DNA of 64,000 bases from Chitinophaga sp. (GTDB lineage: Bacteria; Bacteroidota; Bacteroidia; Chitinophagales; Chitinophagaceae), in NCBI RefSeq assembly GCF_019236475.1, contig NZ_JAFAIX010000010.1, positions 62,001-126,000 of the forward strand, given 5' to 3'. The notes beneath the pieces are model-generated. The model made no database searches, was not told where the DNA came from, and saw only the letters and a list, made by a program, of their open reading frames with translations. The position numbers and the translations under genes were made by a program. Of this stretch, positions 1 through 64,000 are shown one piece after another (the first letter of the stretch is position 1; each line of letters starts with the position of its first letter).

Positions 1-606
1 GGTTTTACCGGCATGCAGCCGGGCCTGCTCATTCAATTTGGCCTCAGTGGTATTGAGCATGCGTGCAAACTCCGCTACGGGGTAATCATGGATAAAATGA
101 TGGCGCACCGCCTCCAAAAAGCGCAAAAAGAGGGCAGAGGGCTTCCAGATTTCATCTCCTCGTTCCACCTTTGCCCGATTAATCCCCACGAGCAGCAATA
201 CGATCCTGCTGTGAATACTAGTAAGATATTGATAAGGCTGGGTTGTTAGCTCCGATTGTATCAGTGCCAACTGTTCCTGCATGAGGGCAGTATGTACAGC
301 TATCACTTCATTCTGATCGAAATGGCAGAACAACCCATTATGAAAGATCAACTCAATATCTTGATCATCCTTACAGAAGAAATCGAGCGTAAACTCCAGT
401 ACATACCCCTCCGCGCCAGGCGCTGGTTCCAGGTGATGGTACTGCCCGGAAGTAATAGTAATCACTTCTCCAGCATGAAGTGGGTAGCGATTCCCGTCAA
501 TATGGGCAAGGATAGATTCCTTGGCGCAATAGACTAACAAATAACGCATCACCCTACGCGGAGTGGCTGCATCCTGTAACTGCTCGAATGTCCGGATTTC
601 AATCAT
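1..606 (-). CDS. AraC-family transcriptional regulator (partial, C-terminus outside window)
   Basis: The reading frame opens at an ATG at 604-606 on the minus strand and runs off the window after 202 codons. The N-terminal part looks like a cupin-type sensor domain (LHAGEVITITSGQYHHLEP, about residues 45-65), followed by a helical linker. The visible end (PVAEFARMLNTTEAKLNEQ) fits the first helix-turn-helix of an AraC-type DNA-binding domain, so the second HTH should lie beyond base 1. It is probably a ligand-responsive activator; the ligand and target genes cannot be read. The start lies 15 bases from the end of the phosphatase gene on the same strand, so the phosphatase may be co-transcribed with it. 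Confidence 0.8.
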   Translation of the reverse strand, partial: MIEIRTFEQLQDAATPRRVMRYLLVYCAKESILAHIDGNRYPLHAGEVITITSGQYHHLEPAPGAEGYVLEFTLDFFCKDDQDIELIFHNGLFCHFDQNEVIAVHTALMQEQLALIQSELTTQPYQYLTSIHSRIVLLLVGINRAKVERGDEIWKPSALFLRFLEAVRHHFIHDYPVAEFARMLNTTEAKLNEQARLHAGKT

Positions 607-620
607 TCGCTAAAGATAAA

Positions 621-1643
621 TTATTCTGGGAATGATAAAATATTGGCCTGTAATGCGTCCGCCAACTTCAGCACTTTTTCCGGTGTTTGTAGGGACTGTT
701 CCAGGTCGGATATTTTCAGATTGTTGGCATTCGCTTTATAAAGGAACACTTTGAAAAAATACTGGTTGGCTTCCTGCACAAAATTCCGATTTTCATCTGC
801 CTGGATGCTGGCTGCAAATTGCTCAATGGCACTCGTTAGGAGTTGCCACGTCTGCGGGAGTGATACCACCCAGTGGTGTACCTGATCCAATATCTGTCGG
901 GCTTCCGGCTCCTGCAGGTAATCCAGCTTTTTCAACTGGTGACGAATCGCTTTGAACTCCATCTGTTTCCAGTTTCTGGAATAAAGCACAGGCAACTGCC
1001 ACTTTTTTTGTTCCGCCCGCCAGTGATTTGCTAATCCATCTACCTGGTGAATGCGCATGCCAGGTAACTCGATGGCAGTGAGCTGCCGACCGTGACAACA
1101 GCCAGTGTCTATTCCCCAGCAATTCCCAGTGATTTCTACCTCGTTTACCACCCGATGACCGAAGATAACGGGCTTATCTCCTTTATAGTGCTGCATCCAC
1201 TCCATGCTGTTGCCATAGGCTTTTTCCAGTTGCTTTTCGCCGGAGATAGTGCCACAGAGTACTTCTTCCCGTTGCTCTTCCAATGGCATGCCATCTAACA
1301 GGGAAGCATGTACGATAATGGCTTCTGGGGTAGTATAATAATATGGCAGTCCTTTTAACCACTCCAGGAATGCAGGGTAGGCCGTTCCAAATTGCAACTG
1401 TACAATTTCCTGCGAATAAGAAAGGATGCCTTGCAGGTGTTTTCGTTCATGGTTGCCCATTAAAACAACTGTGTTCGGGCGCTCACGAAGGTATTGGTAT
1501 ACTTCCAAGGATTTGTTGCCTCTGTCAACTATATCGCCCAGCGCTATCAGTAGGTCATTCGGTTGCAGGTGTAGTTTAGCTAGTAGTAGCATTAGTTCGT
1601 CGTAACATCCATGGATGTCCCCAACGATAATCGTTCGATTCAT
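621..1643 (-). CDS. PPP-family metallophosphoesterase (serine/threonine protein phosphatase-like)
   Basis: This 340-residue protein carries the PPP signatures in order: GDIHG near residue 8, GDIVDRG near 36 and GNHE near 63, with a later HGR/H-containing metal site (IFGHRVV near 162). These residues bind the two catalytic metals of calcineurin-like phosphatases. The catalytic part fills about residues 1-215, similar in size to bacterial PrpA/PrpB or lambda phosphatase. The remaining ~125 residues are a helical extension not present in the minimal enzymes and of unknown role. No signal peptide is seen, so it should act in the cytoplasm, on phosphoproteins or on a small phosphorylated substrate such as a dinucleoside polyphosphate. 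Confidence 0.88.
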   Translation of the reverse strand: MNRTIIVGDIHGCYDELMLLLAKLHLQPNDLLIALGDIVDRGNKSLEVYQYLRERPNTVVLMGNHERKHLQGILSYSQEIVQLQFGTAYPAFLEWLKGLPYYYTTPEAIIVHASLLDGMPLEEQREEVLCGTISGEKQLEKAYGNSMEWMQHYKGDKPVIFGHRVVNEVEITGNCWGIDTGCCHGRQLTAIELPGMRIHQVDGLANHWRAEQKKWQLPVLYSRNWKQMEFKAIRHQLKKLDYLQEPEARQILDQVHHWVVSLPQTWQLLTSAIEQFAASIQADENRNFVQEANQYFFKVFLYKANANNLKISDLEQSLQTPEKVLKLADALQANILSFPE

Positions 1644-2012
1644 AGGTTTTACATTTTCATTTTGGGAGAATCCGGCCGCTAGATGCTGCTGTAGTATGGA
1701 TTAACAAACATGACATTTTGGGTATGCCGGAATTATCACGAACGCAAATATCTGATTTTTCTTGGATATTTCACCCCATGAATCAAATTGCCGGTGTCTT
1801 TTGATAGTGGCCGGCCATTTCACATGGTTACCAGGAACATATGGGAACTCACGCAGGTACCCAGTACGGCCAAGGAAACAGGGCGATTGAGAACCTCTCT
1901 CCAAGTGGCCGATTTCCTGAAACTCATAAAACGTTAACGGCAAACCATGTATGCGAGTAAAGGGTGTCTCCATATTTGGGGACACCCTTTACTTTTTCAG
2001 GACAGCCTCGGA
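1644..2012. other. 369-base gap without a convincing gene
   Basis: The stretch lies between the phosphatase start and the receptor stop, both on the minus strand, and should hold the phosphatase promoter. A 94-codon minus-strand frame is open at 1701-1985, but its product matches no family I know, it begins inside a terminator-like hairpin, and its composition looks like non-coding DNA. Apart from that hairpin I see nothing definite. Confidence 0.5.
1959..1990 (-). terminator. Probable terminator of the FecA-like receptor gene
   Basis: A 10-base-pair stem (AAAGGGTGTC pairing with GACACCCTTT) closes a 12-base loop 23 bases after the receptor stop codon on the minus strand. The T-run after the stem is weak (TTTACT), so termination may be incomplete. 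Confidence 0.6.
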
Positions 2013-4184
2013 CTAAAACCTTGCTGCTACCCCTATGTATAAGCTCCTGCCATCGGAAGGAATAATTCCAGGACCAGGATATTCATCTGTACGACGCGTG
2101 AAATAGGCTTTGTTGGCCAGGTTATTGACACCGGCTTTTAAAGTATATCGACTGATCTTATAAGTAGCGCTTACATCCATCACCGTATATGCGGGTATAT
2201 ATCCTGCGATAGGGTCTTCACTGAATTTCGCATTGGTAGCGTCGCCATAGGCATCGCCGACATTATTCAACTGGAAGGTGGCAGAGAAATGAGGATCACT
2301 GTAAATGAGACCTACACGATTAGTATATTTCACAGCCGCTTCCACGCGATTGTTTTTGAATTCCCCAGAGGTATATTTTGCATCTGTATAACCAAATGCG
2401 TCAAAGATACTGATACCCCTCCTGGAAGTAGGTTGCAGCCATTTCAGAATATTCAGTTCTACATAACTTTCTACACCTTTATGTACGCTGTTGGCCACAT
2501 TGGTACGGAGTGTATAAGGATTCCCATTGGCATCATTGAGGAGTATCGTACCAATTCGATTATTATACGCGAGATAAAAAAGACCGAAATCAAAGTTCAG
2601 GAAATTTTTCACAGTACCCCTGTAACCTAAGTCGGCATTGAATCCGGAGGCATCTTTCATATGCGGATCAATCTTCGAGGTAATACCAATAGGCGTCAGT
2701 TGCGAGTAATCAACGGGGCGGTAAGCCTGGCTGATGTTTGCATACACATTGGTGTAACTGCTGGTTTTAAACTCGGCACCGATCCCGAACAAAGGGAAAC
2801 TGCGAGATTTACTATCGTTGGTGTAAACCTTTGCACTGTCTGTAATATAGCCTTTTGCTGTATTTTTCAAATATTCCAATCGGAAACCTGGTGTGATAGA
2901 TAATTTTTTCCCGATCCTGAAAATGTTCTCAACGAACGGCGCCACATTGGTAGTGGTAAAGTCCAGAGCATATGCATATTCTCCGTTTATATGAAGGTCG
3001 AAGTCGCTGCCAGTGCTGCCTTCTCCGCCACCTTGCCTTTTAAACCATGCGTAGCTATAACGTATACCGCCTGCAAGGGTGTTATTCATATTGCCCAGTT
3101 GGTAGTGATGCAGTAAACGCGCTTCTGTAGTGGTGTTATGCATTACTTCGTTCTGTACCTCTCGTGGAATGTATTGTCCTGTTGCAGGATTGATGGTGTC
3201 CAGTACGCCTGGGCCACCATCTTCATTTCTCCATACAAGGGCTCTGCTGCTAAACAGATAAGTGGTTTTTACATTCAATGTAGTGGCAGGAGATATATCG
3301 TAGTTCATATAGCCGCTGACAACATTCCAAGGACTTTTCAGCCAGTTACGCGCACGGAAGGACGCACGTGGATCAGCATGAAACATGCTGTCGTTTAGGC
3401 CTCCCGGCATTTTGATGCGGTTTCGTAAAAGGGAATATTCCACCCCCACCTGTAGTTTGTCAGATGCATTATATTGTACTTTGCCGTAGCCTGTAAACTG
3501 CTGTTGGTGGCTATTAGGGCGATATCCATCCAAGGTGCGGTATTGAAGAAAGCTATAGTAACTCCACTTTTTAATGGTACCTGCAAATGAATGAAAGGAA
3601 TTGAAAAGGCCAAAACTACCTGCTGTTTGTGAGGTGTAGTATTCAAAAGGCTTATCAGTAGGAGGTGTATGCAAAATATAATTAACTAATCCTCCAAACT
3701 GTGAACCAAACTGAAGCGAAGCCGCGCCTCTTACCATTTCTATCCGACTTACAGCCTCCATTGGCGGCAGGTAATAGGCTTCGTTATAACCGTAAATATC
3801 TGCGGAGATATTGTAGCCATTTTGCCGGGTATTCATCTCTATGCTCTGCGTAGGGTTAAGTCCACGTGTAGCGATACCATTGGCAGTAAACCCACCGGTT
3901 TCGGTTTCTGTGATGTTTAATCCGGGTATACGTCCTAGTATCTGACGGGTATTGTTAATGGCCTTATTGGCATCCAGGCTGTCTACCGCTATCACTTCAT
4001 TCTTTTTGCCTGCATATATAACACCATCACTCTCTTCCGGTAGATGGCCCGTTCCCCGAACAGTGCGAATACCTTTCACCCTGATATCTTTCAGGAAATA
4101 AATTCTGGTTGAGTCCGAATGCCGTTGTGCGGAAGCCAGCACTGGCAATAAAAGAAAAGGAAGTCCCGACAATAATTTGCGCAT
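2013..4184 (-). CDS. TonB-dependent outer-membrane receptor, FecA-like
   Basis: The 723-residue product is a TonB-dependent beta-barrel receptor. The ATG at 4184 is preferred over the longer frame (4238) because it puts a signal peptide at the N-terminus (MRKLLSGLPFLLLPVLASAQ). A plug domain follows (about residues 60-190, with VIAVDSLDANKAI, QILGRIPGLNI and IEMVRGAASLQFGSQFGG), then a barrel ending in Phe (SLYIGVAARF). The plug and the NYILHTPP segment resemble Fe(III)-dicitrate receptors of the FecA group in Bacteroidota, so a ferric chelate is the likely cargo; this is family inference. No FecR/ECF sigma pair or periplasmic partner sits beside it, so regulation, perhaps by iron, cannot be read from the locus. 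Confidence 0.88.
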   Translation of the reverse strand: MRKLLSGLPFLLLPVLASAQRHSDSTRIYFLKDIRVKGIRTVRGTGHLPEESDGVIYAGKKNEVIAVDSLDANKAINNTRQILGRIPGLNITETETGGFTANGIATRGLNPTQSIEMNTRQNGYNISADIYGYNEAYYLPPMEAVSRIEMVRGAASLQFGSQFGGLVNYILHTPPTDKPFEYYTSQTAGSFGLFNSFHSFAGTIKKWSYYSFLQYRTLDGYRPNSHQQQFTGYGKVQYNASDKLQVGVEYSLLRNRIKMPGGLNDSMFHADPRASFRARNWLKSPWNVVSGYMNYDISPATTLNVKTTYLFSSRALVWRNEDGGPGVLDTINPATGQYIPREVQNEVMHNTTTEARLLHHYQLGNMNNTLAGGIRYSYAWFKRQGGGEGSTGSDFDLHINGEYAYALDFTTTNVAPFVENIFRIGKKLSITPGFRLEYLKNTAKGYITDSAKVYTNDSKSRSFPLFGIGAEFKTSSYTNVYANISQAYRPVDYSQLTPIGITSKIDPHMKDASGFNADLGYRGTVKNFLNFDFGLFYLAYNNRIGTILLNDANGNPYTLRTNVANSVHKGVESYVELNILKWLQPTSRRGISIFDAFGYTDAKYTSGEFKNNRVEAAVKYTNRVGLIYSDPHFSATFQLNNVGDAYGDATNAKFSEDPIAGYIPAYTVMDVSATYKISRYTLKAGVNNLANKAYFTRRTDEYPGPGIIPSDGRSLYIGVAARF

Positions 4185-4326
4185 AAATATCTGATGTGAT
4201 GCAAATGTCGATTGGCTACCAGTGTGTGATTGCTCCAATCGGGAAATTGACTTACGCGATCGGGAAAATTATCAAGCAATATTAAAACTAGCTTAAAATA
4301 GAATTAAAATGAAGGTAAAAATGGGG

Positions 4327-4875
4327 CTATTGGCGGAATGTGGCAGCGTACATCTTCCCAGATCTAAACACGGAAGGCCGATCGCCCAAATAGATGGATT
4401 GTCCAAATCCTACCTGCTGCATCAAACGAGTAAGTGCTTGGAAGGGGATAGGATAGGGGACCCAAGGATTGGCCTGATCGGTTTCATACTCCACAATGAT
4501 AAAAATAGCAGTTGGTTCCATATGCGTTTTCAACTGTCGCACCAGAGATTTTTTATCAGCTACATAATGCAAGGAATTGGCCATTAGGATACCTGATAAT
4601 CCACCCATGGAAAGTGGCTGCTGCACAAAATCCTGCTGCATTGGAATAATCTGAATGTCTGACGGTATAGGATATACGATTTTTTCAGGAGGGTGGATAT
4701 CAATAGCATAAATCGTACTGCCAGCAGGTAACAACTGTGCGAGCGCAGCACTGAATAAACCGCTCCCAGCGCCAAGATCCGCCCAGGTTCCTCCCGGCAA
4801 CCCGGCTTGTGCAATCAATGACTGTGCTTCCGTTATTTTCATAAAGTAATTTACAAAGAATCCGATAGATGCCAT
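4327..4875 (-). CDS. Class I SAM-dependent methyltransferase
   Basis: This 182-residue protein has the Rossmann-type methyltransferase motif I (DLGAGSGLF, about residues 33-41), an acidic residue at the end of strand 2 (YAIDIH) and a motif IV-like segment (GILMANSLHYV). It would transfer a methyl group from S-adenosylmethionine to an unidentified acceptor; the substrate-recognition part is too generic to name. A later in-frame ATG at 4842 (MKITEAQSL) could be the true start. The gene is divergent from the membrane protein at 4915, with only about 40 bases between them, so the two share one short promoter region. Confidence 0.82.
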   Translation of the reverse strand: MASIGFFVNYFMKITEAQSLIAQAGLPGGTWADLGAGSGLFSAALAQLLPAGSTIYAIDIHPPEKIVYPIPSDIQIIPMQQDFVQQPLSMGGLSGILMANSLHYVADKKSLVRQLKTHMEPTAIFIIVEYETDQANPWVPYPIPFQALTRLMQQVGFGQSIYLGDRPSVFRSGKMYAATFRQ

Positions 4876-4914
4876 AGACCGCTTCCTATAGGATAATTTG
4901 TTATTTTGTGCAGG

Positions 4915-6219
4915 ATGAAAACTTTTGCTTTTAAATTTCAGAATGCCAGGAAAATATTGCTGTACCTGTTGTTGACCATCCTCAGTCCAATAGTGGGTCT
5001 GACAATATTAATTGTATTAGATAGTACCTCCACCACTGCTTTCTTGCTGGCAACCTTGTTGCCATTGGCGATTGGAGTCTACCTAATGTTCCGAAACGGA
5101 AAAGCAGAAGATACCATTACCTTGGATAGTTCAGGCTTTACTTCTACTTATCACGGGCGTATTAATTTGGATGATATAGACCAAATCATACACCTGAAAT
5201 GGTATCAGCGTAATCCTCCATCTATGAGTCTGCGCCTGAAATCCGGCCAGAAAATCAGTTGGTGGCTCACTTACAATAGCAATGTTTTTAACAGTAGGGA
5301 GGATGCAGTCACCTTTGCCGAATTTACCGCTGCCCTGCAAACTAAGCTAGATACACGTTATGCCAAAAAGCTGCACAGCAAAATACCATCTACATACGAA
5401 GATCCTGCCATACAATTAAAACGCGAAGGCGAAAAGAACAAAAATGCTGCCATCTGGACGGTCCCTCTCAGCTTTGCTATTGCCCTGATTGGTCTTGTTA
5501 AAGCCTGCGGCAAAGACTGGATAAAGGATCGTGGTCCGAACTTCAGTCAATTTACTGCCATGCAGGCGGATAAATTTGATAAGAATATCCAGGTGGCCAA
5601 ATTAATGGTGGATTCTATGTCCAAGGCACAGGGGGCGGTTTATTTGTATAGCAATGATACAGGAGCTATTATAAAGCTGTTGCCGAACATATCAGTGAGC
5701 GAACCAACTAGTATCAAGCTTTTCGAACTCACCGCTAATAATGAGCAACTGGATAAATTTATTGAACATCCTGATTCCTTCCAACTGAAGATGATCATTT
5801 GGGGTGGAGATAGTGTCATGAGAAGTATGAGTAAAAGCATCATGAATTATGATGATAGCGCCGCGATAAACCTATTTATTCGTTGTTATGACCCCAAACA
5901 CCTAATAAATCCTCCAGGCAGCACACGGGGCCAAACCATTGATTCTTCCACCGCCAAACCCTTTGATATGACCACTGGCATTCCGTTATACGACACGCTG
6001 CAACCGGGTAAAGCCATATCAAGGGCCTATCCTGGCATGAATATTATGCTTGCACAGGTAAACCATAGCCCTTCTTTTCGTATATACTTAGCCGGTAGGC
6101 AACAAGATGGCATTTCTGCTGCATTATTTCAAAAGAGCGTATATGCGCTGAATAAGCAGTTTGCTGCGGTGGGCGTGGATACAACGCGATTTATGATGCG
6201 AACTTTCTATGATAAATAA
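4915..6219 (+). CDS. Membrane protein of unknown function with a PH-like N-terminal part
   Basis: I do not recognise a named family for the whole protein (434 residues). The ATG at 4915 is preferred over a TTG nine bases upstream. Two membrane helices occupy about residues 15-60. A cytoplasmic stretch follows with PH-like/YcxB-type features (TITLDSSGFTSTYHGRINLDDI, about 70-95; SGQKISWWL). A third hydrophobic helix is near residue 180 (AAIWTVPLSFAIALIGLV). The remaining ~240 residues are soluble and probably extracytoplasmic. It stands alone with its own terminator, which suggests a single-gene transcript. Function unknown. Confidence 0.7.
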   Translation: MKTFAFKFQNARKILLYLLLTILSPIVGLTILIVLDSTSTTAFLLATLLPLAIGVYLMFRNGKAEDTITLDSSGFTSTYHGRINLDDIDQIIHLKWYQRNPPSMSLRLKSGQKISWWLTYNSNVFNSREDAVTFAEFTAALQTKLDTRYAKKLHSKIPSTYEDPAIQLKREGEKNKNAAIWTVPLSFAIALIGLVKACGKDWIKDRGPNFSQFTAMQADKFDKNIQVAKLMVDSMSKAQGAVYLYSNDTGAIIKLLPNISVSEPTSIKLFELTANNEQLDKFIEHPDSFQLKMIIWGGDSVMRSMSKSIMNYDDSAAINLFIRCYDPKHLINPPGSTRGQTIDSSTAKPFDMTTGIPLYDTLQPGKAISRAYPGMNIMLAQVNHSPSFRIYLAGRQQDGISAALFQKSVYALNKQFAAVGVDTTRFMMRTFYDK

Positions 6220-6220
6220 A

Positions 6221-6254
6221 AAAATCCGTGAGCTGGAGGCTCACGGATTTTTTT
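6221..6254. terminator. Bidirectional intrinsic terminator
   Basis: A strong stem (AAATCCGTGAGC pairing with GCTCACGGATTT, 4-base loop) has an A-run before it and a T-run after it. It sits between the convergent membrane-protein and PfpI genes and can therefore stop transcription from both sides. Confidence 0.92.
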
Positions 6255-6265
6255 GAGGATTCGTT

Positions 6266-7051
6266 TTATTTACTAGTTACTTGTTGTAATAATTTTTCTG
6301 CTACTGCAATAGAAGACGCTGGGTTCTGGCCTGTAATCAGGAGCCCGTCCTGTAAGGAAAAGGATTGCCAATCGGGGCCACTCTGATAATGCGCTCCTTT
6401 AGACTTCAGCATATCTTCCAGCAAGAAAGGCACTACGGTAGTCAGTTTTACACCAGCTTCTTCACTGTTACTGAAGCCCGTTACATTTTTACCTTTAACA
6501 AAGGGTGCTCCATTGCCGTCTACTACGTGTTGTAGTGCTACAGGTGCATGGCATACCAATGCCGCTGGTTTGTTACTGTGCAGGAATGCACCAATGAGCG
6601 CGGCAGAGGTTTTATCTTCTGCCAAATCCCACATGGGGCCGTGGCCGCCAGGATAAAACACCGCGTCATAATCTTCCGATTTTACGGTAGAAAGTGCCAC
6701 GGTATGTGCTAATCTTTCTTGGGTTGCAGGATCGCTATAATACCTTTTGGTAGCTTCCGTTTGTGCGTTTGGATCTGTACTCTTAGGGTCGATGGGAGCA
6801 GCGCCGCCAGCAGGGGAGGCGATGGTAATATCCACGCCCTTATCATGCAAGAAGTAGTACGGTGCTGCAAATTCTTCGATCCAGATACCAGTTTTTTCAC
6901 CGGTATTGCCGAGATCGGAATGGGAAGTAACTACGAAGAGTATTTTCTTCCCCTTACTTTGATGGGTGTTATTTGTATTCATCTGTGAGAAACCTTTAAA
7001 TGTTGAAAGAATAATAAGGGTAGTAAACACTAACTTGGATAGGATGTTCAT
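6266..7051 (-). CDS. DJ-1/PfpI-family protein with signal peptide
   Basis: The 261-residue protein belongs to the DJ-1/PfpI superfamily, Hsp31/YhbO-like branch. The nucleophile elbow is visible at ALVCHAP (Cys167-His168), with SHSDLG near residue 43 and ASPAGG near 79, where an acidic partner usually lies. Members act as glyoxalase III, deglycase-like or chaperone proteins; which one applies here is not readable. A hydrophobic N-terminus (LVFTTLIILSTFKGFSQ) predicts export, so unlike cytoplasmic Hsp31 it likely works in the periplasm. The gene lies directly after a Crp-type regulator on the same strand, with a consensus Crp-type site in the gap. Confidence 0.88.
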   Translation of the reverse strand: MNILSKLVFTTLIILSTFKGFSQMNTNNTHQSKGKKILFVVTSHSDLGNTGEKTGIWIEEFAAPYYFLHDKGVDITIASPAGGAAPIDPKSTDPNAQTEATKRYYSDPATQERLAHTVALSTVKSEDYDAVFYPGGHGPMWDLAEDKTSAALIGAFLHSNKPAALVCHAPVALQHVVDGNGAPFVKGKNVTGFSNSEEAGVKLTTVVPFLLEDMLKSKGAHYQSGPDWQSFSLQDGLLITGQNPASSIAVAEKLLQQVTSK

Positions 7052-7126
7052 TGCTGATCTTTGTTTTTAGACTACAAAGGTCAGCCAGTTATAGATTTCA
7101 GCACAGGAGGTATGTCACAATATGGA

Positions 7127-7142
7127 TGTGACCTGTATCACA
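7127..7142. promoter_or_regulatory. Consensus Crp/Fnr-type operator TGTGA-N6-TCACA
   Basis: The bases TGTGA-CCTGTA-TCACA match the E. coli Crp consensus halves exactly, and the flanking A/T extend the palindrome by one pair. The site overlaps the stop codon of the Crp-like gene and lies about 76-91 bases upstream of the pfpI-like start. A second half-site pair (GTCAC-N9-GTGAC, 7114-7132) overlaps it. The recognition helix of the adjacent regulator contains SRETLSR, the motif that contacts TGTGA in Crp, so activation of the PfpI gene by its neighbour is the simplest reading. Confidence 0.65.
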
Positions 7143-7713
7143 TTTCTTTGTTTTTGGTGTAGAGCCGACTGAGCGTTTCCCTACTAACGCCAAGGAATGC
7201 CGCCAGGTCTTGTTTAGGCACTACCTGGAATAATTCAGGATACTGCCGGAGCAATTGCTCATAACGGTCTTTGGCACTACCTGTAAGCATGGATAAGATG
7301 CGTCGTTGTAAGCCAATATAGCCGTAAGCGTTCTTTATGCGAAAGAAATGCTCCATCTTATGCATCTCTGTACAGAGGCGTTCTTTGTCTTCCCGGGTGA
7401 TGCATAGCACTTGCGTTGGAACTACAGCTTCTAAAAACATGCTAGACGGACTTTGCGTAATCAGTGCCTGGTAATCGCTAATCCACCAGTCTGGTAAGGC
7501 GAATTGCATGATATGGGGCTTATCCTCACGGTCTAGCACATACGATTTTAAACAACCCTTTACTACAAAATACTCTTGAGTAACCGCATCTCCTTCCTGC
7601 AACAGGAACTGCTTCTTCATAATCCGCCTGCTGCGAAAGAATTGTAAAATGTATTCAAATTCCTTATCTTCTAGTGTAATTAACTTTTCGAAATGGTCCC
7701 GTAGAAATTGCAT
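7138..7713 (-). CDS. Crp/Fnr-family transcriptional regulator
   Basis: This 191-residue protein has a cyclic-nucleotide-binding-like beta-roll (about residues 20-115, with LQEGDAVTQEYFVVKGCLKSYV) and a C-terminal winged HTH (about 140-188). The recognition helix VSRETLSRLY carries the RE..R residues used by Crp. The Fnr iron-sulfur cysteines are absent, and the cAMP-binding arginine/glutamate cassette is not evident, so the effector is unknown. This is the short Crp-like type common in Bacteroidota. It is upstream of and co-oriented with the PfpI-like gene, its likely target. Confidence 0.88.
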   Translation of the reverse strand: MQFLRDHFEKLITLEDKEFEYILQFFRSRRIMKKQFLLQEGDAVTQEYFVVKGCLKSYVLDREDKPHIMQFALPDWWISDYQALITQSPSSMFLEAVVPTQVLCITREDKERLCTEMHKMEHFFRIKNAYGYIGLQRRILSMLTGSAKDRYEQLLRQYPELFQVVPKQDLAAFLGVSRETLSRLYTKNKEM

Positions 7714-7792
7714 GGCTGCTAATTGAATGCACTGTAAAGATAGGCATAAACCATCAGCGGACTCGTTTGTTAATGCTTTAAAAGAAATTGTT

Positions 7793-8746
7793 ATGGCACA
7801 AACCCAACCTTGGCCCGTATTGAATTATACCGCCTGGAAAGATACCCTCGCTACTTTGCATCTCTGGACGCAGATTGTAGGCAAAATCAGGTTACGTAAA
7901 ATGCCCTGGCTAAATCATTCCTGGCATGTTACCCTTTATGTGAACCCCGAAGGATTGGGTACTGGCAGTATGCCATATCAACATGGTATTTTCAGCATCG
8001 ATTTTAATTTCGTGGAACATGCGTTAGTGGTGGTCACTAGTGCGGGCGGTAAGGAGAAGCTGCCACTGAAACCAATGACGGTGGCCGATTTCTACCAAAA
8101 ATTGTTTGAGTTACTCTATCAAATGGATATTGATGTTTCCATCACAGATATGCCTAGTGAAATTCCAGGCGCCATTCCTTTTAGTTCTGATACGGTCCAT
8201 CATGCTTATGATGCTGCTCAGGTGCGGGATTTCTGGTCTGCCATGGTCCAGGTGCATTCGGTGTTTACCCGTTTCCGTACCGGTTTTATCGGGAAGGCAA
8301 GTCCAGTGCATTTCTTCTGGGGCGCATTTGATATGGCAGTTACCCGCTTTTCAGGTAGAAGAGCGCCCGCTCATAACGGACAAATGCCGAATATGCCTAA
8401 ACTAGTGATGCAAGAGGCTTACTCTCATGAAGTCAGCTCCTGTGGCTTCTGGCTGGGCAGTGACCAATATCCGCATGCCGTTTTCTATTCCTATTGTTAC
8501 CCAACGCCAGATGACTTTTCTCAACAACCCATTAAGCCCGCTGCTGCATTCTTTAGCCAGGAAATGGGTGAGTTTATGCTGAACTACGAGGATGTCCAGC
8601 AAAGTGAAGATCCTGCGGCTACACTACTGGACTTTCTCAGAACTACTTACGAAGCAGCCGCCAATACCGCCAATTGGGATCGCCGACAACTGGAGTGCGA
8701 CTTGTCCCTCTATGAAAATACATACGGTTGTTACAAAGAGTCTTGA
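7793..8746 (+). CDS. DUF5996-family protein
   Basis: The 317-residue product (starting MAQTQPWPVLNYTAW at the ATG at 7793; the frame is open further upstream but without similarity) resembles the DUF5996 family, with the motifs WLNHSWHVTLYV (about residues 38-50), FFWGAFDMAVTRFSGR (about 180) and EAYSHEVSSCGFW (about 215). No catalytic role is established for this family. No signal peptide or membrane segment is seen, so it should be cytoplasmic. It is transcribed divergently from the Crp-like regulator across ~80 bases. Confidence 0.72.
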   Translation: MAQTQPWPVLNYTAWKDTLATLHLWTQIVGKIRLRKMPWLNHSWHVTLYVNPEGLGTGSMPYQHGIFSIDFNFVEHALVVVTSAGGKEKLPLKPMTVADFYQKLFELLYQMDIDVSITDMPSEIPGAIPFSSDTVHHAYDAAQVRDFWSAMVQVHSVFTRFRTGFIGKASPVHFFWGAFDMAVTRFSGRRAPAHNGQMPNMPKLVMQEAYSHEVSSCGFWLGSDQYPHAVFYSYCYPTPDDFSQQPIKPAAAFFSQEMGEFMLNYEDVQQSEDPAATLLDFLRTTYEAAANTANWDRRQLECDLSLYENTYGCYKES

Positions 8747-8793
8747 GTCTCCCTAAAAAATATTTGGAAGAAAAATCATTCTATTATACATTT

Positions 8794-8809
8794 ACGTAAC
8801 CAGTTACGA
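8794..8809. promoter_or_regulatory. Probable operator of the first MarR-GNAT gene
   Basis: A near-perfect palindrome (CGTAAC-CA-GTTACG) with further weak symmetry outside (TATAC at 8786-8790 against GTATA at 8814-8818) ends about 14 bases before the start codon of the MarR-GNAT fusion. MarR proteins usually bind such palindromes in their own promoter, so autoregulation is likely. Confidence 0.6.
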
Positions 8810-8822
8810 AATAGTATACATA

Positions 8823-9776
8823 ATGGAAAATTTCTTCGATCATATTGGCAAAATGGCCATAGGCAGTAGATTGCGATTCCTGACGGATAAAATTACTGCA
8901 GATGCGGCGCAGATATATGCGCTCTTTGGGGTAGACCTCCAACCGAAATGGTTCCCGGTATTTTACGTGCTCTCCCAAAAAGAAGAAGAAACCATTACGG
9001 CGATTGCCCGCGAAATAGGACATAGCCACGTGTCTGTCAGTAAAATAGTCAAGGAGATGATCAAGAAAGGGCTGGTGAAGGAGAAGAAGGATAAGGAAGA
9101 CGGACGTCGGACATTGGTGAGTCTTACTGCAAAAGGCAAAGCCACAGCAGAAAATATTCAACAGCAATATATAGACGTGAACAATGCGATAGAAGAACTG
9201 ATGGCCCAAACAAAACATGACCTCTGGAAAGCCATCGGAGAATGGGAATACTTGCTGGAACAACGTTCCCTGCTGCGCAGAGTGCAGGAACAAAAGAAAT
9301 TAAGGGAAAGCAAAGAGGTCCAGATCGTGGCATACACGCCTGCATATCAAAAGGCTTTCCGCGACCTCAATGAGGAATGGATCAGCCACTGGTTCAAAAT
9401 GGAAGAAGCAGATTATAAGGCCTTGGATAACCCGCAAGGATATATCCTCGATAAAGGTGGACATATCCTAGTGGCATTGCTTCATGGCGAGCCAGTAGGG
9501 GTTTGCGCCCTCATCAAAATGCATGATCCAGATTATGATTATGAACTGGCGAAGATGGCAGTATCACCCGCTGCACGTGGCAAAAACATCGGCTGGCTAC
9601 TAGGCAGTGCTATCGCTGAAAAAGCAAAGGTATTAGGCGCGAAGAAACTCTACCTGGAAAGCAATACCATCTTGAAACCCGCTATCAGCCTATATGAAAA
9701 GCTGGGCTTTCGAAAAGTGGCGGCTCGCAATTCGCCCTATGAACGTGCTAATATTCAGATGGAGCTAGTGTTGTAA
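8823..9776 (+). CDS. MarR-type regulator fused to GNAT acetyltransferase
   Basis: The 317-residue protein joins two domains. Residues 1-150 form a MarR winged helix with the recognition region IGHSHVSVSKIVKEM and the wing DKEDGRRTLVSLT. Residues 165-317 form a GNAT acetyltransferase with the acetyl-CoA loop near SPAARGKNIGWLLG and the C-terminal ALGAKKLYLESN / YEKLGFRKV segment. This fusion is known as a widespread bifunctional family, but its acetyl acceptor is generally not established. It may sense and modify the same small molecule. A palindromic operator lies just upstream. A second protein of the same architecture is encoded at 42372. Confidence 0.9.
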   Translation: MENFFDHIGKMAIGSRLRFLTDKITADAAQIYALFGVDLQPKWFPVFYVLSQKEEETITAIAREIGHSHVSVSKIVKEMIKKGLVKEKKDKEDGRRTLVSLTAKGKATAENIQQQYIDVNNAIEELMAQTKHDLWKAIGEWEYLLEQRSLLRRVQEQKKLRESKEVQIVAYTPAYQKAFRDLNEEWISHWFKMEEADYKALDNPQGYILDKGGHILVALLHGEPVGVCALIKMHDPDYDYELAKMAVSPAARGKNIGWLLGSAIAEKAKVLGAKKLYLESNTILKPAISLYEKLGFRKVAARNSPYERANIQMELVL

Positions 9777-9831
9777 GGCATATTATTCCCAAAGTGGTAT
9801 AAGCAGCAAAGACCCGCAGCATGCTGTCTGG

Positions 9832-9879
9832 TTGATTGTTAAGATAATATGTTATGTTGATTGTTAAATAATATGTTAT
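9832..9879. repeat. Tandem 24-base direct repeat upstream of the hydroxylase gene
   Basis: Two nearly identical units (TTGATTGTTAA, then ATAATATGTTAT; the first has an extra G) stand head to tail at 9832-9855 and 9857-9879, about 100 bases before the hydroxylase start. They could be two binding sites for a regulator one repeat (about two DNA turns) apart, or a simple slippage duplication. Confidence 0.6.
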
Positions 9880-9978
9880 TGACATAATTTCGCATCTTTG
9901 CTGCTTATACTGCATTGCGAGCAAAATACCTTTTGCAACCTTTTCTGGCGTAAATGCAGGCCAAATATATCTGCACCT

Positions 9979-10668
9979 ATGAAGGGAAATAATATCATCC
10001 AACTGCCATTCCACTTTGATGTTTCAAAACTACAGGCGGACCTCATCAATTGTGAACAAGCCACTTGGCAACTGCATTTCAATACTCGTGATTATGATGG
10101 CGAATGGACGGCCGTAGCCCTGCGCTCCGGAACCGGCCATGATGCAGACATCTACGCGCATCCTTCTGCTGAATACCAAGATACCGATTTGCTGGATGCA
10201 TGCCCTTATTTCCGGGAAGTGATCAATACTTTCAAATGCCCCTTGGATGGTGTTCGCCTGCTAAAACTCGAAAGCGGCAGCGTTATCAAACCGCACTGCG
10301 ACTTAGATGGCGCCTATGAAGATGGATTTGTACGTATACACATCCCCGTTATTACACATCCCGATGTGGTATTCATGGTAGACGGCGAAAGGGTAAACAT
10401 GCAACCAGGACAATGCTGGTATGCCAATTTCAGCAAGCGGCACAGTGTGGAGAATCTCAGTCCGATAGATAGGGTGCACCTGGTGATTGACGCGCGCCGC
10501 AATGAGTGGACGGATGAACTGTTCCTACAAGCAGGATATGATTTTCACACGGAGAAAGTGGCTGGTAAACTGGATCGCGGCACTACACTGCTCGTCATCG
10601 CAGAACTAGAACGTAATAATAACCCCGCCAATCAAGCCCTGATCGCACAACTGAAAGCTTCCCTTTAA
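9979..10668 (+). CDS. Aspartyl/asparaginyl beta-hydroxylase-type 2-oxoglutarate dioxygenase
   Basis: The 229-residue protein (ATG at 9979) fits the Asp/Asn beta-hydroxylase fold. The iron ligands are visible as HCD in IKPHCDLDG and the distal His in KRHSVEN, and the 2-oxoglutarate-binding Arg is in DRVHLVIDARR. Members hydroxylate peptide Asp/Asn or free amino acids such as proline, using O2, Fe(II) and 2-oxoglutarate. The stop overlaps the start of a sulfotransferase gene (TAATG), so the two are translationally coupled. It is a reasonable inference that the hydroxyl group made here is what the next enzyme sulfates. The substrate is unknown. Confidence 0.85.
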   Translation: MKGNNIIQLPFHFDVSKLQADLINCEQATWQLHFNTRDYDGEWTAVALRSGTGHDADIYAHPSAEYQDTDLLDACPYFREVINTFKCPLDGVRLLKLESGSVIKPHCDLDGAYEDGFVRIHIPVITHPDVVFMVDGERVNMQPGQCWYANFSKRHSVENLSPIDRVHLVIDARRNEWTDELFLQAGYDFHTEKVAGKLDRGTTLLVIAELERNNNPANQALIAQLKASL

Positions 10669-11630
10669 TGATGTACTTACTCAACAATTCTATTCCATAC
10701 CAAGCCATACTCAGCGGTCCCGCGATGCGATTTGAGTGGTTGGATGCAGCACAACACCGGTTTACACAACCCTTCTTTCATAATACTATCCAGGAGCTGA
10801 AAAAGCTGCAATCACCTGGTTTTCGCAACTTCAGTTGCATCAGTACTGCGGAAGATATTATCCACTGGGCATCGGATCTACCTACACCCGCTCCGGCTGC
10901 GATCATTTTTCATGTGTCCCGCTGTGGCTCCACTACGATTTCTCAAATGCTGGCGGAAGATGAGCGCAATGTTATCCTCTCTGAAGTGGGTGTACTGGAT
11001 GATGTACTCCGCCTCCCTTTTATACCGGAGATTACAGCGGCCCCGCCAAGAGAACAGTTGTTCAAGTCATTGATCGCCATACTGTCCAGGCCCCGTACAA
11101 GTGAAGCACAACGGGTTTTCGTCAAACTAGACAGTTGGCATTTATTCTTCTATGAGGAACTGCGGCAATGGTTTCCCAACACGCCGTTTATGCTGCTATA
11201 CCGCCATCCGGCAGAGGTGGTCCGCTCCCAAATGAAACAACACGGTATGCATTTTACACGGGGCTTGATTCCTGCGGAATGGTTAGGATGTTCCTGGGAG
11301 GAACTTCCAGCGCAGAACCCGGAGTACATCTCTTTTCTAATTGATCGCTACCTACAGAAAATGGCGTATATCCATGCTCGTGATACAAATACTTTTCTCG
11401 TAGATTATAAGGATGGTAATGAATCGATGCTGGAAAAACTGCTGTTACATACGCAATATCAGCCGGCGCTACCCTTGAAACAACAGATGCTGCAACGTGC
11501 GGACAGGCATGGGAAATACCCTGATCAGGCATTTGAGCCGGAACCACAAATCAAGGAAATACCAGATTATCTGCTGCAAGCCTGCAACAGTTATGAATTA
11601 TTACAAACTAGCAAGGATATACGAAGATAA
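10668..11630 (+). CDS. Sulfotransferase-family protein
   Basis: The 320-residue protein has the PAPS-binding loop FHVSRCGSTTISQ (residues 81-93; the 5'-phosphosulfate loop, like RSGTT loops of sulfotransferases) and a 3'-phosphate-type motif in LLYRHPAEVVRSQ. It would transfer sulfate from PAPS to a hydroxyl or amine. It starts within the stop codon of the 2-oxoglutarate dioxygenase gene. Its 3' end overlaps by 30 bases the end of the APS kinase gene on the other strand, the enzyme that makes PAPS. No signal peptide is seen, so it should act in the cytoplasm on a soluble substrate. Confidence 0.85.
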   Translation: MMYLLNNSIPYQAILSGPAMRFEWLDAAQHRFTQPFFHNTIQELKKLQSPGFRNFSCISTAEDIIHWASDLPTPAPAAIIFHVSRCGSTTISQMLAEDERNVILSEVGVLDDVLRLPFIPEITAAPPREQLFKSLIAILSRPRTSEAQRVFVKLDSWHLFFYEELRQWFPNTPFMLLYRHPAEVVRSQMKQHGMHFTRGLIPAEWLGCSWEELPAQNPEYISFLIDRYLQKMAYIHARDTNTFLVDYKDGNESMLEKLLLHTQYQPALPLKQQMLQRADRHGKYPDQAFEPEPQIKEIPDYLLQACNSYELLQTSKDIRR

Positions 11631-12122
11631 TCGCTGTACGGAATTTTCAATAGCTTCCTCATGGGTATGTATGATCAGTTGGGGAGACACGGGTTCTTCA
11701 TACGGATCATTCACTCCCGTGAGGTTGTGGAGTTTTTCAGGATGGCCATCAGGCAGCATCGCACGGTGATATAAGCCTTTGGTATCTCTTTGCAACAGCA
11801 CATTCAGCGGACAATGAATCCACACCGTATGCGCACCATATGTACTGGCCGCCCATGCTCTCATGGCCTCATATGGGTGAATAACAGAGAGTAGTGTGAT
11901 AATACCATCCTTTGTTTTTTCTGCTGCCAGTGCAGAGAGACGGCGGATATTTTCGTACCGGTCTTCCCGGGAGAACCCCAGATCCTTGCATAGTGTTTGG
12001 CGGTATACGTCGCCGTCGATTACTTCCACTGTATACCCTTGTTGGCTTAGCTGCTGCTGGACGGCAGTGGCAATCGTAGTTTTCCCGGCGCCGGATAACC
12101 CGGTTAGCTGAATAAAGCGCAT
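11601..12122 (-). CDS. cysC: Adenylylsulfate kinase (APS kinase)
   Basis: The 173-residue protein has the P-loop GLSGAGKTT (about residues 8-16), the DGDVYRQTLCKDLGFSREDR segment in two parts typical of APS kinases, and RDTKGLYHRAM/LTGVNDPYEEP near residues 120-145. It phosphorylates adenylylsulfate to PAPS, the donor for sulfotransferases. The ATG at 12122 is preferred over a TTG six bases upstream. No sulfurylase or sulfite reductase gene is adjacent, which points to PAPS supply for the facing sulfotransferase rather than to assimilatory sulfate reduction. The two genes converge and overlap at their ends. Confidence 0.93.
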   Translation of the reverse strand: MRFIQLTGLSGAGKTTIATAVQQQLSQQGYTVEVIDGDVYRQTLCKDLGFSREDRYENIRRLSALAAEKTKDGIITLLSVIHPYEAMRAWAASTYGAHTVWIHCPLNVLLQRDTKGLYHRAMLPDGHPEKLHNLTGVNDPYEEPVSPQLIIHTHEEAIENSVQRLSSYILASL

Positions 12123-12215
12123 AATCAATTAGTTGGATGGCCCTGCAAAAATATCATTTACCGCCAGTTTATCTTGAACAAAATAATACGGGAAGAAAGG
12201 CGGTCTTAACTTAAT

Positions 12216-12235
12216 TTCCTGTTACAAAACAGGAA
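12216..12235 (+). promoter_or_regulatory. Start-proximal hairpin before the M60 peptidase gene
   Basis: A perfect 8-pair stem (TTCCTGTT pairing with AACAGGAA, 4-base loop) ends one base before the ATG at 12237. In the mRNA it would lie where the ribosome lands, so it may limit translation or serve as a protein-binding site. Nothing shows what would open it. Confidence 0.5.
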
Positions 12236-12236
12236 C

Positions 12237-13769
12237 ATGAAATACAGCTATCTACTCCTTACCATGTTGACTGCCTGTACCTCCACAGTTTCAGCCCAAC
12301 AACCCGTTACAACACCCACTCCGGAAGAGGTAATCATCACCCCTACGAATCGTCTGAAAGGAAAGGATTCCACGCTGCGGCAACAAGTGGTGGAGTGGAG
12401 TCGTAAGGAACTGGTCAGTAAAGATTACCAACATGTAAAAGCGCATCCCTCTGCAGCTTGGTTTCCGGGTGCAGTGAAGCCGGGGGCAGAACATATTACC
12501 CGTACCCTACATATCGATCATAAACAGGTAAACAAAAGTGACTGGGCCGTTATCCGGAAACTGGAATCCGGTGCGCCTTCGGAGGCTACACTGTATACTA
12601 CAGGCCTTTATGCAGCTCCGGGAGAAGTGGTGGAATTCACGATCCCCGCCAACATGACGAATGGAATGGTTACCGTTCAAATCGGCGCCCACTCGGATGA
12701 TCTAGGCTACTGGGTGGCAGGAGGAGAGGACTGGCGCAGAATGCCCGAGGTTGTAAAGATCATAACACTAAAGGAAACGACTACACGAATAGCAAGTCCC
12801 TTCGGTGGATTAATTTATATTTCCACTTTACCAGTGGTGAATGATTGGTCCGCGGATGTGACGATTAAAGGAGCGATTACCGCTCCACAATTCGTTTTAG
12901 GTAAAACTACTAAGGAAGAATGGCTACAACAGTTGAAGAATAATAAAGCGCCCTGGGGCGAAATGGGCACAGACCGTATTATCCTCACCCTACCAGATTC
13001 CGTGATGCAACAGGTAACTGATCCGGAAAAAGTGATGAAAATATGGGATCGTATCATCGGTGGAATCATGGAATTGGCCCAATATCCGCAACCCGTATAC
13101 CGCCCACAACGTATGGTGATAGACGAGCATATGGGAGGCGGATATATGCATTCGGGCTACCCGATAATGGTGCACCATTCTCCATCCACTGGTATGCTCT
13201 CTGCGAATATCATTGTAAACCCTGAAAAACTGTTGGTGCCTAGTGAAGGCGGTGCCAACTGGGGATTCTTCCATGAAATAGGACATAATATGCAAAGCAG
13301 CGATTGGTCATTCGAAGGGACTGGGGAAGTAGGTTGTAATTTCTTTGCCCTCTACTGCTTCGACCGACTCACAGGCGGCCGCAATGGCGCACACGAAGAG
13401 GTGTCCAATAAAAGAACGATGGAAATGATGCAACAGTATTTTGCCAAGGGAGCTGATTTCGAAAAATGGAAGCAGGACCCTTTCCTGGCCTTGATCCTCT
13501 TCCGCCAATTACAGGAAGGCTTTGGCTGGGAAGCCTTCAAAACATTCTTCCGCAATTGCCAGACCCTTGCAAAGCAAGACCCTACAGGTAGCTACGCTAA
13601 AACAGAAGAGCAGAAAAGAGACTTATGGGCAAGAGAATTTTCAAAAATTGCCGGCCGCAACCTAGCGCCATTCTTTGAATACTGGGGTGTTCCTATCAGC
13701 AGCAGTGTGAAAGAAGAACTGAAATCGCTGCCGGGATGGATGCCTTATAACGTTCCCCCGTTACCGTAA
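12237..13769 (+). CDS. M60-family (enhancin-like) zinc metallopeptidase, exported
   Basis: The 510-residue protein has the M60 zinc motif HEIGH at residues 346-350, within GFFHEIGHNMQ, followed by the downstream Glu in FEGTGEVGCNFF that completes the gluzincin site. M60 peptidases cleave O-glycosylated mucin-like proteins, so a glycoprotein substrate is probable. The N-terminus (LLLTMLTACTSTVSAQQ) contains a possible lipobox (LTAC, Cys14) and also a signal peptidase I-like end, so it is exported and may be lipid-anchored. Residues 110-220 look like the galactose-binding/jelly-roll region commonly preceding M60 domains. It is a single-gene unit. Confidence 0.88.
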   Translation: MKYSYLLLTMLTACTSTVSAQQPVTTPTPEEVIITPTNRLKGKDSTLRQQVVEWSRKELVSKDYQHVKAHPSAAWFPGAVKPGAEHITRTLHIDHKQVNKSDWAVIRKLESGAPSEATLYTTGLYAAPGEVVEFTIPANMTNGMVTVQIGAHSDDLGYWVAGGEDWRRMPEVVKIITLKETTTRIASPFGGLIYISTLPVVNDWSADVTIKGAITAPQFVLGKTTKEEWLQQLKNNKAPWGEMGTDRIILTLPDSVMQQVTDPEKVMKIWDRIIGGIMELAQYPQPVYRPQRMVIDEHMGGGYMHSGYPIMVHHSPSTGMLSANIIVNPEKLLVPSEGGANWGFFHEIGHNMQSSDWSFEGTGEVGCNFFALYCFDRLTGGRNGAHEEVSNKRTMEMMQQYFAKGADFEKWKQDPFLALILFRQLQEGFGWEAFKTFFRNCQTLAKQDPTGSYAKTEEQKRDLWAREFSKIAGRNLAPFFEYWGVPISSSVKEELKSLPGWMPYNVPPLP

Positions 13770-13778
13770 TAAATAGCT

Positions 13779-13812
13779 GAAATGTTTGAAGGTACTAGCT
13801 TTCAGACATTTC
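13779..13812. terminator. Terminator-like hairpin between convergent genes
   Basis: A 12-pair stem with one G-T pair (GAAATGTTTGAA against TTCAGACATTTC) fills the short space between the M60 peptidase stop and the end of the seven-gene minus-strand operon. T-runs are poor on both sides, so efficiency is uncertain. Confidence 0.6.
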
Positions 13813-13814
13813 GT

Positions 13815-14936
13815 TTATGCGCCAATAGTATTTTCTTTCCAATTATACTGGTCGTTTTTTATCTTCCAGATAAATCCATCCAGTACGTAGTGTGTAACTT
13901 GCGGAATAGCAAGAAAAGGTATGATGAAAGCGAGGATATAATTATCATCATAAGCTGGCAAATGACTAAATAAGGAGAAGAATTGCAGATGCTCTCTCCA
14001 TACAAACCCGTCCCATAGCCCTTCTTCCACATAAGCAAATAACATGGTCAGCCCGATGAACAGCAAAATTCCTTTATTGCTGAAGAGCAATTGCAGGAAT
14101 CGACTTCCCTGTGCTGGCCGGTAATATTGCTTGCGGCCATGGGCCCATATCAGCGCCATATAAGGTATGCCATGGGAAATAACATTCAGCAAAGTGAAGG
14201 TAAGATCACCGTTGAAATAGATGATCCCGAAATACCAGGATAACACCGTTCCCAATACCAATACATGTTTGGGCACATTGAAAGTACGAGCGACTATCGT
14301 CTCCCTAACAGTATTTATTACATACAACAATAAAATAGCGATATACGGATATTGTAGGAAATCCGCCACCCTGGCTCCGGAGATATAGTAAAAATCATTC
14401 TCTACAAACCAGTTGAATACCCTCGGACCACGCAGATGCCAGTATAACAATGGGTAAATGGTTGCGGCGTAAATCGTAATACTGTCAATGGTTTTACTAA
14501 ACCCAGCTACTTTTTCTTTCCTGCTATAAATACGCAGAAAGCCATACTGCTGTCGTACAAAATGATACACCGCCATATACGCTAATATCCGCCAGAATAC
14601 TAAGGGGCCCGCCAAATAAGCCAGCACGCCGGCTAGCCAGGCAATGATGGGCACACTGATAAACAATGCACTGCGCTTACGAAAAGTATCGCGATCAAAA
14701 TAAGTGCGGTAGATCGTACTGTAGACATGCGATACATCAATAAACAATACCAAAATCACCCACCAGGCCAGGTTTACACCGCCAGATAACTGGAATGCCG
14801 CGGGAAACAGCCATATGGCCACTAATGCGGCAAACGGTGGAAACAGCACGAACAGGCCGTCTACCCAACTATTATATATCCATGGCTGACGCTCAGCTAC
14901 AGTAGTCGACAAGAGCATTGGCGGCTTTATTTCCAT
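13815..14936 (-). CDS. His-rich polytopic membrane protein, last gene of the SpeD operon
   Basis: The 373-residue product (ATG at 14936; the frame is open to 14969) is hydrophobic, with about nine to ten membrane helices. I do not recognise an experimentally known family. Histidines sit in conserved-looking contexts within or next to the helices: DVSH (His70), YHFVRQQYG (His125), HGIPY (His255) and THYVLDGFIW (His349). This spacing recalls integral-membrane di-metal oxygenases or hydroxylases, which is inference only. The start overlaps the end of the FAD oxidoreductase gene by 44 bases, so the two are translationally coupled. It closes a seven-gene operon that begins with an AdoMet decarboxylase. 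Confidence 0.78.
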   Translation of the reverse strand: MEIKPPMLLSTTVAERQPWIYNSWVDGLFVLFPPFAALVAIWLFPAAFQLSGGVNLAWWVILVLFIDVSHVYSTIYRTYFDRDTFRKRSALFISVPIIAWLAGVLAYLAGPLVFWRILAYMAVYHFVRQQYGFLRIYSRKEKVAGFSKTIDSITIYAATIYPLLYWHLRGPRVFNWFVENDFYYISGARVADFLQYPYIAILLLYVINTVRETIVARTFNVPKHVLVLGTVLSWYFGIIYFNGDLTFTLLNVISHGIPYMALIWAHGRKQYYRPAQGSRFLQLLFSNKGILLFIGLTMLFAYVEEGLWDGFVWREHLQFFSLFSHLPAYDDNYILAFIIPFLAIPQVTHYVLDGFIWKIKNDQYNWKENTIGA

Positions 14937-16533
14937 GATAAAATGCTTCTTCAAATATGGATACGCCACTCAGATCGGAGTGGGCATAGAAGATATTTTT
15001 ATAGGGAGACACCTGGGCCGCTGCCCTCGCTGCTCCCGTGATAAAGCCGGTATGTGGCCTTATCATCCCATGTCCCCAAACGGTAATATCTACATCACGA
15101 ATGACTGCATGTATATCCGGATGCACTTTTTCCAAATCATCGGTAATGAGTTTCACCCATTGCTGCGGTTCCAGTGCGATGGCGTATTTACGGGATTCTA
15201 CGGGATCAAGGTGATCCAATGGCAAATAATAAGTGATGACTTGCCGCGCTGGCATTTGCTGGAAAAGCTGCTGCTGTTGTGCATAAACATACCCAAGGGA
15301 TTTTCCTTTGTAAATCACATTATCCCAGCAGAGTTGATATCCAGATGATTCCGGAATGGCATCCAACGTAATATTGGCTACTAACCACGGTGAATATACG
15401 AAATCATGATTGTACTGGCCTCCAGGGATCAATCGCTGCGTGACAAACTGCGGAGTGGCCAGGATACAGGCTTTCGCAATAATGCGGTGAGTAGTATGCT
15501 CTTTCATATCGTAATAGTCAATGGCTACCCGATTGTCCTGCTGCGTCACTTTATAAACAATCGCCTGGTCCAAGGTTTTATCTTTGCTGAACTGCTGTAA
15601 GTGCTGTACTAGGCGCCCATTCCCTTGTGGCCATGTCAGCATCTGGGAGTTATCCGCATTGGCGGCTTTCCCTTTACGGCTGGCAAAATAATGTATCCCA
15701 GCCCAGGCACTGATGATATCAATACCTGCACCATAGTCATCGCGACAGCAATAATCCAAATACCAATACAGTTCTTCCGATTGATAACCTTTCTGTGTCA
15801 GATATTGGCGCATGTTGATGTTGTCCAATTCCCGGAATGCAGGATCTGCGGAGCTATTGGCGATAGGTATATCAAATGCATAGCGGCCATCATTGCCTCG
15901 AACAGTACGTAGTTGGAGCATCTCATCCAGCCAGCGTTTCATCTCTTGTTGTGTGGCTTTGCTGGTACCAAACTGAGGGATCAGTCCTTCCTGCCAGCGG
16001 CCATGGATGTAAAGTCGTTCTTCGGGGTCAAAACAAAGATCGGTTTCACTGTAGACGGGGAGGCCGTTGGAATTATAACCCGTGAGGATACCCGCTTCTG
16101 CCAACATATCCAGCAATGGCTGATTATCGGTATTGGGTATAGGGAGATAGTGAGCGCCTCGAGGATACGCACTGTACGCATTTTCACCGAAGCTGGCATT
16201 ACCACCGGTATGCGATTCCAGCTCCAGTAAGCGATAGTTGCTCATCCCTCGATGATGGAGTATACGGGCTGCTGCCAGTCCTGCTACGCCGCCACCAATG
16301 ATGACTGCATCATATTCCGTGCTATTGGTAGGCGTATGGAAAACGCCGTCCCGCATCATATGCCCAGCTTTCGCAGAAGCGCCGCTAATGCGACTGGTAA
16401 TGTGCCCATATTTATCCCGCTTTTCAGAACAGGCGATATACTGGGATGCAGTGATCGTACTGCCCGCAATAATGGCCATATATCGCAGGAAATCTTTCCG
16501 GCTGATATTATTCCTGGTATTTTCCCCACTCAT
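14893..16533 (-). CDS. FAD-dependent amine oxidase-like oxidoreductase, exported
   Basis: The 546-residue protein has a dinucleotide-binding motif (VIIGGGVAGLAAARIL, about residues 75-90), the GG-rich ELESHTGGNAS motif and a C-terminal FAD-binding stretch (SGVSIFEEAFYHGNKAAN), as in flavin amine oxidases and phytoene-desaturase-like enzymes. The N-terminus (NISRKDFLRYMAIIAGS, then YIAC) resembles a Tat-type lipoprotein signal, which fits a folded flavoprotein being exported. Its start lies inside the preceding aminopropyltransferase gene. In this operon a polyamine or polyamine-derived amine is the obvious candidate substrate, but this is context inference. Confidence 0.83.
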   Translation of the reverse strand: MSGENTRNNISRKDFLRYMAIIAGSTITASQYIACSEKRDKYGHITSRISGASAKAGHMMRDGVFHTPTNSTEYDAVIIGGGVAGLAAARILHHRGMSNYRLLELESHTGGNASFGENAYSAYPRGAHYLPIPNTDNQPLLDMLAEAGILTGYNSNGLPVYSETDLCFDPEERLYIHGRWQEGLIPQFGTSKATQQEMKRWLDEMLQLRTVRGNDGRYAFDIPIANSSADPAFRELDNINMRQYLTQKGYQSEELYWYLDYCCRDDYGAGIDIISAWAGIHYFASRKGKAANADNSQMLTWPQGNGRLVQHLQQFSKDKTLDQAIVYKVTQQDNRVAIDYYDMKEHTTHRIIAKACILATPQFVTQRLIPGGQYNHDFVYSPWLVANITLDAIPESSGYQLCWDNVIYKGKSLGYVYAQQQQLFQQMPARQVITYYLPLDHLDPVESRKYAIALEPQQWVKLITDDLEKVHPDIHAVIRDVDITVWGHGMIRPHTGFITGAARAAAQVSPYKNIFYAHSDLSGVSIFEEAFYHGNKAANALVDYCS

Positions 16534-18007
16534 CTTCAAAATATTGTACCAGTATCTGGTTGTTCAGGTGATTGGCCAACACTTTTCTATTCTGCATATC
16601 AGGCGTGAAATCAGCCATCTGGCGGAAAGTGGCGGCTGTAAAGTATCTTAAACCAGCCGGTAGCTGGTCGTGGTGCTGTGATAAGGGCGCAGGCGAGGCC
16701 ATCACATAACCCCATTCCCCGAAAGAAGGGACGTAGGTATGATAAGGGATCGTCTGAAAATTACATTCCTGCAAGGTGGTATTTACGCACCAAAAAGCCT
16801 TGGGAGCCACAAATGGAGAGGTGGACTGTATCACGATCACACTGCTATCTGTCAACGCATTGCGCAGCTTGCGGTAAAACGCAGTTGTGTAAAGCTTGCC
16901 TACCGCATAGTTCCCAGGATCTGGAAAATCTACAATGGCTACATCAAACTGTTGTTTGTTTTCTTTCAGCCACTGGAAAGCGTCTGCATTGATGACTTTA
17001 ATGCGCGGAGATAGGAGGGAGCTGTCGTTCAGGCCCACTAGCATACTATTGCTGCGAAACAGTTTCGTCATCGCAGGGTCCAGATCTACTAGTGTGATTT
17101 GCTGTACTTCCGGGTATTTCAGGAGCTCTCTTGCCGCCATGCCGTCTCCACCGCCCAGAATGAGGATATGGCTACGTTTAGGGCTATACATCATGGGTGG
17201 ATGTACCAACGCTTCATGATAGCGGTATTCATCAGCGGAGCTGAACTGTAGGTTCCCATTGAGGTAGAGCCGTAAGTCCAGCCGACTCCGCGTCAGCACA
17301 ATGCGCTGATACGCAGAAGAATGGCTGTAGATCACCGGATCACGGAAGGCAACGCCTTCGGAATAACTCATGATCTTATCTGCCCAGAAAAATATGGCTA
17401 CCAATGCTGCAATACATGCAATAGCCTTGGTTTTCAGATAAGTGGCCCACTTTACTTCTTGTTTAAATCGTACGCAAACCACGATGGCTACTGCCACATT
17501 CATGATCCCGAAAAAGCAGGAGGTGCGAATAAGTCCTAGGTAAGGCACCAGCAACAATGGGAAAATAAGGGAGGCCAGCAGCGCCCCGATATAATCAAAA
17601 GTAAATACGCGGGATACCAGGTCTTTGAATTCATACCTGTCTTTCAGAATATTCATGAGCAACGGTAGTTCCAGTCCTACCAAGGTTCCTGTGAGTCCGA
17701 CCAACAGGTATAACACCAAGCGGAAGCTCGCTGCATGTTCAAATAAAAGGAATAGCAGGGCAGAGCTGATACCACCGATTAATCCAACGAGTATTTCCAA
17801 TTGAATAAACCAACTAAGTAAGTCTTTTTTGAAAAACCGGGAGAGCCATGCACCAATGCCCATGGAGAATAAATACACTCCAATAATGGTAGAAAACTGT
17901 GTTACAGAATCACCCAATAAATAGCTCGCCAGGGTACCTGCTACCAGCTCGTAAATGAGGCCGCAGGTAGCAATTACAAACACCGATAATAATAACAGAA
18001 TTTCCAC
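16508..18007 (-). CDS. Membrane-anchored aminopropyltransferase (spermidine synthase-like)
   Basis: The 499-residue protein has two parts. Residues 1-205 contain about seven membrane helices. Residues 220-499 form a spermidine synthase-like Rossmann domain with the decarboxylated-AdoMet-binding motif LGGGDGMAAREL and ITLVDLDP, and the DFPDPGNYAVGKLY region where the catalytic Asp of aminopropyltransferases lies. Soluble SpeE lacks the membrane part. It would transfer an aminopropyl group from decarboxylated AdoMet, supplied by the operon's first gene, to an amine near the membrane. The start is 10 bases after the DUF350 gene and the end overlaps the flavoenzyme gene. Confidence 0.87.
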   Translation of the reverse strand: MEILLLLSVFVIATCGLIYELVAGTLASYLLGDSVTQFSTIIGVYLFSMGIGAWLSRFFKKDLLSWFIQLEILVGLIGGISSALLFLLFEHAASFRLVLYLLVGLTGTLVGLELPLLMNILKDRYEFKDLVSRVFTFDYIGALLASLIFPLLLVPYLGLIRTSCFFGIMNVAVAIVVCVRFKQEVKWATYLKTKAIACIAALVAIFFWADKIMSYSEGVAFRDPVIYSHSSAYQRIVLTRSRLDLRLYLNGNLQFSSADEYRYHEALVHPPMMYSPKRSHILILGGGDGMAARELLKYPEVQQITLVDLDPAMTKLFRSNSMLVGLNDSSLLSPRIKVINADAFQWLKENKQQFDVAIVDFPDPGNYAVGKLYTTAFYRKLRNALTDSSVIVIQSTSPFVAPKAFWCVNTTLQECNFQTIPYHTYVPSFGEWGYVMASPAPLSQHHDQLPAGLRYFTAATFRQMADFTPDMQNRKVLANHLNNQILVQYFEDEWGKYQE

Positions 18008-18017
18008 CCGAAGTAAT

Positions 18018-18236
18018 TTAGCTGTGAATGGCAGAACTGATAATCAGTCCCATCGCAATGATATAGGCAGCCACTACAATCGCTAAGGCTACATTTTTGT
18101 TTTGTACTACTTCCTTCCAGGTGTCTTCAGGTGTAATAAACTTGTCTACCAGCCAGAAGCCGCCTACGAGAACGATTACGCCAATGAGGGCATACACGAT
18201 GGATGCCAAGATGAGTTTCAGTTGTAATGTTTCCAT
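18018..18236 (-). CDS. DUF350-family small membrane protein
   Basis: This 72-residue protein has two membrane helices (about residues 7-30 and 48-70) joined by a short charged loop (DKFITPEDTWKEVVQNKN), matching the DUF350 pattern including the N.A.AI motif in the second helix. DUF350 proteins occur in membrane-associated operons with DUF4178 proteins and aminopropyltransferases in several phyla; their molecular role is not established. It lies 9 bases after the preceding gene and 10 bases before the next. Confidence 0.82.
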   Translation of the reverse strand: METLQLKLILASIVYALIGVIVLVGGFWLVDKFITPEDTWKEVVQNKNVALAIVVAAYIIAMGLIISSAIHS

Positions 18237-18245
18237 TTACAGGGA

Positions 18246-18452
18246 TTATTTGTGATAGAAATAATGAACGCCGCTATGACTGCGGGAGCCATGGGCTTTC
18301 CCAGGTTCCCATTTTTCAGTACTGGTACAGTTACAAATTCGGTAGCCATATACATTGCTCACCAGTAACAGGCCAAGGAAACCGCCGATCACCACAATGG
18401 TGAGCCAATCTTGTTTCCACGAAAAAGGAAATTTATTCAGAAGGGTCTTCAT
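18246..18452 (-). CDS. Small single-pass membrane protein with Cys/His-rich tail
   Basis: I do not recognise a family. The 68-residue product has one membrane helix (about residues 17-36) followed by a tail with CNC (Cys40 and Cys42) and a His-rich end (HGSRSHSGVHYFYHK). The tail could bind a metal or become lipid- or disulfide-linked. The start overlaps the 3' end of the DUF4178 gene by 20 bases, which argues that it is a real, translationally coupled gene. Confidence 0.72.
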   Translation of the reverse strand: MKTLLNKFPFSWKQDWLTIVVIGGFLGLLLVSNVYGYRICNCTSTEKWEPGKAHGSRSHSGVHYFYHK

Positions 18453-19722
18453 ATAACTTGAAGTTTATGTTGGACGCAAACCAGCGTTCTTCATTAAATT
18501 TTGATTCCCACCATAGCAAACCGATGGCGGCAACCCCGAGTATAATACATAACAGGACTTCATTCCAGTAAGTAGGTACATCATATTTAGCGGATACATT
18601 GGCGGAGATATAGCCATTACGCGGCTCTCCACTGGTAGACATTACAAAATGGTAAGTACCGCGTGTTACGCCGCATATAAATGCTTTCTGATAGGCACTT
18701 CCTTCCGACCAGGATTCACCGTCCTCTACACCTCTGTATAATGAAGACTCCATACCAAAGGCATATTCCTTACCGGTATTTTCATTCACCAGCGCTAAAT
18801 CCAGGGCAGCCCAGTTGTTGTTTACATCCGAGTAAAATTCAATTTCCAGGTTGCTGTAATCGGCATCCAGACTATAACTCGGACTAACTATCTGTTTATT
18901 GGAAATAGCGGAGCTGTCGATGACTAATTTTTGATTGAATACTTCTATATTTTTCCTGCTGCCATTGCTATACAGCGAAAACAGGATGGCAATCAAACAG
19001 AATAACAGTGTCCCATATACGAATTGACGAGGGCGGAGAAATCGGGAGAAAGGCTGCGTAGGCCCCACGCCCTCACGGCGAGGGGGGTATTTGCCATTCA
19101 AAAAGCCTTTTCTGATTTCAGCCGGATAGATGTAGGTGCCATGGAAGGTATCAAACTCGTGGGTATGATTTTCCTGCTCCGCCATTTCTATGGCCAACAT
19201 GTAGGGCGGACGAATGAACTCTACACACTTGGTCGCTTTTTTATAAAGCAGCTCCCAGGGTATTTCCCCCACGATGTAGGTATATTTGGCGGAGTACCGG
19301 CTAAATGCCTGAAATTCCTTATCCTGGTATAGCAAGGTTTTGGTCGACTGTGCCACCTTTACATTCGTGAAAGGCTTGTCTGGTATGGGCTCCATCAAGT
19401 TCCAATGGCCGCCATATTCCGCAAGGAAAACGGTGGTATTATCGCGGAGTCGCTGCATTACGTACTCCGACCAGTAATAAACGGTACCTGATTCCAGGCG
19501 CTCGATATACCCGATGATGCGGTATTTTTCACCATGTAGGGTCCCTTCCGTTCCTATTTGGATCCATTGCTTCCGATGAGCGCCTTGCATAGCAATAGTG
19601 CTGCTAACATCGCCATTTCTGACACGGAGCAAGGAATGGCAATTCGGGCAACCATAAAAACCGTCACCGGTATACTGCATCTCAAAGGGTTGATGACAGC
19701 CGGAACAATTGTAGTGTGGCAT
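18433..19722 (-). CDS. DUF4178 membrane protein with N-terminal zinc ribbon
   Basis: The 429-residue protein starts with a Cys4 zinc-ribbon pattern (CSGC near residues 5-8 and CPNC near 25-28). A DUF4178 region follows (about 50-180: GTEGTLHGEKYRIIGYIER, YWSEYVMQ), then a membrane helix near residue 235, a soluble, probably extracytoplasmic domain (about 260-390, with the YHFVMST segment) and a second helix near 400. DUF4178 has no established biochemical role. Its fixed association here with AdoMet decarboxylase and DUF350 suggests a membrane platform for the operon's enzymes. It begins two bases after the AdoMet decarboxylase stop. Confidence 0.83.
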   Translation of the reverse strand: MPHYNCSGCHQPFEMQYTGDGFYGCPNCHSLLRVRNGDVSSTIAMQGAHRKQWIQIGTEGTLHGEKYRIIGYIERLESGTVYYWSEYVMQRLRDNTTVFLAEYGGHWNLMEPIPDKPFTNVKVAQSTKTLLYQDKEFQAFSRYSAKYTYIVGEIPWELLYKKATKCVEFIRPPYMLAIEMAEQENHTHEFDTFHGTYIYPAEIRKGFLNGKYPPRREGVGPTQPFSRFLRPRQFVYGTLLFCLIAILFSLYSNGSRKNIEVFNQKLVIDSSAISNKQIVSPSYSLDADYSNLEIEFYSDVNNNWAALDLALVNENTGKEYAFGMESSLYRGVEDGESWSEGSAYQKAFICGVTRGTYHFVMSTSGEPRNGYISANVSAKYDVPTYWNEVLLCIILGVAAIGLLWWESKFNEERWFASNINFKLYEDPSE

Positions 19723-19723
19723 A

Positions 19724-20077
19724 TTATCTTCTTAGCATGTGGGATTCATGACGATGCGTTTCAAAGAAATCATGAATCGCCGCCATAATGGATTGCGTGG
19801 TATTGTCGTTGTTCTTTTTGAAATTGGACAGAAAAACATCACAGGTACATAGCCCATATTCCGGCCAGGTATGGATGGAGATATGAGATTCCGTCAGGCA
19901 ATGTACTGCGGTAAACCCTCCCGTGGGAAAGTCATGAATAGCCTGGCCTACCTCGGTCAATTGGTATTTGCTGATCTGTTCCTGGATAAAATTCTTCCAG
20001 TTGGCGCTGTGCTGCAGTAATTCAGATTTATCGGTATACAATGTGGTCAGCAAATGTAATCCCGGCTGATATTCCAT
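19724..20077 (-). CDS. speD: S-adenosylmethionine decarboxylase proenzyme, divergent
   Basis: The 117-residue protein matches the short bacterial/archaeal AdoMet decarboxylase class. The self-cleavage site is clear: TESHISIHTWPE, where Glu63-Ser64 would be cut and Ser64 become the pyruvoyl cofactor, with His69 in the catalytic place. It makes decarboxylated AdoMet, the aminopropyl donor for the synthase encoded downstream. One oddity: the Cys that normally follows DVF (as in DVFTCG) is Ser84 here (DVFLSN), while two cysteines lie earlier (CTC, residues 77 and 79). It is the first gene of the seven-gene operon. Confidence 0.9.
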   Translation of the reverse strand: MEYQPGLHLLTTLYTDKSELLQHSANWKNFIQEQISKYQLTEVGQAIHDFPTGGFTAVHCLTESHISIHTWPEYGLCTCDVFLSNFKKNNDNTTQSIMAAIHDFFETHRHESHMLRR

Positions 20078-20174
20078 AGTAGAGATAATGTTGTGTGGGC
20101 AAGATATAAATTCTCTCCTGATTATAAAAGAATCTGGAGGAACTCAAATATGCATAATACATGCCAAAATTTAA

Positions 20175-20214
20175 CAAAAAAAACGGATACAACTGAGAGA
20201 AGCCATATCCGTTT
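20175..20214 (-). terminator. Intrinsic terminator after the small secreted-protein gene
   Basis: A 9-pair stem (AAACGGATA pairing with TATCCGTTT) with a 16-base loop is followed on the minus strand by a run of T. It lies 30 bases after the stop of the gene at 20246 and insulates the SpeD operon from it. Confidence 0.85.
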
Positions 20215-20245
20215 ATATATTCACTATAGGACTTATCGTTGATGG

Positions 20246-20635
20246 TTATTCTTGTTTTTTCATTTCTTTTTCTTCTTTACGCTCTTTGTATTTTTCTTTT
20301 GCCTGTTCCCGACGCTCTTTTTTGTTGGTTTCATAGGTGGTGTATTGTTGTGGCGTCAGTACAACTTTCAGCGAGGAATCCCGCTCATGGCTGAGATGCT
20401 GCATCTGTTTCCCTTTCTCCATCCGCGGCAACTGATTGTCTTTTCGTAGGGTAGACATGCGGTCGGAGAAATTCTTATTGATGTCGTATACTTTCGTGTA
20501 TTGCTCATCGGTGAGTGAAAGATTTACTTTCATGGAATCTGTCATGATGCGGATATAGTCCCTTTTTTCCTGAGATCTGGAAGTATATCCGGTCAGCAAC
20601 AGTGTCACCAGCAAGGGCAGGAATAATCTTTTCAT
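20246..20635 (-). CDS. Small secreted helical protein, Spy/CpxP-like or DUF4890-like
   Basis: The 129-residue product has a signal peptide (MKRLFLPLLVTLLLTGYTSRSQ) and a highly charged helical body ending in an Arg/Lys/Glu-rich tail (about residues 100-129). The pattern LSLTDEQYTKVYDINKNF followed by VVLTPQQYTTYE repeats an L-T-x-E/Q-Q-Y motif, as in Spy/CpxP-related proteins that bind unfolded proteins in the periplasm. Assignment rests on this repeat pattern only. It is a monocistronic gene with its own terminator. Confidence 0.72.
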   Translation of the reverse strand: MKRLFLPLLVTLLLTGYTSRSQEKRDYIRIMTDSMKVNLSLTDEQYTKVYDINKNFSDRMSTLRKDNQLPRMEKGKQMQHLSHERDSSLKVVLTPQQYTTYETNKKERREQAKEKYKERKEEKEMKKQE

Positions 20636-20685
20636 GTAAGGTTATTTCTTCTTTCAACAACCCGCATTCAACATTTGTTCGCAGC

Positions 20686-20712
20686 AAAAAAGGCTTCCCT
20701 GATGAGGAAGCC
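20686..20712 (-). terminator. Intrinsic terminator of the YciI-like gene
   Basis: On the minus strand the stem GGCTTCC-TCATCAG-GGAAGCC is followed directly by TTTTTT. It lies about 26 bases after the stop of the YciI-like gene. Confidence 0.9.
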
Positions 20713-20737
20713 CTGCCCGCATTTTTTTCCAAAAACG

Positions 20738-21085
20738 TTAATTGACAGTTACATCAGCTACTGTACGCTGTGGTATGCGTATCTCCACTGATCCGCCAAA
20801 TTGCAATACCGGCGCCATAGCGGCCAACTGTATAGCTTGTTCATCATTTTCGGCAGACATATGAATAAAGCTTACCAGCCGGTTCCCATTTTCGCGTACT
20901 ACGCCCGCAGCGCTATTTTCAGCACCTACTACCATCCCAGGCTGTACCACTGGGATGCCATAGATGTAATGATTACCTGCTTTCCATGTTTCCACTACTT
21001 CATCCCAACCTGCGTGAATAGTAGCCAGGTCCGCTTCAGACAATGCTTCCGGATTAATTCTTACAAAAAATACATACTCTTTCAT
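20738..21085 (-). CDS. YciI-related small protein
   Basis: The 115-residue cytoplasmic protein resembles YCII-related (dimeric alpha-beta barrel) proteins: an N-terminal strand (EYVFFVRINPEA), a helix, GNHYIYGIPVVQPGMVVG and a final strand (FGGSVEIRIPQ). The catalytic His-Asp pair of active YciI proteins is not evident, so an enzymatic role is uncertain. It follows an AraC regulator gene on the same strand after 79 bases and may be controlled by it. Confidence 0.6.
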   Translation of the reverse strand: MKEYVFFVRINPEALSEADLATIHAGWDEVVETWKAGNHYIYGIPVVQPGMVVGAENSAAGVVRENGNRLVSFIHMSAENDEQAIQLAAMAPVLQFGGSVEIRIPQRTVADVTVN

Positions 21086-21164
21086 AGCAATGATTATTTA
21101 TGTCAGCAAAGCTAGCAGCAATGCCATCCCTGGAATTGTAAAAAATCATTTTTTATAAAAACGC

Positions 21165-21926
21165 TCACCACTCGGGTGTATGGCTGAAGAATGCCTGTGG
21201 TGTTTGTCCGGTAAACAAACGGAAATCCCGAATGAAATGTGCCTGGTCGAAATAACCGGCTTCATAAGCAAGGTCTGTAAAGGAGCGATTAGGATGATAT
21301 CGGGAGATGACAGCTCGGAAGCGTACAATGGCAGCAAAATGCTTGGGACTAGTGCCCACCATGCTACGAAATCTTTTCTCTAAAGGATCTCTACTGATAT
21401 GCAGTTGGGTGGCCAGATCGCGTATTTTCAATTGTCCTGCAGCATCCCTGATATGCGCTATGGCAGCGAGGATCAGTGGGTCCTGTTGTTGAGGCTGAAT
21501 GATACTGTATAACCATTTGTCCAGTAATTGAACCCGTAGAATATCGGTGGTGGCTGATTGTAAACGATCAGAGATGGCATGAAGCGTACCAGGAGGAAAG
21601 AGATCCGCCATAGCAACCACTTGGCTACTAAGTAGATGTAGGGGAGCTGGTATGAAGACAGCCGCTGCACCGGGTTTCAGCGTTACCAGTAGGATACGCG
21701 TTTTGTCATGATACGCCATTTGCTGTGGGCCTTTACGAATGCCGGCAATATTGGTATCCGAAAGGGCTGTGGACGCATGATCTACTTGTCCGTCTAACCG
21801 AAATGAAAGGGTTAAGGTAGTATCAGGCAATACCGTATTGATCCGGCCAGATTCACTGCTAATGATCATATAGCCGGAAATATAAGGTTGTAATCTGCTG
21901 GAAGGCGGAAAGTGCCGGATATTCAT
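21165..21926 (-). CDS. AraC-family transcriptional regulator
   Basis: The 253-residue protein has an N-terminal DUF6597-like sensor region (about residues 1-140, LQPYISGYMIISSES) and a C-terminal AraC double HTH: first HTH around LKIRDLATQLHISRDPLEKRF, second around SFTDLAYEAGYFDQAHFIRDF, ending GQTPQAFF. The YFDQAHFIRDFRLFTGQTP signature is typical. It probably regulates itself or the YciI-like gene downstream. The inducer is unknown. Confidence 0.9.
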   Translation of the reverse strand: MNIRHFPPSSRLQPYISGYMIISSESGRINTVLPDTTLTLSFRLDGQVDHASTALSDTNIAGIRKGPQQMAYHDKTRILLVTLKPGAAAVFIPAPLHLLSSQVVAMADLFPPGTLHAISDRLQSATTDILRVQLLDKWLYSIIQPQQQDPLILAAIAHIRDAAGQLKIRDLATQLHISRDPLEKRFRSMVGTSPKHFAAIVRFRAVISRYHPNRSFTDLAYEAGYFDQAHFIRDFRLFTGQTPQAFFSHTPEW

Positions 21927-22010
21927 CGTAATGCTAAAATTATCCTATGAAGATATTAATTAACACCGCTTTAATACTAACGTATTGGAAATTTGAGGAA
22001 ATTTAATGAA

Positions 22011-22045
22011 GAATTTTAAAGCTCATTTGTTCACATTTAAAATTC
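22011..22045 (+). promoter_or_regulatory. AT-rich leader inverted repeat before a tiny basic protein gene
   Basis: A perfect 10-base inverted repeat (GAATTTTAAA and TTTAAAATTC, 15-base spacer) ends six bases before the ATG at 22052. It could be an operator or an mRNA hairpin over the ribosome site. Confidence 0.5.
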
Positions 22046-22051
22046 AAGATC

Positions 22052-22237
22052 ATGATGCATAAAGGGAATGCTTCCGGAAAACATTCGGAACAACATCGTG
22101 AAAGAGCCATGGGTAGAGAACCTGGCAAAACACAACATCGTAAGAACACCGCCCGGAACATGCAGGACAATCCAGATAAATTGGAACATGGTATGTCCGA
22201 AAAAGGCCACCAGTCAAAACGTAAGGGTGGACACTAG
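22052..22237 (+). CDS. Tiny hydrophilic, basic protein
   Basis: I do not recognise a family. The 61-residue product has almost no large hydrophobic residues and is rich in Lys, Arg, His, Gly, Asn and Gln (ending HQSKRKGGH), suggesting an intrinsically disordered or nucleic-acid-binding protein, perhaps of the stress-protein type. Support for a real gene: an isolated small frame with an upstream inverted repeat, a downstream rho-independent terminator and no competing gene. An overlapping 97-codon frame (22068-22361) is less convincing because it runs through that terminator. Confidence 0.55.
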   Translation: MMHKGNASGKHSEQHRERAMGREPGKTQHRKNTARNMQDNPDKLEHGMSEKGHQSKRKGGH

Positions 22238-22285
22238 CCTCCGCTCCGGGTTACCAACAATAGCTTTCATCATTACACCAAAACA

Positions 22286-22333
22286 ACCAGCGTCGTGGAT
22301 GACACAGCCGTATCCAGGGCGCTGGTTTTTTTA
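22286..22333 (+). terminator. Intrinsic terminator after the tiny basic protein gene
   Basis: ACCAGCG at 22286-22292 pairs with CGCTGGT at 22320-22326, followed by a T-run. Confidence 0.8.
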
Positions 22334-22395
22334 TGCCTACTTCTTTACTACGTCAGCATAGGAATTTAAAAAGGAGATAGCTATTTTTAGCACCT

Positions 22396-23202
22396 ATGAA
22401 GAAACTGCTCCTTCCGTTGCTGCTATTGCTCGCAGAAGCCCTGAGCGGCCAGCGTCTCCCTAAAGCTATCGCTTTCTATACCGGTACAAACGACCAGGCA
22501 CATATCAATTTTGTGAAAGAAGCGAATAAATTCTTTACCAATCACATGAAATTTTATGGCTATCAGTACTTTAGTACGCAAGACTGGGATCGCCTAAACC
22601 GGGACACCCTCCGGAAATATGATGTTGTCATCTTCCTGGATACCAGACCCGAGAAACCGGCACAGCGGGCCGCTTTCCAGTATTATATGGAACATGGTGG
22701 CGCATGGCTAGGTTTTCACTTCTCTGCATTTGCACTCACACCATCCGAATTCCCTGCCAATTGGGATTGGTATCATGAAAAGTTCCTCGGCAGCGGATCT
22801 TATGTCAGTAATACCTGGAGGCCTACCAGTGCATACCTGCGCGTAGTAGACGCCCAACATCCGGTCACAGAAGGCCTACCGGCTATTTTCGGGAGTGCGC
22901 CCAACGAGTGGTACCGTTGGCGCAACGACCTGCGTAAAAATCCGGATATAGACATCCTACTAGCCATTGACAGTAGCAGTTTTCCCTTGGGGACTGGCCC
23001 CAAACCCGCTGAAGTCTGGCATAGCGGCTATTATCCAGTGGTCTGGACAAACAAAAAATACCGTATGGTGTACATCAATATGGGCCACAACGACATGAAT
23101 TACCAAACCGATACCGGATTATCCTCTACTTTCAGTTCACCTGACCAGAATAGATTGATCCTACAGGCTTTCCGCTGGTTACTCAGTACCCGTGTTAGAT
23201 AA
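22396..23202 (+). CDS. ThuA-like domain protein, exported
   Basis: The 268-residue protein has a signal peptide (MKKLLLPLLLLLAEALSGQ) and a ThuA-like glutamine amidotransferase-type fold: KYDVVIFLDTRPE (about residue 75), GGAWLGFHFSAFA (about 100), HPVTEGLPAIF (about 155) and the C-terminal VYINMGHNDMNY. ThuA proteins are linked to sugar (trehalose/maltose) use and occur with glycan-active enzymes in Bacteroidota. The biochemical activity is not well defined. It is single and exported, so it probably acts in the periplasm. Confidence 0.82.
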   Translation: MKKLLLPLLLLLAEALSGQRLPKAIAFYTGTNDQAHINFVKEANKFFTNHMKFYGYQYFSTQDWDRLNRDTLRKYDVVIFLDTRPEKPAQRAAFQYYMEHGGAWLGFHFSAFALTPSEFPANWDWYHEKFLGSGSYVSNTWRPTSAYLRVVDAQHPVTEGLPAIFGSAPNEWYRWRNDLRKNPDIDILLAIDSSSFPLGTGPKPAEVWHSGYYPVVWTNKKYRMVYINMGHNDMNYQTDTGLSSTFSSPDQNRLILQAFRWLLSTRVR

Positions 23203-23331
23203 CCTTGGCGTAAGAATGTCGAATTTTTACTATTGAAATATATCTGAATGGTGATATATTTACTAGATGTAACCCAAGTTGACAGAGGGTCTTTCTTTCA
23301 ACTATTTTTTTCCTTTGGAAAATAGCCATCT

Positions 23332-24084
23332 ATGCAGTTGTCGGTAAATAATGCCACCAAGAAATACGGTAAGAAAACGGTGTTAGACCAAGTCAGTATT
23401 GATTTTAACCAAGGAAATTGCTATTGTATACTTGGCGTTAACGGCGCAGGAAAATCTACGCTTTTTAATTTACTCATGCAATTTATAATGGCCGATGCAG
23501 GCACCATCACTTATGATGGTCATCATTTTCCTGTATTACCGTCGGCCTACAAAAAACGTATGGGATATTTAAGTGAACCTCTTCATTTGTTGGAGGAACT
23601 TTCTGCGGAGCAATACCTCCAATTTATAGGCAAATTGTATGAGGTAGTACCCAAAATACTGGAGGAGAGAAAGGAAAAAATCATGCACTTTCTTTTTGAG
23701 GATTACCAGGAAGTATTAAGGAAGCGGATGGCGACCTTGTCCAGCGGCATGAAGAAGAAAGTAGCCTTCGCAGGTGCTATTTTACATTCGCCCGAATTCC
23801 TCTTGTTAGACGAACCCTTCTCAACACTAGATCCCATATCTGGAAAGAAGTTATGCAATTTTTTATCCAGTTATTTGAATGAGCAACGCACCATTGTATT
23901 CTCTTCTCACAATTTGGAATATTTGGAGGCCCTCAACCCGGTGATTATTATTTTGGATGAATCAGGCATCCAATACAATGCATCACTGGCTGATTTCACG
24001 AAGAATCATAGTCAAAGTATTAGTCAGTCGCTCATGGAGAAACTGAAAATAAATGATAGCTCAACTGTAATGCAATGGGACTAG
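23332..24084 (+). CDS. ABC transporter ATP-binding protein
   Basis: The 250-residue protein has Walker A GVNGAGKST (residues 35-43), the signature LSSGMKKKVA, Walker B FLLLDEPF and the H-loop SSHN. It is the ATPase of an ABC-2-type exporter. Its 3' end overlaps the start of the membrane partner by 10 bases. The cargo is unknown; neighbours give no hint. Confidence 0.92.
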   Translation: MQLSVNNATKKYGKKTVLDQVSIDFNQGNCYCILGVNGAGKSTLFNLLMQFIMADAGTITYDGHHFPVLPSAYKKRMGYLSEPLHLLEELSAEQYLQFIGKLYEVVPKILEERKEKIMHFLFEDYQEVLRKRMATLSSGMKKKVAFAGAILHSPEFLLLDEPFSTLDPISGKKLCNFLSSYLNEQRTIVFSSHNLEYLEALNPVIIILDESGIQYNASLADFTKNHSQSISQSLMEKLKINDSSTVMQWD

Positions 24085-25382
24085 TATTACTGCATCTGCG
24101 TTTTAAGATCAATGCCTTCTTCAACTGGAAGTATAATAAGTCGGGCATCATATTTTCTTTGCTTTATCTCGCTACCACCAGCTATTCCTTATTCATAGTG
24201 CATCTCCTGACGGGGCCATTGAACAGTCAGATATCTCCAGCAAGTATAAAGCACATCATTTTTGGCACACTCATTTTACTGACCATTATCCGAAAATTTA
24301 TACCGCAGTATATACCCTTTCGTAAACGCCTATTACAATATCATCCTAAGTCTGCTATCTTCAGGCATGCCTTTAATATCTTGGATGAAATATTATGTTT
24401 CAATTTCCTGAACGCTATTTTATTCATTTGTTTATTGTTGATTTTTCCTTTCTATCATTGGAAGGATGCATGCATTTGGATTACCTGGCTATGTGTTGCT
24501 ATCATTAGCAGGAGAGTAGTGCAATGTTTTTTTGAACAGAGAATACTGCATTATACTAGGTTTCTATTAGGCTGTTTGGTACCTATAGCCACCACGATTA
24601 TTATGCTGCTATGGCAATTTAACTATGAACTTCCACAAACAGCTTTGGCGGTGCTGGTAGTGATTTTACTAGTGAGCTTTATGATGGAAGAGGTGGTGAG
24701 TGAATATGATGATACAGGTAAGCAAGGTGTTACCAGTGAGCATCTGGGCATTAATGTCCTTTTAAACGCACCAGCAGTGCGCGTGTCGGTCCTTGCAGCG
24801 CTGATATTGAAATCAGTATTTATGATCTTGTTTACCATCAAGATCCAAAAGAAAGGACCAGGAGATATGCTGTTTATCATTATGCTGCTGTCCTCACCGG
24901 CATACCTGTTTACCTATTGTTTCAATAATTCCTGGGGCATGTTAAGGAATTACTGGTTTACATTAGACCGTGCAAATCCCAGTGGGTTTTTAATTTGGAG
25001 GTTTCAATTGCGACTAATAGCCGTGCCTTTAGCGATAGATTGTTTCATTACAAGTATTTTCTACTTGGCAAATGACAAGCTAGGCCCGGTGATTATTATC
25101 TCTTACTTTTTTTCCGTGATACTCCTTTGCGTATTAGCATATTATTGGTCCTTACTCTTTCCGTTCTATGTCAGTAAAGGATTTAGTATGAGTGTGAACA
25201 CCTCCACAGTGGCCGCTTTCTGTACCATAATTATTTGCACCGCTATGTATCTTGCCACATACTCGCCGATATTTTACCTGATTGGTGGTTTGTACCTGAT
25301 CATTGCTGTTGCCTTGATGAAAGGGATGAATAAATTTTACAGCGATACAAGAATCGGACTCTATCACAAATTGTTTCATTAA
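24075..25382 (+). CDS. ABC transporter membrane subunit (DUF5687-like)
   Basis: The 435-residue protein is very hydrophobic with about ten to twelve membrane helices, and its start overlaps the end of the ATPase gene, so it is the membrane partner of that exporter. Length and position fit the DUF5687 permeases seen beside ABC ATPases in Bacteroidota; this name is from memory and not from a motif I can point to. The transported substrate is unknown. Confidence 0.8.
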   Translation: MGLVLLHLRFKINAFFNWKYNKSGIIFSLLYLATTSYSLFIVHLLTGPLNSQISPASIKHIIFGTLILLTIIRKFIPQYIPFRKRLLQYHPKSAIFRHAFNILDEILCFNFLNAILFICLLLIFPFYHWKDACIWITWLCVAIISRRVVQCFFEQRILHYTRFLLGCLVPIATTIIMLLWQFNYELPQTALAVLVVILLVSFMMEEVVSEYDDTGKQGVTSEHLGINVLLNAPAVRVSVLAALILKSVFMILFTIKIQKKGPGDMLFIIMLLSSPAYLFTYCFNNSWGMLRNYWFTLDRANPSGFLIWRFQLRLIAVPLAIDCFITSIFYLANDKLGPVIIISYFFSVILLCVLAYYWSLLFPFYVSKGFSMSVNTSTVAAFCTIIICTAMYLATYSPIFYLIGGLYLIIAVALMKGMNKFYSDTRIGLYHKLFH

Positions 25383-25459
25383 GCCCCCATAGCCTCCTTG
25401 AATTAGCCCCCCTCCACTTACCAGCTAAATATATTTTAGCAACCATGGAACTTTTGATC

Positions 25460-25467
25460 TATATTTG
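25460..25467 (+). promoter_or_regulatory. Likely -7 element of the B12 operon promoter
   Basis: TATATTTG matches the Bacteroidota -7 consensus TAnnTTTG exactly. A T-rich -33 region (TTTT at 25434-25437) is slightly off the ideal spacing. Transcription would begin near 25474 and place the riboswitch in the 5' leader. Confidence 0.5.
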
Positions 25468-25529
25468 CCCCGTTAAAATTGGGATGGGAGAGGGTTAAAG
25501 TCTATTCCTTCTTGATTTATACAAAAAAA

Positions 25530-25710
25530 TGTTATGGTTCAATGCTTACAAATCTGCTAAGCATTGATTAAAAGGGAACTCGGGTGCAAATCCCGGACAG
25601 TCCCGCTGCTGTAAATCTCATCAATGATGCACTGGCAATCCATCACAGGTCACTGTTTCGAAAGAAATGGGAAGGCCGCCAGCGCAGAGATAAGTCAGAA
25701 TACCTGCCAT
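25530..25710 (+). promoter_or_regulatory. Cobalamin riboswitch
   Basis: The conserved core is present: AAAAGGGAAC at 25570-25579, CGGGTGCAAATCCCGGACAG, CCCGCTGCTGTAA at 25602-25614, and the B12 box GATAAGTCAGAATACCTGCC at 25689-25708. The order and spacing match adenosylcobalamin-type riboswitches. About 125 bases separate its end from the receptor start at 25836, room for an expression platform that blocks expression when B12 is plentiful. An open frame that starts inside the element (25584) is not translated from there. Confidence 0.93.
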
Positions 25711-25835
25711 ACGTGTTGATTTTTGAGCTTTCGTGGAATGAGGCTCGGAATGATGATCCGGTACAGACGTACTGTATTCATACTATTTCCATTTCTCTAA
25801 GAAAGCTGTTAAGTGGTCAATTAACAGATTGGTTT

Positions 25836-27854
25836 ATGTACTTCAAAGAACTACTTAGTTCTCTGACGAAAGGATTTCTGCATGTGATGTTCGTAGCAAC
25901 GGCTATAGCCGCCTCCGCACAGCAGAAAGACAGTGTGGCGTCAAAAGATTTGAAAGAAGTGGCCGTGTCCGCACTGAAAGTGGGCAAAGAAGTTGTGCCC
26001 GGTCAAAAACTACAAGGCGAAGAGCTGAAACGATTAGGCGGCAACTCCGTGGCAGATGCTCTCCGTTTTTTCGCCGGCGTGCAACTGAAGGACTATGGCG
26101 GTATCGGCGGACTCAAAACCGTGGATATCCGCAGTATGGGTACCACCCAAACCGGCGTTTTCTACGACGGTATCCAACTAGGCAATGCCCAGAACGGAAC
26201 GGTAGACTTGGGCAAGTTCTCCCTGGATAACATGGAAGAGATTTCCATGTACAACGGCCAAAGAAGTAATATCTTCCAAACTGCGAAAGACTTCGCTGCT
26301 GCAACCGCCATCTATCTCACTACCATCAAACCTACATTTGCCGAAGGAGAAAAAACACATTTCCGTACTACCATTAAAACAGGTTCTTTTGGATTATTTA
26401 ATCCTTCTATTCTCTGGCAACAGAAAATCAGTAACCATGTTACCGCTAATCTCAGCGCAGAATGGGTGAACGCTAACGGTCAATACAAATTCCGATATGC
26501 CAAAGCTAAAGGTTATGATACCACGGCTATACGAAAAAATGGAGACATCAACGCTTATAGGATAGAAGGTGGTTTTAACGGCCAACTACAACACGGCGAA
26601 TGGTCTGCCAAAGGTTATTTTTATCAGTCGGAGCGCGGTATTCCAGGGTTTGTAGTCAACAATGTTTTTGGCCACGTGGATCGCCAGTGGGATAGAGATT
26701 ATTTTTTCCAAGGTACCTTCCGTAAAGATGTGACGGATAAATATAGCTTGCAACTCAATACCAAATACACCAGCAATTACAACCGCTTTTCCCAGCCAGA
26801 TACGGCTTTGCTGATGGTGGATAATACTTACCGTCAACAAGAATATTACTTTTCTTCCGCAAACCAGTATACGATCAATAAATGGTGGACCGTCGCGCTC
26901 TCTGGCGATTTCCAATGGAATGCGCTACGTTCTTTTGATAGATCTGGCAATGAATTAGCGCATCCTATCCGCTATACGACTTTGGTGGCAGCCGCTACCA
27001 GCTTGAACTTTAACAAGTTTAGCACACAACTTAGTATGCTGGGTACTATCGTGAATGAAGATAATAAAATCAATATGCCGGCTCCTTCCAAACAGGAGTT
27101 CACTCCGGCCATATATCTTTCCTGGCAACCTGGGACTAACCCTGAGTTCAAGCTGAGAGGCTTTTACAAGCGGATCTTCCGCATGCCTACCCTGAATGAT
27201 TTATACTACCAGGAAATCGGCATCGCCACCTTAAAGCCGGAATTTGCCACCCAATACGACGCTGGTTACAGTTGGTATATGACCCCGATCTCCTCCATCA
27301 TAAAGCATTTTGGATTGGACTTGGATTTTTGGTTCAGCCAAGTGAAAGATAAAATAGTAGCCGTGCCTACCACAGACCCTCAACGCTGGCAGATGAGTAA
27401 TATCGGCCTGGTAAAAATCAAAGGCATAGATCTCAAAGCCAGAGCAGACTGGGAGGTTTCGGAAGACACGCGTCTCTCTACAAAACTGGTGTACACCTTT
27501 CAACGCGCGCAAGACTTTACCAATCCAGGCGATATCTATTACGAAGATCAGATCGTTTATATACCAAAACACAGCGGCTCCTTTATCCTACAGGCCGACT
27601 ATAAAGCCTGGCAACTGAATTTCAGCCAGATCTATACCGGGGAAAGATATAACGCTAAAACCAACATACCGGAAAACTATGTACAGCCTTGGTATACCAG
27701 TGATATCGGATTATCGCGCATCATTACCTGGCATAAATGGATGCTGAAAGCCACTTGCATGGTCAACAATGTACTGAACCAATACTATGATGTGGTGCAG
27801 AGTTTTCCAATGCCAGGTCGAAACTATAAAGTAATTCTAACCATCAATATTTAA
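25836..27854 (+). CDS. btuB: BtuB-like TonB-dependent vitamin B12 receptor
   Basis: The 672-residue product is a TonB-dependent receptor. The ATG at 25836 gives a signal peptide (FLHVMFVATAIAASAQQ), while the longer frame begins inside the riboswitch. The plug lies at about residues 45-160 (LKEVAVSA, VADALRFFAGVQLKDYGG, IDIRSMGT-type segment VDIRSMGTTQTGVFYDG), followed by a barrel. A riboswitch upstream and a BtuG-like lipoprotein three bases downstream identify cobalamin or a cobamide as cargo. No FeoB- or BtuCDF-type inner-membrane transporter is adjacent; a BtuF-like protein is encoded 31 kb away. Confidence 0.88.
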   Translation: MYFKELLSSLTKGFLHVMFVATAIAASAQQKDSVASKDLKEVAVSALKVGKEVVPGQKLQGEELKRLGGNSVADALRFFAGVQLKDYGGIGGLKTVDIRSMGTTQTGVFYDGIQLGNAQNGTVDLGKFSLDNMEEISMYNGQRSNIFQTAKDFAAATAIYLTTIKPTFAEGEKTHFRTTIKTGSFGLFNPSILWQQKISNHVTANLSAEWVNANGQYKFRYAKAKGYDTTAIRKNGDINAYRIEGGFNGQLQHGEWSAKGYFYQSERGIPGFVVNNVFGHVDRQWDRDYFFQGTFRKDVTDKYSLQLNTKYTSNYNRFSQPDTALLMVDNTYRQQEYYFSSANQYTINKWWTVALSGDFQWNALRSFDRSGNELAHPIRYTTLVAAATSLNFNKFSTQLSMLGTIVNEDNKINMPAPSKQEFTPAIYLSWQPGTNPEFKLRGFYKRIFRMPTLNDLYYQEIGIATLKPEFATQYDAGYSWYMTPISSIIKHFGLDLDFWFSQVKDKIVAVPTTDPQRWQMSNIGLVKIKGIDLKARADWEVSEDTRLSTKLVYTFQRAQDFTNPGDIYYEDQIVYIPKHSGSFILQADYKAWQLNFSQIYTGERYNAKTNIPENYVQPWYTSDIGLSRIITWHKWMLKATCMVNNVLNQYYDVVQSFPMPGRNYKVILTINI

Positions 27855-27857
27855 AGT

Positions 27858-29009
27858 ATGATCCAATATTCCCGGACATTGCTATCTCTAACGCTGTTGG
27901 CTACACTACTGCTGTATGCCTGCCGTAAAGGGGATCAAATTGTTCCTCCCGTGGAAACACCCGTTACAACGCCCGTTCCGAATGCAGCAGTAGCTGGTTT
28001 TTATCTGCTGAATGAAGGCAATATGGGTAGTAATAAAGCCACCTTGGATTATTTCGATTATACCACTGGTATCTATCATAAAAATATCTACGCTACCATC
28101 AATCCCAATGTGGTAAAGGAACTCGGCGATGTAGGCAATGATGTACAGATCTATGGCGGTAAGTTGTATGCGGTGATCAATGTTTCCAATAAAGTGGAAG
28201 TGATGGATGCCGCTACCACCAAACGTATTAAACAGATTGATATCCTGAATTGCCGCTATGTAGTGTTTGCTAACGGTAAGGCCTATGTGAGTTCATATGC
28301 GGGCCCTGTGCAATTGGATGTAAACGCGCCTATTGGCTTTGTGGCGGAAGTGGATACGGCTACATTGGAAGTAACCCGTAAAGTGACGGTAGGCTTTCAA
28401 CCGGAAGAAATGGCGGTAGTAAATGGTAAACTATATGTGGCCAATTCTGGCGGCTATCGGGTGCCCAACTATGATAGCACCGTTTCTGTCATCGACCTGA
28501 ACACATTCACCGAGGTGAAGAAAATCAATACAGGCATAAATCTGCATCGTTTGAAAGCAGATGCCTACGGTGATATCTATGTTTCTTCCCGTGGCGATTA
28601 TCGCAAAGTGCCGTCTTCCTTGTATCGCATCGACACTAAAACAGATGAGGTAGTTCAACATTTTGATTTACCTACCAGCGATATCTGGATATCGGGAGAC
28701 ACGGCCTATCTCTATGGCTCTGAGTTTAGCTATAATACGAACAGTTTCAAGATTTCTTATAACATGCTGAATGTCCGTACGGAAACAGTGTTGAATAAAA
28801 ATTTCATCACAGACGGCTCCGACGCGCAAATCAAAATGCCTTATGCAGTGGCGGTAAACCCCGTTACGAAAGAGATCTTGGTAGGCGATGCTAAAGATTA
28901 TATCTCTCCCGGAAAACTATTTTGCTATACCAGTACCGGCCAATTGAAATGGTCGGTGATCACTGGAGATATCCCCGGACATATTGCATTTATCCCTGTT
29001 AAAAAATAA
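27858..29009 (+). CDS. BtuG-like surface B12-binding lipoprotein (beta-propeller)
   Basis: The 383-residue protein has a lipoprotein signal (LLYACRKG, Cys22) and repeating beta-propeller blades of YncE/DUF5074 type (for example DVGNDVQIYGGKLYAVIN, VEVMDAATTKRIKQID, PEEMAVVNGKLYVANSGG, VSVIDLNTFTEVKKIN). In gut Bacteroides, BtuG is a seven-bladed lipoprotein that caps BtuB and binds B12 very tightly. Position directly after a riboswitch-controlled btuB supports the same role here. It follows btuB with a three-base gap. Confidence 0.82.
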   Translation: MIQYSRTLLSLTLLATLLLYACRKGDQIVPPVETPVTTPVPNAAVAGFYLLNEGNMGSNKATLDYFDYTTGIYHKNIYATINPNVVKELGDVGNDVQIYGGKLYAVINVSNKVEVMDAATTKRIKQIDILNCRYVVFANGKAYVSSYAGPVQLDVNAPIGFVAEVDTATLEVTRKVTVGFQPEEMAVVNGKLYVANSGGYRVPNYDSTVSVIDLNTFTEVKKINTGINLHRLKADAYGDIYVSSRGDYRKVPSSLYRIDTKTDEVVQHFDLPTSDIWISGDTAYLYGSEFSYNTNSFKISYNMLNVRTETVLNKNFITDGSDAQIKMPYAVAVNPVTKEILVGDAKDYISPGKLFCYTSTGQLKWSVITGDIPGHIAFIPVKK

Positions 29010-29020
29010 AAGAACGCATC

Positions 29021-29956
29021 ATGAAGAACTCGAAATTATGGATGGTGGCCGGATTGGCATTATTGGCTGCCTGCTCTAAAAAAGAATCGGTAACCAATGT
29101 GACGCCAGTAGATCCGCCACATACCACCAACAGGGCTATGGTGCTGGATTATCAGCCTGCTCCCGGTCAGTTTATCAACCAGGCGCCAGAATGGGTAGCC
29201 GGTAATTCCGATCAAGACTTAATCGCGAAAGCACAAACCTCCCTAGACAATAACAATTTCGTGTGCCTGGGTGGCTACGGCGGTTATATCGTGTTGGGTA
29301 TGCAATATGCCATCCCCAATGTGGACGATCAATACAGCTTCTTGGTGAAAGGCAATGCATTCACTAACTGGGCGGAACCTGGTATCATCCTGGTGTCCGC
29401 AGATACGAATAACAACGGTAAACCAGATGATGAATGGTATGAGATTGCTGGCTCTGAATATAACAGCAGCAAGACGATCCGGAATTACCAAATTACCTAT
29501 TTCAAACCGGATGAAAAGAAAATAGCTACACCCTCCAAAACAGATAATAATCTCAGCGATACGACTTACATCCGTTGGAAAGATAACATAGGTAGATCCG
29601 GTTACCTCTCTAAAAATATCTACCACAGCCAAAGCTATTATCCGCAGTGGAAAGGGGATAGCATCACTTTCACCGGCTCCCTGCTCTCTGCAGAAAACGT
29701 GAAAGATCTCTCTGGTACTGGCGTAAACTGGGTGAGTCCGGCACTGTCCTTCGGTTATGCCGACAACTGGGCAAATGATAACGACAATGCTAAAATTAAA
29801 ATCAGTTGGGCTGTAGATAAATCCGGTAAAAAAGTAAACCTGAAAAATATCAAATTCATTAAGGTGTACACTGGTATGCGTGCAGAAGCAGGCTGGTTGG
29901 GAGAAGTATCTACGGAAGTGACTGGCGTAACTGATCTGACATTAAAACAGCAGTAG
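29021..29956 (+). CDS. Surface lipoprotein of the cobalamin locus
   Basis: The 311-residue product has a lipoprotein signal (LALLAACSKKES, Cys18) and a beta-rich body with LGGYGGYIVLGM, GNAFTNWAEPGIILVS, a DTNNNGKPDDEWYEIAGSE segment (calcium-binding-like) and TGMRAEAGWLGEVSTEV at the end. Similar proteins are encoded in B12 loci of Bacteroidota and are often called cell-surface or PKD proteins; a role in cobamide capture is plausible but unproven. It is third in the riboswitch operon, 11 bases after the BtuG-like gene. Confidence 0.75.
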   Translation: MKNSKLWMVAGLALLAACSKKESVTNVTPVDPPHTTNRAMVLDYQPAPGQFINQAPEWVAGNSDQDLIAKAQTSLDNNNFVCLGGYGGYIVLGMQYAIPNVDDQYSFLVKGNAFTNWAEPGIILVSADTNNNGKPDDEWYEIAGSEYNSSKTIRNYQITYFKPDEKKIATPSKTDNNLSDTTYIRWKDNIGRSGYLSKNIYHSQSYYPQWKGDSITFTGSLLSAENVKDLSGTGVNWVSPALSFGYADNWANDNDNAKIKISWAVDKSGKKVNLKNIKFIKVYTGMRAEAGWLGEVSTEVTGVTDLTLKQQ

Positions 29957-30046
29957 TACGGCAAACTGATATGGTCGATTAAACTGAATCTGGATCTGTT
30001 TTACTTAGCTGATTTTTTAAATCTTTGCAGTAGAAAAAACCTCGAC

Positions 30047-30838
30047 ATGCAATTCAGATTCTTCCATGTAGATGCCTTTACCGGCGAAGCTTTCAAAGGA
30101 AATCCGGCTGCAGTATGCCTGCTGGATACCATGCCCTCCGACGAAATATTAAGCAGCATAGGAAAGGAAAACAACTTGCCTATGACTGCTTTTTTATTGG
30201 CACAGCATGGCGATTACATCTTGCGCTGGTTCCTTCCTAATGGCGAAGAGTCCAAGCTCTGTGGGCACGCCACGCTGGCCAGTGCACACGTACTATGGGA
30301 ATCAGCGATGAAGCTGGCAGATGAAACGATCCGCTTTCATACCGCTGGTGGCCTACTTACCGCTACCAAAGGAGAAGATGGTTGGATCACGTTGAATTTC
30401 CCAGCAATTGAAAATACGCCTATGCAGCACCATGGCCCTATGGCGGCATTGTTCCCTCGTGCAAAGGAGGTCTTGGCTACGAATTCAGGCGGCTACCTCG
30501 TGGTATTGCCTACAGAAGCGGAGGTGCGAGAATATTCGCCGAATGCGGAAACGCTGAAACCTTATAGAATTACCATCACAGCGCTTGCAGACACAGGGAA
30601 GCCGTACGACTTCGTGTCCAGGTTCTTCATGAATCATGGCGGCTCTCCAGAAGATCCTGTAACCGGATCTGCACATTGCAGTCTAGTCCCATATTACGCT
30701 CAGGTGCTTAATAAAACAGACTTCGATGCACGCCAGGTTTCTCCAAGAGGAGGTATCTTGAAAGTAGGATTACGTGGCAATAGAGTAGATATCTCTGGGC
30801 AGGCAGTAACCGTGGTAGACGGCTGGTATAATTTATAA
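30047..30838 (+). CDS. PhzF-family isomerase
   Basis: The 263-residue protein has the PhzF pattern: HVDAFTGEAFKGNPAAVCLL at the N-terminus, with the catalytic Glu near residue 43 in IGKENNLPMTAF, SKLCGHATLASAHVLWE, and EDPVTGSAHCSLVPYY near residue 200. PhzF catalyses a proton-transfer isomerisation in phenazine synthesis, but most homologues lie outside phenazine operons, as here, and have unknown substrates. It is a single gene ended by a strong terminator. Confidence 0.9.
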   Translation: MQFRFFHVDAFTGEAFKGNPAAVCLLDTMPSDEILSSIGKENNLPMTAFLLAQHGDYILRWFLPNGEESKLCGHATLASAHVLWESAMKLADETIRFHTAGGLLTATKGEDGWITLNFPAIENTPMQHHGPMAALFPRAKEVLATNSGGYLVVLPTEAEVREYSPNAETLKPYRITITALADTGKPYDFVSRFFMNHGGSPEDPVTGSAHCSLVPYYAQVLNKTDFDARQVSPRGGILKVGLRGNRVDISGQAVTVVDGWYNL

Positions 30839-30865
30839 GCGTTAATACGCAGTAGACATAAATAG

Positions 30866-30910
30866 GCGCAAAGGGAATGGTGTCTCTCCATTATTCCCTT
30901 TGCGCTTTTT
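30866..30910 (+). terminator. Intrinsic terminator of the PhzF-like gene
   Basis: GCGCAAAGGGAAT pairs with ATTCCCTTTGCGC over 13 bases and is followed by TTTTT. Confidence 0.93.
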
Positions 30911-30923
30911 GCTAGTAATAATT

Positions 30924-31742
30924 TTACAGGAATAAATCTTTCTGCAGTCTAGATCCCGGTTTTACGGCATACTTACTGAAATCCGTTACCCCAGCGGATT
31001 GTAGCACCTCTTCATCAATCAATGTATGACCGGTATAGGAAATAGACGGCTGATTGAGAATATAATAAACGGCATCGGCGATGATATCGGGAGTGCGACT
31101 CATATTCACCAGGGCATCTCCGCCGAGGAGGTTTTTCACTGCGGCAGTAGCAATAGTAGTGGCCGGCCAGAGGGCATTCGAGGCGATGCCATCCTGCTCC
31201 AGTTCTGCAGCCCATCCTAAAGCGAGCATGCTCATATTGTATTTGCTGATGGTATATGCTACATGTGGTCCTAGCCAATGGGCCGCTAAATTGATAGGGG
31301 GCGATAAGGTCAGGATATGCGGATTCTTACCTAGTTTAAGATAAGGGAGACAGTGTTGGGTGACGAGGAAAGTACCGCGCACATTGATGTCGTGCATTAG
31401 GTCAAATTTTTTGGCGCTGGTCTGTTGGGTATTGGTCAATTGAATGGCGGAGGCATTGTTGATGACTACATCAATGCCACCAAACCGTTCCACCGCTTTG
31501 GCAACAGCTTCCGCAATTTGGGCTTCATCCCGGATGTCTACCTGTACTGCCAGTGCTTTTCCGCCGTGAGCTTCCACTTCTGCGGCTGCACTGTGAATAG
31601 TTCCTCCAAGCCTGGGATCTTCCTCTACACTTTTCGCGGCTATCACAATGTTGGCGCCTCCTGCGGCAAGCTTCAGGGCAATCGCCTTACCAATTCCTCT
31701 GCTCGCTCCCGTAATAAAAACCGTACGTTGTTGGTATGTCAT
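30924..31742 (-). CDS. Short-chain dehydrogenase/reductase, HSDL2-like
   Basis: The 272-residue protein (ATG at 31742, which puts TVFITGASRGIGKAIA near the start) is a classical SDR: cofactor motif TGASRGIG, the NNAS motif in DVVINNASA, and the active-site YTISKYNMS (Tyr-x-x-x-Lys). The segment LTLSPPINLAAHWLGPHVAYTISKYNMSM, seen here in parts, is typical of HSDL2-type or citronellol/isopregnene-type SDRs. Substrate unknown. The NAD(P) preference cannot be judged safely. Confidence 0.9.
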   Translation of the reverse strand: MTYQQRTVFITGASRGIGKAIALKLAAGGANIVIAAKSVEEDPRLGGTIHSAAAEVEAHGGKALAVQVDIRDEAQIAEAVAKAVERFGGIDVVINNASAIQLTNTQQTSAKKFDLMHDINVRGTFLVTQHCLPYLKLGKNPHILTLSPPINLAAHWLGPHVAYTISKYNMSMLALGWAAELEQDGIASNALWPATTIATAAVKNLLGGDALVNMSRTPDIIADAVYYILNQPSISYTGHTLIDEEVLQSAGVTDFSKYAVKPGSRLQKDLFL

Positions 31743-31814
31743 ATCTGGCTGCTTTAAAGAAATGAAAAATGCTGTCAGGAATTTAAGCATTCTTTCTGTC
31801 CTGGCAAAAGCCTT

Positions 31815-33062
31815 CTATTTTACCAATGCTGGCTGACCAGTGGCATTTGGCCGCTGCATATCATCCGCATGGCGCCGGCGATAAGCTACAAATAAGGCTA
31901 CCGCTACTGCGCCTAATATGCCTTCGAAAAATACGGTAAACCGTGGTCCGGCTATATTGGCCGCAGCACCTGCAAGCAAACTCCCGATAGGTATCATTCC
32001 TTGGTAAGCCATGATGTAATAACTGATGGCGCGCGCACGCATGGCAGGAAGGGCATGCGTTTGTATATAGGTGTTAATAGCAGATGTCTGTGCCATCATC
32101 CCTACGCCGGATACTAACATGAACAGCAATGCCATAGGCAACCATCCCGCATAGGCGAGCAACAATAAACTTAATGAGAAAATCAAACTGGCAGTAATGA
32201 GCACTTTGATAAGATCCCTACCAGGCTTCAATCTAGCCAAATATAGGGCAGATATAATAGAACCCAAGCCTGCTGCGCTCTCAAACCAACTGAAAGTACG
32301 GGCATCTCCATGAAATACATCTTTGGCAAATATGGGCATCAAGGTATTAAAAGGCATGACCAACATACTGCTAACAGTTAGCAGTAACAGGAGAGAAGTA
32401 AGGTCCTTGTCATGGGAGATATACTGAAATCCTGCCCGCAGCTCTACCCAGATACTAGTGTTGGTGTTATGCACTACCGGGACCTCCATTTTCATCATAA
32501 ACAGGCAAATCAATATGGGGATATAACTCACGAAGTTCAATACAAAACAAACATTTTCCCCAAGGGTACTGAGGAGAATCCCTGCCAGCGCGGGCCCGGC
32601 TATACGGGCAAAATTCCACATAGTGGAGTTTAGGACAATGGCATTGGGTAAATCCTCCTTATTGGTAACCATATCCACCATGAGGGATTGCCTACAAGTC
32701 ACTTCAAAAACATTCACGATCCCTTGTAATAAGGTCAGCAGGATAATCCAGTTGGTATTATAATACTGGAATATGATCAGTATGGCGAGTGCAAGTGCCT
32801 GTACCATATTGATTACCTGCGTTTGTACGAGTAATTTGTATCGGTTATGCCGATCTATATAACTGCCTGCATAGGGCGCTAATATTAAGGAGGGGATGAG
32901 TCCTGCAAAACTGACAACACCCAGCAGCCATGCAGAGCCGGTGAGCCGGTAAATCAGCCAGCAAACGGCTGTCTTCTGCATCCACGTTCCAATCAAGGAA
33001 ACGGATTGACCATAAAAGAACAGTCTGAAATTGCGGGATTTTAATGAGCGAAATACTTCCAT
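31815..33062 (-). CDS. MFS transporter, EntS/MFS_3-like
   Basis: The 415-residue protein has twelve predicted membrane helices and the motif-A-like loop GSYIDRHNRYKLL after helix 2. It resembles the MFS_3 group that includes the enterobactin exporter EntS. A substrate cannot be inferred. It is divergent from the LysR-type gene across 131 bases, which makes it a likely target of that regulator. Confidence 0.87.
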   Translation of the reverse strand: MEVFRSLKSRNFRLFFYGQSVSLIGTWMQKTAVCWLIYRLTGSAWLLGVVSFAGLIPSLILAPYAGSYIDRHNRYKLLVQTQVINMVQALALAILIIFQYYNTNWIILLTLLQGIVNVFEVTCRQSLMVDMVTNKEDLPNAIVLNSTMWNFARIAGPALAGILLSTLGENVCFVLNFVSYIPILICLFMMKMEVPVVHNTNTSIWVELRAGFQYISHDKDLTSLLLLLTVSSMLVMPFNTLMPIFAKDVFHGDARTFSWFESAAGLGSIISALYLARLKPGRDLIKVLITASLIFSLSLLLLAYAGWLPMALLFMLVSGVGMMAQTSAINTYIQTHALPAMRARAISYYIMAYQGMIPIGSLLAGAAANIAGPRFTVFFEGILGAVAVALFVAYRRRHADDMQRPNATGQPALVK

Positions 33063-33139
33063 GCTAAAGGTTTTTCTTGGTTCTCAAAGCATCCATCTGA
33101 TGGTTAGTGCTAAATCGATCACAAAAGTCCTACATTTAC

Positions 33140-33149
33140 ACTAATTAGT
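33140..33149. promoter_or_regulatory. Possible LysR-type operator
   Basis: The 10-base perfect palindrome ACTAATTAGT lies midway between the divergent MFS and LysR genes, and ATTAGT recurs twice closer to the lysR start (33175-33180 and 33188-33193). Position and symmetry fit a LysR recognition site, but the match is short and AT-rich. Confidence 0.35.
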
Positions 33150-33193
33150 TAAATAGATTGTTTTAATCATTTCCATTAGTAAAACCGATTAGT

Positions 33194-34078
33194 ATGGAAT
33201 TGCGTCAGTTAAAATATTTTGTACATGCTGCGGAGAAAGGCAATTTCACAGCGGCCGCTGAGGAGCTGTACATTACCCAATCCACCCTTTCCCAGCAAAT
33301 CATGCAATTGGAATCGGAATTGAACACGCACCTATTTGACCGCATCGGAAGAAGGGTACGCCTGACGGAGAGCGGACAAGTGTTACTGGACCATGCTCGT
33401 TTTGTATTGACGGAAGTAGATAAAACCAAGCAGGCCATTGAAGATTTACAGGGCCTCCTCACCGGGGAACTGCGTATCGGCGTGACTTACGCCTTTACGA
33501 TGCTATTGCAACCTATACTAATCAGCTTTCCTAAGAAGTATCCAGGTGTACGCCTGCGGATTGTCTATGGCTCCCCGGATGAACTGGTACAGAAATTACT
33601 GTCGGCAGATCTAGACATGGTATTGTCTTTCCATACATCGGGCCAAGACGAACACCTAAATATGGAGCCATTGGTGAATTCTCGTATAGTCCTGGCCGTT
33701 GGAAAGCACCACCCATTGGCCACCAAGAAAACGTTACCGATTGAATCGTTGAAAGGAGTGGATATGATTTTGGCGACAAGGGGCTACAGCTCTAGGGATT
33801 TCCTGGATGAAATCCTGTATAAACATAATATCAACCTAACGGTACGCATTGAAATGAATGATGTACACTCTATCTTGTCGTTGGTGGAAAAAGGCCACTG
33901 GGCCACGCTTTTGAATGAACGTGCCGTTACTGGCTGGAAGAATATTGCGGCGATACCAGTAAAAGGGCAGGAGTGGGAGAGAAGGTCTTATATCATTACG
34001 CAGAAAGGAACACAGCCAAAAAAATCAGCGGCCCGTTTCATGGAGGAACTCCTGAAACAGACCGCTGCTGATAAATGA
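33194..34078 (+). CDS. LysR-family transcriptional regulator
   Basis: The 294-residue protein has the N-terminal LysR HTH (MELRQLKYFVHAAEKGNFT, AAEELYITQSTLSQQI, IGRRVRLTESGQVLL, about residues 1-62) and a periplasmic-binding-like effector domain (about 90-290). It resembles the CynR/CbbR group. The divergent MFS transporter is its most likely target. Confidence 0.92.
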   Translation: MELRQLKYFVHAAEKGNFTAAAEELYITQSTLSQQIMQLESELNTHLFDRIGRRVRLTESGQVLLDHARFVLTEVDKTKQAIEDLQGLLTGELRIGVTYAFTMLLQPILISFPKKYPGVRLRIVYGSPDELVQKLLSADLDMVLSFHTSGQDEHLNMEPLVNSRIVLAVGKHHPLATKKTLPIESLKGVDMILATRGYSSRDFLDEILYKHNINLTVRIEMNDVHSILSLVEKGHWATLLNERAVTGWKNIAAIPVKGQEWERRSYIITQKGTQPKKSAARFMEELLKQTAADK

Positions 34079-34096
34079 TCAACCATAACAAAACGT

Positions 34097-34116
34097 GGTC
34101 AATAATGAATGATGGT
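34097..34116. repeat. 20-base exact repeat, copy 1
   Basis: GGTCAATAATGAATGATGGT occurs here, between the LysR stop and the AraC-like stop, and again exactly at 38200-38219, both in intergenic DNA. Confidence 0.75.
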
Positions 34117-34119
34117 CAG

Positions 34120-35142
34120 CTAGTTCATTTCTACTCTGATCTCTAATAAAGTAAGGTTAAAATAACTTCTAAAATCTCTGACAAAGCGCTTGAAACTATG
34201 CTGGTCATTGTTTAATTCTTCATCCGGACTACCCCATGGCAAATAGCCGCAGAGGCAAGCAATAGATTCAAAGTCATCGGTGGTATTTGTCAGTTGATGA
34301 TAAGCCCAGTCCATTCTTTCCATATGCAGGTATTCATGGATACTGTTATGCATAACAGCTTTGAAATAATCATCCAACTGTTGGAACGTCCGACCGAATT
34401 TCTCTGTCAACAGGTTCTCTATATATATCAGGTAGAAATTTTCACGAATGGTGGCGGCAATTTCATGCGCCAGCTCAATTTCAGCGGAAGTCATTTGCTG
34501 TGGCGTGCTCTCTACCAGCTCATTAATGAAATTCACGAGATAGTTGACAGCGCAGCGAGCCATATACCGTTTGCGGTGGTTCAGCAAATCCTGACAGGAT
34601 AACATCCGCTTCTTCATGGTTTCGCGGATATAATTTGTATTCAGATTATTTTCATGTACACGAGTAGTGGTAATCACTTGCTCCCAACGTTTGATCCGGC
34701 GCAGTTCAGGATAAGCGCGTACCAGCGACTTAATCCAGTCCGGCCTAACGGTGACATAAAAGATCTCTCCCAATCCACTATCTACCACTGTGCTATTCAC
34801 GCCAGGCGCTACTTTGAACAGTGTATGTTCGGAGGCATACCTGTCGCCAACATCCACAAAGTTGCCGGTATGTGTCTGCACCAGGTAAGAGGAGGATTGG
34901 TTTAACGCCAGCAAATGATATTCACTGACTACTTCCAGGTTTGTACCCGCCGGCAGGTGATGTAGATCCCTGCAAATGCCGATACCAAAAATTTCTACCT
35001 TTTGTTCCATCACCCAGCCAGACTCGTCCCGATCCAGGTAAATCCTGGCAGGCCGCCAACAATAGTCTTTTAAATCCGAAGGAATTGAAGATTCTCGTTT
35101 GAAATCTGCAATGGGCGTGTGTAAGTAAATTCTTCGAGTCAT
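34120..35142 (-). CDS. Divergent AraC-like regulator
   Basis: The 340-residue protein has a C-terminal region that fits a degenerate AraC HTH (MERMDWAYHQLTNTTDDFESIACLCGY, then HSFKRFVRDFRSYFNLTLLEIR), but an extra loop (LPWGSPDEELNNDQ) separates the two parts where canonical proteins have only a few residues. The N-terminal 220 residues resemble no sensor domain I can name. The assignment is therefore moderate. A tandem 12-base direct repeat and a palindrome stand 30-85 bases upstream of its start. Confidence 0.65.
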   Translation of the reverse strand: MTRRIYLHTPIADFKRESSIPSDLKDYCWRPARIYLDRDESGWVMEQKVEIFGIGICRDLHHLPAGTNLEVVSEYHLLALNQSSSYLVQTHTGNFVDVGDRYASEHTLFKVAPGVNSTVVDSGLGEIFYVTVRPDWIKSLVRAYPELRRIKRWEQVITTTRVHENNLNTNYIRETMKKRMLSCQDLLNHRKRYMARCAVNYLVNFINELVESTPQQMTSAEIELAHEIAATIRENFYLIYIENLLTEKFGRTFQQLDDYFKAVMHNSIHEYLHMERMDWAYHQLTNTTDDFESIACLCGYLPWGSPDEELNNDQHSFKRFVRDFRSYFNLTLLEIRVEMN

Positions 35143-35202
35143 ATCAGTTGTGTTATTCCTTTAATGTATTGCGATTGCGCAATAGGGTTTTCAATTTGCA
35201 CT

Positions 35203-35226
35203 GTACATTATCAGGTACATTATCAG
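35203..35226. repeat. Tandem 12-base direct repeat upstream of the AraC-like gene
   Basis: GTACATTATCAG stands twice head to tail (35203-35214, 35215-35226), 60-85 bases upstream of the AraC-like start at 35142. AraC proteins commonly bind direct repeats, so this may be its site. A palindrome (ATTGCGCAAT, 35174-35183) lies between. Confidence 0.55.
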
Positions 35227-35284
35227 AATAACAATGACGAAGAATATTGGTACTAGAAATTTATAAATGATTAACAAAAAAGTT

Positions 35285-35827
35285 TCATCGGGCGGAAAGC
35301 GTCAATAATTTATTAACCGTGGCCCAATTCCGGGTTGTAGCGGCCATTTTTAATTTTTTCTCTAACAATACATTGGTAAATAAAGGTTTAAGCATGCTTT
35401 TTTCGACGGCTATGTAGAGCTCTCTGCCTATAAAGTGGAATTTTTCTTGATCCGATTGTAATTGAAGCATACTTTGTTGCATGGCTTCGGAGGGAGTGTC
35501 ATGTAGAAAAGTTACATAGAGTTTCCGGGTTTCTTCTGGAGATACATTCCCGAAAGGATGTTGGGAGACGACTGTCGCCAAAGAACTAGGGGTACGCAGC
35601 ATCACCGGAACACTATATCCTAGTTCTTTTTCCAGTCCCTTTTCAATCTTTTGCAATAGGGCGCTCTCTGCGGTGGACTTAGCAGAGAAAATCACATTCC
35701 CACTTTGGATATAGGTTTGCACATTGCTGAACTGCATCCGCTCAAATATTTGGCGCAGGTCTTCCATTTTGATAATATTCTTTCCACTGACATTAATGCC
35801 TCTCAGTAGGGCTACATATGTTTCCAT
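35285..35827 (-). CDS. DUF1697-family protein
   Basis: The 180-residue protein has the DUF1697 signature: an N-terminal YVALLRGINVSGKNIIKM, NVQTYIQSGNVIFSA near residue 35, and a C-terminal KMAATTRNWATVNKL. This family is widespread and of unknown function. No signal peptide is seen. Confidence 0.87.
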   Translation of the reverse strand: METYVALLRGINVSGKNIIKMEDLRQIFERMQFSNVQTYIQSGNVIFSAKSTAESALLQKIEKGLEKELGYSVPVMLRTPSSLATVVSQHPFGNVSPEETRKLYVTFLHDTPSEAMQQSMLQLQSDQEKFHFIGRELYIAVEKSMLKPLFTNVLLEKKLKMAATTRNWATVNKLLTLSAR

Positions 35828-35874
35828 ACATCGAAGTTAAAGATTTTATTTTAGGGAGACACGTCCCCTCCATA

Positions 35875-36669
35875 CTAATAACCGCCACCATGGAGTGATA
35901 GCAAGTAATTCTCCGCCTGAAATTTTCCAGGAGAAATACTAACTATTGATTTAAAATACTTAATGAAATGTGCCTGGTCATAAAAGCCCTGTTCCAGCGC
36001 CATCGCGGTGAGGCGCGATTTGTACGCTCCCGTCTGCAACTGATCTATCAAGCTTCGGATGCGAATAATACCTGCATAGGTTTTCGGACTAATGCCAAGG
36101 GAATCTTTGAACATCGTTTCCAGATATCTCCCCGAACGTCCAAATTCACCTGCTACCGCTTGCATCGTTATATTTCCTCTATACTCCCGGATTAACTGAC
36201 AGGCTTGCAACGCAGGCGTTACAGGCAATAGCACTTGACTAAAATATTGATTGAAGTAAGCGAGCACCAATTGATCGACTGTGATGTCAAAAGTTAGTTC
36301 CAGTCGGTGCGCCAGTAGCTCCAACGGAACAAACAGATCTGCTGTTCCATTTAAACTATCCTCCAAAAAATAGGCAGGCGCCCAGGGATAAAATTGTACG
36401 AGAAATATTTTCGTATACCCGTGTAGGTGAATTTGAATACTGGTGGTTAGTTGGCCACATAGATAGACGCCAGCACGCAGGAAATGATGGCCTTTAGCAC
36501 CGCTGATATCAATGCCTGTGCCTTGTATAAATGCGATATTGAAACAGCCGTTAGGTAATACCTGTTTACCGCCAAGTGCAGTGTCGGAGCGGGAATTATC
36601 CAGTACCCAGCACTTTTTTATATAGCCAGAAGCCAGGAGGGATACAGGATATTCATGATAGCGGAACAT
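35875..36669 (-). CDS. AraC-family transcriptional regulator
   Basis: The 264-residue protein has a DUF6597-like N-terminal sensor (about residues 1-150) and an AraC DNA-binding part: a first HTH around NITMQAVAGEFGRSGRYLETMF and a second around RLTAMALEQGFYDQAHFIKYF, with SPGKFQAEN after it. The target is unknown. It is divergent from the exported sugar epimerase-like gene across ~94 bases, a possible target. Confidence 0.9.
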   Translation of the reverse strand: MFRYHEYPVSLLASGYIKKCWVLDNSRSDTALGGKQVLPNGCFNIAFIQGTGIDISGAKGHHFLRAGVYLCGQLTTSIQIHLHGYTKIFLVQFYPWAPAYFLEDSLNGTADLFVPLELLAHRLELTFDITVDQLVLAYFNQYFSQVLLPVTPALQACQLIREYRGNITMQAVAGEFGRSGRYLETMFKDSLGISPKTYAGIIRIRSLIDQLQTGAYKSRLTAMALEQGFYDQAHFIKYFKSIVSISPGKFQAENYLLSLHGGGY

Positions 36670-36763
36670 ATTCCAAGATAATAAAAAAAATCCCCGTTTC
36701 GCATTTTTACAATTCTATCCAGGATCTTTCTGATACTTTTGAAAGTAGATTAATACCACGGTT

Positions 36764-37657
36764 ATGAACAGACGAAATTTTATCGGTCTTGCCGGCACAT
36801 TCGCCGCAGCAGGCCTCGTGCCCTCATGGGCAAGCGCGGCCATCGCTCCCAAATATAAAATGGGATTACAATTGTATTCGCTCAATACGGAAATGAAACA
36901 GAACCCTAGGGATACCCTAAAACAAGTGGCATCATTCGGTTACCAGGAAGTGGAAACGTATGGCTTTAATCATGGAGGCAACAAATTTTATTGGAATATG
37001 GAACCCGCCGCTTTCCACGACCTATTGCAGGAATTCAACCTTACCACTTCCAGTGGGCATTATGATATCGATAAATTCCTGCTGCCAGGTGTAACCGTTG
37101 ATGAAAGAAAAAAATACTTGGACGACTGTATCAAGGGGGCAAAGGTATTAGGACAGCAATACATCGTATGGCCCTGGCTGGACCCTCAATTGCGAAATCC
37201 CGAAAGTTTTCGCCTGCTGGCACAAACCCTCAATGAAATGGGGGAGCAGGTAAAGCAGGCTGGCCTACAGTTGCTATACCACAATCATAATTTCGAATTC
37301 GAAGCACATAATGGAAAAACAGGGTATGATATTATCCTCTCACAAACAGATCCGGATTTGGTAAAACTGGAGCTGGACTTATACTGGGCCATCTGGTCCG
37401 GTCAAGATCCACAACACCTGTTCTCCTTGCAGCCAGGAAGGTTTGTCATCTGGCACATAAAAGATATGGATAAAACCAACCCTGATTTGCATACGGTAGT
37501 TGGAGATGGCTCCATCGATTTTAATAAAATCTTACCGTATGCAAAGCGCGCAGGATTGAAACATCTCTTCATAGAGCAAGGGAACAATTATGTTCCCAGT
37601 GCACTGCAATGTGTGGCGAAAAGCGCCCGATTTGTAAAAGATAATATACTTAGATAA
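36764..37657 (+). CDS. Sugar phosphate isomerase/epimerase-like TIM-barrel protein with Tat signal
   Basis: The 297-residue protein has a twin-arginine-type N-terminus (MNRRNFIGLAGTFAAAGLV, then ASAA) and an AP-endonuclease-2/xylose isomerase-like TIM barrel: GLQLYSLNTEM, YQEVETYGF, LLYHNHNFEF (about residue 172), the metal-site EldlyW segment and WHIKDMD near residue 235. Such proteins act on sugars in the periplasm, for example as epimerases, in Bacteroidota. The true substrate is unknown. Confidence 0.85.
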   Translation: MNRRNFIGLAGTFAAAGLVPSWASAAIAPKYKMGLQLYSLNTEMKQNPRDTLKQVASFGYQEVETYGFNHGGNKFYWNMEPAAFHDLLQEFNLTTSSGHYDIDKFLLPGVTVDERKKYLDDCIKGAKVLGQQYIVWPWLDPQLRNPESFRLLAQTLNEMGEQVKQAGLQLLYHNHNFEFEAHNGKTGYDIILSQTDPDLVKLELDLYWAIWSGQDPQHLFSLQPGRFVIWHIKDMDKTNPDLHTVVGDGSIDFNKILPYAKRAGLKHLFIEQGNNYVPSALQCVAKSARFVKDNILR

Positions 37658-37688
37658 AAGCAGAAAGATAAAGTACAGTGAGGATGCA

Positions 37689-38183
37689 CTACTTTTTCAC
37701 TTTGGATTTATCTACTACTTCCACATAGCGTATAGCCGTATCCGTAGTGATAGTGATGGGCGCAAAAACTTTCTTGAAAGTCTTTACTTTTTCGCCATCA
37801 GTAAAGGTAATACTGAGCGTACATTCCAGCTCGCAAGGCTCTTTGGTAGGAGGATTCATGTACAAACGAATAAAAGTATCCTGGATGTCTTCCAGCTTAT
37901 ACTTCTCTTCAGATGGAACCAGCTCCGCATTGCGTTGCCAGCCTTTGCTCCAGTTTGTCATGGTGTCATTCTTGGCAGTAACATAGTCTTTGTCGTCGTC
38001 GTAATTGTGGAAGCCCACTCTTACACTCAATTGCCCTGTCGGACTCTTTTCATTATTAAGCGTCCTAATCACCATACTTGTTTTTAGTACGTCATTTTTA
38101 CTGTTAGGAAAGATCGTCTGCGCACAGGCAGCGCTTGAGATTCCAGCCAATAAAAAGCCAATGGATAAAAACTTCCTACGCAT
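37689..38183 (-). CDS. Secreted protein of unknown function
   Basis: I do not recognise a family. The 164-residue product has a signal peptide (FLLAGISSAACAQ) and a mainly beta body with TGQLSVRVGFHNYDDDKDYV, ECTLSITFTDGEKVKTF and a C-terminal TITTDTAIRYVEV. It is probably periplasmic or secreted. A 20-base repeat lies about 17 bases upstream of its start, shared with the LysR/AraC intergenic region. Confidence 0.65.
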   Translation of the reverse strand: MRRKFLSIGFLLAGISSAACAQTIFPNSKNDVLKTSMVIRTLNNEKSPTGQLSVRVGFHNYDDDKDYVTAKNDTMTNWSKGWQRNAELVPSEEKYKLEDIQDTFIRLYMNPPTKEPCELECTLSITFTDGEKVKTFKKVFAPITITTDTAIRYVEVVDKSKVKK

Positions 38184-38199
38184 TACTTATGGTTTTTTT

Positions 38200-38219
38200 G
38201 GTCAATAATGAATGATGGT
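38200..38219. repeat. 20-base exact repeat, copy 2
   Basis: Identical to 34097-34116. It lies just upstream of the start of the secreted-protein gene on the minus strand. Confidence 0.75.
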
Positions 38220-38289
38220 TACATCAAGTTTACATCAGGAGTAACTAGTAGACTAGTATTTTAGTACTACATTTTTACAAATCGTTAAC

Positions 38290-38331
38290 AAAAAAGTCCG
38301 GCTTACACCCGCTGAGGTGTAAGCCGGACTT
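38290..38331 (-). terminator. Intrinsic terminator of the RNA helicase gene
   Basis: On the minus strand, AGTCCGGCTTACACC pairs with GGTGTAAGCCGGACT over 15 bases and is followed by TTTTTT. Confidence 0.92.
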
Positions 38332-38355
38332 AATATGCTTGTGCTTACTGTCGTA

Positions 38356-39696
38356 TTAACGCTTGCGCTTAGGTTTGGCGCCTCTCTTCTTAGGCTTACC
38401 ATACTTCAGCATCATCTTATCTTTATGACTGATCTTTTGGTTGGTCTTCATATTTTTCGCTTTCTTCTCGTGGAAGGCAGGGCCAAAGTCTTCGAGTTTG
38501 GGTGCTTTCACAAGCGTATTGCGCATAAATACTTTCGGCTTCTCATCTTCTGTCAGTACATCTGATATTTCTAGGGCTTCTGGTAAATCCATCAACGGTA
38601 TGCGATAGTTCATCAATTCTTCTACAGCCGCCAATTGCGCTTCTTCTGAATCTTTGCTCAGCAATATCGCAATCCCTTTTTTATCCGCTCTACCCGTACG
38701 ACCAATCCGGTGAATATAATTCTCTGGTTGCACTGGTGTATCAAAGTTGATGACATGCGTTACTTCCGCAATATCCAATCCTCTAGCGATAATATCCGTT
38801 GCAATCAGAAAACGGAAAGTGCCTGCCTGAAAGGAATTGACGGTATTGAAACGATGGTTCTGCTCTTTATTACTATGGATGACACCTACTTTCTCCGGGA
38901 AAGCCTGATTCAACTGCTCATACAGGTCATCGGCCAGGGCCTTGGTGCCTGTAAAGATCAGGGTCTTGGTCATGCTCTCATCTGTGCTGATCAATAGTTT
39001 GAGCAGATTTACTTTAGTATTGAAGTTAGGAACACGGAAAAGGCGCTGATCGATGTTTTCCAGCGGCGTGCCTACAGGCGCGGCTTCTATACGTGCAGGA
39101 TTGTTGAAACTACTTTCAATCAAAAGTTCTACATCTTCTGTGATGGTAGCGGAGAAGAGGAGATTTTGTCTTTTCTCTGGCAACAGGCTCACGATATTCT
39201 GAATCTGCGTACGGAAGCCAAGGTTCAACATCTCGTCCATCTCATCAATCACCAGTCTTTTGATAGACTTCATTTTCAAGGCGCCACTGAGAATAATATC
39301 GTATAGGCGACCAGGGGTGGCTACTATAATATCTACTTTCTCCTTGGCCGCTGCTGCTTGCGGATTCATATTCACACCACCATAGAGGCCGAGTACTTCT
39401 ACACTCATATAGGTGGTCAGTTTTTTAATAGACTCCACTACCTGTACTACTAGTTCCCTCGTTGGCACCAAGATGAGCATCTGGGGATGCTTCTCCTTGC
39501 TGAACTTGAACAAGCGCAGGGTGGGCAATAAATAGGCAAAAGTTTTACCGGTTCCAGTTTGTGCAATGCCGCATACATCCTGTCCGGACATAATCACGGA
39601 AAAGGCCCGCTCCTGTATAGTGGTAGGTTGCTGAATACCCAGGTCATCCAGGGCATTCAATAAAGATGAATTCAGATTTAATTCACGAAAAGTCAT
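38356..39696 (-). CDS. DEAD-box-family ATP-dependent RNA helicase
   Basis: The 446-residue protein has the motifs in order: Q motif (QQPTTIQ), motif I AQTGTGKT, Ia PTRELV, Ib TPGR, motif II as DEMD rather than DEAD, motif III SAT, IV FTGTKA, V ATDIIARGLDI, and VI HRIGRTGR. A basic tail (about residues 400-446, Lys/Arg rich) probably binds RNA, as in RhlE/CsdA-type helicases involved in ribosome assembly or RNA turnover. The exact subgroup is not certain. It has its own terminator. Confidence 0.93.
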   Translation of the reverse strand: MTFRELNLNSSLLNALDDLGIQQPTTIQERAFSVIMSGQDVCGIAQTGTGKTFAYLLPTLRLFKFSKEKHPQMLILVPTRELVVQVVESIKKLTTYMSVEVLGLYGGVNMNPQAAAAKEKVDIIVATPGRLYDIILSGALKMKSIKRLVIDEMDEMLNLGFRTQIQNIVSLLPEKRQNLLFSATITEDVELLIESSFNNPARIEAAPVGTPLENIDQRLFRVPNFNTKVNLLKLLISTDESMTKTLIFTGTKALADDLYEQLNQAFPEKVGVIHSNKEQNHRFNTVNSFQAGTFRFLIATDIIARGLDIAEVTHVINFDTPVQPENYIHRIGRTGRADKKGIAILLSKDSEEAQLAAVEELMNYRIPLMDLPEALEISDVLTEDEKPKVFMRNTLVKAPKLEDFGPAFHEKKAKNMKTNQKISHKDKMMLKYGKPKKRGAKPKRKR

Positions 39697-39718
39697 GACG
39701 CTGCTATAAAATGAACGA

Positions 39719-39726
39719 CAAAGGTA
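39719..39726 (-). promoter_or_regulatory. Likely -7 element of the RNA helicase promoter
   Basis: On the minus strand TACCTTTG matches TAnnTTTG, about 23 bases before the helicase start. No clear -33 element is seen. Confidence 0.4.
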
Positions 39727-39818
39727 AATATTTTAACGTTGCAGTCCGGCATCCTCCAGAATAGCCTGATGATTACATCTGAAATTCTTACTAGCTTTAT
39801 GTTACAATCTATTTCAAT

Positions 39819-40787
39819 ATGGCGCTTCTGAAACGAATTAACCCTTTCTCCAAAACGAATGATGATACAGGTTTTGGAATCAATGCCGCCGGCTATGGCG
39901 GCCGCTTTATCAATAGGGATGGTTCCTTCAACCTCCGTCGGGAAGGCTATCCCTTCTGGCATCGGTTTAGTATCTTTTATGCGCTATTGAATGTCTCGGC
40001 CTGGCAATTTATCATTTTCCTGTTCCTATTTTATTTTGCAGTCAACCTATTTTATACCAGTATTTACTGGATGGTAGGGCCGGAGCAACTGCAAGGTGTC
40101 AGAGGTGTAACCGCCTGGGAAAAATTCAAGGAACTTTATTTCTTTAGTACAGAAACCTTTACCACGGTCGGTTATGGCAGGGTAAACCCTGTAGGGGATG
40201 GGGCAAACTTTGTAGCCTCTATTGAAGCGATGACGGGCTTCCTCTCTTTCGCTATCGTAACGGGCTTGCTCTACGGCCGCTTTTCCCGCCCACGTGCACA
40301 TCTGCTCTTCAGCGATGATGCGGTGATCGCTCCTTATAAAGATAAAACTGCACTGATGTTCCGAATGGCGTCGCATAAGGAATATCATACCCTAACAGAT
40401 GTGATCATCCAGGTAAACCTGGCACTCCTGGTGGAAGAAAACGGCCACCTGATCTATAAATATTATGAATTGGCACTGGAAAGGAAGCGTGTCGACAGTC
40501 TCTCTATGAACTGGACAGTGGTGCATCCCATTGATGATAACAGCCCTTTACTGGGATTTAATGAGGAGGATATGAAAACGGCGGATGTGGAAGTCTACGT
40601 GTTGGTAAGAGGGTTCAACGATGTCTATTCTAATGTAGTACAACAGCGAACTTCCTATACTTTCGAAGAAATAAAGCTAAACCGCAAATTCGTTCCGATG
40701 TACCGTGTGAGCAACAATGGACGCACGACCATCCTGGAACTGAATAAATTGAATGCCACCATCTCGGCGGAATCCGAGGCCCATTAG
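39819..40787 (+). CDS. Inward-rectifier (KirBac-like) potassium channel
   Basis: The 322-residue protein has an amphipathic N-terminal stretch, a first helix (AWQFIIFLFLFYFAVNLFY), the K+ selectivity filter TVGYG at residues 116-120, a second helix (FLSFAIVTGLLYGRFSRP) and a long cytoplasmic beta-rich C-terminus (about 160-322) typical of KirBac. It conducts K+ across the inner membrane; gating by lipid or other signals is not readable. Its stop overlaps that of the convergent sodium symporter gene. Confidence 0.92.
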   Translation: MALLKRINPFSKTNDDTGFGINAAGYGGRFINRDGSFNLRREGYPFWHRFSIFYALLNVSAWQFIIFLFLFYFAVNLFYTSIYWMVGPEQLQGVRGVTAWEKFKELYFFSTETFTTVGYGRVNPVGDGANFVASIEAMTGFLSFAIVTGLLYGRFSRPRAHLLFSDDAVIAPYKDKTALMFRMASHKEYHTLTDVIIQVNLALLVEENGHLIYKYYELALERKRVDSLSMNWTVVHPIDDNSPLLGFNEEDMKTADVEVYVLVRGFNDVYSNVVQQRTSYTFEEIKLNRKFVPMYRVSNNGRTTILELNKLNATISAESEAH

Positions 40788-42238
40788 GCCACGGATTCCG
40801 CTTTGCGGGATATTAGGAATATTCCCATAAAGGTGAAGAAGCCGTTGATCACGAGCAACTCCAATCCAATCTGGAATTCACCGAAAAATCTTTGTTGATT
40901 ATTATCTACCACCAAGCAGAGTAACGGCGCCACTATACATACCAATGGTACCAGCTTATCGTTTACTACGCGCTTGGTGAATATACCGAAGGTAAATAAG
41001 CCCAGCAACGGACCATAGGTATAAGCAGCGATCTTCAGGATAACCCCAATCATGCTCTGGTTATTGATCCACTCAAACACCATTACAAACAGCAGGAAGG
41101 TAAAGGCCATCATCAAGTGTACCCGTTGACGTATTTTTTTCTGCTTTTCCGCCGACCAGTCTGGCCTACGTTGAATACCCAGGATATCTATACAGAAGGA
41201 AGACGTGAGGGCCGTCATAGCGCCATCCGCACTCGGGAAGAGGGCAGAGATCAAAGCGATGATGAAGATCACGGAAATCACCGGCGGCATATGATGCAGG
41301 GCCAGTTCTGGGAAAATTTTATCTCCCGTAGCGGTAACACCCTGTGAAGCGCCATACAGGTATAATAAGCCTCCCAAGAACAGGAACAGACCAATTACTA
41401 TGAGCATGATGAAACCTAATACCACTACGTTCTTCTGAGAATCTTTAACAGTAGTTACAGATATATTTTTCTGCATCATTTCCTGATCCAAACCTGTCAT
41501 GGTAATGGTTATAAAGGCCCCGGCTATAATCTGCTTGACGAAAAACAACTTGCTGTTGGGGTCCGTCACAAAGATGTTCGTTAACCCTTTTTCTTTCATG
41601 GCAGCAATACTTTCTCCAAAGCCCAGGTTCATTGAATGCAGAATATAAAACACGCAAATAATCAGGCCGGCCAGCATACAGGTGGTCTGTAAGGTATCTG
41701 TATAGACAATGGTTTTTACCCCGCCTTCATAGGTATACAACAGTATCATCGCGAGGATGATCAGGGTTGTTACGGCAAAAGGTACCCCGAAATTCTGCAA
41801 GATGGTTTCTTGTAGAATACGCACTACGAGAAACAGCCTCGCAGTAGCGCCCAGGGTTCTAGACAGGATAAAGAAGGAGGCGCCGGTTTTATACGAGGCC
41901 ACCCCAAATCGATTATTTAGGTAATTGTAAATAGATGTCAACTGCAACCGGTAGTAAAGTGGAATCAATACATAGGCGATTGTCAGATATCCAATCAGGT
42001 AACCCAGGGTGATCTGAAAATAGGTAAAGGCATCCTTACCTACCGCTCCCGGAACACTCACGAAGGTGACCCCACTCAGAGAAGTACCAATCATCCCGAA
42101 AGCAACCAGCATCCAGTTGCTGTTTCGGTTACCGATGAAAAAAGATTCATTGTTTGAATTACGCCCGGTATACCAGGCTACAATCAGCAGAATGACAAAA
42201 TATGCAACGACGAATGAAAATAATAACGCTGGCGACAT
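40784..42238 (-). CDS. Sodium:solute symporter (SSS family)
   Basis: The 484-residue protein has about thirteen membrane helices and the SSS N-terminal pattern GMIGTSLSGVTFVSVPGAVG, with GRNSNNESFFIGNRN before it. It couples Na+ to uptake of an unidentified solute. It belongs to the subfamily often found in Bacteroidota without a defined substrate. It converges with the Kir channel gene, overlapping by 4 bases. Confidence 0.9.
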   Translation of the reverse strand: MSPALLFSFVVAYFVILLIVAWYTGRNSNNESFFIGNRNSNWMLVAFGMIGTSLSGVTFVSVPGAVGKDAFTYFQITLGYLIGYLTIAYVLIPLYYRLQLTSIYNYLNNRFGVASYKTGASFFILSRTLGATARLFLVVRILQETILQNFGVPFAVTTLIILAMILLYTYEGGVKTIVYTDTLQTTCMLAGLIICVFYILHSMNLGFGESIAAMKEKGLTNIFVTDPNSKLFFVKQIIAGAFITITMTGLDQEMMQKNISVTTVKDSQKNVVVLGFIMLIVIGLFLFLGGLLYLYGASQGVTATGDKIFPELALHHMPPVISVIFIIALISALFPSADGAMTALTSSFCIDILGIQRRPDWSAEKQKKIRQRVHLMMAFTFLLFVMVFEWINNQSMIGVILKIAAYTYGPLLGLFTFGIFTKRVVNDKLVPLVCIVAPLLCLVVDNNQQRFFGEFQIGLELLVINGFFTFMGIFLISRKAESVA

Positions 42239-42300
42239 GTATCCGTTTTAGTAAGATGTCAAATATATGGAATCAGCTTTAGTTTTTACTACTTCTAATG

Positions 42301-42337
42301 TTTGATTTTGTCAAATAAAAAATTTGATTTTGTCAAA
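42301..42337. promoter_or_regulatory. Twin operators of the second MarR-GNAT gene
   Basis: TTTGATTTTGTCAAA, a TTTGA-N5-TCAAA palindrome, occurs twice (42301-42315 and 42323-42337), exactly 22 bases apart, i.e. about two turns on the same DNA face. It lies 35-70 bases before the start at 42372 and also next to the divergent symporter start, so the MarR protein may control both genes. Confidence 0.7.
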
Positions 42338-42371
42338 TTATATTGTAATTTTTATTGATAAACAACTCGCT

Positions 42372-43301
42372 ATGCCTGATATAAATAACCTTGCCGACAC
42401 GATTTCGAGCTTTAACGGATTTTATGAAGAGATAGCCGCTCTCCTAAATAACCATCGCACCCGTCAGCCACTGTCGGGGGCGGAACTCCGCATTTTATAC
42501 GAAGTAGCCCGTGGAAATCATCCAAATGCAGGGCAACTGGCCCTTGCTACAGGTACCGATCCTGGATACCTAACCCGCATCGTCCGATCCCTCCAGCAAC
42601 AAGGCTTGATACTCCGCATCCCAGCGCCTACAGATGCCCGCAGCTTTTCCCTGGGCCTTACCCCGGATGGAGAATCCTTATTGACCACCCTCCACCAGGA
42701 AAGTCGCGAAGATATCTTGCGCCTCATCGCCCCGCTCACCCAGCAACAACAGGAACAATTAGGATCTGCCATGAAAACGATCCACCGCCTCTTGGGGAAA
42801 GACGAAAGCAGCACCGGAGAAGGTATCATCTTCCGAAATATTATCCTCCCCGGCGATATCGGCTACTTAATTCATCTTCACGGCGACCTCTATGCAAAAG
42901 AAAAAGGCTACAACCTGGAATTTGAGGCCTATGTCTGTAAAACCTTCTATGAATTTGTGGCGAGCTATTCACCGGCAAAGGATCGCCTGTTCTTGGCCAC
43001 TGAAGGCGGCCGCATAGTGGGGGCAGTGGCTATTCTTGGTGCAGGAAGGCTCGCACAACTACGATGGTTCCTCGTGCATCCCGATTACCGGGGCCGCGGA
43101 CTAGGTAGGAAACTAATCACGGATGCACTGGAATTCTGTCGGGAAAAGCGTTTCCAGACGGTATACCTCATGACCACCAGTATGCAAACTTCCGCCATCG
43201 CACTGTATAAGCAGATGGGATTCAGGAAAACAGGGGAGAAGCTGCTCCAGCTTTGGGGCCAGCAATTATATGAGCAACGTTATGATATGGACCTGATGTG
43301 A
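42372..43301 (+). CDS. MarR-type regulator fused to GNAT acetyltransferase (second paralogue)
   Basis: The 309-residue protein (ATG at 42372, preferred over an upstream frame that runs into the operators) has a MarR domain (about residues 1-145; NAGQLALATGTDPGYLTRIVRS, PAPTDARSFSLGLT) and a GNAT domain (about 155-309; RWFLVHPDYRGRGLGRKLI, the acetyl-CoA loop, and YKQMGFRKTGEK). It has the same architecture as the protein at 8823 but differs in the MarR half. It is divergent from the sodium symporter, with two identical palindromes between them. The acetyl acceptor is unknown. Confidence 0.9.
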   Translation: MPDINNLADTISSFNGFYEEIAALLNNHRTRQPLSGAELRILYEVARGNHPNAGQLALATGTDPGYLTRIVRSLQQQGLILRIPAPTDARSFSLGLTPDGESLLTTLHQESREDILRLIAPLTQQQQEQLGSAMKTIHRLLGKDESSTGEGIIFRNIILPGDIGYLIHLHGDLYAKEKGYNLEFEAYVCKTFYEFVASYSPAKDRLFLATEGGRIVGAVAILGAGRLAQLRWFLVHPDYRGRGLGRKLITDALEFCREKRFQTVYLMTTSMQTSAIALYKQMGFRKTGEKLLQLWGQQLYEQRYDMDLM

Positions 43302-43331
43302 TTTTTTCAGATAGCCGCCTCCGTTATAGCA

Positions 43332-43790
43332 TCAGGCATAACGGTGCAAAAGCACGATCTGTCCTAAATGGTAGGAATCATGATCTGTCAGGCCCTGGAG
43401 ATAATAGATAGCCGTGTTATCCGTGCCAGGAAATACATCAAATAATTCCCCTTCTGGAAACTGACGGATAGCCTTCACGATACTGCCAAAGGAATGCTCC
43501 AATCGCTGTATGGTGCCATGCCAATTATCTGGACCATGATTATCCGGTAGGTAGAAGTCGGGCAGGTCCCCGTCCTGCTCAGGCGCTTCATTATGCATAT
43601 AGCGCTCTACCCGCTGATGCCAATAAATGAGGTGATTGACGATTTGCCAGATGCAGTTGGAATCCTGGAAACGCTTTACTGCCTTATCTGCATCAATGCG
43701 GATAAGATGTTCCTTAAAAGTAACCCCTATCCAGGGTTCGCCATTGTAAAGACTTTCCAGTGAATTGGCTACATGTTTTGTAAATGACAT
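43332..43790 (-). CDS. DinB-like protein
   Basis: The 152-residue protein is a four-helix DinB/YfiT-type protein, with His residues in IWQIVNHLIYWHQRVE (about residue 48) and DHDSYHLGQIVLL (about 135) placed as the family's metal ligands. Members include thiol S-transferases using bacillithiol or mycothiol, and many of unknown role. Substrate unknown. Confidence 0.85.
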   Translation of the reverse strand: MSFTKHVANSLESLYNGEPWIGVTFKEHLIRIDADKAVKRFQDSNCIWQIVNHLIYWHQRVERYMHNEAPEQDGDLPDFYLPDNHGPDNWHGTIQRLEHSFGSIVKAIRQFPEGELFDVFPGTDNTAIYYLQGLTDHDSYHLGQIVLLHRYA

Positions 43791-43847
43791 ACCTGAAAGA
43801 TTAAGGAATTGATACTCGTTATTCGTAATTTACAAAAAAACCTGGTT

Positions 43848-45485
43848 ATGAATCAACTGGAACTGGAAAGCAACAAAAACGAAGATTCCATTCGTCTGGC
43901 TGTAAGTACAATGAAACAGCGCCTTGGTGTCATTGAACAGGGCGGTGGTAAAAAAAGCCTGGAGAAAGTACGGCAACGCGGTAAGTTAACTGCCCGCGAA
44001 CGCATTGCCTACCTGATCGACAAAGAATCCAAATTTACAGAAATCGGCGCCTTCGCTGCGTACGACATGTACTCCGAACACGGCGGCTGTCCCGCTGCCG
44101 GAACCGTTGCGGGTATAGGCTATGTCAGCGGCCGCCAATGCATGATCGTGGCCAACGACATGACCGTTAAAGCGGGAGCCTGGTTCCCCTTAACAGGCAA
44201 GAAAAACTTACGCCTGCAAGAAATCGCCATGGAAAACAGGTTGCCTGTAATCTACCTGGTAGACAGTGCCGGGGTTTTCCTCCCTATGCAAGACGAAATC
44301 TTTCCAGACAAGGAACATTTCGGTCGTATCTTCCGCAATAACGCACGCATGAGCGCTATGGGCATCACCCAGATCGCTGCTGTGATGGGCAGTTGTGTGG
44401 CAGGCGGCGCGTATCTCCCGATCATGTCTGACGAAGTACTCATGGTGGAAGGAAACGGTTCTATCTTCCTGGCAGGCCCTTACCTGGTAAAAGCCGCTAT
44501 CGGCGAAGACGTAGATGCGGAAACGTTAGGTGGCGCCGTTACCCATACGGAAATCTCTGGGATTGCCGACTACAAATTCAAATCGGACGAAGAGTGCCTG
44601 GACCGTATCAAGCATATCGTTGGCAAAATCGGCCATAACACTGGCGCAGGCTACGATCGCATCAAGCCAGTAGCACCGTTATTCCCTGCGGAAGAACTGT
44701 ACAAACTGATGCCAGCAGAAAGTACGAAACCTTATGATATGCTGGACATCATTCATCGCCTGGTGGATGGTTCCGAGTTTGATCAGTATAAGGAAGATTA
44801 CGGGAAAAGCATCCTCTGTGGCTACGCCCGTATCGATGGCTGGGCAGTAGGTATCGTTGCGAACCAACGCAAGATTGTAAAAAGTCGCAAAGGGGAAATG
44901 CAGATGGGTGGCGTTATTTACAACGACAGCGCCGACAAAGCATCCCGCTTCATCATGAATTGTAACCAGAAAAAAATTCCACTGGTATTCCTACAGGACG
45001 TTACTGGCTTTATGGTGGGCAGCAGAAGCGAACATGCAGGCATCATTAAGGATGGCGCTAAACTCGTGAATGCGGTAGCCAATTCCGTAGTCCCTAAAAT
45101 CACCATTATCATTGGTAATTCCTACGGCGCTGGTAACTATGCCATGTGCGGAAAAGCTTATGATCCACGTTTCATTTATGCCTGGCCCACTGCTAAAATC
45201 GCAGTGATGGGAGGAGAACAGGCCGCCAAAACATTACTACAAATACAGGTTGCATCGCTAAAGGCTAAAGGAGAAGAAATCTCGCCTGAAGAAGAAAGCA
45301 AATTATTGGCAGCTATCACTGAAAAGTATACTGCACAAACTACTCCATACTATGCCGCTGCTAGATTATGGGTAGATGATATCATCGATCCAGTGGACAC
45401 ACGGTCACGTATATCCGAAGGAATCAAGGCTGCCGAAAACGCACCTATTGAGCAATCCTTCAACGTAGGCGTATTCCAGGTATAG
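43848..45485 (+). CDS. Acyl-CoA carboxylase beta subunit, methylcrotonoyl-CoA carboxylase-like
   Basis: The 545-residue protein (ATG at 43848) is a carboxyltransferase beta subunit: QRGKLTARERIAYLID, the first crotonase-like half with SAGVFLPMQDEIFPD and GSCVAGGAYLP, and the second half with FMVGSRSEHAGIIKDGAK, GNSYGAGNYAMCGKAYDPRF and AVMGGEQAAKT. The last motifs are those of methylcrotonoyl-CoA carboxylase beta, used in leucine breakdown, rather than propionyl-CoA carboxylase. The biotin-carrying alpha subunit is not adjacent and must be encoded elsewhere. RNase HI follows after 31 bases. Confidence 0.9.
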   Translation: MNQLELESNKNEDSIRLAVSTMKQRLGVIEQGGGKKSLEKVRQRGKLTARERIAYLIDKESKFTEIGAFAAYDMYSEHGGCPAAGTVAGIGYVSGRQCMIVANDMTVKAGAWFPLTGKKNLRLQEIAMENRLPVIYLVDSAGVFLPMQDEIFPDKEHFGRIFRNNARMSAMGITQIAAVMGSCVAGGAYLPIMSDEVLMVEGNGSIFLAGPYLVKAAIGEDVDAETLGGAVTHTEISGIADYKFKSDEECLDRIKHIVGKIGHNTGAGYDRIKPVAPLFPAEELYKLMPAESTKPYDMLDIIHRLVDGSEFDQYKEDYGKSILCGYARIDGWAVGIVANQRKIVKSRKGEMQMGGVIYNDSADKASRFIMNCNQKKIPLVFLQDVTGFMVGSRSEHAGIIKDGAKLVNAVANSVVPKITIIIGNSYGAGNYAMCGKAYDPRFIYAWPTAKIAVMGGEQAAKTLLQIQVASLKAKGEEISPEEESKLLAAITEKYTAQTTPYYAAARLWVDDIIDPVDTRSRISEGIKAAENAPIEQSFNVGVFQV

Positions 45486-45516
45486 GAATAATGTGTGAAT
45501 CCACTATCTTCGCCGA

Positions 45517-45978
45517 ATGGCTGAACTCATCATATATACAGACGGAGCATCACGCGGTAACCCCGGTCCCGGCGGTTACGGCGTGATACTCATGTGGGGA
45601 AACGTTAGAAAGGAATTGTCCCAGGGATACCGTAAAACCACCAATAACCGCATGGAATTACTAGCGGTGATCACCGGCCTGGAAGTCCTTACCCGCGAGG
45701 GTTTGGACATCACTGTTTATACCGATAGTAAATATGTGGTAGACAGTATCGAAAAAGGATGGATATGGGGTTGGGTGAAAACTGGTTTCAAAGACAAAAA
45801 AAATAAAGACCTCTGGATGCGGTTTATCCCGCTCTATCGCAAGCATAAAGTAAAAATGAACTGGGTGAAAGGCCATGCCTCGAACCCTTTCAACAACCGC
45901 TGTGATGAACTGGCCACGCAGGCCGCCGATAGCGGCAACTGGCTGATCGACACCGGCTTTGAAAGCGGTAACGGATAA
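45517..45978 (+). CDS. rnhA: Ribonuclease HI
   Basis: The 153-residue protein starts IIYTDGASRGNPGPGGYG (first catalytic Asp at residue 9), with NRMELLAV (Glu), VYTDSKYVVDSIEKGW (Asp) and GHASNPFNNRCDELA (final Asp), the complete DEDD set. It cleaves RNA in RNA-DNA hybrids and fits the normal bacterial length. Confidence 0.95.
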   Translation: MAELIIYTDGASRGNPGPGGYGVILMWGNVRKELSQGYRKTTNNRMELLAVITGLEVLTREGLDITVYTDSKYVVDSIEKGWIWGWVKTGFKDKKNKDLWMRFIPLYRKHKVKMNWVKGHASNPFNNRCDELATQAADSGNWLIDTGFESGNG

Positions 45979-46049
45979 ACTGCTGTCACACCAAACAGAA
46001 CCAATTCAATAGTTGAGTTGTAATTATTCCGACAATTCAACTATTGCTT

Positions 46050-47759
46050 ATGTTCGAATGGCTCATCCACACCCTGCAGAAATACCCTGAAATTGCAGTG
46101 ATGTTAACCCTCATGCTGGGGTACCTAATCGGAAAAGTACGTATCAAAGGCTTTACCCTTGGCACCGTAACTGGTGTACTACTCGTAGGTATTTTCATAG
46201 GCACTTATCATATACATATCCCCGATGGCGCCAAAGCCATTTTCTTCCTCTTCTTTCTGTTTTGTACGGGTTATGGTATCGGGCCACAGTTTTTTCAAGC
46301 GTTGAGAAAAGACGGGATGCCCATTGCCGTATTTTCATTTATGGTATGTGTCAGTAGTTTGCTACTCTGCTGGATCATCTCGTCCATATTACGTTTTGAA
46401 ATAGGAACGGCCGCGGGCTTCATGTCTGGCGCCAATACTTGCTCCGCTATTATCGGGGTGGCCTCTAATAGTATTAAGGATCTTAATATCCCGGATTTCG
46501 AGAAATCAAAATACTTGGACCAGATACCCGTAGCATATGCCGTTACCTATATTTTTGGTACTGCTGGCACTAGCTGGTTCCTCTCTGTGATTGGCCCCTG
46601 GTTTATGTCTGGCAGCAGGGCAAAACTGATTGAAGAAACCAAGCAACTGGAATCGCAACTGGCCGAATCGGCCACGGAAGAAGAAGGCGCTCCTACCAAT
46701 GCATACGATAAAGTGGCTTTCCGAGCCTATCTACTCAGTAGAGATATTATCGGTGATGGCCAAACAGTAACGGAACTGGAAGATTCCCTCAAGGCCAAAG
46801 GTCGTATGCTCTGGATGCTGCGCGTACGGCGGGAAGGGAGGCTGATATCCCTTACGCCGGATCTCATTTTACATGCAGGAGATATCGTAGCAGTAGGAGG
46901 GCAGCGGGTTTCAGCCATCGGCGCAGATAGCCTCTTAGGTAAAGAAGTAGCAGATGTTGAACTCCTGACCTTCCCGGTGCAAGATGCCATGGTATATGTC
47001 ACCAATAGAAGTATTATCGGCCACCATATACGCAGACTCGCTGCTGATCCTTGTTTTAGAGGTATCAGCGTCCGTAAACTCACGAGGGCAGGGATTGAAA
47101 TCCCTTTATCTCCACTAACGGTGCTCGCCAAAGGAGATGTATTAGAATTAGTAGGTATCCAACAAGACCTAGACAGGGCCATCAAATTACTAGGCTTCAA
47201 GGAGAAAACCGGGGTGGAAACAGATATCATTTACATGGCCGGTGGTATCGTAATCGGTGCTTTGGTAGGAGCCCTATCTGTAAAGGTGGGAAAAGTACCC
47301 CTGGAACTCAGTACCAGCGGCGGTTCGCTCATAGCTGGGCTCTTTTTTGGCTGGTTACGCAGTGCCAGACCTACTTTTGGCTATATCCCGCCATCTTCGC
47401 AATGGGTATTGGCAAAATTGGGTCTGCATGTCTTTATTGCGATAGTCGGACTCACTTCCAGCGAAGGATTCCTGACTGGATTGAAACAGGAGGGTATCAC
47501 CCTCTTCCTAGCTGGTATCGTATTAAGCCTTTCTCCTATGGTACTGGCGCTTTTTCTTTCCAAATACGTCTTCAAATTTCATCCGGCGGTAGGGCTGGGA
47601 GCCTGTGCTGGCGCGCATGACGAGTCGGCCCCACTACTGGCTATACAGGATGCGCTGAATAGTAAGGTGCCCGCACTAGGCTATACAGTAGCCTATGCCG
47701 TCGCCAATATCACCCTCACCACTTCAGGGGTCATTATTGTACTCCTAATGAGCCATTGA
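46050..47759 (+). CDS. AspT/YidE-type membrane transporter with two RCK_C domains
   Basis: The 569-residue protein (ATG at 46050) has N-terminal membrane helices (about residues 1-190), two TrkA_C/RCK_C domains (about 220-290 and 305-380; MLRVRREGRLISLTPDLIL and SVRKLTRAGIEIPLSPLTV), then further helices (about 395-569; HPAVGLGACAGAHDESAP). This is the plan of the aspartate:alanine exchanger/YidE/YbjL family. The transported solute is unknown for most members. The RCK_C domains suggest gating by a cytoplasmic ligand. Confidence 0.87.
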   Translation: MFEWLIHTLQKYPEIAVMLTLMLGYLIGKVRIKGFTLGTVTGVLLVGIFIGTYHIHIPDGAKAIFFLFFLFCTGYGIGPQFFQALRKDGMPIAVFSFMVCVSSLLLCWIISSILRFEIGTAAGFMSGANTCSAIIGVASNSIKDLNIPDFEKSKYLDQIPVAYAVTYIFGTAGTSWFLSVIGPWFMSGSRAKLIEETKQLESQLAESATEEEGAPTNAYDKVAFRAYLLSRDIIGDGQTVTELEDSLKAKGRMLWMLRVRREGRLISLTPDLILHAGDIVAVGGQRVSAIGADSLLGKEVADVELLTFPVQDAMVYVTNRSIIGHHIRRLAADPCFRGISVRKLTRAGIEIPLSPLTVLAKGDVLELVGIQQDLDRAIKLLGFKEKTGVETDIIYMAGGIVIGALVGALSVKVGKVPLELSTSGGSLIAGLFFGWLRSARPTFGYIPPSSQWVLAKLGLHVFIAIVGLTSSEGFLTGLKQEGITLFLAGIVLSLSPMVLALFLSKYVFKFHPAVGLGACAGAHDESAPLLAIQDALNSKVPALGYTVAYAVANITLTTSGVIIVLLMSH

Positions 47760-47791
47760 AAATAAATTTCGCCACTTTTTTAACATTTCTT

Positions 47792-47822
47792 TTTGTAGAT
47801 AACAGAATAACCCCTAGCTTTG
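47792..47822 (+). promoter_or_regulatory. Consensus Bacteroidota promoter of the SusC/SusD operon
   Basis: TTTG (47792-47795), exactly 19 bases, then TAGCTTTG (47815-47822) match the -33/-7 consensus TTTG-N19-TAnnTTTG without mismatch. Transcription should start near 47829, giving a leader of ~255 bases before susC that contains a short Cys-rich frame. A small inverted repeat (CTATA-AGTC-TATAG, 47828-47841) lies at the expected start. Confidence 0.85.
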
Positions 47823-47859
47823 CGCTCCTATAAGTCTATAGAATTAATAGGGTAATAAA

Positions 47860-47952
47860 ATGAAACTCATGACAGGGAACCACATACGAAGAAACCAACT
47901 GCAATGTACTGCTTACTCACCGTGTTGTTGCGATACCCGAATGTATTGTTGA
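47860..47952 (+). CDS. Cys-rich 30-residue leader peptide upstream of SusC/SusD
   Basis: I do not know a named family. An ATG at 47860 opens a frame of 30 codons, ended by TGA at 47950-47952. The product begins MKLMTGNHIRRNQLQC and ends SPCCCDTRMYC, so five of 30 residues are Cys (16, 22-24, 30), with three in a row. It lies inside the 5' leader made by the consensus promoter, ~30 bases after the predicted transcription start, with an A-rich sequence (GGTAATAAA) before the ATG, typical of Bacteroidota starts. 132 bases separate it from susC. A run of Cys codons in a leader suggests ribosome stalling when cysteine is short, with an effect on downstream expression; that is inference. No clear terminator/antiterminator pair is seen, but TTTTTT near 48050 follows possible weak hairpins. 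Confidence 0.72.
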   Translation: MKLMTGNHIRRNQLQCTAYSPCCCDTRMYC

Positions 47953-48084
47953 TATAGCCGCACCATCAACTAACACCAACTAAATAACAAGGGAAACAGA
48001 GCTTGGATACCTGGCGCCGTATAGGAGCTGGGATGACCATTTCATGCTTTTTTAAAACAACAAAACCTCCATAATTAAAATATT

Positions 48085-51000
48085 ATGTCACAACGATTAC
48101 TATTAGTTTTTCTCGTGTTGCTGGGCCCTGTATTGGGTTACGCACAAACGCGCACGGTAACAGGTACGGTATTGTCGGCACGCGACAAGGCGCCTTTACC
48201 TGGAGCAACCGTAGTGGTGAAAGGTACTTCCAAAGGTACTGCCACCAATGTAGACGGTGCTTTTAAATTAGACATCAATGATCCCGCGGCCACCACGCTG
48301 GTGGTGAGCTTTATAGGTATGACACCACAGGAAGTGGCTATAACAGCAGCGCCTATACGTATCTCCCTGGAATCTTCCAGTAAGGATATAGATGAGGTGG
48401 TGGTGATTGCCTATGGTACTGGTAAGAAGAATTCACTCACGGGTTCTGTGTCACAGATTAAAGGGGCAGAATTGGAAGATCGCCAGATCTCCAGTGTTTC
48501 CCGCGGTCTGCAAGGACAAGTAGCGGGTGTGCAAAGTACCGCCCAGAGTGGACAGCCTGGTTCTGATGCTACGATCCGCATCCGTGGTATTGGCTCTATC
48601 AATGCTTCTTCTGATCCATTATATGTGGTGGATGGCGCACCATATACAGGTAGTATTAATGCGATCAATCCATCTGATATTGAATCTATTTCTGTACTGA
48701 AAGATGCTGCTTCCAGCGCCCTGTATGGTTCTCGCGGTGCAAACGGCGTGATTATCATTACCACTAAGAAAGGGAAAGGCAATGGTACCAATATCAATGC
48801 GCGTGTAAGCCAAGGTTATTCTAAACGCGCGGTGAAGGATTATGCGCAGATGAGTACAGAGCAGTATTTCCAATTATATTGGGAAGCCTTACGTAATACA
48901 GGTCTTACCAATGGCCTATCGGCAGACGCGGCCGCTGCATATGCCAGCGGCAATGTAGTCGGAGACCTAGGCATCAACCCTTTTGGAACGGCGTATCCTA
49001 CACCAGTAGGACTGGATGGAAAAATCGTAGCAGGCGCTCACCCGCTCTGGAACGATAACTGGAATGATGCATTACAACGTACTGGGCACCGCACACAGGC
49101 GGATGTATCTATCAGCGGTAGTTCCGATAAAGCAAGATATTATGTTTCCGGCGGATACCTGGATGATCAAGGTATTTACCTGGGCTCTGGCTTCAAACGT
49201 TATAATGTACGTACCAACCTGGATTTGGATGCTAAGAAATGGTTGAAAGTGGGTATGAACCTCGCTGCTGCACATTCTGACCAACAAGCGCCTCCTTCTG
49301 AAGATAGCCGCTCTGATAACTATGTGAACTATGGCAGATTAATGCCATCTTTCTATCCTGTATACCAACGCGATCTTGCAACAGGCGCTTATATCCTGGA
49401 TGCGAACGGCAATAAGATCTTTGATTATGGCGCTTATCGTCCAAGTGCCAGCAATCCTAGGTCTAACCTGGCACAAACTGCCAATATCGATCTGCACAAT
49501 GTACTCCTGGACAACGTGTCTGCCCGCACTTTTGCAGAAGCCACTATCTGGGATCAGTTGAAATTTAAGACTACTTACAGCGCCGACTATACGCAGCGCA
49601 TGACCCATGATTACACGAATCCAACTTTAGGTTTTGATGCACCTATTGGTGGTACCGTAGATCGTGGTAGCTTCCGTACATTCAGTTGGACATTCAACAA
49701 TATTCTTACCTACGATAAAACCTTCCAGCAGAAACATCATATTAGCTTACTCGCTGGTCAGGAAGCTTATAAATACAAGTATACCTTCATCGACGGAAAC
49801 CGCTCCGGCTTTGCGCTGCCAGGTGTGAACGAACCTGCTGACGCCTCTGTACTGCTGGGCTACACTGGTTATACCGATGTATTTACTTTATCCAGTTACC
49901 TGTCACGTGCAGAATATGACTACAAAGGAAAATATTTCTTCTCTGGATCACTGCGTCGCGATGGTTCTTCCCGTTTCTCTCCAGAAAAACGTTGGGGTAC
50001 CTTCTGGTCTTTAGGCGGTTCTTGGAAAATGACGGAAGAGAATTGGCTGAAAGAGGCTAAGTGGCTGGATCTCCTGACGCTCCGCGCTAGCTATGGTGCG
50101 CAGGGAAATGACAACCTGGGTACTTTCTATGGTTACCAGAAATTATATGTGTCGAACCCCAACCTGGGAGAAGGTGGTACTTACCGCGACGCACTAGCCA
50201 ATACCAACCTGAAATGGGAAACAAATCTAAACCTCAACGCAGGGGTAGACTGGTCTATGTTTAATAACCGTTTTGGTGGTACGGTAGAATTCTTCCAGCG
50301 TAAATCAAAAGATCTGCTGTATCAGTTGCCACTGGCGCCTTCTACAGGTTATCCTTCTATTTCGCAGAACATTGGCGCAATGCGTAACAATGGTATAGAC
50401 GTAACATTAAGAGGTGTACCAGTGAGAACCAAAGACTTCCAATGGTCTGTTGACTTCAATCTCACCCATTACAAAAATACGGTGACTGCACTGCCGCAGA
50501 AAGAAATTATCAGTGGTACTAAAAAGTTGATGGTAGGCCACTCTATCTATGATTTCTATATCCGTCAATGGGCGGGTGTTGATGCTAAAACAGGTGCGCC
50601 GCTGTGGTATGTAACAGATCCTACTACCGGCAAGCAAACCACTACTTCCAACTATAGCAGCGGTTCCTTGTATTACTCCGGTTCTGCATTACCAGATGTA
50701 TATGGTGGTCTGACTAATACCTTCTCTTACCGTGGTATTTCCCTTTCTCTCCTCTGGGCTTACAGTCTGGGTGGAAAGGTACTGGACCAAGACTATCCTC
50801 AGTTGATGCATACAGGTAACAATCCTGGTCGTGCATGGTCCGAGGAAATACTCAACCGTTGGACACCACAAAACACCAATACAGATGTACCAAAGCTGAC
50901 GACCAACAATACGAACTGGACTTCTACCTCCACTCGTTTCCTCTACGATGCATCTTATGCGCGTCTGAAGAATGTGAACCTCAGCTATACATTGCCTAAA

Positions 51001-51174
51001 TCTTTATTAGAGAAGGCGCACCTGAATACGGTAACCGTGTATGTAACAGGCGAAAACCTGATTACCATCTACGGTCATAAGGGGATGGACCCTGAGCAGG
51101 CAGTAGCAGGTGTTACTTATTTCCGCTTTCCGGCTATCAAATCCGTATCTGCCGGTATTAATCTGAATTTCTAA
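48085..51174 (+). CDS. SusC/RagA-type TonB-linked outer-membrane transporter
   Basis: The 1029-residue protein has a signal peptide (LVFLVLLGPVLGYAQ), an N-terminal carboxypeptidase-D-like extension (about residues 20-105, RTVTGTVLSARDKAPLPGATV), the SusC TonB box region (DEVVVIAYGTGKKNSLTGSV), plug (IRIRGIGSINASSDPLYVVDG; shown in part, ISVLKDAASSALYGSRGANGVI) and a barrel ending in Phe (SAGINLNF). With SusD it imports a large solute. No glycosidase, sulfatase or peptidase is encoded beside it, so the cargo cannot be guessed from enzymes. A Cys-rich leader peptide precedes it, suggesting cysteine- or sulfur-linked control. Confidence 0.93.
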   Translation: MSQRLLLVFLVLLGPVLGYAQTRTVTGTVLSARDKAPLPGATVVVKGTSKGTATNVDGAFKLDINDPAATTLVVSFIGMTPQEVAITAAPIRISLESSSKDIDEVVVIAYGTGKKNSLTGSVSQIKGAELEDRQISSVSRGLQGQVAGVQSTAQSGQPGSDATIRIRGIGSINASSDPLYVVDGAPYTGSINAINPSDIESISVLKDAASSALYGSRGANGVIIITTKKGKGNGTNINARVSQGYSKRAVKDYAQMSTEQYFQLYWEALRNTGLTNGLSADAAAAYASGNVVGDLGINPFGTAYPTPVGLDGKIVAGAHPLWNDNWNDALQRTGHRTQADVSISGSSDKARYYVSGGYLDDQGIYLGSGFKRYNVRTNLDLDAKKWLKVGMNLAAAHSDQQAPPSEDSRSDNYVNYGRLMPSFYPVYQRDLATGAYILDANGNKIFDYGAYRPSASNPRSNLAQTANIDLHNVLLDNVSARTFAEATIWDQLKFKTTYSADYTQRMTHDYTNPTLGFDAPIGGTVDRGSFRTFSWTFNNILTYDKTFQQKHHISLLAGQEAYKYKYTFIDGNRSGFALPGVNEPADASVLLGYTGYTDVFTLSSYLSRAEYDYKGKYFFSGSLRRDGSSRFSPEKRWGTFWSLGGSWKMTEENWLKEAKWLDLLTLRASYGAQGNDNLGTFYGYQKLYVSNPNLGEGGTYRDALANTNLKWETNLNLNAGVDWSMFNNRFGGTVEFFQRKSKDLLYQLPLAPSTGYPSISQNIGAMRNNGIDVTLRGVPVRTKDFQWSVDFNLTHYKNTVTALPQKEIISGTKKLMVGHSIYDFYIRQWAGVDAKTGAPLWYVTDPTTGKQTTTSNYSSGSLYYSGSALPDVYGGLTNTFSYRGISLSLLWAYSLGGKVLDQDYPQLMHTGNNPGRAWSEEILNRWTPQNTNTDVPKLTTNNTNWTSTSTRFLYDASYARLKNVNLSYTLPKSLLEKAHLNTVTVYVTGENLITIYGHKGMDPEQAVAGVTYFRFPAIKSVSAGINLNF

Positions 51175-51185
51175 AAAACAGCGCC

Positions 51186-52694
51186 ATGAAAAAGAACAGT
51201 TATATACTTACAGCGATATTGAGTGTGGGATTGTTGTCGTCGTGCAGTAAAAGCTTCCTCGACCAACAGCCTACCAACCAGGTACCGGAAGATCAGGTAT
51301 TCACCACCGCAGATAATGTGGAAACGGTTATCAATGGAACCTGGGCTTATGCCATGGAATCATTCTTCACCTATTCCGTACCAGGATATACTTCTATCCT
51401 CCGTGCCAGCGATGCCATGGGAGATGATGTAGCGGTGACTACAAAATATGGTTTACGTGATTCCTACACATTTGTAGAAATGGTAGACAATACCAAAAAC
51501 CGTGTCAGCGCTTACTGGAGCATTCTCTATAAAGTGATTGACAATGCCAATGGCATTATCGCCAATGTAGACAAGGTAACCGGCGACGCTACCCAGAAAG
51601 CCCGTCTGAAAGGACAAGCTTATGCGCTCCGTGGTTGGTGCTACTTGACATTGGCATCTTTCTACCAATTTAATCCGATAGTAGATCCTAACGCCAAGGC
51701 AGTACCTATCTACCTAACGCCTACCACGCCTACTACCAAAGGCAATCCACGTGCTACCATTAAACAGGTGTACGATCAGGCTATTGCAGATTTACAGGCA
51801 GCAGAGCCACTGGTAACAGGATATAGTAGGGGAGACGTGAGCAAAAAATATAAGATCGATCTTAATGTGGTAGAAGGATTGCTGGCAAGAGCCTACCTGC
51901 AAACACAACAGTGGAACCTGGCGCAACAAAAAGCTGCTGCTGCTCGCAATGGTTACCCACTGATGGCGGGAACTGAATACGGCAAAGGTTTCAGTGATGT
52001 TAGCAACGTGGAATGGATCTGGGGACATCCCCAAACGCCCAACCAGAGCAATGCTAGCTACAACTTCCATTTCCTGGATGTAAGCTCTCCTGGTTCTTAC
52101 TACTACAGCTTTATGGCGGATCCGTTCTTCAAGAATTACTTTGATAACGGTGACGTACGTACGCAATTATTCGATTGGGATACATTACCATCACAGGAAG
52201 GATACCTGCGCTATAAAAAATTCCGTTTCCGTGATCAGACGGCTTTAATCGGAGATCTGGTGTTGATGCGTTCTGCTGAAATGGTGTTGATCCAGGCGGA
52301 AGCCTACGCCCGTGGTGGAGATGCAACAAATGCTGCTCTGAAACTGAACGAATTGCGTTCCGCTCGTAATGCATACCAATATGTACCGGGTACTGGCAAT
52401 CTGATCGATTCCATTCTGATTGAAAGAAGGAAGGAACTCTGGGGAGAAGGATTTTCATTGTCTGATATCATTCGTACCAATGGTACCGTGGTGAGAAAAC
52501 CATTCACTTCCTACACTGGCGCGGATTCCATCATACAAGTCCCTCGTGCAGACGGTTCTTTCAAGGCGGTGAAGGCAAAAGGTCACAGAACAGTGCGCTT
52601 CCCTGATGGAACTTCGTTTGTACCACAAAGTAAATTCTATCTCTTCGCTATTCCGTTATCAGAAGTTCAGAATAATCCGAACCTGAATAACTAG
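51186..52694 (+). CDS. SusD/RagB-type surface lipoprotein
   Basis: The 502-residue protein has a lipoprotein signal (SVGLLSSCSKSFLDQQP, Cys20) and SusD helical/TPR features (KGQAYALRGWCYLTLASFYQ, GLLARAYLQTQQWNLAQQ, LMRSAEMVLIQAEAYAR, ELWGEGFSLSDIIR) and a typical C-terminal LFAIPLSEVQNNPNL. It caps the SusC transporter and binds the ligand. It follows susC by 11 bases and ends the operon. Confidence 0.93.
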   Translation: MKKNSYILTAILSVGLLSSCSKSFLDQQPTNQVPEDQVFTTADNVETVINGTWAYAMESFFTYSVPGYTSILRASDAMGDDVAVTTKYGLRDSYTFVEMVDNTKNRVSAYWSILYKVIDNANGIIANVDKVTGDATQKARLKGQAYALRGWCYLTLASFYQFNPIVDPNAKAVPIYLTPTTPTTKGNPRATIKQVYDQAIADLQAAEPLVTGYSRGDVSKKYKIDLNVVEGLLARAYLQTQQWNLAQQKAAAARNGYPLMAGTEYGKGFSDVSNVEWIWGHPQTPNQSNASYNFHFLDVSSPGSYYYSFMADPFFKNYFDNGDVRTQLFDWDTLPSQEGYLRYKKFRFRDQTALIGDLVLMRSAEMVLIQAEAYARGGDATNAALKLNELRSARNAYQYVPGTGNLIDSILIERRKELWGEGFSLSDIIRTNGTVVRKPFTSYTGADSIIQVPRADGSFKAVKAKGHRTVRFPDGTSFVPQSKFYLFAIPLSEVQNNPNLNN

Positions 52695-52702
52695 TAATGA
52701 AA

Positions 52703-52812
52703 GCATAAATCTCTTGCCTTTCGCCTCCATTTGCAAAAGGCAATAAAAGCAAACATCTCTTGCCTTTCGCGGTCCATTTGCAAAAGGGAACAAAGGCAAA
52801 CATCTCTTGCCT
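52703..52812. repeat. Two and a half tandem ~46-base units
   Basis: Units begin at 52703, 52749 and 52796 (the last truncated at 52812, at the base of the next hairpin). Each contains ATCTCTTGCCT, and the first two continue TTCGC...CCATTTGCAAAAGG. Unit 1 can fold (TTGCCTTT with AAAGGCAA); unit 2 keeps most of that pairing. They lie in the ~220-base gap between susD and the convergent methyltransferase and lead straight into a double-hairpin element. Confidence 0.75.
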
Positions 52813-52892
52813 GTTGCCCCTGCCCAGCGGGCAGGGGCAACAAAAAAAACAAAAAATGGGATTGACGTCGCAGACGTCAATCCCATTTTTTT
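52813..52892. repeat. Double-hairpin element, copy 1 (also bidirectional terminator)
   Basis: Hairpin 1 (52813-52841): GTTGCCCCTGCCC, loop AGC, GGGCAGGGGCAAC, a 13-pair perfect stem. Hairpin 2 (52850-52892): ATGGGATTGACGTC, loop GCA, GACGTCAATCCCAT, extended by A-run/T-run pairs, and shaped like a bidirectional terminator between susD and the convergent methyltransferase gene. A second copy at 53918-54000 has the same order and core sequences. Confidence 0.88.
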
Positions 52893-52918
52893 GTTCAAAT
52901 AAAGCCGCTATTTTATGC

Positions 52919-53482
52919 TTAATAAATAAACGGTATCAACCGCTTCGTATGCTCCATATACGCCCTATAACGATCCCCAAATTGCCCCTGCAATACTTTC
53001 TCTTCAATACTAATCCGATAGGAAAAAGCAATGAATACCGGAATAACCACTACGGCTACACTGTACCAGTTATTGTAGGATAAGCCATAGCCGAGAAAGG
53101 AGAGGAGAGATGCGGAATAAGAGGGATGGCGAAGGTACTTGTAAAACCCGTCTGTCTTCAGTTGATGACCTTCCCGAATGGTAACCGTCACGGTGAAGAA
53201 TTTACCAAGAGAGCGAATTGCTGCAAATCGTAATATCACTCCCAATACTACTAACACGAGTCCTGTATAATGCACGGGCCAAAAGTTAGCTGCTATCGGG
53301 GCTTTGGTTCGATAACCCAACTGGGAGGCTGCTACCACGGAAATGATGATCACCAACCAGATGACATTCAAACTGTTTTTATCTTGTTGCTGTTTATCCT
53401 GCTGACTCGGGCGCAAAAGAACATTGAGTAGAATTTCAGAAGTCAGCCACAATACAAAGATGATAAAGGAAAGGAGATGCAT
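52919..53482 (-). CDS. Isoprenylcysteine carboxyl methyltransferase-type membrane protein
   Basis: The 187-residue protein has about five membrane helices and the ICMT/PEMT-type C-terminal signature: LKTDGFYKYLRHPSYSASLLSFLG (near residues 105-130) and a terminal SYRISIEEKVLQGQFGDRYRAYM. Such proteins methylate small or lipid thiols or phospholipids with SAM at the membrane. The substrate is unknown. Confidence 0.87.
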   Translation of the reverse strand: MHLLSFIIFVLWLTSEILLNVLLRPSQQDKQQQDKNSLNVIWLVIIISVVAASQLGYRTKAPIAANFWPVHYTGLVLVVLGVILRFAAIRSLGKFFTVTVTIREGHQLKTDGFYKYLRHPSYSASLLSFLGYGLSYNNWYSVAVVVIPVFIAFSYRISIEEKVLQGQFGDRYRAYMEHTKRLIPFIY

Positions 53483-53550
53483 AACAATTGTTTTTAGGGT
53501 GCAATAATATACGCAAATTTTACCATGTTACATAATCAATTGGTACTTTG

Positions 53551-53558
53551 TAACTTTG
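53551..53558 (+). promoter_or_regulatory. Likely -7 element of the thioredoxin promoter
   Basis: TAACTTTG matches TAnnTTTG, about 36 bases before the thioredoxin start at 53595. The -33 region is not a clear match. Confidence 0.45.
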
Positions 53559-53594
53559 GGTATCAAATCTTACATTACGATAAAATACGGAACT

Positions 53595-53894
53595 ATGGAA
53601 AATCTGCAGGAACTCATACAGTCATCCACTCCATTGCTGATAGATTGTTTTGCCACCTGGTGCGGCCCTTGTAAGATGGTACCGCCCATTTTGCAAGAAG
53701 TGAAAGAAAAACTAGGGGATAAGATTCGTATTGTAAAGATAGACGTAGACCGAAACCCACAGCTCTCCAACCAATGGCAGATCAGTAGTATTCCTACTCT
53801 GCTATTATTCAAAGAAGGCCAACTGCTTTGGCGGCAAAGCGGAGTTGTGCCTGCCCATCAATTGATACCATTGCTACAACAATATGTAAAATAA
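53595..53894 (+). CDS. trxA: Thioredoxin
   Basis: The 99-residue protein (ATG at 53595; the frame is open to 53556 but that part is the promoter) has the active site WCGPC at residues 22-26, followed by KMVPPIL, and the cis-Pro in SSIPTLLLF. It reduces disulfides in the cytoplasm. It is slightly shorter than typical ~105-residue thioredoxins at the N-terminus. It ends just before a double-hairpin element that likely terminates it. Confidence 0.92.
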   Translation: MENLQELIQSSTPLLIDCFATWCGPCKMVPPILQEVKEKLGDKIRIVKIDVDRNPQLSNQWQISSIPTLLLFKEGQLLWRQSGVVPAHQLIPLLQQYVK

Positions 53895-53917
53895 CGGAGG
53901 CGTAAAATCTTCCATCT

Positions 53918-54000
53918 GTTTCCCCTGCCCGCAGGGCAGGGGAAACGAAAAAAATAAGCAAAGAGAAGGGACGTCGCAGACGTCCCTTCTCTTTGCTTAT
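53918..54000. repeat. Double-hairpin element, copy 2 (also bidirectional terminator)
   Basis: Hairpin 1 (53918-53946): GTTTCCCCTGCCC, loop GCA, GGGCAGGGGAAAC. Hairpin 2 (53954-54000) has a perfect 22-pair stem whose inner part is GGGACGTC-GCA-GACGTCCC. The inner stems CCCCTGCCC/GGGCAGGGG and GACGTC-GCA-GACGTC are the same as in copy 1. The outer stems differ in sequence but are still fully complementary. It lies between trxA and a convergent lipoprotein gene. Confidence 0.9.
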
Positions 54001-54017
54001 AAAAAAATCAACCTTCG

Positions 54018-55175
54018 TTAGATATTACTATAAAAACTGCGTAGCTCCCTATCCAAATCCGAATAAATCGGCTTGGTAAACTCCAAAAATAACTGATCCG
54101 GCGGAGGCGGCGCCATCTCCCGCCCACCCATCAAGCGCTTGTCATCATCAGAAAGCGCACGGGAATCACCTCTATACGTACCAAACTCATTTACCCAAGT
54201 ATAACTACCTGGAATGCGGTTCTGCCGGATAGCTTGGCCATTGGCGGTATTGATGATACGGTAGTCCAGCAATCCTTTTGATACCACTGTTTGTTTGGTC
54301 AAAAAGAGTGTAGCCTTTACCGTTATATACTTCTTAATTTCTTTACCAGTGGAGTCTTTTGTAACACCGTCTACAATTTCTCTGCTAACATCGCGCTGGG
54401 TGCGGTCTACGTAAGTCTGACCTACTATGAAATCATAGAAGCGCAGTTCCAGGTATTGATCTGCTGGCACTTTGTTTTCTGCGGCGTAGCGCTCATCAAA
54501 AAACTGTACGAACCGATTGATCTGCTGTTGCTGGATATTGCGTACGAGGTAATCGCGGAATTGATCGGCGGAGAACTGGAAATAGGGGGAACGCACTTCG
54601 AGTTGACTAATCACTACTCTTACCACACCCATTTGAAAAGCCTCTTCCATGAGGGCTTTGGAGTTTTTGTAGTTGTTGACCAGCTTGAGGGCGGCACCAA
54701 ATTCATCATATGCTTGTCTGGCGCTAACTTTATCACCTCTGTCCAGTAAAATATTTCCGCGCTCATAGCGGGCTTCTGCGGCGTTCTCCTGGGCGCCTGT
54801 AATGGCGGAGGAGTAGTCTTTTGGCTTCACCACCTCTAGCGCAGCAGGGCTCCCATTAATAACATTATAGAGGCGCTGCATCGCACGGTATTCACCTCTG
54901 ATGTTTTCCCATTTGAGTTGATTATTGGAAACTAGCATTTGGCTGACACGATCTTCATGCAGCTTCATGGAGTGCTCATATGCAGCAGGAAGGAGTTGTC
55001 GGGCCTTGCTATCGGACGGACGACGCTGTAGCTTCTTTACGAAGGTTTCCACGGCCTCATCATAACGACCTTTGTTATATAATTTTTCTCCGGAGCGGCA
55101 TGAAAATAGCAATGCCACCACTGCACAACAGATCAGTGTGCGCAGCGTTAGGAATGATAGGTTCGGAAGTTTCAC
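54018..55175 (-). CDS. TPR-containing lipoprotein of unknown function
   Basis: I do not recognise a named family. The 385-residue product has a lipoprotein signal (VVALLFSCRSGEK, Cys26) followed by TPR-like helices (LYNKGRYDEAVETFVKKL, about residues 33-60; YERGNILLDRGDKVSARQAYDEF, shown in part), and a C-terminal beta-rich domain (about 200-385). It probably acts at the outer membrane or periplasmic face. The start lies ~30 bases upstream of smpB's stop on the same strand, so it may be co-transcribed. Confidence 0.75.
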   Translation of the reverse strand: MKLPNLSFLTLRTLICCAVVALLFSCRSGEKLYNKGRYDEAVETFVKKLQRRPSDSKARQLLPAAYEHSMKLHEDRVSQMLVSNNQLKWENIRGEYRAMQRLYNVINGSPAALEVVKPKDYSSAITGAQENAAEARYERGNILLDRGDKVSARQAYDEFGAALKLVNNYKNSKALMEEAFQMGVVRVVISQLEVRSPYFQFSADQFRDYLVRNIQQQQINRFVQFFDERYAAENKVPADQYLELRFYDFIVGQTYVDRTQRDVSREIVDGVTKDSTGKEIKKYITVKATLFLTKQTVVSKGLLDYRIINTANGQAIRQNRIPGSYTWVNEFGTYRGDSRALSDDDKRLMGGREMAPPPPDQLFLEFTKPIYSDLDRELRSFYSNI

Positions 55176-55207
55176 TGGAATGCGGGTTTATGGGATAATG
55201 CTGATGA

Positions 55208-55645
55208 CTATTTATATTGACGTCTCAACTCTCTTTCCGACTCACGTTGTTTGATGGAATCTCTCTTATCATGGAGTTTCTTACCCTTACCCAGGCCTAT
55301 TTCCATCTTTGCCAAACTCTTTTCTGTAATGAACATACGTAAAGGAATAATGGTATATCCTTTTTCCTTCATCTTGTTCTCCAGCTTACGGAGTTCCTTC
55401 TTTGTCAGTAATAATTTGCGTTCCCGCAGGGGATCATGATTGGCTGCGGTGCCGTGGGAGTACTCTGCAATATGCAGGCTCTTAACAAACAATTCTCCTT
55501 TGGAGAAGTAGCAGAATGCATCATTAAAGCTCACTCTGCCGGCACGGATAGATTTAATCTCCGTTCCAGTTAATACTATGCCAGCAATATACTTGTCTTC
55601 TATTGCGTACTCAAAATATGCCGATCTGTTTCTTAATTCTGCCAT
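55208..55645 (-). CDS. smpB: SsrA-binding protein SmpB
   Basis: The 145-residue protein has the SmpB sequence features: NRSAYFEYAIEDKYIAGIVLTGTE (in part), IKSIRAGRVSFNDAFC, HDPLRERKLLLTKKEL and the basic tail KGKKLHDKRDSIKQRESERELR. It brings tmRNA to stalled ribosomes. Length is slightly short of the usual 155-160. It is on the same strand as accD, upstream, but a terminator separates them. Confidence 0.95.
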   Translation of the reverse strand: MAELRNRSAYFEYAIEDKYIAGIVLTGTEIKSIRAGRVSFNDAFCYFSKGELFVKSLHIAEYSHGTAANHDPLRERKLLLTKKELRKLENKMKEKGYTIIPLRMFITEKSLAKMEIGLGKGKKLHDKRDSIKQRESERELRRQYK

Positions 55646-55658
55646 AGTGTGTGATTAC

Positions 55659-55708
55659 AAAAATGCTTTATGGATTTGAAAGTCTGACGACTGCAAATCC
55701 ATAAAGCA
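55659..55708 (-). terminator. Intrinsic terminator of accD
   Basis: On the minus strand TGCTTTATGGATTTG pairs with CAAATCCATAAAGCA over 15 bases with a 15-base loop, followed by TTTTT. Confidence 0.9.
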
Positions 55709-55721
55709 TACAATGTAATGT

Positions 55722-56570
55722 TTATTTTTTGAACAGTGCCAGTACTGTTGCCAGTTTGGTCTTCAATTCTTTTCTGTCCATGATGAAGTCCAGGAAACCG
55801 TGATCCAGCAGGAACTCAGCACTCTGGAAACCTTCAGGAAGATCTTTTTTAATAGTTTCCTTGATGATCCTTGGTCCTGCAAAGCCGATCAATGCGCCCG
55901 GTTCTGCAATGTTGAAATCACCCAGCATCGCGTAAGAAGCCGTTACACCACCAGTGGTAGGATCGGTCATCAGGGAGATGAATGGTAATCTTGCATCAGC
56001 CAATTGAGTCAGTTTGGCGGATGTTTTCGCCATCTGCATCAGTGAAAATGCACTCTCCATCATACGCGCACCGCCAGATTTGGATATAATCATCAGCGGC
56101 ATTTTATGCATAATGCAATAATCAATAGACCTAGCAATCTTTTCCCCTACAACAGAACCCATGGAACCGCCGATGAAGTTGAAGTCCATACAAGCTACCA
56201 CAAGGTCATTACCCAATACCTGACCAGCGCCAACTGTCATGGCATCCTTCAGTCCTGATTTCTTCTGCGCATCTTTCAGCCTGTCACCATAGGGCTTCAA
56301 ATCTTTAAAGCCCAGAAAATCAGTTGGGTAAATATTGGGGAACAGTTCTTCGAACTGATTGTTGTCGAAAATGATCTCAAAGTACTCAGCGGAGTTGATA
56401 CGGTTATGATAATTACACTTATCACAAACATAAAAATGCTCCTTCAGATCCTTAACAGTGGTGGTTTTTTTACAGTTAGGGCATTTGTGCCATAAACCAT
56501 CAGGAGCTTCTTTCTTCTCACTGGTGGAGGTGGAAATGCCTTGTTTAATTCGCTTAAACCAGCTTGACAT
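55722..56570 (-). CDS. accD: Acetyl-CoA carboxylase carboxyltransferase beta subunit
   Basis: The 282-residue protein has the N-terminal Cys4 zinc finger (CPNC and CDKC, about residues 29-53) and the crotonase-fold carboxyltransferase core ([26 protein letters not shown] in part, [20 protein letters not shown]). It transfers CO2 from carboxybiotin to acetyl-CoA for fatty-acid synthesis. accA is not in this window. Confidence 0.95.
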
Positions 56571-56670
56571 ATTCTTCTGTTAGATTAGAAAATAGTGGTG
56601 CAAGATACGAATTAATGAATTATTTAAGTAAAAAATCAAATAATTATAGTATAATAAGTTACATATAAAT

Positions 56671-56701
56671 AAAAAAGACCCGCCATTCGGCAGGTCTTTT
56701 C
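56671..56701 (-). terminator. Intrinsic terminator of the aldolase gene
   Basis: On the minus strand AAAAGACCTGCC, a 4-base loop and GGCGGGTCTTTT (one mismatch-tolerant stem) are followed by TTTTTT, 18 bases after the aldolase stop. Confidence 0.88.
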
Positions 56702-56718
56702 ATTTATACCTTAGTATC

Positions 56719-57786
56719 TTATGCGTTTCTGTTGATACAGTTCAGGTCATGGAAGGCTTCTTCCAGACGCTTAACAAAGGTTTCTTCCCCTTTGCGCAGC
56801 CAAACGCGTGGATCGTAGTATTTTTTGTTAGGCTTATCTGCACCTTCTGGGTTACCCAGTTGGCCTTGCAGGTACTCTTTCTTCGCTTCGTAGAAATCAT
56901 GTACACCTTCCCAGAATGCCCACTGCATATCGGTATCGATGTTCATTTTGATCACGCCATAACCCAGTGCTTCCGCAATCTGGTGTTTTGGAGAACCGCT
57001 ACCACCATGGAATACATAGTAAACTGGTTTCGCTTTGGTACCGAATTTCTGCTGGATAAACTCCTGGCTGTTGTGCAGGATCACCGGACGCAGTTCTACG
57101 TTACCTGGGCTGTATACACCGTGTACGTTACCGAAAGCAGCAGCCACAGTGAAACGGTTACCTACTTTTGACAGTACTTCGTATGCATGCGCTACATCTT
57201 CAGGTTGTGTATAGAGTTTGGAATTATCTACACCAGAGTTGTCAACACCGTCTTCCTCACCACCGGTTACACCCAGCTCGATTTCGATAGACATACCCAG
57301 TTTGTTCATTCTCTCAAAGTATTTGTGAGAGATCTCGATATTTTCATGCAGCGGCTCTTCAGACAGATCCAGCATGTGAGAGCTGTACAGTGGATGACCG
57401 TGCAGTTTGAAATATTCTTCACCTGCAGTCAACAGACCGTCGATCCATGGCAGCCATTTTTTAGCAGCATGGTCTGTATGCAGTACTACTGGCACACCGT
57501 AATATTTGGCCACTTCATGCACATGCTTCGCACCGGAAATACCACCTGCAATGTTCGCCTGCAGTTTGTCGTTTGGCATTCCTTTACCAGCGAAGAATTG
57601 CGCGCCGCCGTTAGAAAACTGTATAATTACCGGTGAATTCACCTTTGCTGCTGTTTCCAGTACTGCGTTTACGGAGTTAGTTCCTACCACGTTCACAGCA
57701 GGCATAGCAAATCCGTTGTCTTTGGCATCGTTATACAGCGCATCCAGCTCTTCGCCGAATAATACGCCAGCTCTGTATTTTCCCAT
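56719..57786 (-). CDS. fbaA: Class II fructose-bisphosphate aldolase
   Basis: The 355-residue protein has the zinc and catalytic motifs of class II aldolases: LHTDHAAKKW (Asp and zinc His), EIELGVTGGEEDGVDN, FGNVHGVY and YVFHGGSGSP (zinc His). Length and the GGEEDG loop fit the long FbaA type. It interconverts fructose-1,6-bisphosphate with DHAP and G3P in glycolysis and gluconeogenesis. Confidence 0.96.
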   Translation of the reverse strand: MGKYRAGVLFGEELDALYNDAKDNGFAMPAVNVVGTNSVNAVLETAAKVNSPVIIQFSNGGAQFFAGKGMPNDKLQANIAGGISGAKHVHEVAKYYGVPVVLHTDHAAKKWLPWIDGLLTAGEEYFKLHGHPLYSSHMLDLSEEPLHENIEISHKYFERMNKLGMSIEIELGVTGGEEDGVDNSGVDNSKLYTQPEDVAHAYEVLSKVGNRFTVAAAFGNVHGVYSPGNVELRPVILHNSQEFIQQKFGTKAKPVYYVFHGGSGSPKHQIAEALGYGVIKMNIDTDMQWAFWEGVHDFYEAKKEYLQGQLGNPEGADKPNKKYYDPRVWLRKGEETFVKRLEEAFHDLNCINRNA

Positions 57787-57816
57787 ACTCTAAAAGATAT
57801 TTGATTTTTAGGAAAG

Positions 57817-57824
57817 CAAATATA
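57817..57824 (-). promoter_or_regulatory. Likely -7 element of the aldolase promoter
   Basis: On the minus strand TATATTTG is an exact match to TAnnTTTG, ~30 bases before the start codon. The -33 element is unclear. Confidence 0.45.
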
Positions 57825-57923
57825 AGGAGTTAATGAGAAGATTTATAACGATTTCAGATTTTACACTATACCTTTAAACAGTTTGTCGATAATGGTCTAT
57901 TTTACGCCCGTAAACCCAATAGT

Positions 57924-58163
57924 ATGCAACCACGTTTCATGAAATACTTGCTAGCCTGGCTGATCACGTGTCTCACGACCACTACTTTCGCTACAATGCC
58001 TGCCGATTCTACTGGTTTCTTTCAATCCTTCGATAATACCCGGATTCACTTTACAGTTGAGGGAAAAGGGGAGCCTATTATGCTGTTGCACGGCTTTATG
58101 CAAAACGGAAATGCCTGGTCTAAATATCCGCTGTACGATTGGAAAAGAACGTACAGGCGGTAG
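57924..58163 (+). pseudogene. Truncated alpha/beta-hydrolase with internal deletion
   Basis: The first ~70 residues are a normal start of an exported alpha/beta hydrolase: a signal peptide (LLAWLITCLTTTTFATM), then FFQSFDNTRIHFTVEGKGEPIMLLHGFMQNGNAW, shown here as the family's beta-strand and HGF oxyanion-loop region. The frame then turns to DWKRTYRR and stops, before the nucleophile Ser and all later motifs. In the next frame from 58139 to ~58195, LEKNVQAVGLEQKALALL resembles the C-terminal helix region. This suggests a large internal deletion that joined the two ends out of frame. Confidence 0.7.
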
Positions 58164-58198
58164 GGTTAGAGCAAAAAGCCTTAGCCCTATTGCAAATC

Positions 58199-58636
58199 CT
58201 AGGAAACGGTCAACGTATTCCCATACACATAGACGGTAAAAGTAGGAAGCGACACGGTAGCTGGACCCGTATTCACAGCGCCGCTGGTGGTAAACCTACT
58301 GCCATGGCCACAAGGAGCATTACATTCAATTAACCCGGTAGCTTTGTTGTAGGTAGACACGGAGCAATTCTGATGGGTACAGGTAGACGATAATGCGACG
58401 AAGCTGTTGGAGTTATTCCCGGCAGCAACACGGATGACTATGATGCCATTGGATATCATAAAATCGCCAATGGCAAGCAATCCCGAATTCAGATCGACGG
58501 ATAACCTGGCCGTACCACCACCAGGAGTGGCACTACCACCACCGCCATAACCTCCTCCACTACAGGCTGCCAGGCAACCCGCACAAGCCAGCGCAAGGGA
58601 AATCCCCAGACTGGTGACAAATTCACGTCTTTCCAT
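58199..58636 (-). CDS. Rieske-type iron-sulfur lipoprotein with unusual second cluster motif
   Basis: The 145-residue product has a Tat-like start (MERREFVTSLGISLALACAG), a lipobox (CLAACSGGG) and a Gly-rich linker, then a Rieske domain. The first cluster box is standard (STCTHQNC). The second is odd: CNAPCGHGSRF instead of the usual CPCHGS, so the expected Cys-x-x-His spacing is broken by inserted residues. It may still bind a 2Fe-2S cluster through another Cys, or may have lost it. The electron partner is unknown. Confidence 0.8.
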   Translation of the reverse strand: MERREFVTSLGISLALACAGCLAACSGGGYGGGGSATPGGGTARLSVDLNSGLLAIGDFMISNGIIVIRVAAGNNSNSFVALSSTCTHQNCSVSTYNKATGLIECNAPCGHGSRFTTSGAVNTGPATVSLPTFTVYVYGNTLTVS

Positions 58637-58726
58637 ATGAGAATTTTTAACAGTGAAAACAGTGTATTATACTCTGATTACGCTGCTAAAAATTGTCAGG
58701 TTGCCTGATCTAAAAAAATGGGAGAA

Positions 58727-59518
58727 TTATTTTTGTTCCAATGAGGCAATTAGCCCGGAAAAGTAGGCGGGTGCACCTTTGAGCCTGCTTCCATACCAAG
58801 AAAAATATTCTCCGTCTACCAACAAAATGGTGGCTTCCGGTACCATTTCCTGTAATTCGGCTATATGCTTTTCCTTGAAGGGATAAGGTTCTGATGAAAG
58901 CAATACTAGGTCGCACTGACTGGCTTTCAATTGTGCTACCGTTATCTCAGGATATCTCGTCAACTCCCCAAAAACATTGCGAATGCCACAAGCTTGTAAC
59001 ATTTGCTGTATAAATGTATCTCCACCTGCTACCATCCAAGGTTGCCGCCAGATAAAATATGCGGCGGATAAGGGCCTCGGCAATGGCTGTAGCGCAGCAA
59101 AATCCTGCGAAATCTCTGCTATCATGGCCGCCGCCCGGTGACTGGTATGCGTAATGGCACCTATCCCAGCCATCATCCCATAGGCATCTTCCAAGGTATG
59201 AATGTCACTGACCCATACGGGATATTCCTCCATTAGCAGTTCTATATCCGCCTTGGTATTTTCTTCTTTATTGGCAATGATCAAATCCGGTTTCAGGGAT
59301 CGAACCGTTTCCATATTTACTTGCTTCGTACCACCCACGCGGGTTTTGGACCTAAACCAAGCGTTGGGATGTACACAAAACTTCGTAATCCCCACTACCT
59401 GCTCTTCCAGGCCCAGGGAATATAACAATTCCGTTTGGGAAGGCACCAGGGAGATAATCCTCTCTGGCGCCTTTTCCAGTACGATATTTCGTTGCAATTG
59501 ATCTGTAAAATGCATCAT
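58727..59518 (-). CDS. BtuF-like substrate-binding protein (helical-backbone metal receptor)
   Basis: The 263-residue protein fits the BtuF/FhuD helical-backbone fold: APERIISLVPSQTELLYSLGL, VRSLKPDLIIANKEENT and a C-terminal helix. BtuF delivers B12 to an ABC importer, and B12 or another cofactor is the likely ligand. There is no signal peptide in the visible start, which is unusual for a periplasmic protein. Its start overlaps the stop of cystathionine beta-synthase (TAATG), so the two are coupled. No ABC importer is adjacent. Confidence 0.82.
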   Translation of the reverse strand: MMHFTDQLQRNIVLEKAPERIISLVPSQTELLYSLGLEEQVVGITKFCVHPNAWFRSKTRVGGTKQVNMETVRSLKPDLIIANKEENTKADIELLMEEYPVWVSDIHTLEDAYGMMAGIGAITHTSHRAAAMIAEISQDFAALQPLPRPLSAAYFIWRQPWMVAGGDTFIQQMLQACGIRNVFGELTRYPEITVAQLKASQCDLVLLSSEPYPFKEKHIAELQEMVPEATILLVDGEYFSWYGSRLKGAPAYFSGLIASLEQK

Positions 59519-60876
59519 TATCTTCCGAGCGCCTGAATTACATCGTATTTGGTAACAATATGATAATCGCCGCTTTCGTCTTTGGTGAGCACAGCGCCGT
59601 TTTCTTTGTTGATGTAAAACGACAGTTTCTCAATCGGGGTGCTTTCACTCACAATCGGGAATGGTGCCTGCATCACCTGCTTAACAGTGGCATCTTTCAG
59701 GTGAACATCGTCGATCAGTTTGTTGAACAAATTGCTTTCAGAAACAGAGCCTATCATCTCTCCATCTGCAAATACCGGCAAATGTTCGATGTCATATTTT
59801 CTCATTTTTGAGATGACATCGCTCACTTTTATATCCGCGGTAATGCTTACCAGTGGCTGATTACGACGGGAACTTACCACATCTTTCACAGTTTTTACGT
59901 CCAAGAATCCACGTTCCATCATCCATTGGTCGTTATACACTTTACCTACATACCGACTACCATGATCGTGGAAAATTACCACTACCAAGTCCGTCGGTTT
60001 CAGGTGCTCTTTCAGTTGGATAAGCCCCGCCATAGCGGAACCGGCAGAATAACCCACAAAGATGCCTTCTTCTTTGGTGATCCGACGGGCCATCACGGCG
60101 CCGTCCTTGTCTGTCACCTTTTCAAAGCGGTCAATAACGCTCATATCATAGTTCTGCGGAATAAAGTCTTCCCCAATACCTTCTGTGATATAGGGATACA
60201 CTTCGTTCATATCAATTTCCCCGGTCTCAAAATATTTTTTCAATAGGGAACCATAGCTATCTATAGCCCATACCTGGATATTTGGGTTCTTTTCCTTCAG
60301 GAACTTACCTATACCGGTGATAGTACCGCCGGTGCCCGTGGCTACTACCAGGTGGGTGATTTTTCCGTCTGTTTGATCCCAGATTTCCGGCCCTGTCTGT
60401 TCGTAGTGCGCATCCCTGTTGGCCAGGTTATCGTACTGGTTCACATAGAAGGAATTGGGTATCTCCTGGGCTAAGCGTTTGGAAACGGAGTAATAGGAGC
60501 GGGGATCTTCCGGCTCCACATTGGTAGGACAAACAATCACTTCTGCGCCCACCGCTTTGAGGATGTCGACTTTTTCTTTGGACTGCTTGTCTGTAGTAGT
60601 AAAGATACATTTGTAACCTTTGATGACTGCGGCCAAGGCCAATCCCATACCGGTATTGCCGGAAGTGCCTTCGATAATGGTGCCGCCGGGTTTGAGCAGA
60701 CCTTTTTTCTCAGCTTCTTCCACCATTTTCAGGGCCATTCGGTCCTTGATGGAGTTGCCTGGGTTAAAAAACTCTACTTTGGCAAACACTGGGCATGGCA
60801 AGGTGGCAGATACACGGTGTAATTTGACTAAGGGAGTATGGCCAATCGTTTCGAGGATGTTTTCACAATATTTCAT
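59518..60876 (-). CDS. Cystathionine beta-synthase with C-terminal CBS domains
   Basis: The 452-residue protein has a PLP fold-type II domain (about residues 1-320): NPGNSIKDRMA contains the PLP Lys, IIEGTSGNTGMGLALAA binds the PLP phosphate, and GTGGTITGIGKFL follows. Two CBS domains (about 335-452) occupy the C-terminus. It condenses homocysteine with serine to cystathionine (or acts as a cysteine synthase) and the CBS pair may sense adenosyl compounds. It is co-transcribed with a BtuF-like gene. Cystathionine gamma-lyase is not in the window. Confidence 0.92.
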   Translation of the reverse strand: MKYCENILETIGHTPLVKLHRVSATLPCPVFAKVEFFNPGNSIKDRMALKMVEEAEKKGLLKPGGTIIEGTSGNTGMGLALAAVIKGYKCIFTTTDKQSKEKVDILKAVGAEVIVCPTNVEPEDPRSYYSVSKRLAQEIPNSFYVNQYDNLANRDAHYEQTGPEIWDQTDGKITHLVVATGTGGTITGIGKFLKEKNPNIQVWAIDSYGSLLKKYFETGEIDMNEVYPYITEGIGEDFIPQNYDMSVIDRFEKVTDKDGAVMARRITKEEGIFVGYSAGSAMAGLIQLKEHLKPTDLVVVIFHDHGSRYVGKVYNDQWMMERGFLDVKTVKDVVSSRRNQPLVSITADIKVSDVISKMRKYDIEHLPVFADGEMIGSVSESNLFNKLIDDVHLKDATVKQVMQAPFPIVSESTPIEKLSFYINKENGAVLTKDESGDYHIVTKYDVIQALGR

Positions 60877-60966
60877 AATGCTATGAGGTTGTACATTTAC
60901 TAAGATAGCTTTTTTCTCAATGCCACCAGCAGCCCAAACAATGCCGGAATCCCTATCTTTGCCAGG

Positions 60967-61608
60967 ATGATGAACCGAATTTTTATTACAGGAACAGGCA
61001 CTGGCGTTGGTAAAACCGTTACCGCCGCCTGTGTGACAGAGGCGCTGCAGGCCGATTACTGGAAGCCCGTGCAGACAGGACTGGCCGAAGGAACCGACAC
61101 CAACACCATTAAGACCTTACTTTCCAATCATATAACTGTCTGTCATCCAGAGGTCTATGCCCTGGAAGAACCAGCCTCTCCACACCTGGCAGCCCGGCTG
61201 GAGCATACCATTATCGATCCCGGGAAAATCTTACAACAGTTGAACAGCTTCCCAACTGATCGGCCGCTGGTCATAGAAGGGGCAGGAGGACTAATGGTAC
61301 CCATCAATGAAGAGATGTTCACCTTGGACCTGATTAAAGAGATGAATGCAGGTGTCATAATTGCCGCCCGTAACTATCTTGGCAGTATTAACCATGCAAT
61401 GCTGACCGCAAGAATGCTGCAACATACAGGCGTTCCCGTTATAGGGTGGATCTTTGGGGGCGACTGGCACTCCAATGAAGAAGATATTATCCGCTGGTCC
61501 GGCATCCCCCGGATAGGACGCATTCCCCAAGCAGAAGCTGTCGGAAAGGCATTTATCAGTGAGCAGGCACAATTGTTGTCAGACTCGCTGTACCAACTGT
61601 TACAATGA
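60967..61608 (+). CDS. bioD: Dethiobiotin synthetase
   Basis: The 213-residue protein has the P-loop FITGTGTGVGKTVTAA near the start, WKPVQTG near residue 32, and VIEGAGGLMVPI near residue 100. It closes the ureido ring of biotin using CO2 and ATP. The other bio genes are not here. It overlaps the next gene by 4 bases (ATGA). Confidence 0.94.
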   Translation: MMNRIFITGTGTGVGKTVTAACVTEALQADYWKPVQTGLAEGTDTNTIKTLLSNHITVCHPEVYALEEPASPHLAARLEHTIIDPGKILQQLNSFPTDRPLVIEGAGGLMVPINEEMFTLDLIKEMNAGVIIAARNYLGSINHAMLTARMLQHTGVPVIGWIFGGDWHSNEEDIIRWSGIPRIGRIPQAEAVGKAFISEQAQLLSDSLYQLLQ

Positions 61609-62177
61609 CAACTAAAAAGGATATACGAAAACAATTCCTAGAACAAAGGCTCAACCTGGATGAGTCCTCAGCAGTTCGGCTGAACTCCGCTCTGCTGGCC
61701 AATGTACTGAAGCTGAATTTCTCCGGATTACAGTATATCCATGTATTCCTTCCCATCCTGGAAAAGAAGGAGGCCGATACCTGGCCTATCATTGAGGCAC
61801 TGCGCCACCAGTACCCAGAACTGCACTGGGTGCTCTCCCGGTCAGACATGCAAACCGCCACGATGACACATTTCCTCTGGGAACAGGATACTCTCCTTGT
61901 AAAAAACAGTTATGGTATCACAGAACCGGCTGCCGGCCAATCCGTAGCCCCTCAGCAGATAGACCTGGTGTTCGTTCCGCTGCTGGCTTTCGACATTTCC
62001 GGCCACCGGGTAGGTTATGGCAAAGGTATGTACGACCGATTCCTGCAGCAATGCCGCGCGGATGTACAAACCGTCGGCCTTTCCCTGTTTGAACCAATTC
62101 CGACAATTCCAGATACCGATGACAGGGATATCGCCCTGCAGACGGTCGTGACACCGGAAAATATTTATCAATTCTAA
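61605..62177 (+). CDS. 5-formyltetrahydrofolate cyclo-ligase
   Basis: The 190-residue protein has the N-terminal KKDIRKQFLEQRLNL, KEADTWPIIEAL, and the C-terminal signature VFVPLLAFDISGHRVGYGKGMYDRFL. It converts 5-formyl-THF to methenyl-THF with ATP. It is translationally coupled to bioD. Confidence 0.93.
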   Translation: MTTKKDIRKQFLEQRLNLDESSAVRLNSALLANVLKLNFSGLQYIHVFLPILEKKEADTWPIIEALRHQYPELHWVLSRSDMQTATMTHFLWEQDTLLVKNSYGITEPAAGQSVAPQQIDLVFVPLLAFDISGHRVGYGKGMYDRFLQQCRADVQTVGLSLFEPIPTIPDTDDRDIALQTVVTPENIYQF

Positions 62178-62189
62178 AAAGAACAGAAC

Positions 62190-63260
62190 GTGCTCAAATA
62201 CTTGTCAGTACTCCTATATCCTTTCTCACTGCTATATGGACTGGTGATGTGGATCAGAAACAAACTGTATGACAGCCGCCTGCTGACGGCCGTGGAATTT
62301 GACATTCCTACAATCGCCGCAGGTAACCTCTCCGTTGGCGGAACAGGCAAAACCCCGCATGTGGAATATCTCATCCGCCTACTGAAAGCACATTTCCAGG
62401 TAGCAACGCTCAGCAGAGGCTATAACCGCCGCACGAGCGGATATATCCTCGCCGATGAACATACCACTGCTGCTGAAATCGGAGATGAACCGATGCAGTT
62501 TCACGAAAAGTTCCCGGATGTCCATGTGTCTGTAGGGGAGGAACGCATGTTGGCCATTCCCCAACTCCTGATGGACGAACCAGGTACCCAGGTGGTACTG
62601 TTGGATGATGCTTTCCAACACCGTAGCATTAAACCTGGCATGAATATTATGATCACAGAGTACAACCGTCGGTTTACGAAAGATCATGTGGTGCCTTTTG
62701 GCAGATTACGAGAAGGAAGACAAGGATATACCAGAGCTAATTGTATCATTGTGTCTAAATGTCCGCCGAACCTTTCCCTGGCGGAAAAGCAGGCAATTGA
62801 AAAAGAAATAAATCCTTTACCGCATCAGCAGGTGTTTTTTACTACCTTGCAGTACGGAGCCATGTACGACCTGATTACGCATGAGCCGGTGCAACTGGCA
62901 GCAGATACCACCGTTTTGCTGGCCTGCGGCATCGCAAGACCTGAGCCACTGCTGGAAAAGCTCAGATCTTCGTTTGATCAGGTATTCCTGTTACCATTCC
63001 CGGATCATTACTACTATTCTGAAAAAGATATTGCTAAGATCAAGAAGGAACTGGACGATCTTCCAGGTAAAAACAAGATAGTAGTGACCACCGAGAAAGA
63101 TGCCGTGAGGCTGCATTTACTGAAGAAAACACTTATAGAACAAAACCTGCACATGGCTGTTATGCCTGTGGAAATTGCGTTCCTTTTCGGAGCGCAGGAA
63201 ACATTTAATAATTTTATTTTTGATTACGTAGGCAGCTATTACCCTGCAACCAATCAATGA
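62190..63260 (+). CDS. lpxK: Tetraacyldisaccharide 4'-kinase
   Basis: The 356-residue protein begins at a GTG (62190) 12 bases after the ligase stop. It has the LpxK motif NLSVGGTGKTPHVEYLI (P-loop, about residue 50), the SRGYNRR region and VVLLDDAFQHRSIKPGMNI near residue 135. It phosphorylates the lipid A disaccharide 4' position at the inner membrane. Confidence 0.95.
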   Translation: MLKYLSVLLYPFSLLYGLVMWIRNKLYDSRLLTAVEFDIPTIAAGNLSVGGTGKTPHVEYLIRLLKAHFQVATLSRGYNRRTSGYILADEHTTAAEIGDEPMQFHEKFPDVHVSVGEERMLAIPQLLMDEPGTQVVLLDDAFQHRSIKPGMNIMITEYNRRFTKDHVVPFGRLREGRQGYTRANCIIVSKCPPNLSLAEKQAIEKEINPLPHQQVFFTTLQYGAMYDLITHEPVQLAADTTVLLACGIARPEPLLEKLRSSFDQVFLLPFPDHYYYSEKDIAKIKKELDDLPGKNKIVVTTEKDAVRLHLLKKTLIEQNLHMAVMPVEIAFLFGAQETFNNFIFDYVGSYYPATNQ

Positions 63261-63276
63261 AGAACTACCCTGAAAC

Positions 63277-64000
63277 ATGAGTAAAAAGAAGAAAGATAAA
63301 AGAGGCGGGAGCCAAAATAAGACCTACAAAGGCGTGGTAGAAGTGACCCGCTCTGGTATGGCCTTTGTGATCGTACAAGGCCTTCCCCGCGATATTCTGG
63401 TAAAACAGAAGAACCTGAACACAGCACTCGACAAAGATGAAGTGCTGGTAGATATTATTAAGCCTGCCCGCAGCGGAAGCCGCATGGAAGGCGTTATAAC
63501 GGATATCCTTAAACGAAGCAAAACAGAATTCACCGGTACCCTGCAGGTCAGCAAAAACTTCGGTTTCCTGATCCCTGAAAAAGGGATGTTTATGCCGGAC
63601 ATCTATATCCCGGCCAACTCCTTAGGAGAAGCCCAAACCGGCGATAAAGCCGTAGTGAAAATCGTTGCCTGGGGCGAAAAATCTCGGAAACCCGTAGGGG
63701 AAATCGTGGAAATCCTTGATGCCAGCAATACCAACGACCTGGCCATGAAGGAAATCCTGATTGAAGCTGGATTCCCGCTGAACTTCCCTAAGGAAGCCCT
63801 GGAAGAGCTACAGCACATTCCTGACGCTATAACGGATGCGGAAGTACGAAAAAGAAGAGATTGCCGCGAAATCCTCACCTTCACCATTGACCCGGTGGAT
63901 GCAAAAGATTTTGATGATGCGATTTCTATTCGCCTGTTGAAAAACGGACTGTATGAAATTGGGGTACATATCGCTGACGTAAGTCACTACGTACTGCCAG
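63277..64000 (+). CDS. rnr: Ribonuclease R (partial, C-terminus outside window)
   Basis: Starting at the ATG at 63277, 241 codons are visible. A basic N-terminus (MSKKKKDKRGGS) is followed by cold-shock-like OB domains (about residues 20-175) and the start of the RNB catalytic domain, with FTIDPVDAKDFDDAISI holding the magnesium-binding Asp cluster and GVHIADVSHYV after it. It is a 3'-5' exoribonuclease for structured RNA. Confidence 0.93.
   Translation, partial: MSKKKKDKRGGSQNKTYKGVVEVTRSGMAFVIVQGLPRDILVKQKNLNTALDKDEVLVDIIKPARSGSRMEGVITDILKRSKTEFTGTLQVSKNFGFLIPEKGMFMPDIYIPANSLGEAQTGDKAVVKIVAWGEKSRKPVGEIVEILDASNTNDLAMKEILIEAGFPLNFPKEALEELQHIPDAITDAEVRKRRDCREILTFTIDPVDAKDFDDAISIRLLKNGLYEIGVHIADVSHYVLP

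Follow-up and report, generated by a model that had tools for sequence, protein, structure and literature searches.

The leader of an orphan susC/susD pair in Chitinophaga sp. contains a short open reading frame with a cluster of Cys codons near its end, which is conserved in orthologous leaders and lies behind a palindrome whose core also occurs ahead of cysH. We propose, with a probability of roughly 0.7, that this frame encodes a leader peptide through which the SusC/SusD importer comes under a second layer of sulfur control, with stalling of the ribosome at the Cys codons acting as the sensor. The window, i.e., the whole stretch of DNA analyzed, comprises 64,000 nucleotides, and the features relevant here are the following:

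47792-47822, + strand: Bacteroidota-type promoter, TTTG-N19-TAGCTTTG (-33/-7), conserved in orthologous leaders
47828-47856, no strand assigned: palindromic putative operator CTATAAGTCTATAGAATTAATAGGGTAAT, at the expected transcription start or immediately 3' of it, delineated by alignment, its core also before cysH
47869-47952, + strand: Cys-codon leader peptide in its probable 27-codon form (47860 being the start in the initial annotation)
47905-47907, + strand: Cys codon TGT, from the window sequence
47923-47931, + strand: Cys codons TGT TGT TGC, a cluster found in 29 of the 30 Chitinophaga loci first compared
47947-47949, + strand: Cys codon TGT, the final one ahead of the stop, from the window sequence
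47953-48084, + strand: 132-nt leader from the stop of the upstream frame (uORF) to susC, in which no intrinsic terminator and no conserved structure were found
48085-51174, + strand: susC, SusC/RagA TonB-linked outer membrane protein (TIGR04056, 879 bits, cut-off 368)
51186-52694, + strand: susD, SusD/RagB family lipoprotein

The frame at 47860-47952 encodes MKLMTGNHIRRNQLQCTAYSPCCCDTRMYC followed by a stop, with Cys at codons 16, 22-24 and 30. The initial annotation had given the same frame and the same Cys positions, which could be reproduced from the sequence, but the length of 30 codons that it assumed probably needs correction. The first ATG of the window (47860) reads ACG in the closest relative (L002/L110), where the frame begins at the ATG equivalent to window position 47869. 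Because the first ATG is lost there, a start at 47869 is likelier, and the leader peptide probably consists of 27 codons (MTGNHIRRNQLQCTAYSPCCCDTRMYC). A short frame bearing three consecutive Cys is not at chance level in this leader, as dinucleotide shuffling of 47823-48084 produced CCC-containing frames of 10-60 codons in 5 of 5000 trials. Furthermore, the frame has two properties of leader peptides: it is short and lies in the leader behind a promoter, which is predicted from sequence, and its run of Cys codons near the stop is kept at the amino-acid level (29 of 30 loci and, in addition, L140). The -33/-7 promoter described initially was also recovered, at 47792-47822; the motif alone is at chance level in the window (1 match vs 1.52 expected, and at least one in 77 of 100 shuffles), yet it is conserved in the orthologues. 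Likewise, the description of an orphan SusC/SusD operon was borne out, since the gene following susD (52919-53482) is convergent. No sulfur gene adjoins the window susC/susD. The named SusD proteins nearest to the one encoded here agree with an origin from Chitinophaga.

A DNA search with the leader gave matches in 15 of 59 genomes, with Cys-ended frames of differing sequence. Orthologous loci were collected with the N-terminus of SusC at E 1e-120, which matched 36 of 79 Chitinophaga genomes, and all 36 loci (30 and a further six) were compared. The absence of a conserved Cys frame from relatives, set beforehand as a refutation of the leader-peptide idea, was looked for; what we found is a Cys-cluster frame in the susC leader of 30 of the 36 loci, and the idea stands. 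Among the first 30 loci, 29 have both the operator and a Cys-cluster frame of 17-32 codons, and L126 has neither. Of the further six, L140 and L139 have a diverged palindrome, which is followed by a Cys frame only in L140; L144 has an operator-like site but lacks the Cys frame, and L141-L143 have neither element. The close ones among the six frameless loci are L126 (71% identity) and L139 (65%).

The frames share a Q-P pair, followed 7-10 codons later by two to five consecutive Cys, a spacing found in 29 of 29 frames. Q is kept in 28 of them (CAA in 19, CAG in 9), P in 26 (CCA in 17, CCT in 5, CCG in 4) and the first two Cys of the cluster in all 29, as TGT or TGC. As Q, P and Cys are kept while their codons vary, this drift points to conservation at the amino-acid level, as judged from related rows rather than from a dN/dS figure. 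Outside Q-P and Cys, both the residues and the length vary widely. A CCCD-x-R tail, which had been suggested as the signature of the peptide, does not serve as one: CCCD occurs only in the window and in L125, and the conserved elements are Q-P and the Cys cluster.

At E 1e-130, no SusC orthologue was found among the other genera in 198 genomes of the order. A leader model (R2), run on 396 genomes of the order with stricter filters at which weak matches are lost, matched 23 at E 0.01, the four strong matches (E <1e-19) all being Chitinophaga. Inspection of 25 further R2 loci revealed a Cys frame only in L163, also from Chitinophaga, where the operator and the frame MYNFFRSSGCMPCCCS (ending ...CMPCCCS) stand ahead of a redoxin-domain gene. 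A hairpin-like stretch followed by TATTGCC lies shortly before susC in L141-L144, L126 and many Chitinophaga leaders, with or without a Cys frame. One weak match of the leader query, L016 (G029:C1:1206314), falls into a CRISPR-like array with the repeat GTTTTAATCGTACCATAGAGGAATTGAAAT and is coincidental.

The promoter-proximal palindrome that precedes the Cys frame, AGTCTATAGAATTAATAGGGTAAT, lies directly 3' of the -7 box, and 15 such sites gave the consensus CCATTAGTCTATAGAATTAATAGGGTAAT. In the window's own genome, an operator profile (R1) yielded six matches at E up to 1: the window susC leader (E 8.4e-7), the region ahead of an AhpC/TSA-family gene (E 7e-4), another susC/susD (E 0.005), a TonB receptor on the other strand (E 0.02) and, both at chance level by E alone, a homologue of the L178 amino acid permease (E 0.31) and a 1-Cys-type peroxiredoxin (E 0.32). 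Many operator-bearing genes, several susC among them, have no leader peptide, and the operator therefore does not need one. A second class of susC genes (L009, L010, L014, L015, L033, L150, L151) has the operator 28-35 nt ahead of the ATG and no Cys frame. The leaders of L126, L139 and L140 have CCTAC/GTAGG instead of the half-site CTATA at the operator's place, with palindrome and promoter spacing persisting, which perhaps reflects a regulator with altered specificity. In another genus (L177:3907-4654), three operator-like sites are found around a TonB receptor gene, which adjoins genes for a 3-keto-disaccharide hydrolase and a cupredoxin-domain protein.

The cysH site in the window's genome was found by a separate operator matrix, R1 having missed it. 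We compared 30 of 40 Chitinophaga cysH matches: among the matches listed, the operator core lies 57-122 nt upstream of cysH in 30 of 30 loci, the background being 0.014 per 160 nt (20 regions, real sites included), and an Rrf2-family gene lies at most 1.5 kb upstream in 29 of 30. In L102, the sole locus without the Rrf2 gene, the contig breaks off after 1009 upstream bases. A cluster headed by an Rrf2 gene in a different genus of this family (G375/L176) has an operator site between cysHDN, named by resemblance only, and SUMT-cysJ-cysI; there, SUMT matches TP_methylase (PF00590), the sulfite reductase exceeds its cut-off (NF010029, 750.4 bits) and cysJ stays below its own (544.8 bits). At nine cysH loci of other genera, a simple operator expression matched in two from Chryseobacterium (L259, L267), which also have an Rrf2 gene, and the core was absent from the other seven. 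Two cysH copies in opposite orientation, ~5 kb apart, were observed in one Chitinophaga genome (G061:C9:296539-297219 and 301776-302456).

The Chitinophaga Rrf2 protein is sequence kin of the CymR and IscR chains and passes the cut-off of the Rrf2 superfamily (117.1 vs 73.3), but it fails that of the CymR equivalog (78.7 vs 195 bits). Since its C-terminal half contains four Cys (PCVSL...ERCENC...VCGL in L075:7672-8088), as does that of the L176 homologue, a metal or Fe-S site may be present. The arrangement resembles cysteine regulation by CymR/Rrf2 in that the Rrf2 gene lies near cysH and the palindrome is common to the cysH operon and the susC leader, and differs from it in the score under the CymR cut-off and in the four Cys. 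From this gene neighbourhood, we infer that the palindrome at 47828-47856 would be bound by a protein, namely the CymR-like Rrf2 protein.

A combination of operator-like site and Cys frame was also found in Mucilaginibacter, where 37 of 100 genomes searched were matched at 41 places and 30 loci among the matches listed were compared. In 18 of these, a Cys frame (e.g., MKTFLHPHSGTKYHMQPREMRMCCTCCCC and MNTQIINLTFKLTGVGFSTRMCMPCCCC) follows, at a distance of 10-70 nt, the position with the best operator score in the upstream 700 nt; the operator calls are such best-scoring positions, the lowest score with the Chitinophaga matrix being 2.8, and 11 of the 18 leaders matched a strict operator expression. 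Sixteen of the 18 were mapped, and sulfatase genes lie downstream in 13; they were not seen in the operons of L299, L300 and L312. L224 and L226, whose SusC belongs to another clade, have Cys frames and adjoin sulfatase genes, accompanied in L226 by a gene for a formylglycine-generating enzyme. The remaining 12 loci have no pair of operator and Cys frame directly ahead of susC, L280 showing a CC frame without operator. In the four of the 12 that were mapped, susC is internal to a longer operon, and the heads of these operons, looked at afterwards, have a Cys frame in four of four cases (e.g., MQPELLPKYGLANYQLTTAAFSFSCCCC). Each of these frames lies behind a site of the same type, two flagged by the strict expression and two visible in the sequence. 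The Q-P rule was not seen in the Mucilaginibacter frames. As judged from sequence, the device of operator and Cys frame is thus found repeatedly, ahead of targets that differ but have sulfur or thiols as their common theme.

We also assembled 80 related susC loci from named genomes, of which 74 with at least 400 nt upstream were scanned. Among these leaders, those of C. arvensicola, C. terrae and C. varians have the operator and a Cys frame. A loose criterion (CC or at least 3 Cys in a short frame) flags 11 of 71 non-Chitinophaga leaders, including L181, L190, L202, L206, L207, L225 and L245, and this rate is the background against which the Chitinophaga result has to be weighed. The Cys frames of Chryseobacterium L185 and L188, located behind a SAM riboswitch in a stem-like stretch, were left uncounted. 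In Pedobacter sp. Hv1 and two Chryseobacterium, operator-like sites are followed in the susC leader by SAM riboswitches (RF00162; 76.6, 66.8 and 68.8 bits, gathering 44.4; 18 loci run through Rfam). The window leader gave nothing credible against Rfam in 47700-48200, two hits there being at chance level. Elsewhere in the window, a cobalamin riboswitch lies at 25518-25725 on the + strand (RF00174, 97.5 bits, gathering 31.5). In a tree of 27 SusC proteins, the three riboswitch-linked proteins and those of Chitinophaga fall into one group of 16 rows (99/98), and Mucilaginibacter L224 and L226 lie outside it. Other members of this group showed neither Cys frame nor riboswitch, and we therefore do not extend sulfur control to the whole SusC subfamily. 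RF00162 is absent from the window leader; as it occupies the susC leader in related Pedobacter and Chryseobacterium loci, it probably answers a related need there.

Owing to the conserved Cys frame, the operator shared with cysH, the SAM riboswitches and the sulfatase operons, the link of the importer to cysteine and sulfur appears strong by association. This part of the initial suggestion, that the frame reports the cysteine or sulfur state, is therefore retained; as to the rest, we infer binding of the palindrome, stalling as the sensing step, attenuation and a sulfur-bearing cargo.

The first layer of the proposed control rests on the shared operator: the Rrf2, CymR-like regulator encoded beside cysH would bind the palindrome at 47828-47856 and repress when sulfur is plentiful. 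The second layer rests on the anatomy of the leader, which is that of an amino-acid leader peptide, with a frame that starts near the promoter and has a Cys cluster towards its end, a leader of 128-210 nt and then the gene. When Cys-tRNA is scarce, the ribosome would slow at the Cys codons near the frame end and alter the fate of the 132-nt leader, allowing expression of susC and susD; with plentiful Cys-tRNA, the ribosome would finish and leave, and expression would be attenuated. The Q-P spacing of the Chitinophaga frames is not accounted for by tRNA charge alone and may mark help of the nascent chain in stalling.

A classical attenuator was considered as the output and rejected: consensus folding yielded 4 weak pairs for a leader group of 23 rows and 6 for a second group of 6 rows, and no conserved terminator or alternative hairpin was found in the Chitinophaga and Mucilaginibacter leaders. 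A terminator scan gave no hit in 47700-48200, and across the leaders its hits were scattered, at varying places in 10 of the 29 from Chitinophaga and 8 of the 18 from Mucilaginibacter. Taken as a whole, the window leader has a poorer fold than its shuffled versions (z 1.84). A helix between the Cys codons and downstream RNA gave a Fisher p of ~1e-5 over 29 related Chitinophaga rows (7 of 29 below 0.05 singly) and 0.09 in Mucilaginibacter (2 of 22), with a p of 0.61 for the window itself; it is a hint only, suggestive in one Chitinophaga subclade. Behind the uORF, fold z-scores are near zero (mean -0.64 in Chitinophaga and -1.09 in Mucilaginibacter, -0.21 for a susC coding control), and C exceeds G in 28 of 29 Chitinophaga and 17 of 17 Mucilaginibacter leaders (L285 left out). 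Taken as signs of a Rut-like leader, these values lend weak support to Rho. In the tna operon, a stalled ribosome blocks Rho-dependent termination. As no conserved intrinsic terminator was found, the likeliest output here would be of this form, with the stalled ribosome blocking Rho-dependent termination, followed by translational control.

Among other explanations, the nascent peptide itself might be the sensor, its Cys cluster binding a metal such as Cu(I) or reacting with thiol-active compounds and thereby setting translation arrest. The Q-P pair 7-10 codons ahead of the cluster in all 29 Chitinophaga frames suggests a constraint on the peptide, several operator targets are thiol-redox genes, and a precedent is CruR of Bordetella, a copper uORF that contains a Cys motif and precedes bfrG, a TonB-dependent transporter gene (PMC9426467, as far as its available text goes). 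However, the operator is common to cysH and not to recognized copper genes, the relatives are accompanied by SAM riboswitches and sulfatases, and the Q-P rule does not extend to Mucilaginibacter. The available description of CruR further names a DUF2946 protein, CXXC, RAPP and a Rho-dependent output; the 29 Chitinophaga frames showed no RAPP-like end and no conserved CXXC, nor were DUF2946 or copper sensing seen with them. We therefore regard a peptide sensor as improbable.

We judge equally small the chance that control is transcriptional only, via the palindrome, with the Cys frame being incidental or a weak modulator. Such control would account for the operator ahead of many genes without a leader peptide, for the susC genes of the L009 type with merely 28-35 nt from operator to ATG and for the lack of conserved leader structure, but not readily for Cys frames that are kept in 30 of 36 loci and that recur, in peptides otherwise different, in a separate Mucilaginibacter SusC clade and before a redoxin gene. 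That the frame encodes a functional small product made with the importer, metallothionein-like or a modified peptide, is very unlikely: its Cys-rich end and its place as the first frame of the presumed transcript would fit, but apart from Q-P and Cys its residues and its length (17-32 codons) vary widely, no peptide-modifying gene was recognized among the window neighbours scanned, and the genes that follow this device differ.

Stalling at the Cys codons, our preferred reading, has counterparts in other phyla, which we compare here as far as the available parts of the sources go. Polycysteine leader ORFs precede actinobacterial cys operons (Seliverstov et al. 2005, PMC1262725; Canestrari et al. 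2020, cited in PMC13236596), and for the mycobacterial leaders, which have no conserved terminator, Rho was suggested (PMC1262725). They share with the window a short frame with a Cys run near the stop, a connection to sulfur genes, the lack of a conserved terminator and the proposal of Rho. The leaders described here differ in belonging to Bacteroidota, in heading an outer-membrane importer or sulfatase operon rather than cysteine biosynthesis, and in the cysH-shared palindromic operator at the promoter and, in Chitinophaga, the Q-P spacing. The uORFC-8-2 motif before cysS of Rhodobacterales is also a uORF with tandem Cys codons, for which ribosome-mediated attenuation was proposed (PMC8632094), but it has stems and an intrinsic terminator, neither of which is conserved in window-type leaders. 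In Bacteroidota, leader-peptide attenuation before amino-acid operons appears in a Flavobacterium transcriptome (PMC9723704) and sORFs reminiscent of leader peptides in a B. thetaiotaomicron map (PMC7366714); in the text available, neither matches the present case. Among open-licence PMC papers, we found no Cys leader peptide described in Bacteroidota or before SusC/SusD. Thus, Cys leader peptides are known in other phyla, and their placement in Bacteroidota before SusC/SusD is what appears new.

A bolder version, which we consider possible but doubtful, would see a widespread two-layer sulfur-scavenging switch of Bacteroidota, with an Rrf2-type operator and a poly-Cys leader heading SusC/SusD importers, sulfatase operons and thiol-redox genes and being replaceable by SAM riboswitches. 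The near-constant Q-P spacing in Chitinophaga would then mean that the nascent chain takes part in the arrest and that peptide and tRNA charge are both read by the ribosome, with the orphan SusC/SusD pair dedicated to organosulfur import.

Orphan SusC/SusD pairs with no cargo assigned are numerous and are usually assumed to serve carbon supply. The operator together with the Cys frame would provide a label, readable from sequence, that predicts which importers and sulfatase operons serve sulfur supply. If our reading is right, Cys leader peptides extend from Actinobacteria and Rhodobacterales to Bacteroidota and to import across the outer membrane.
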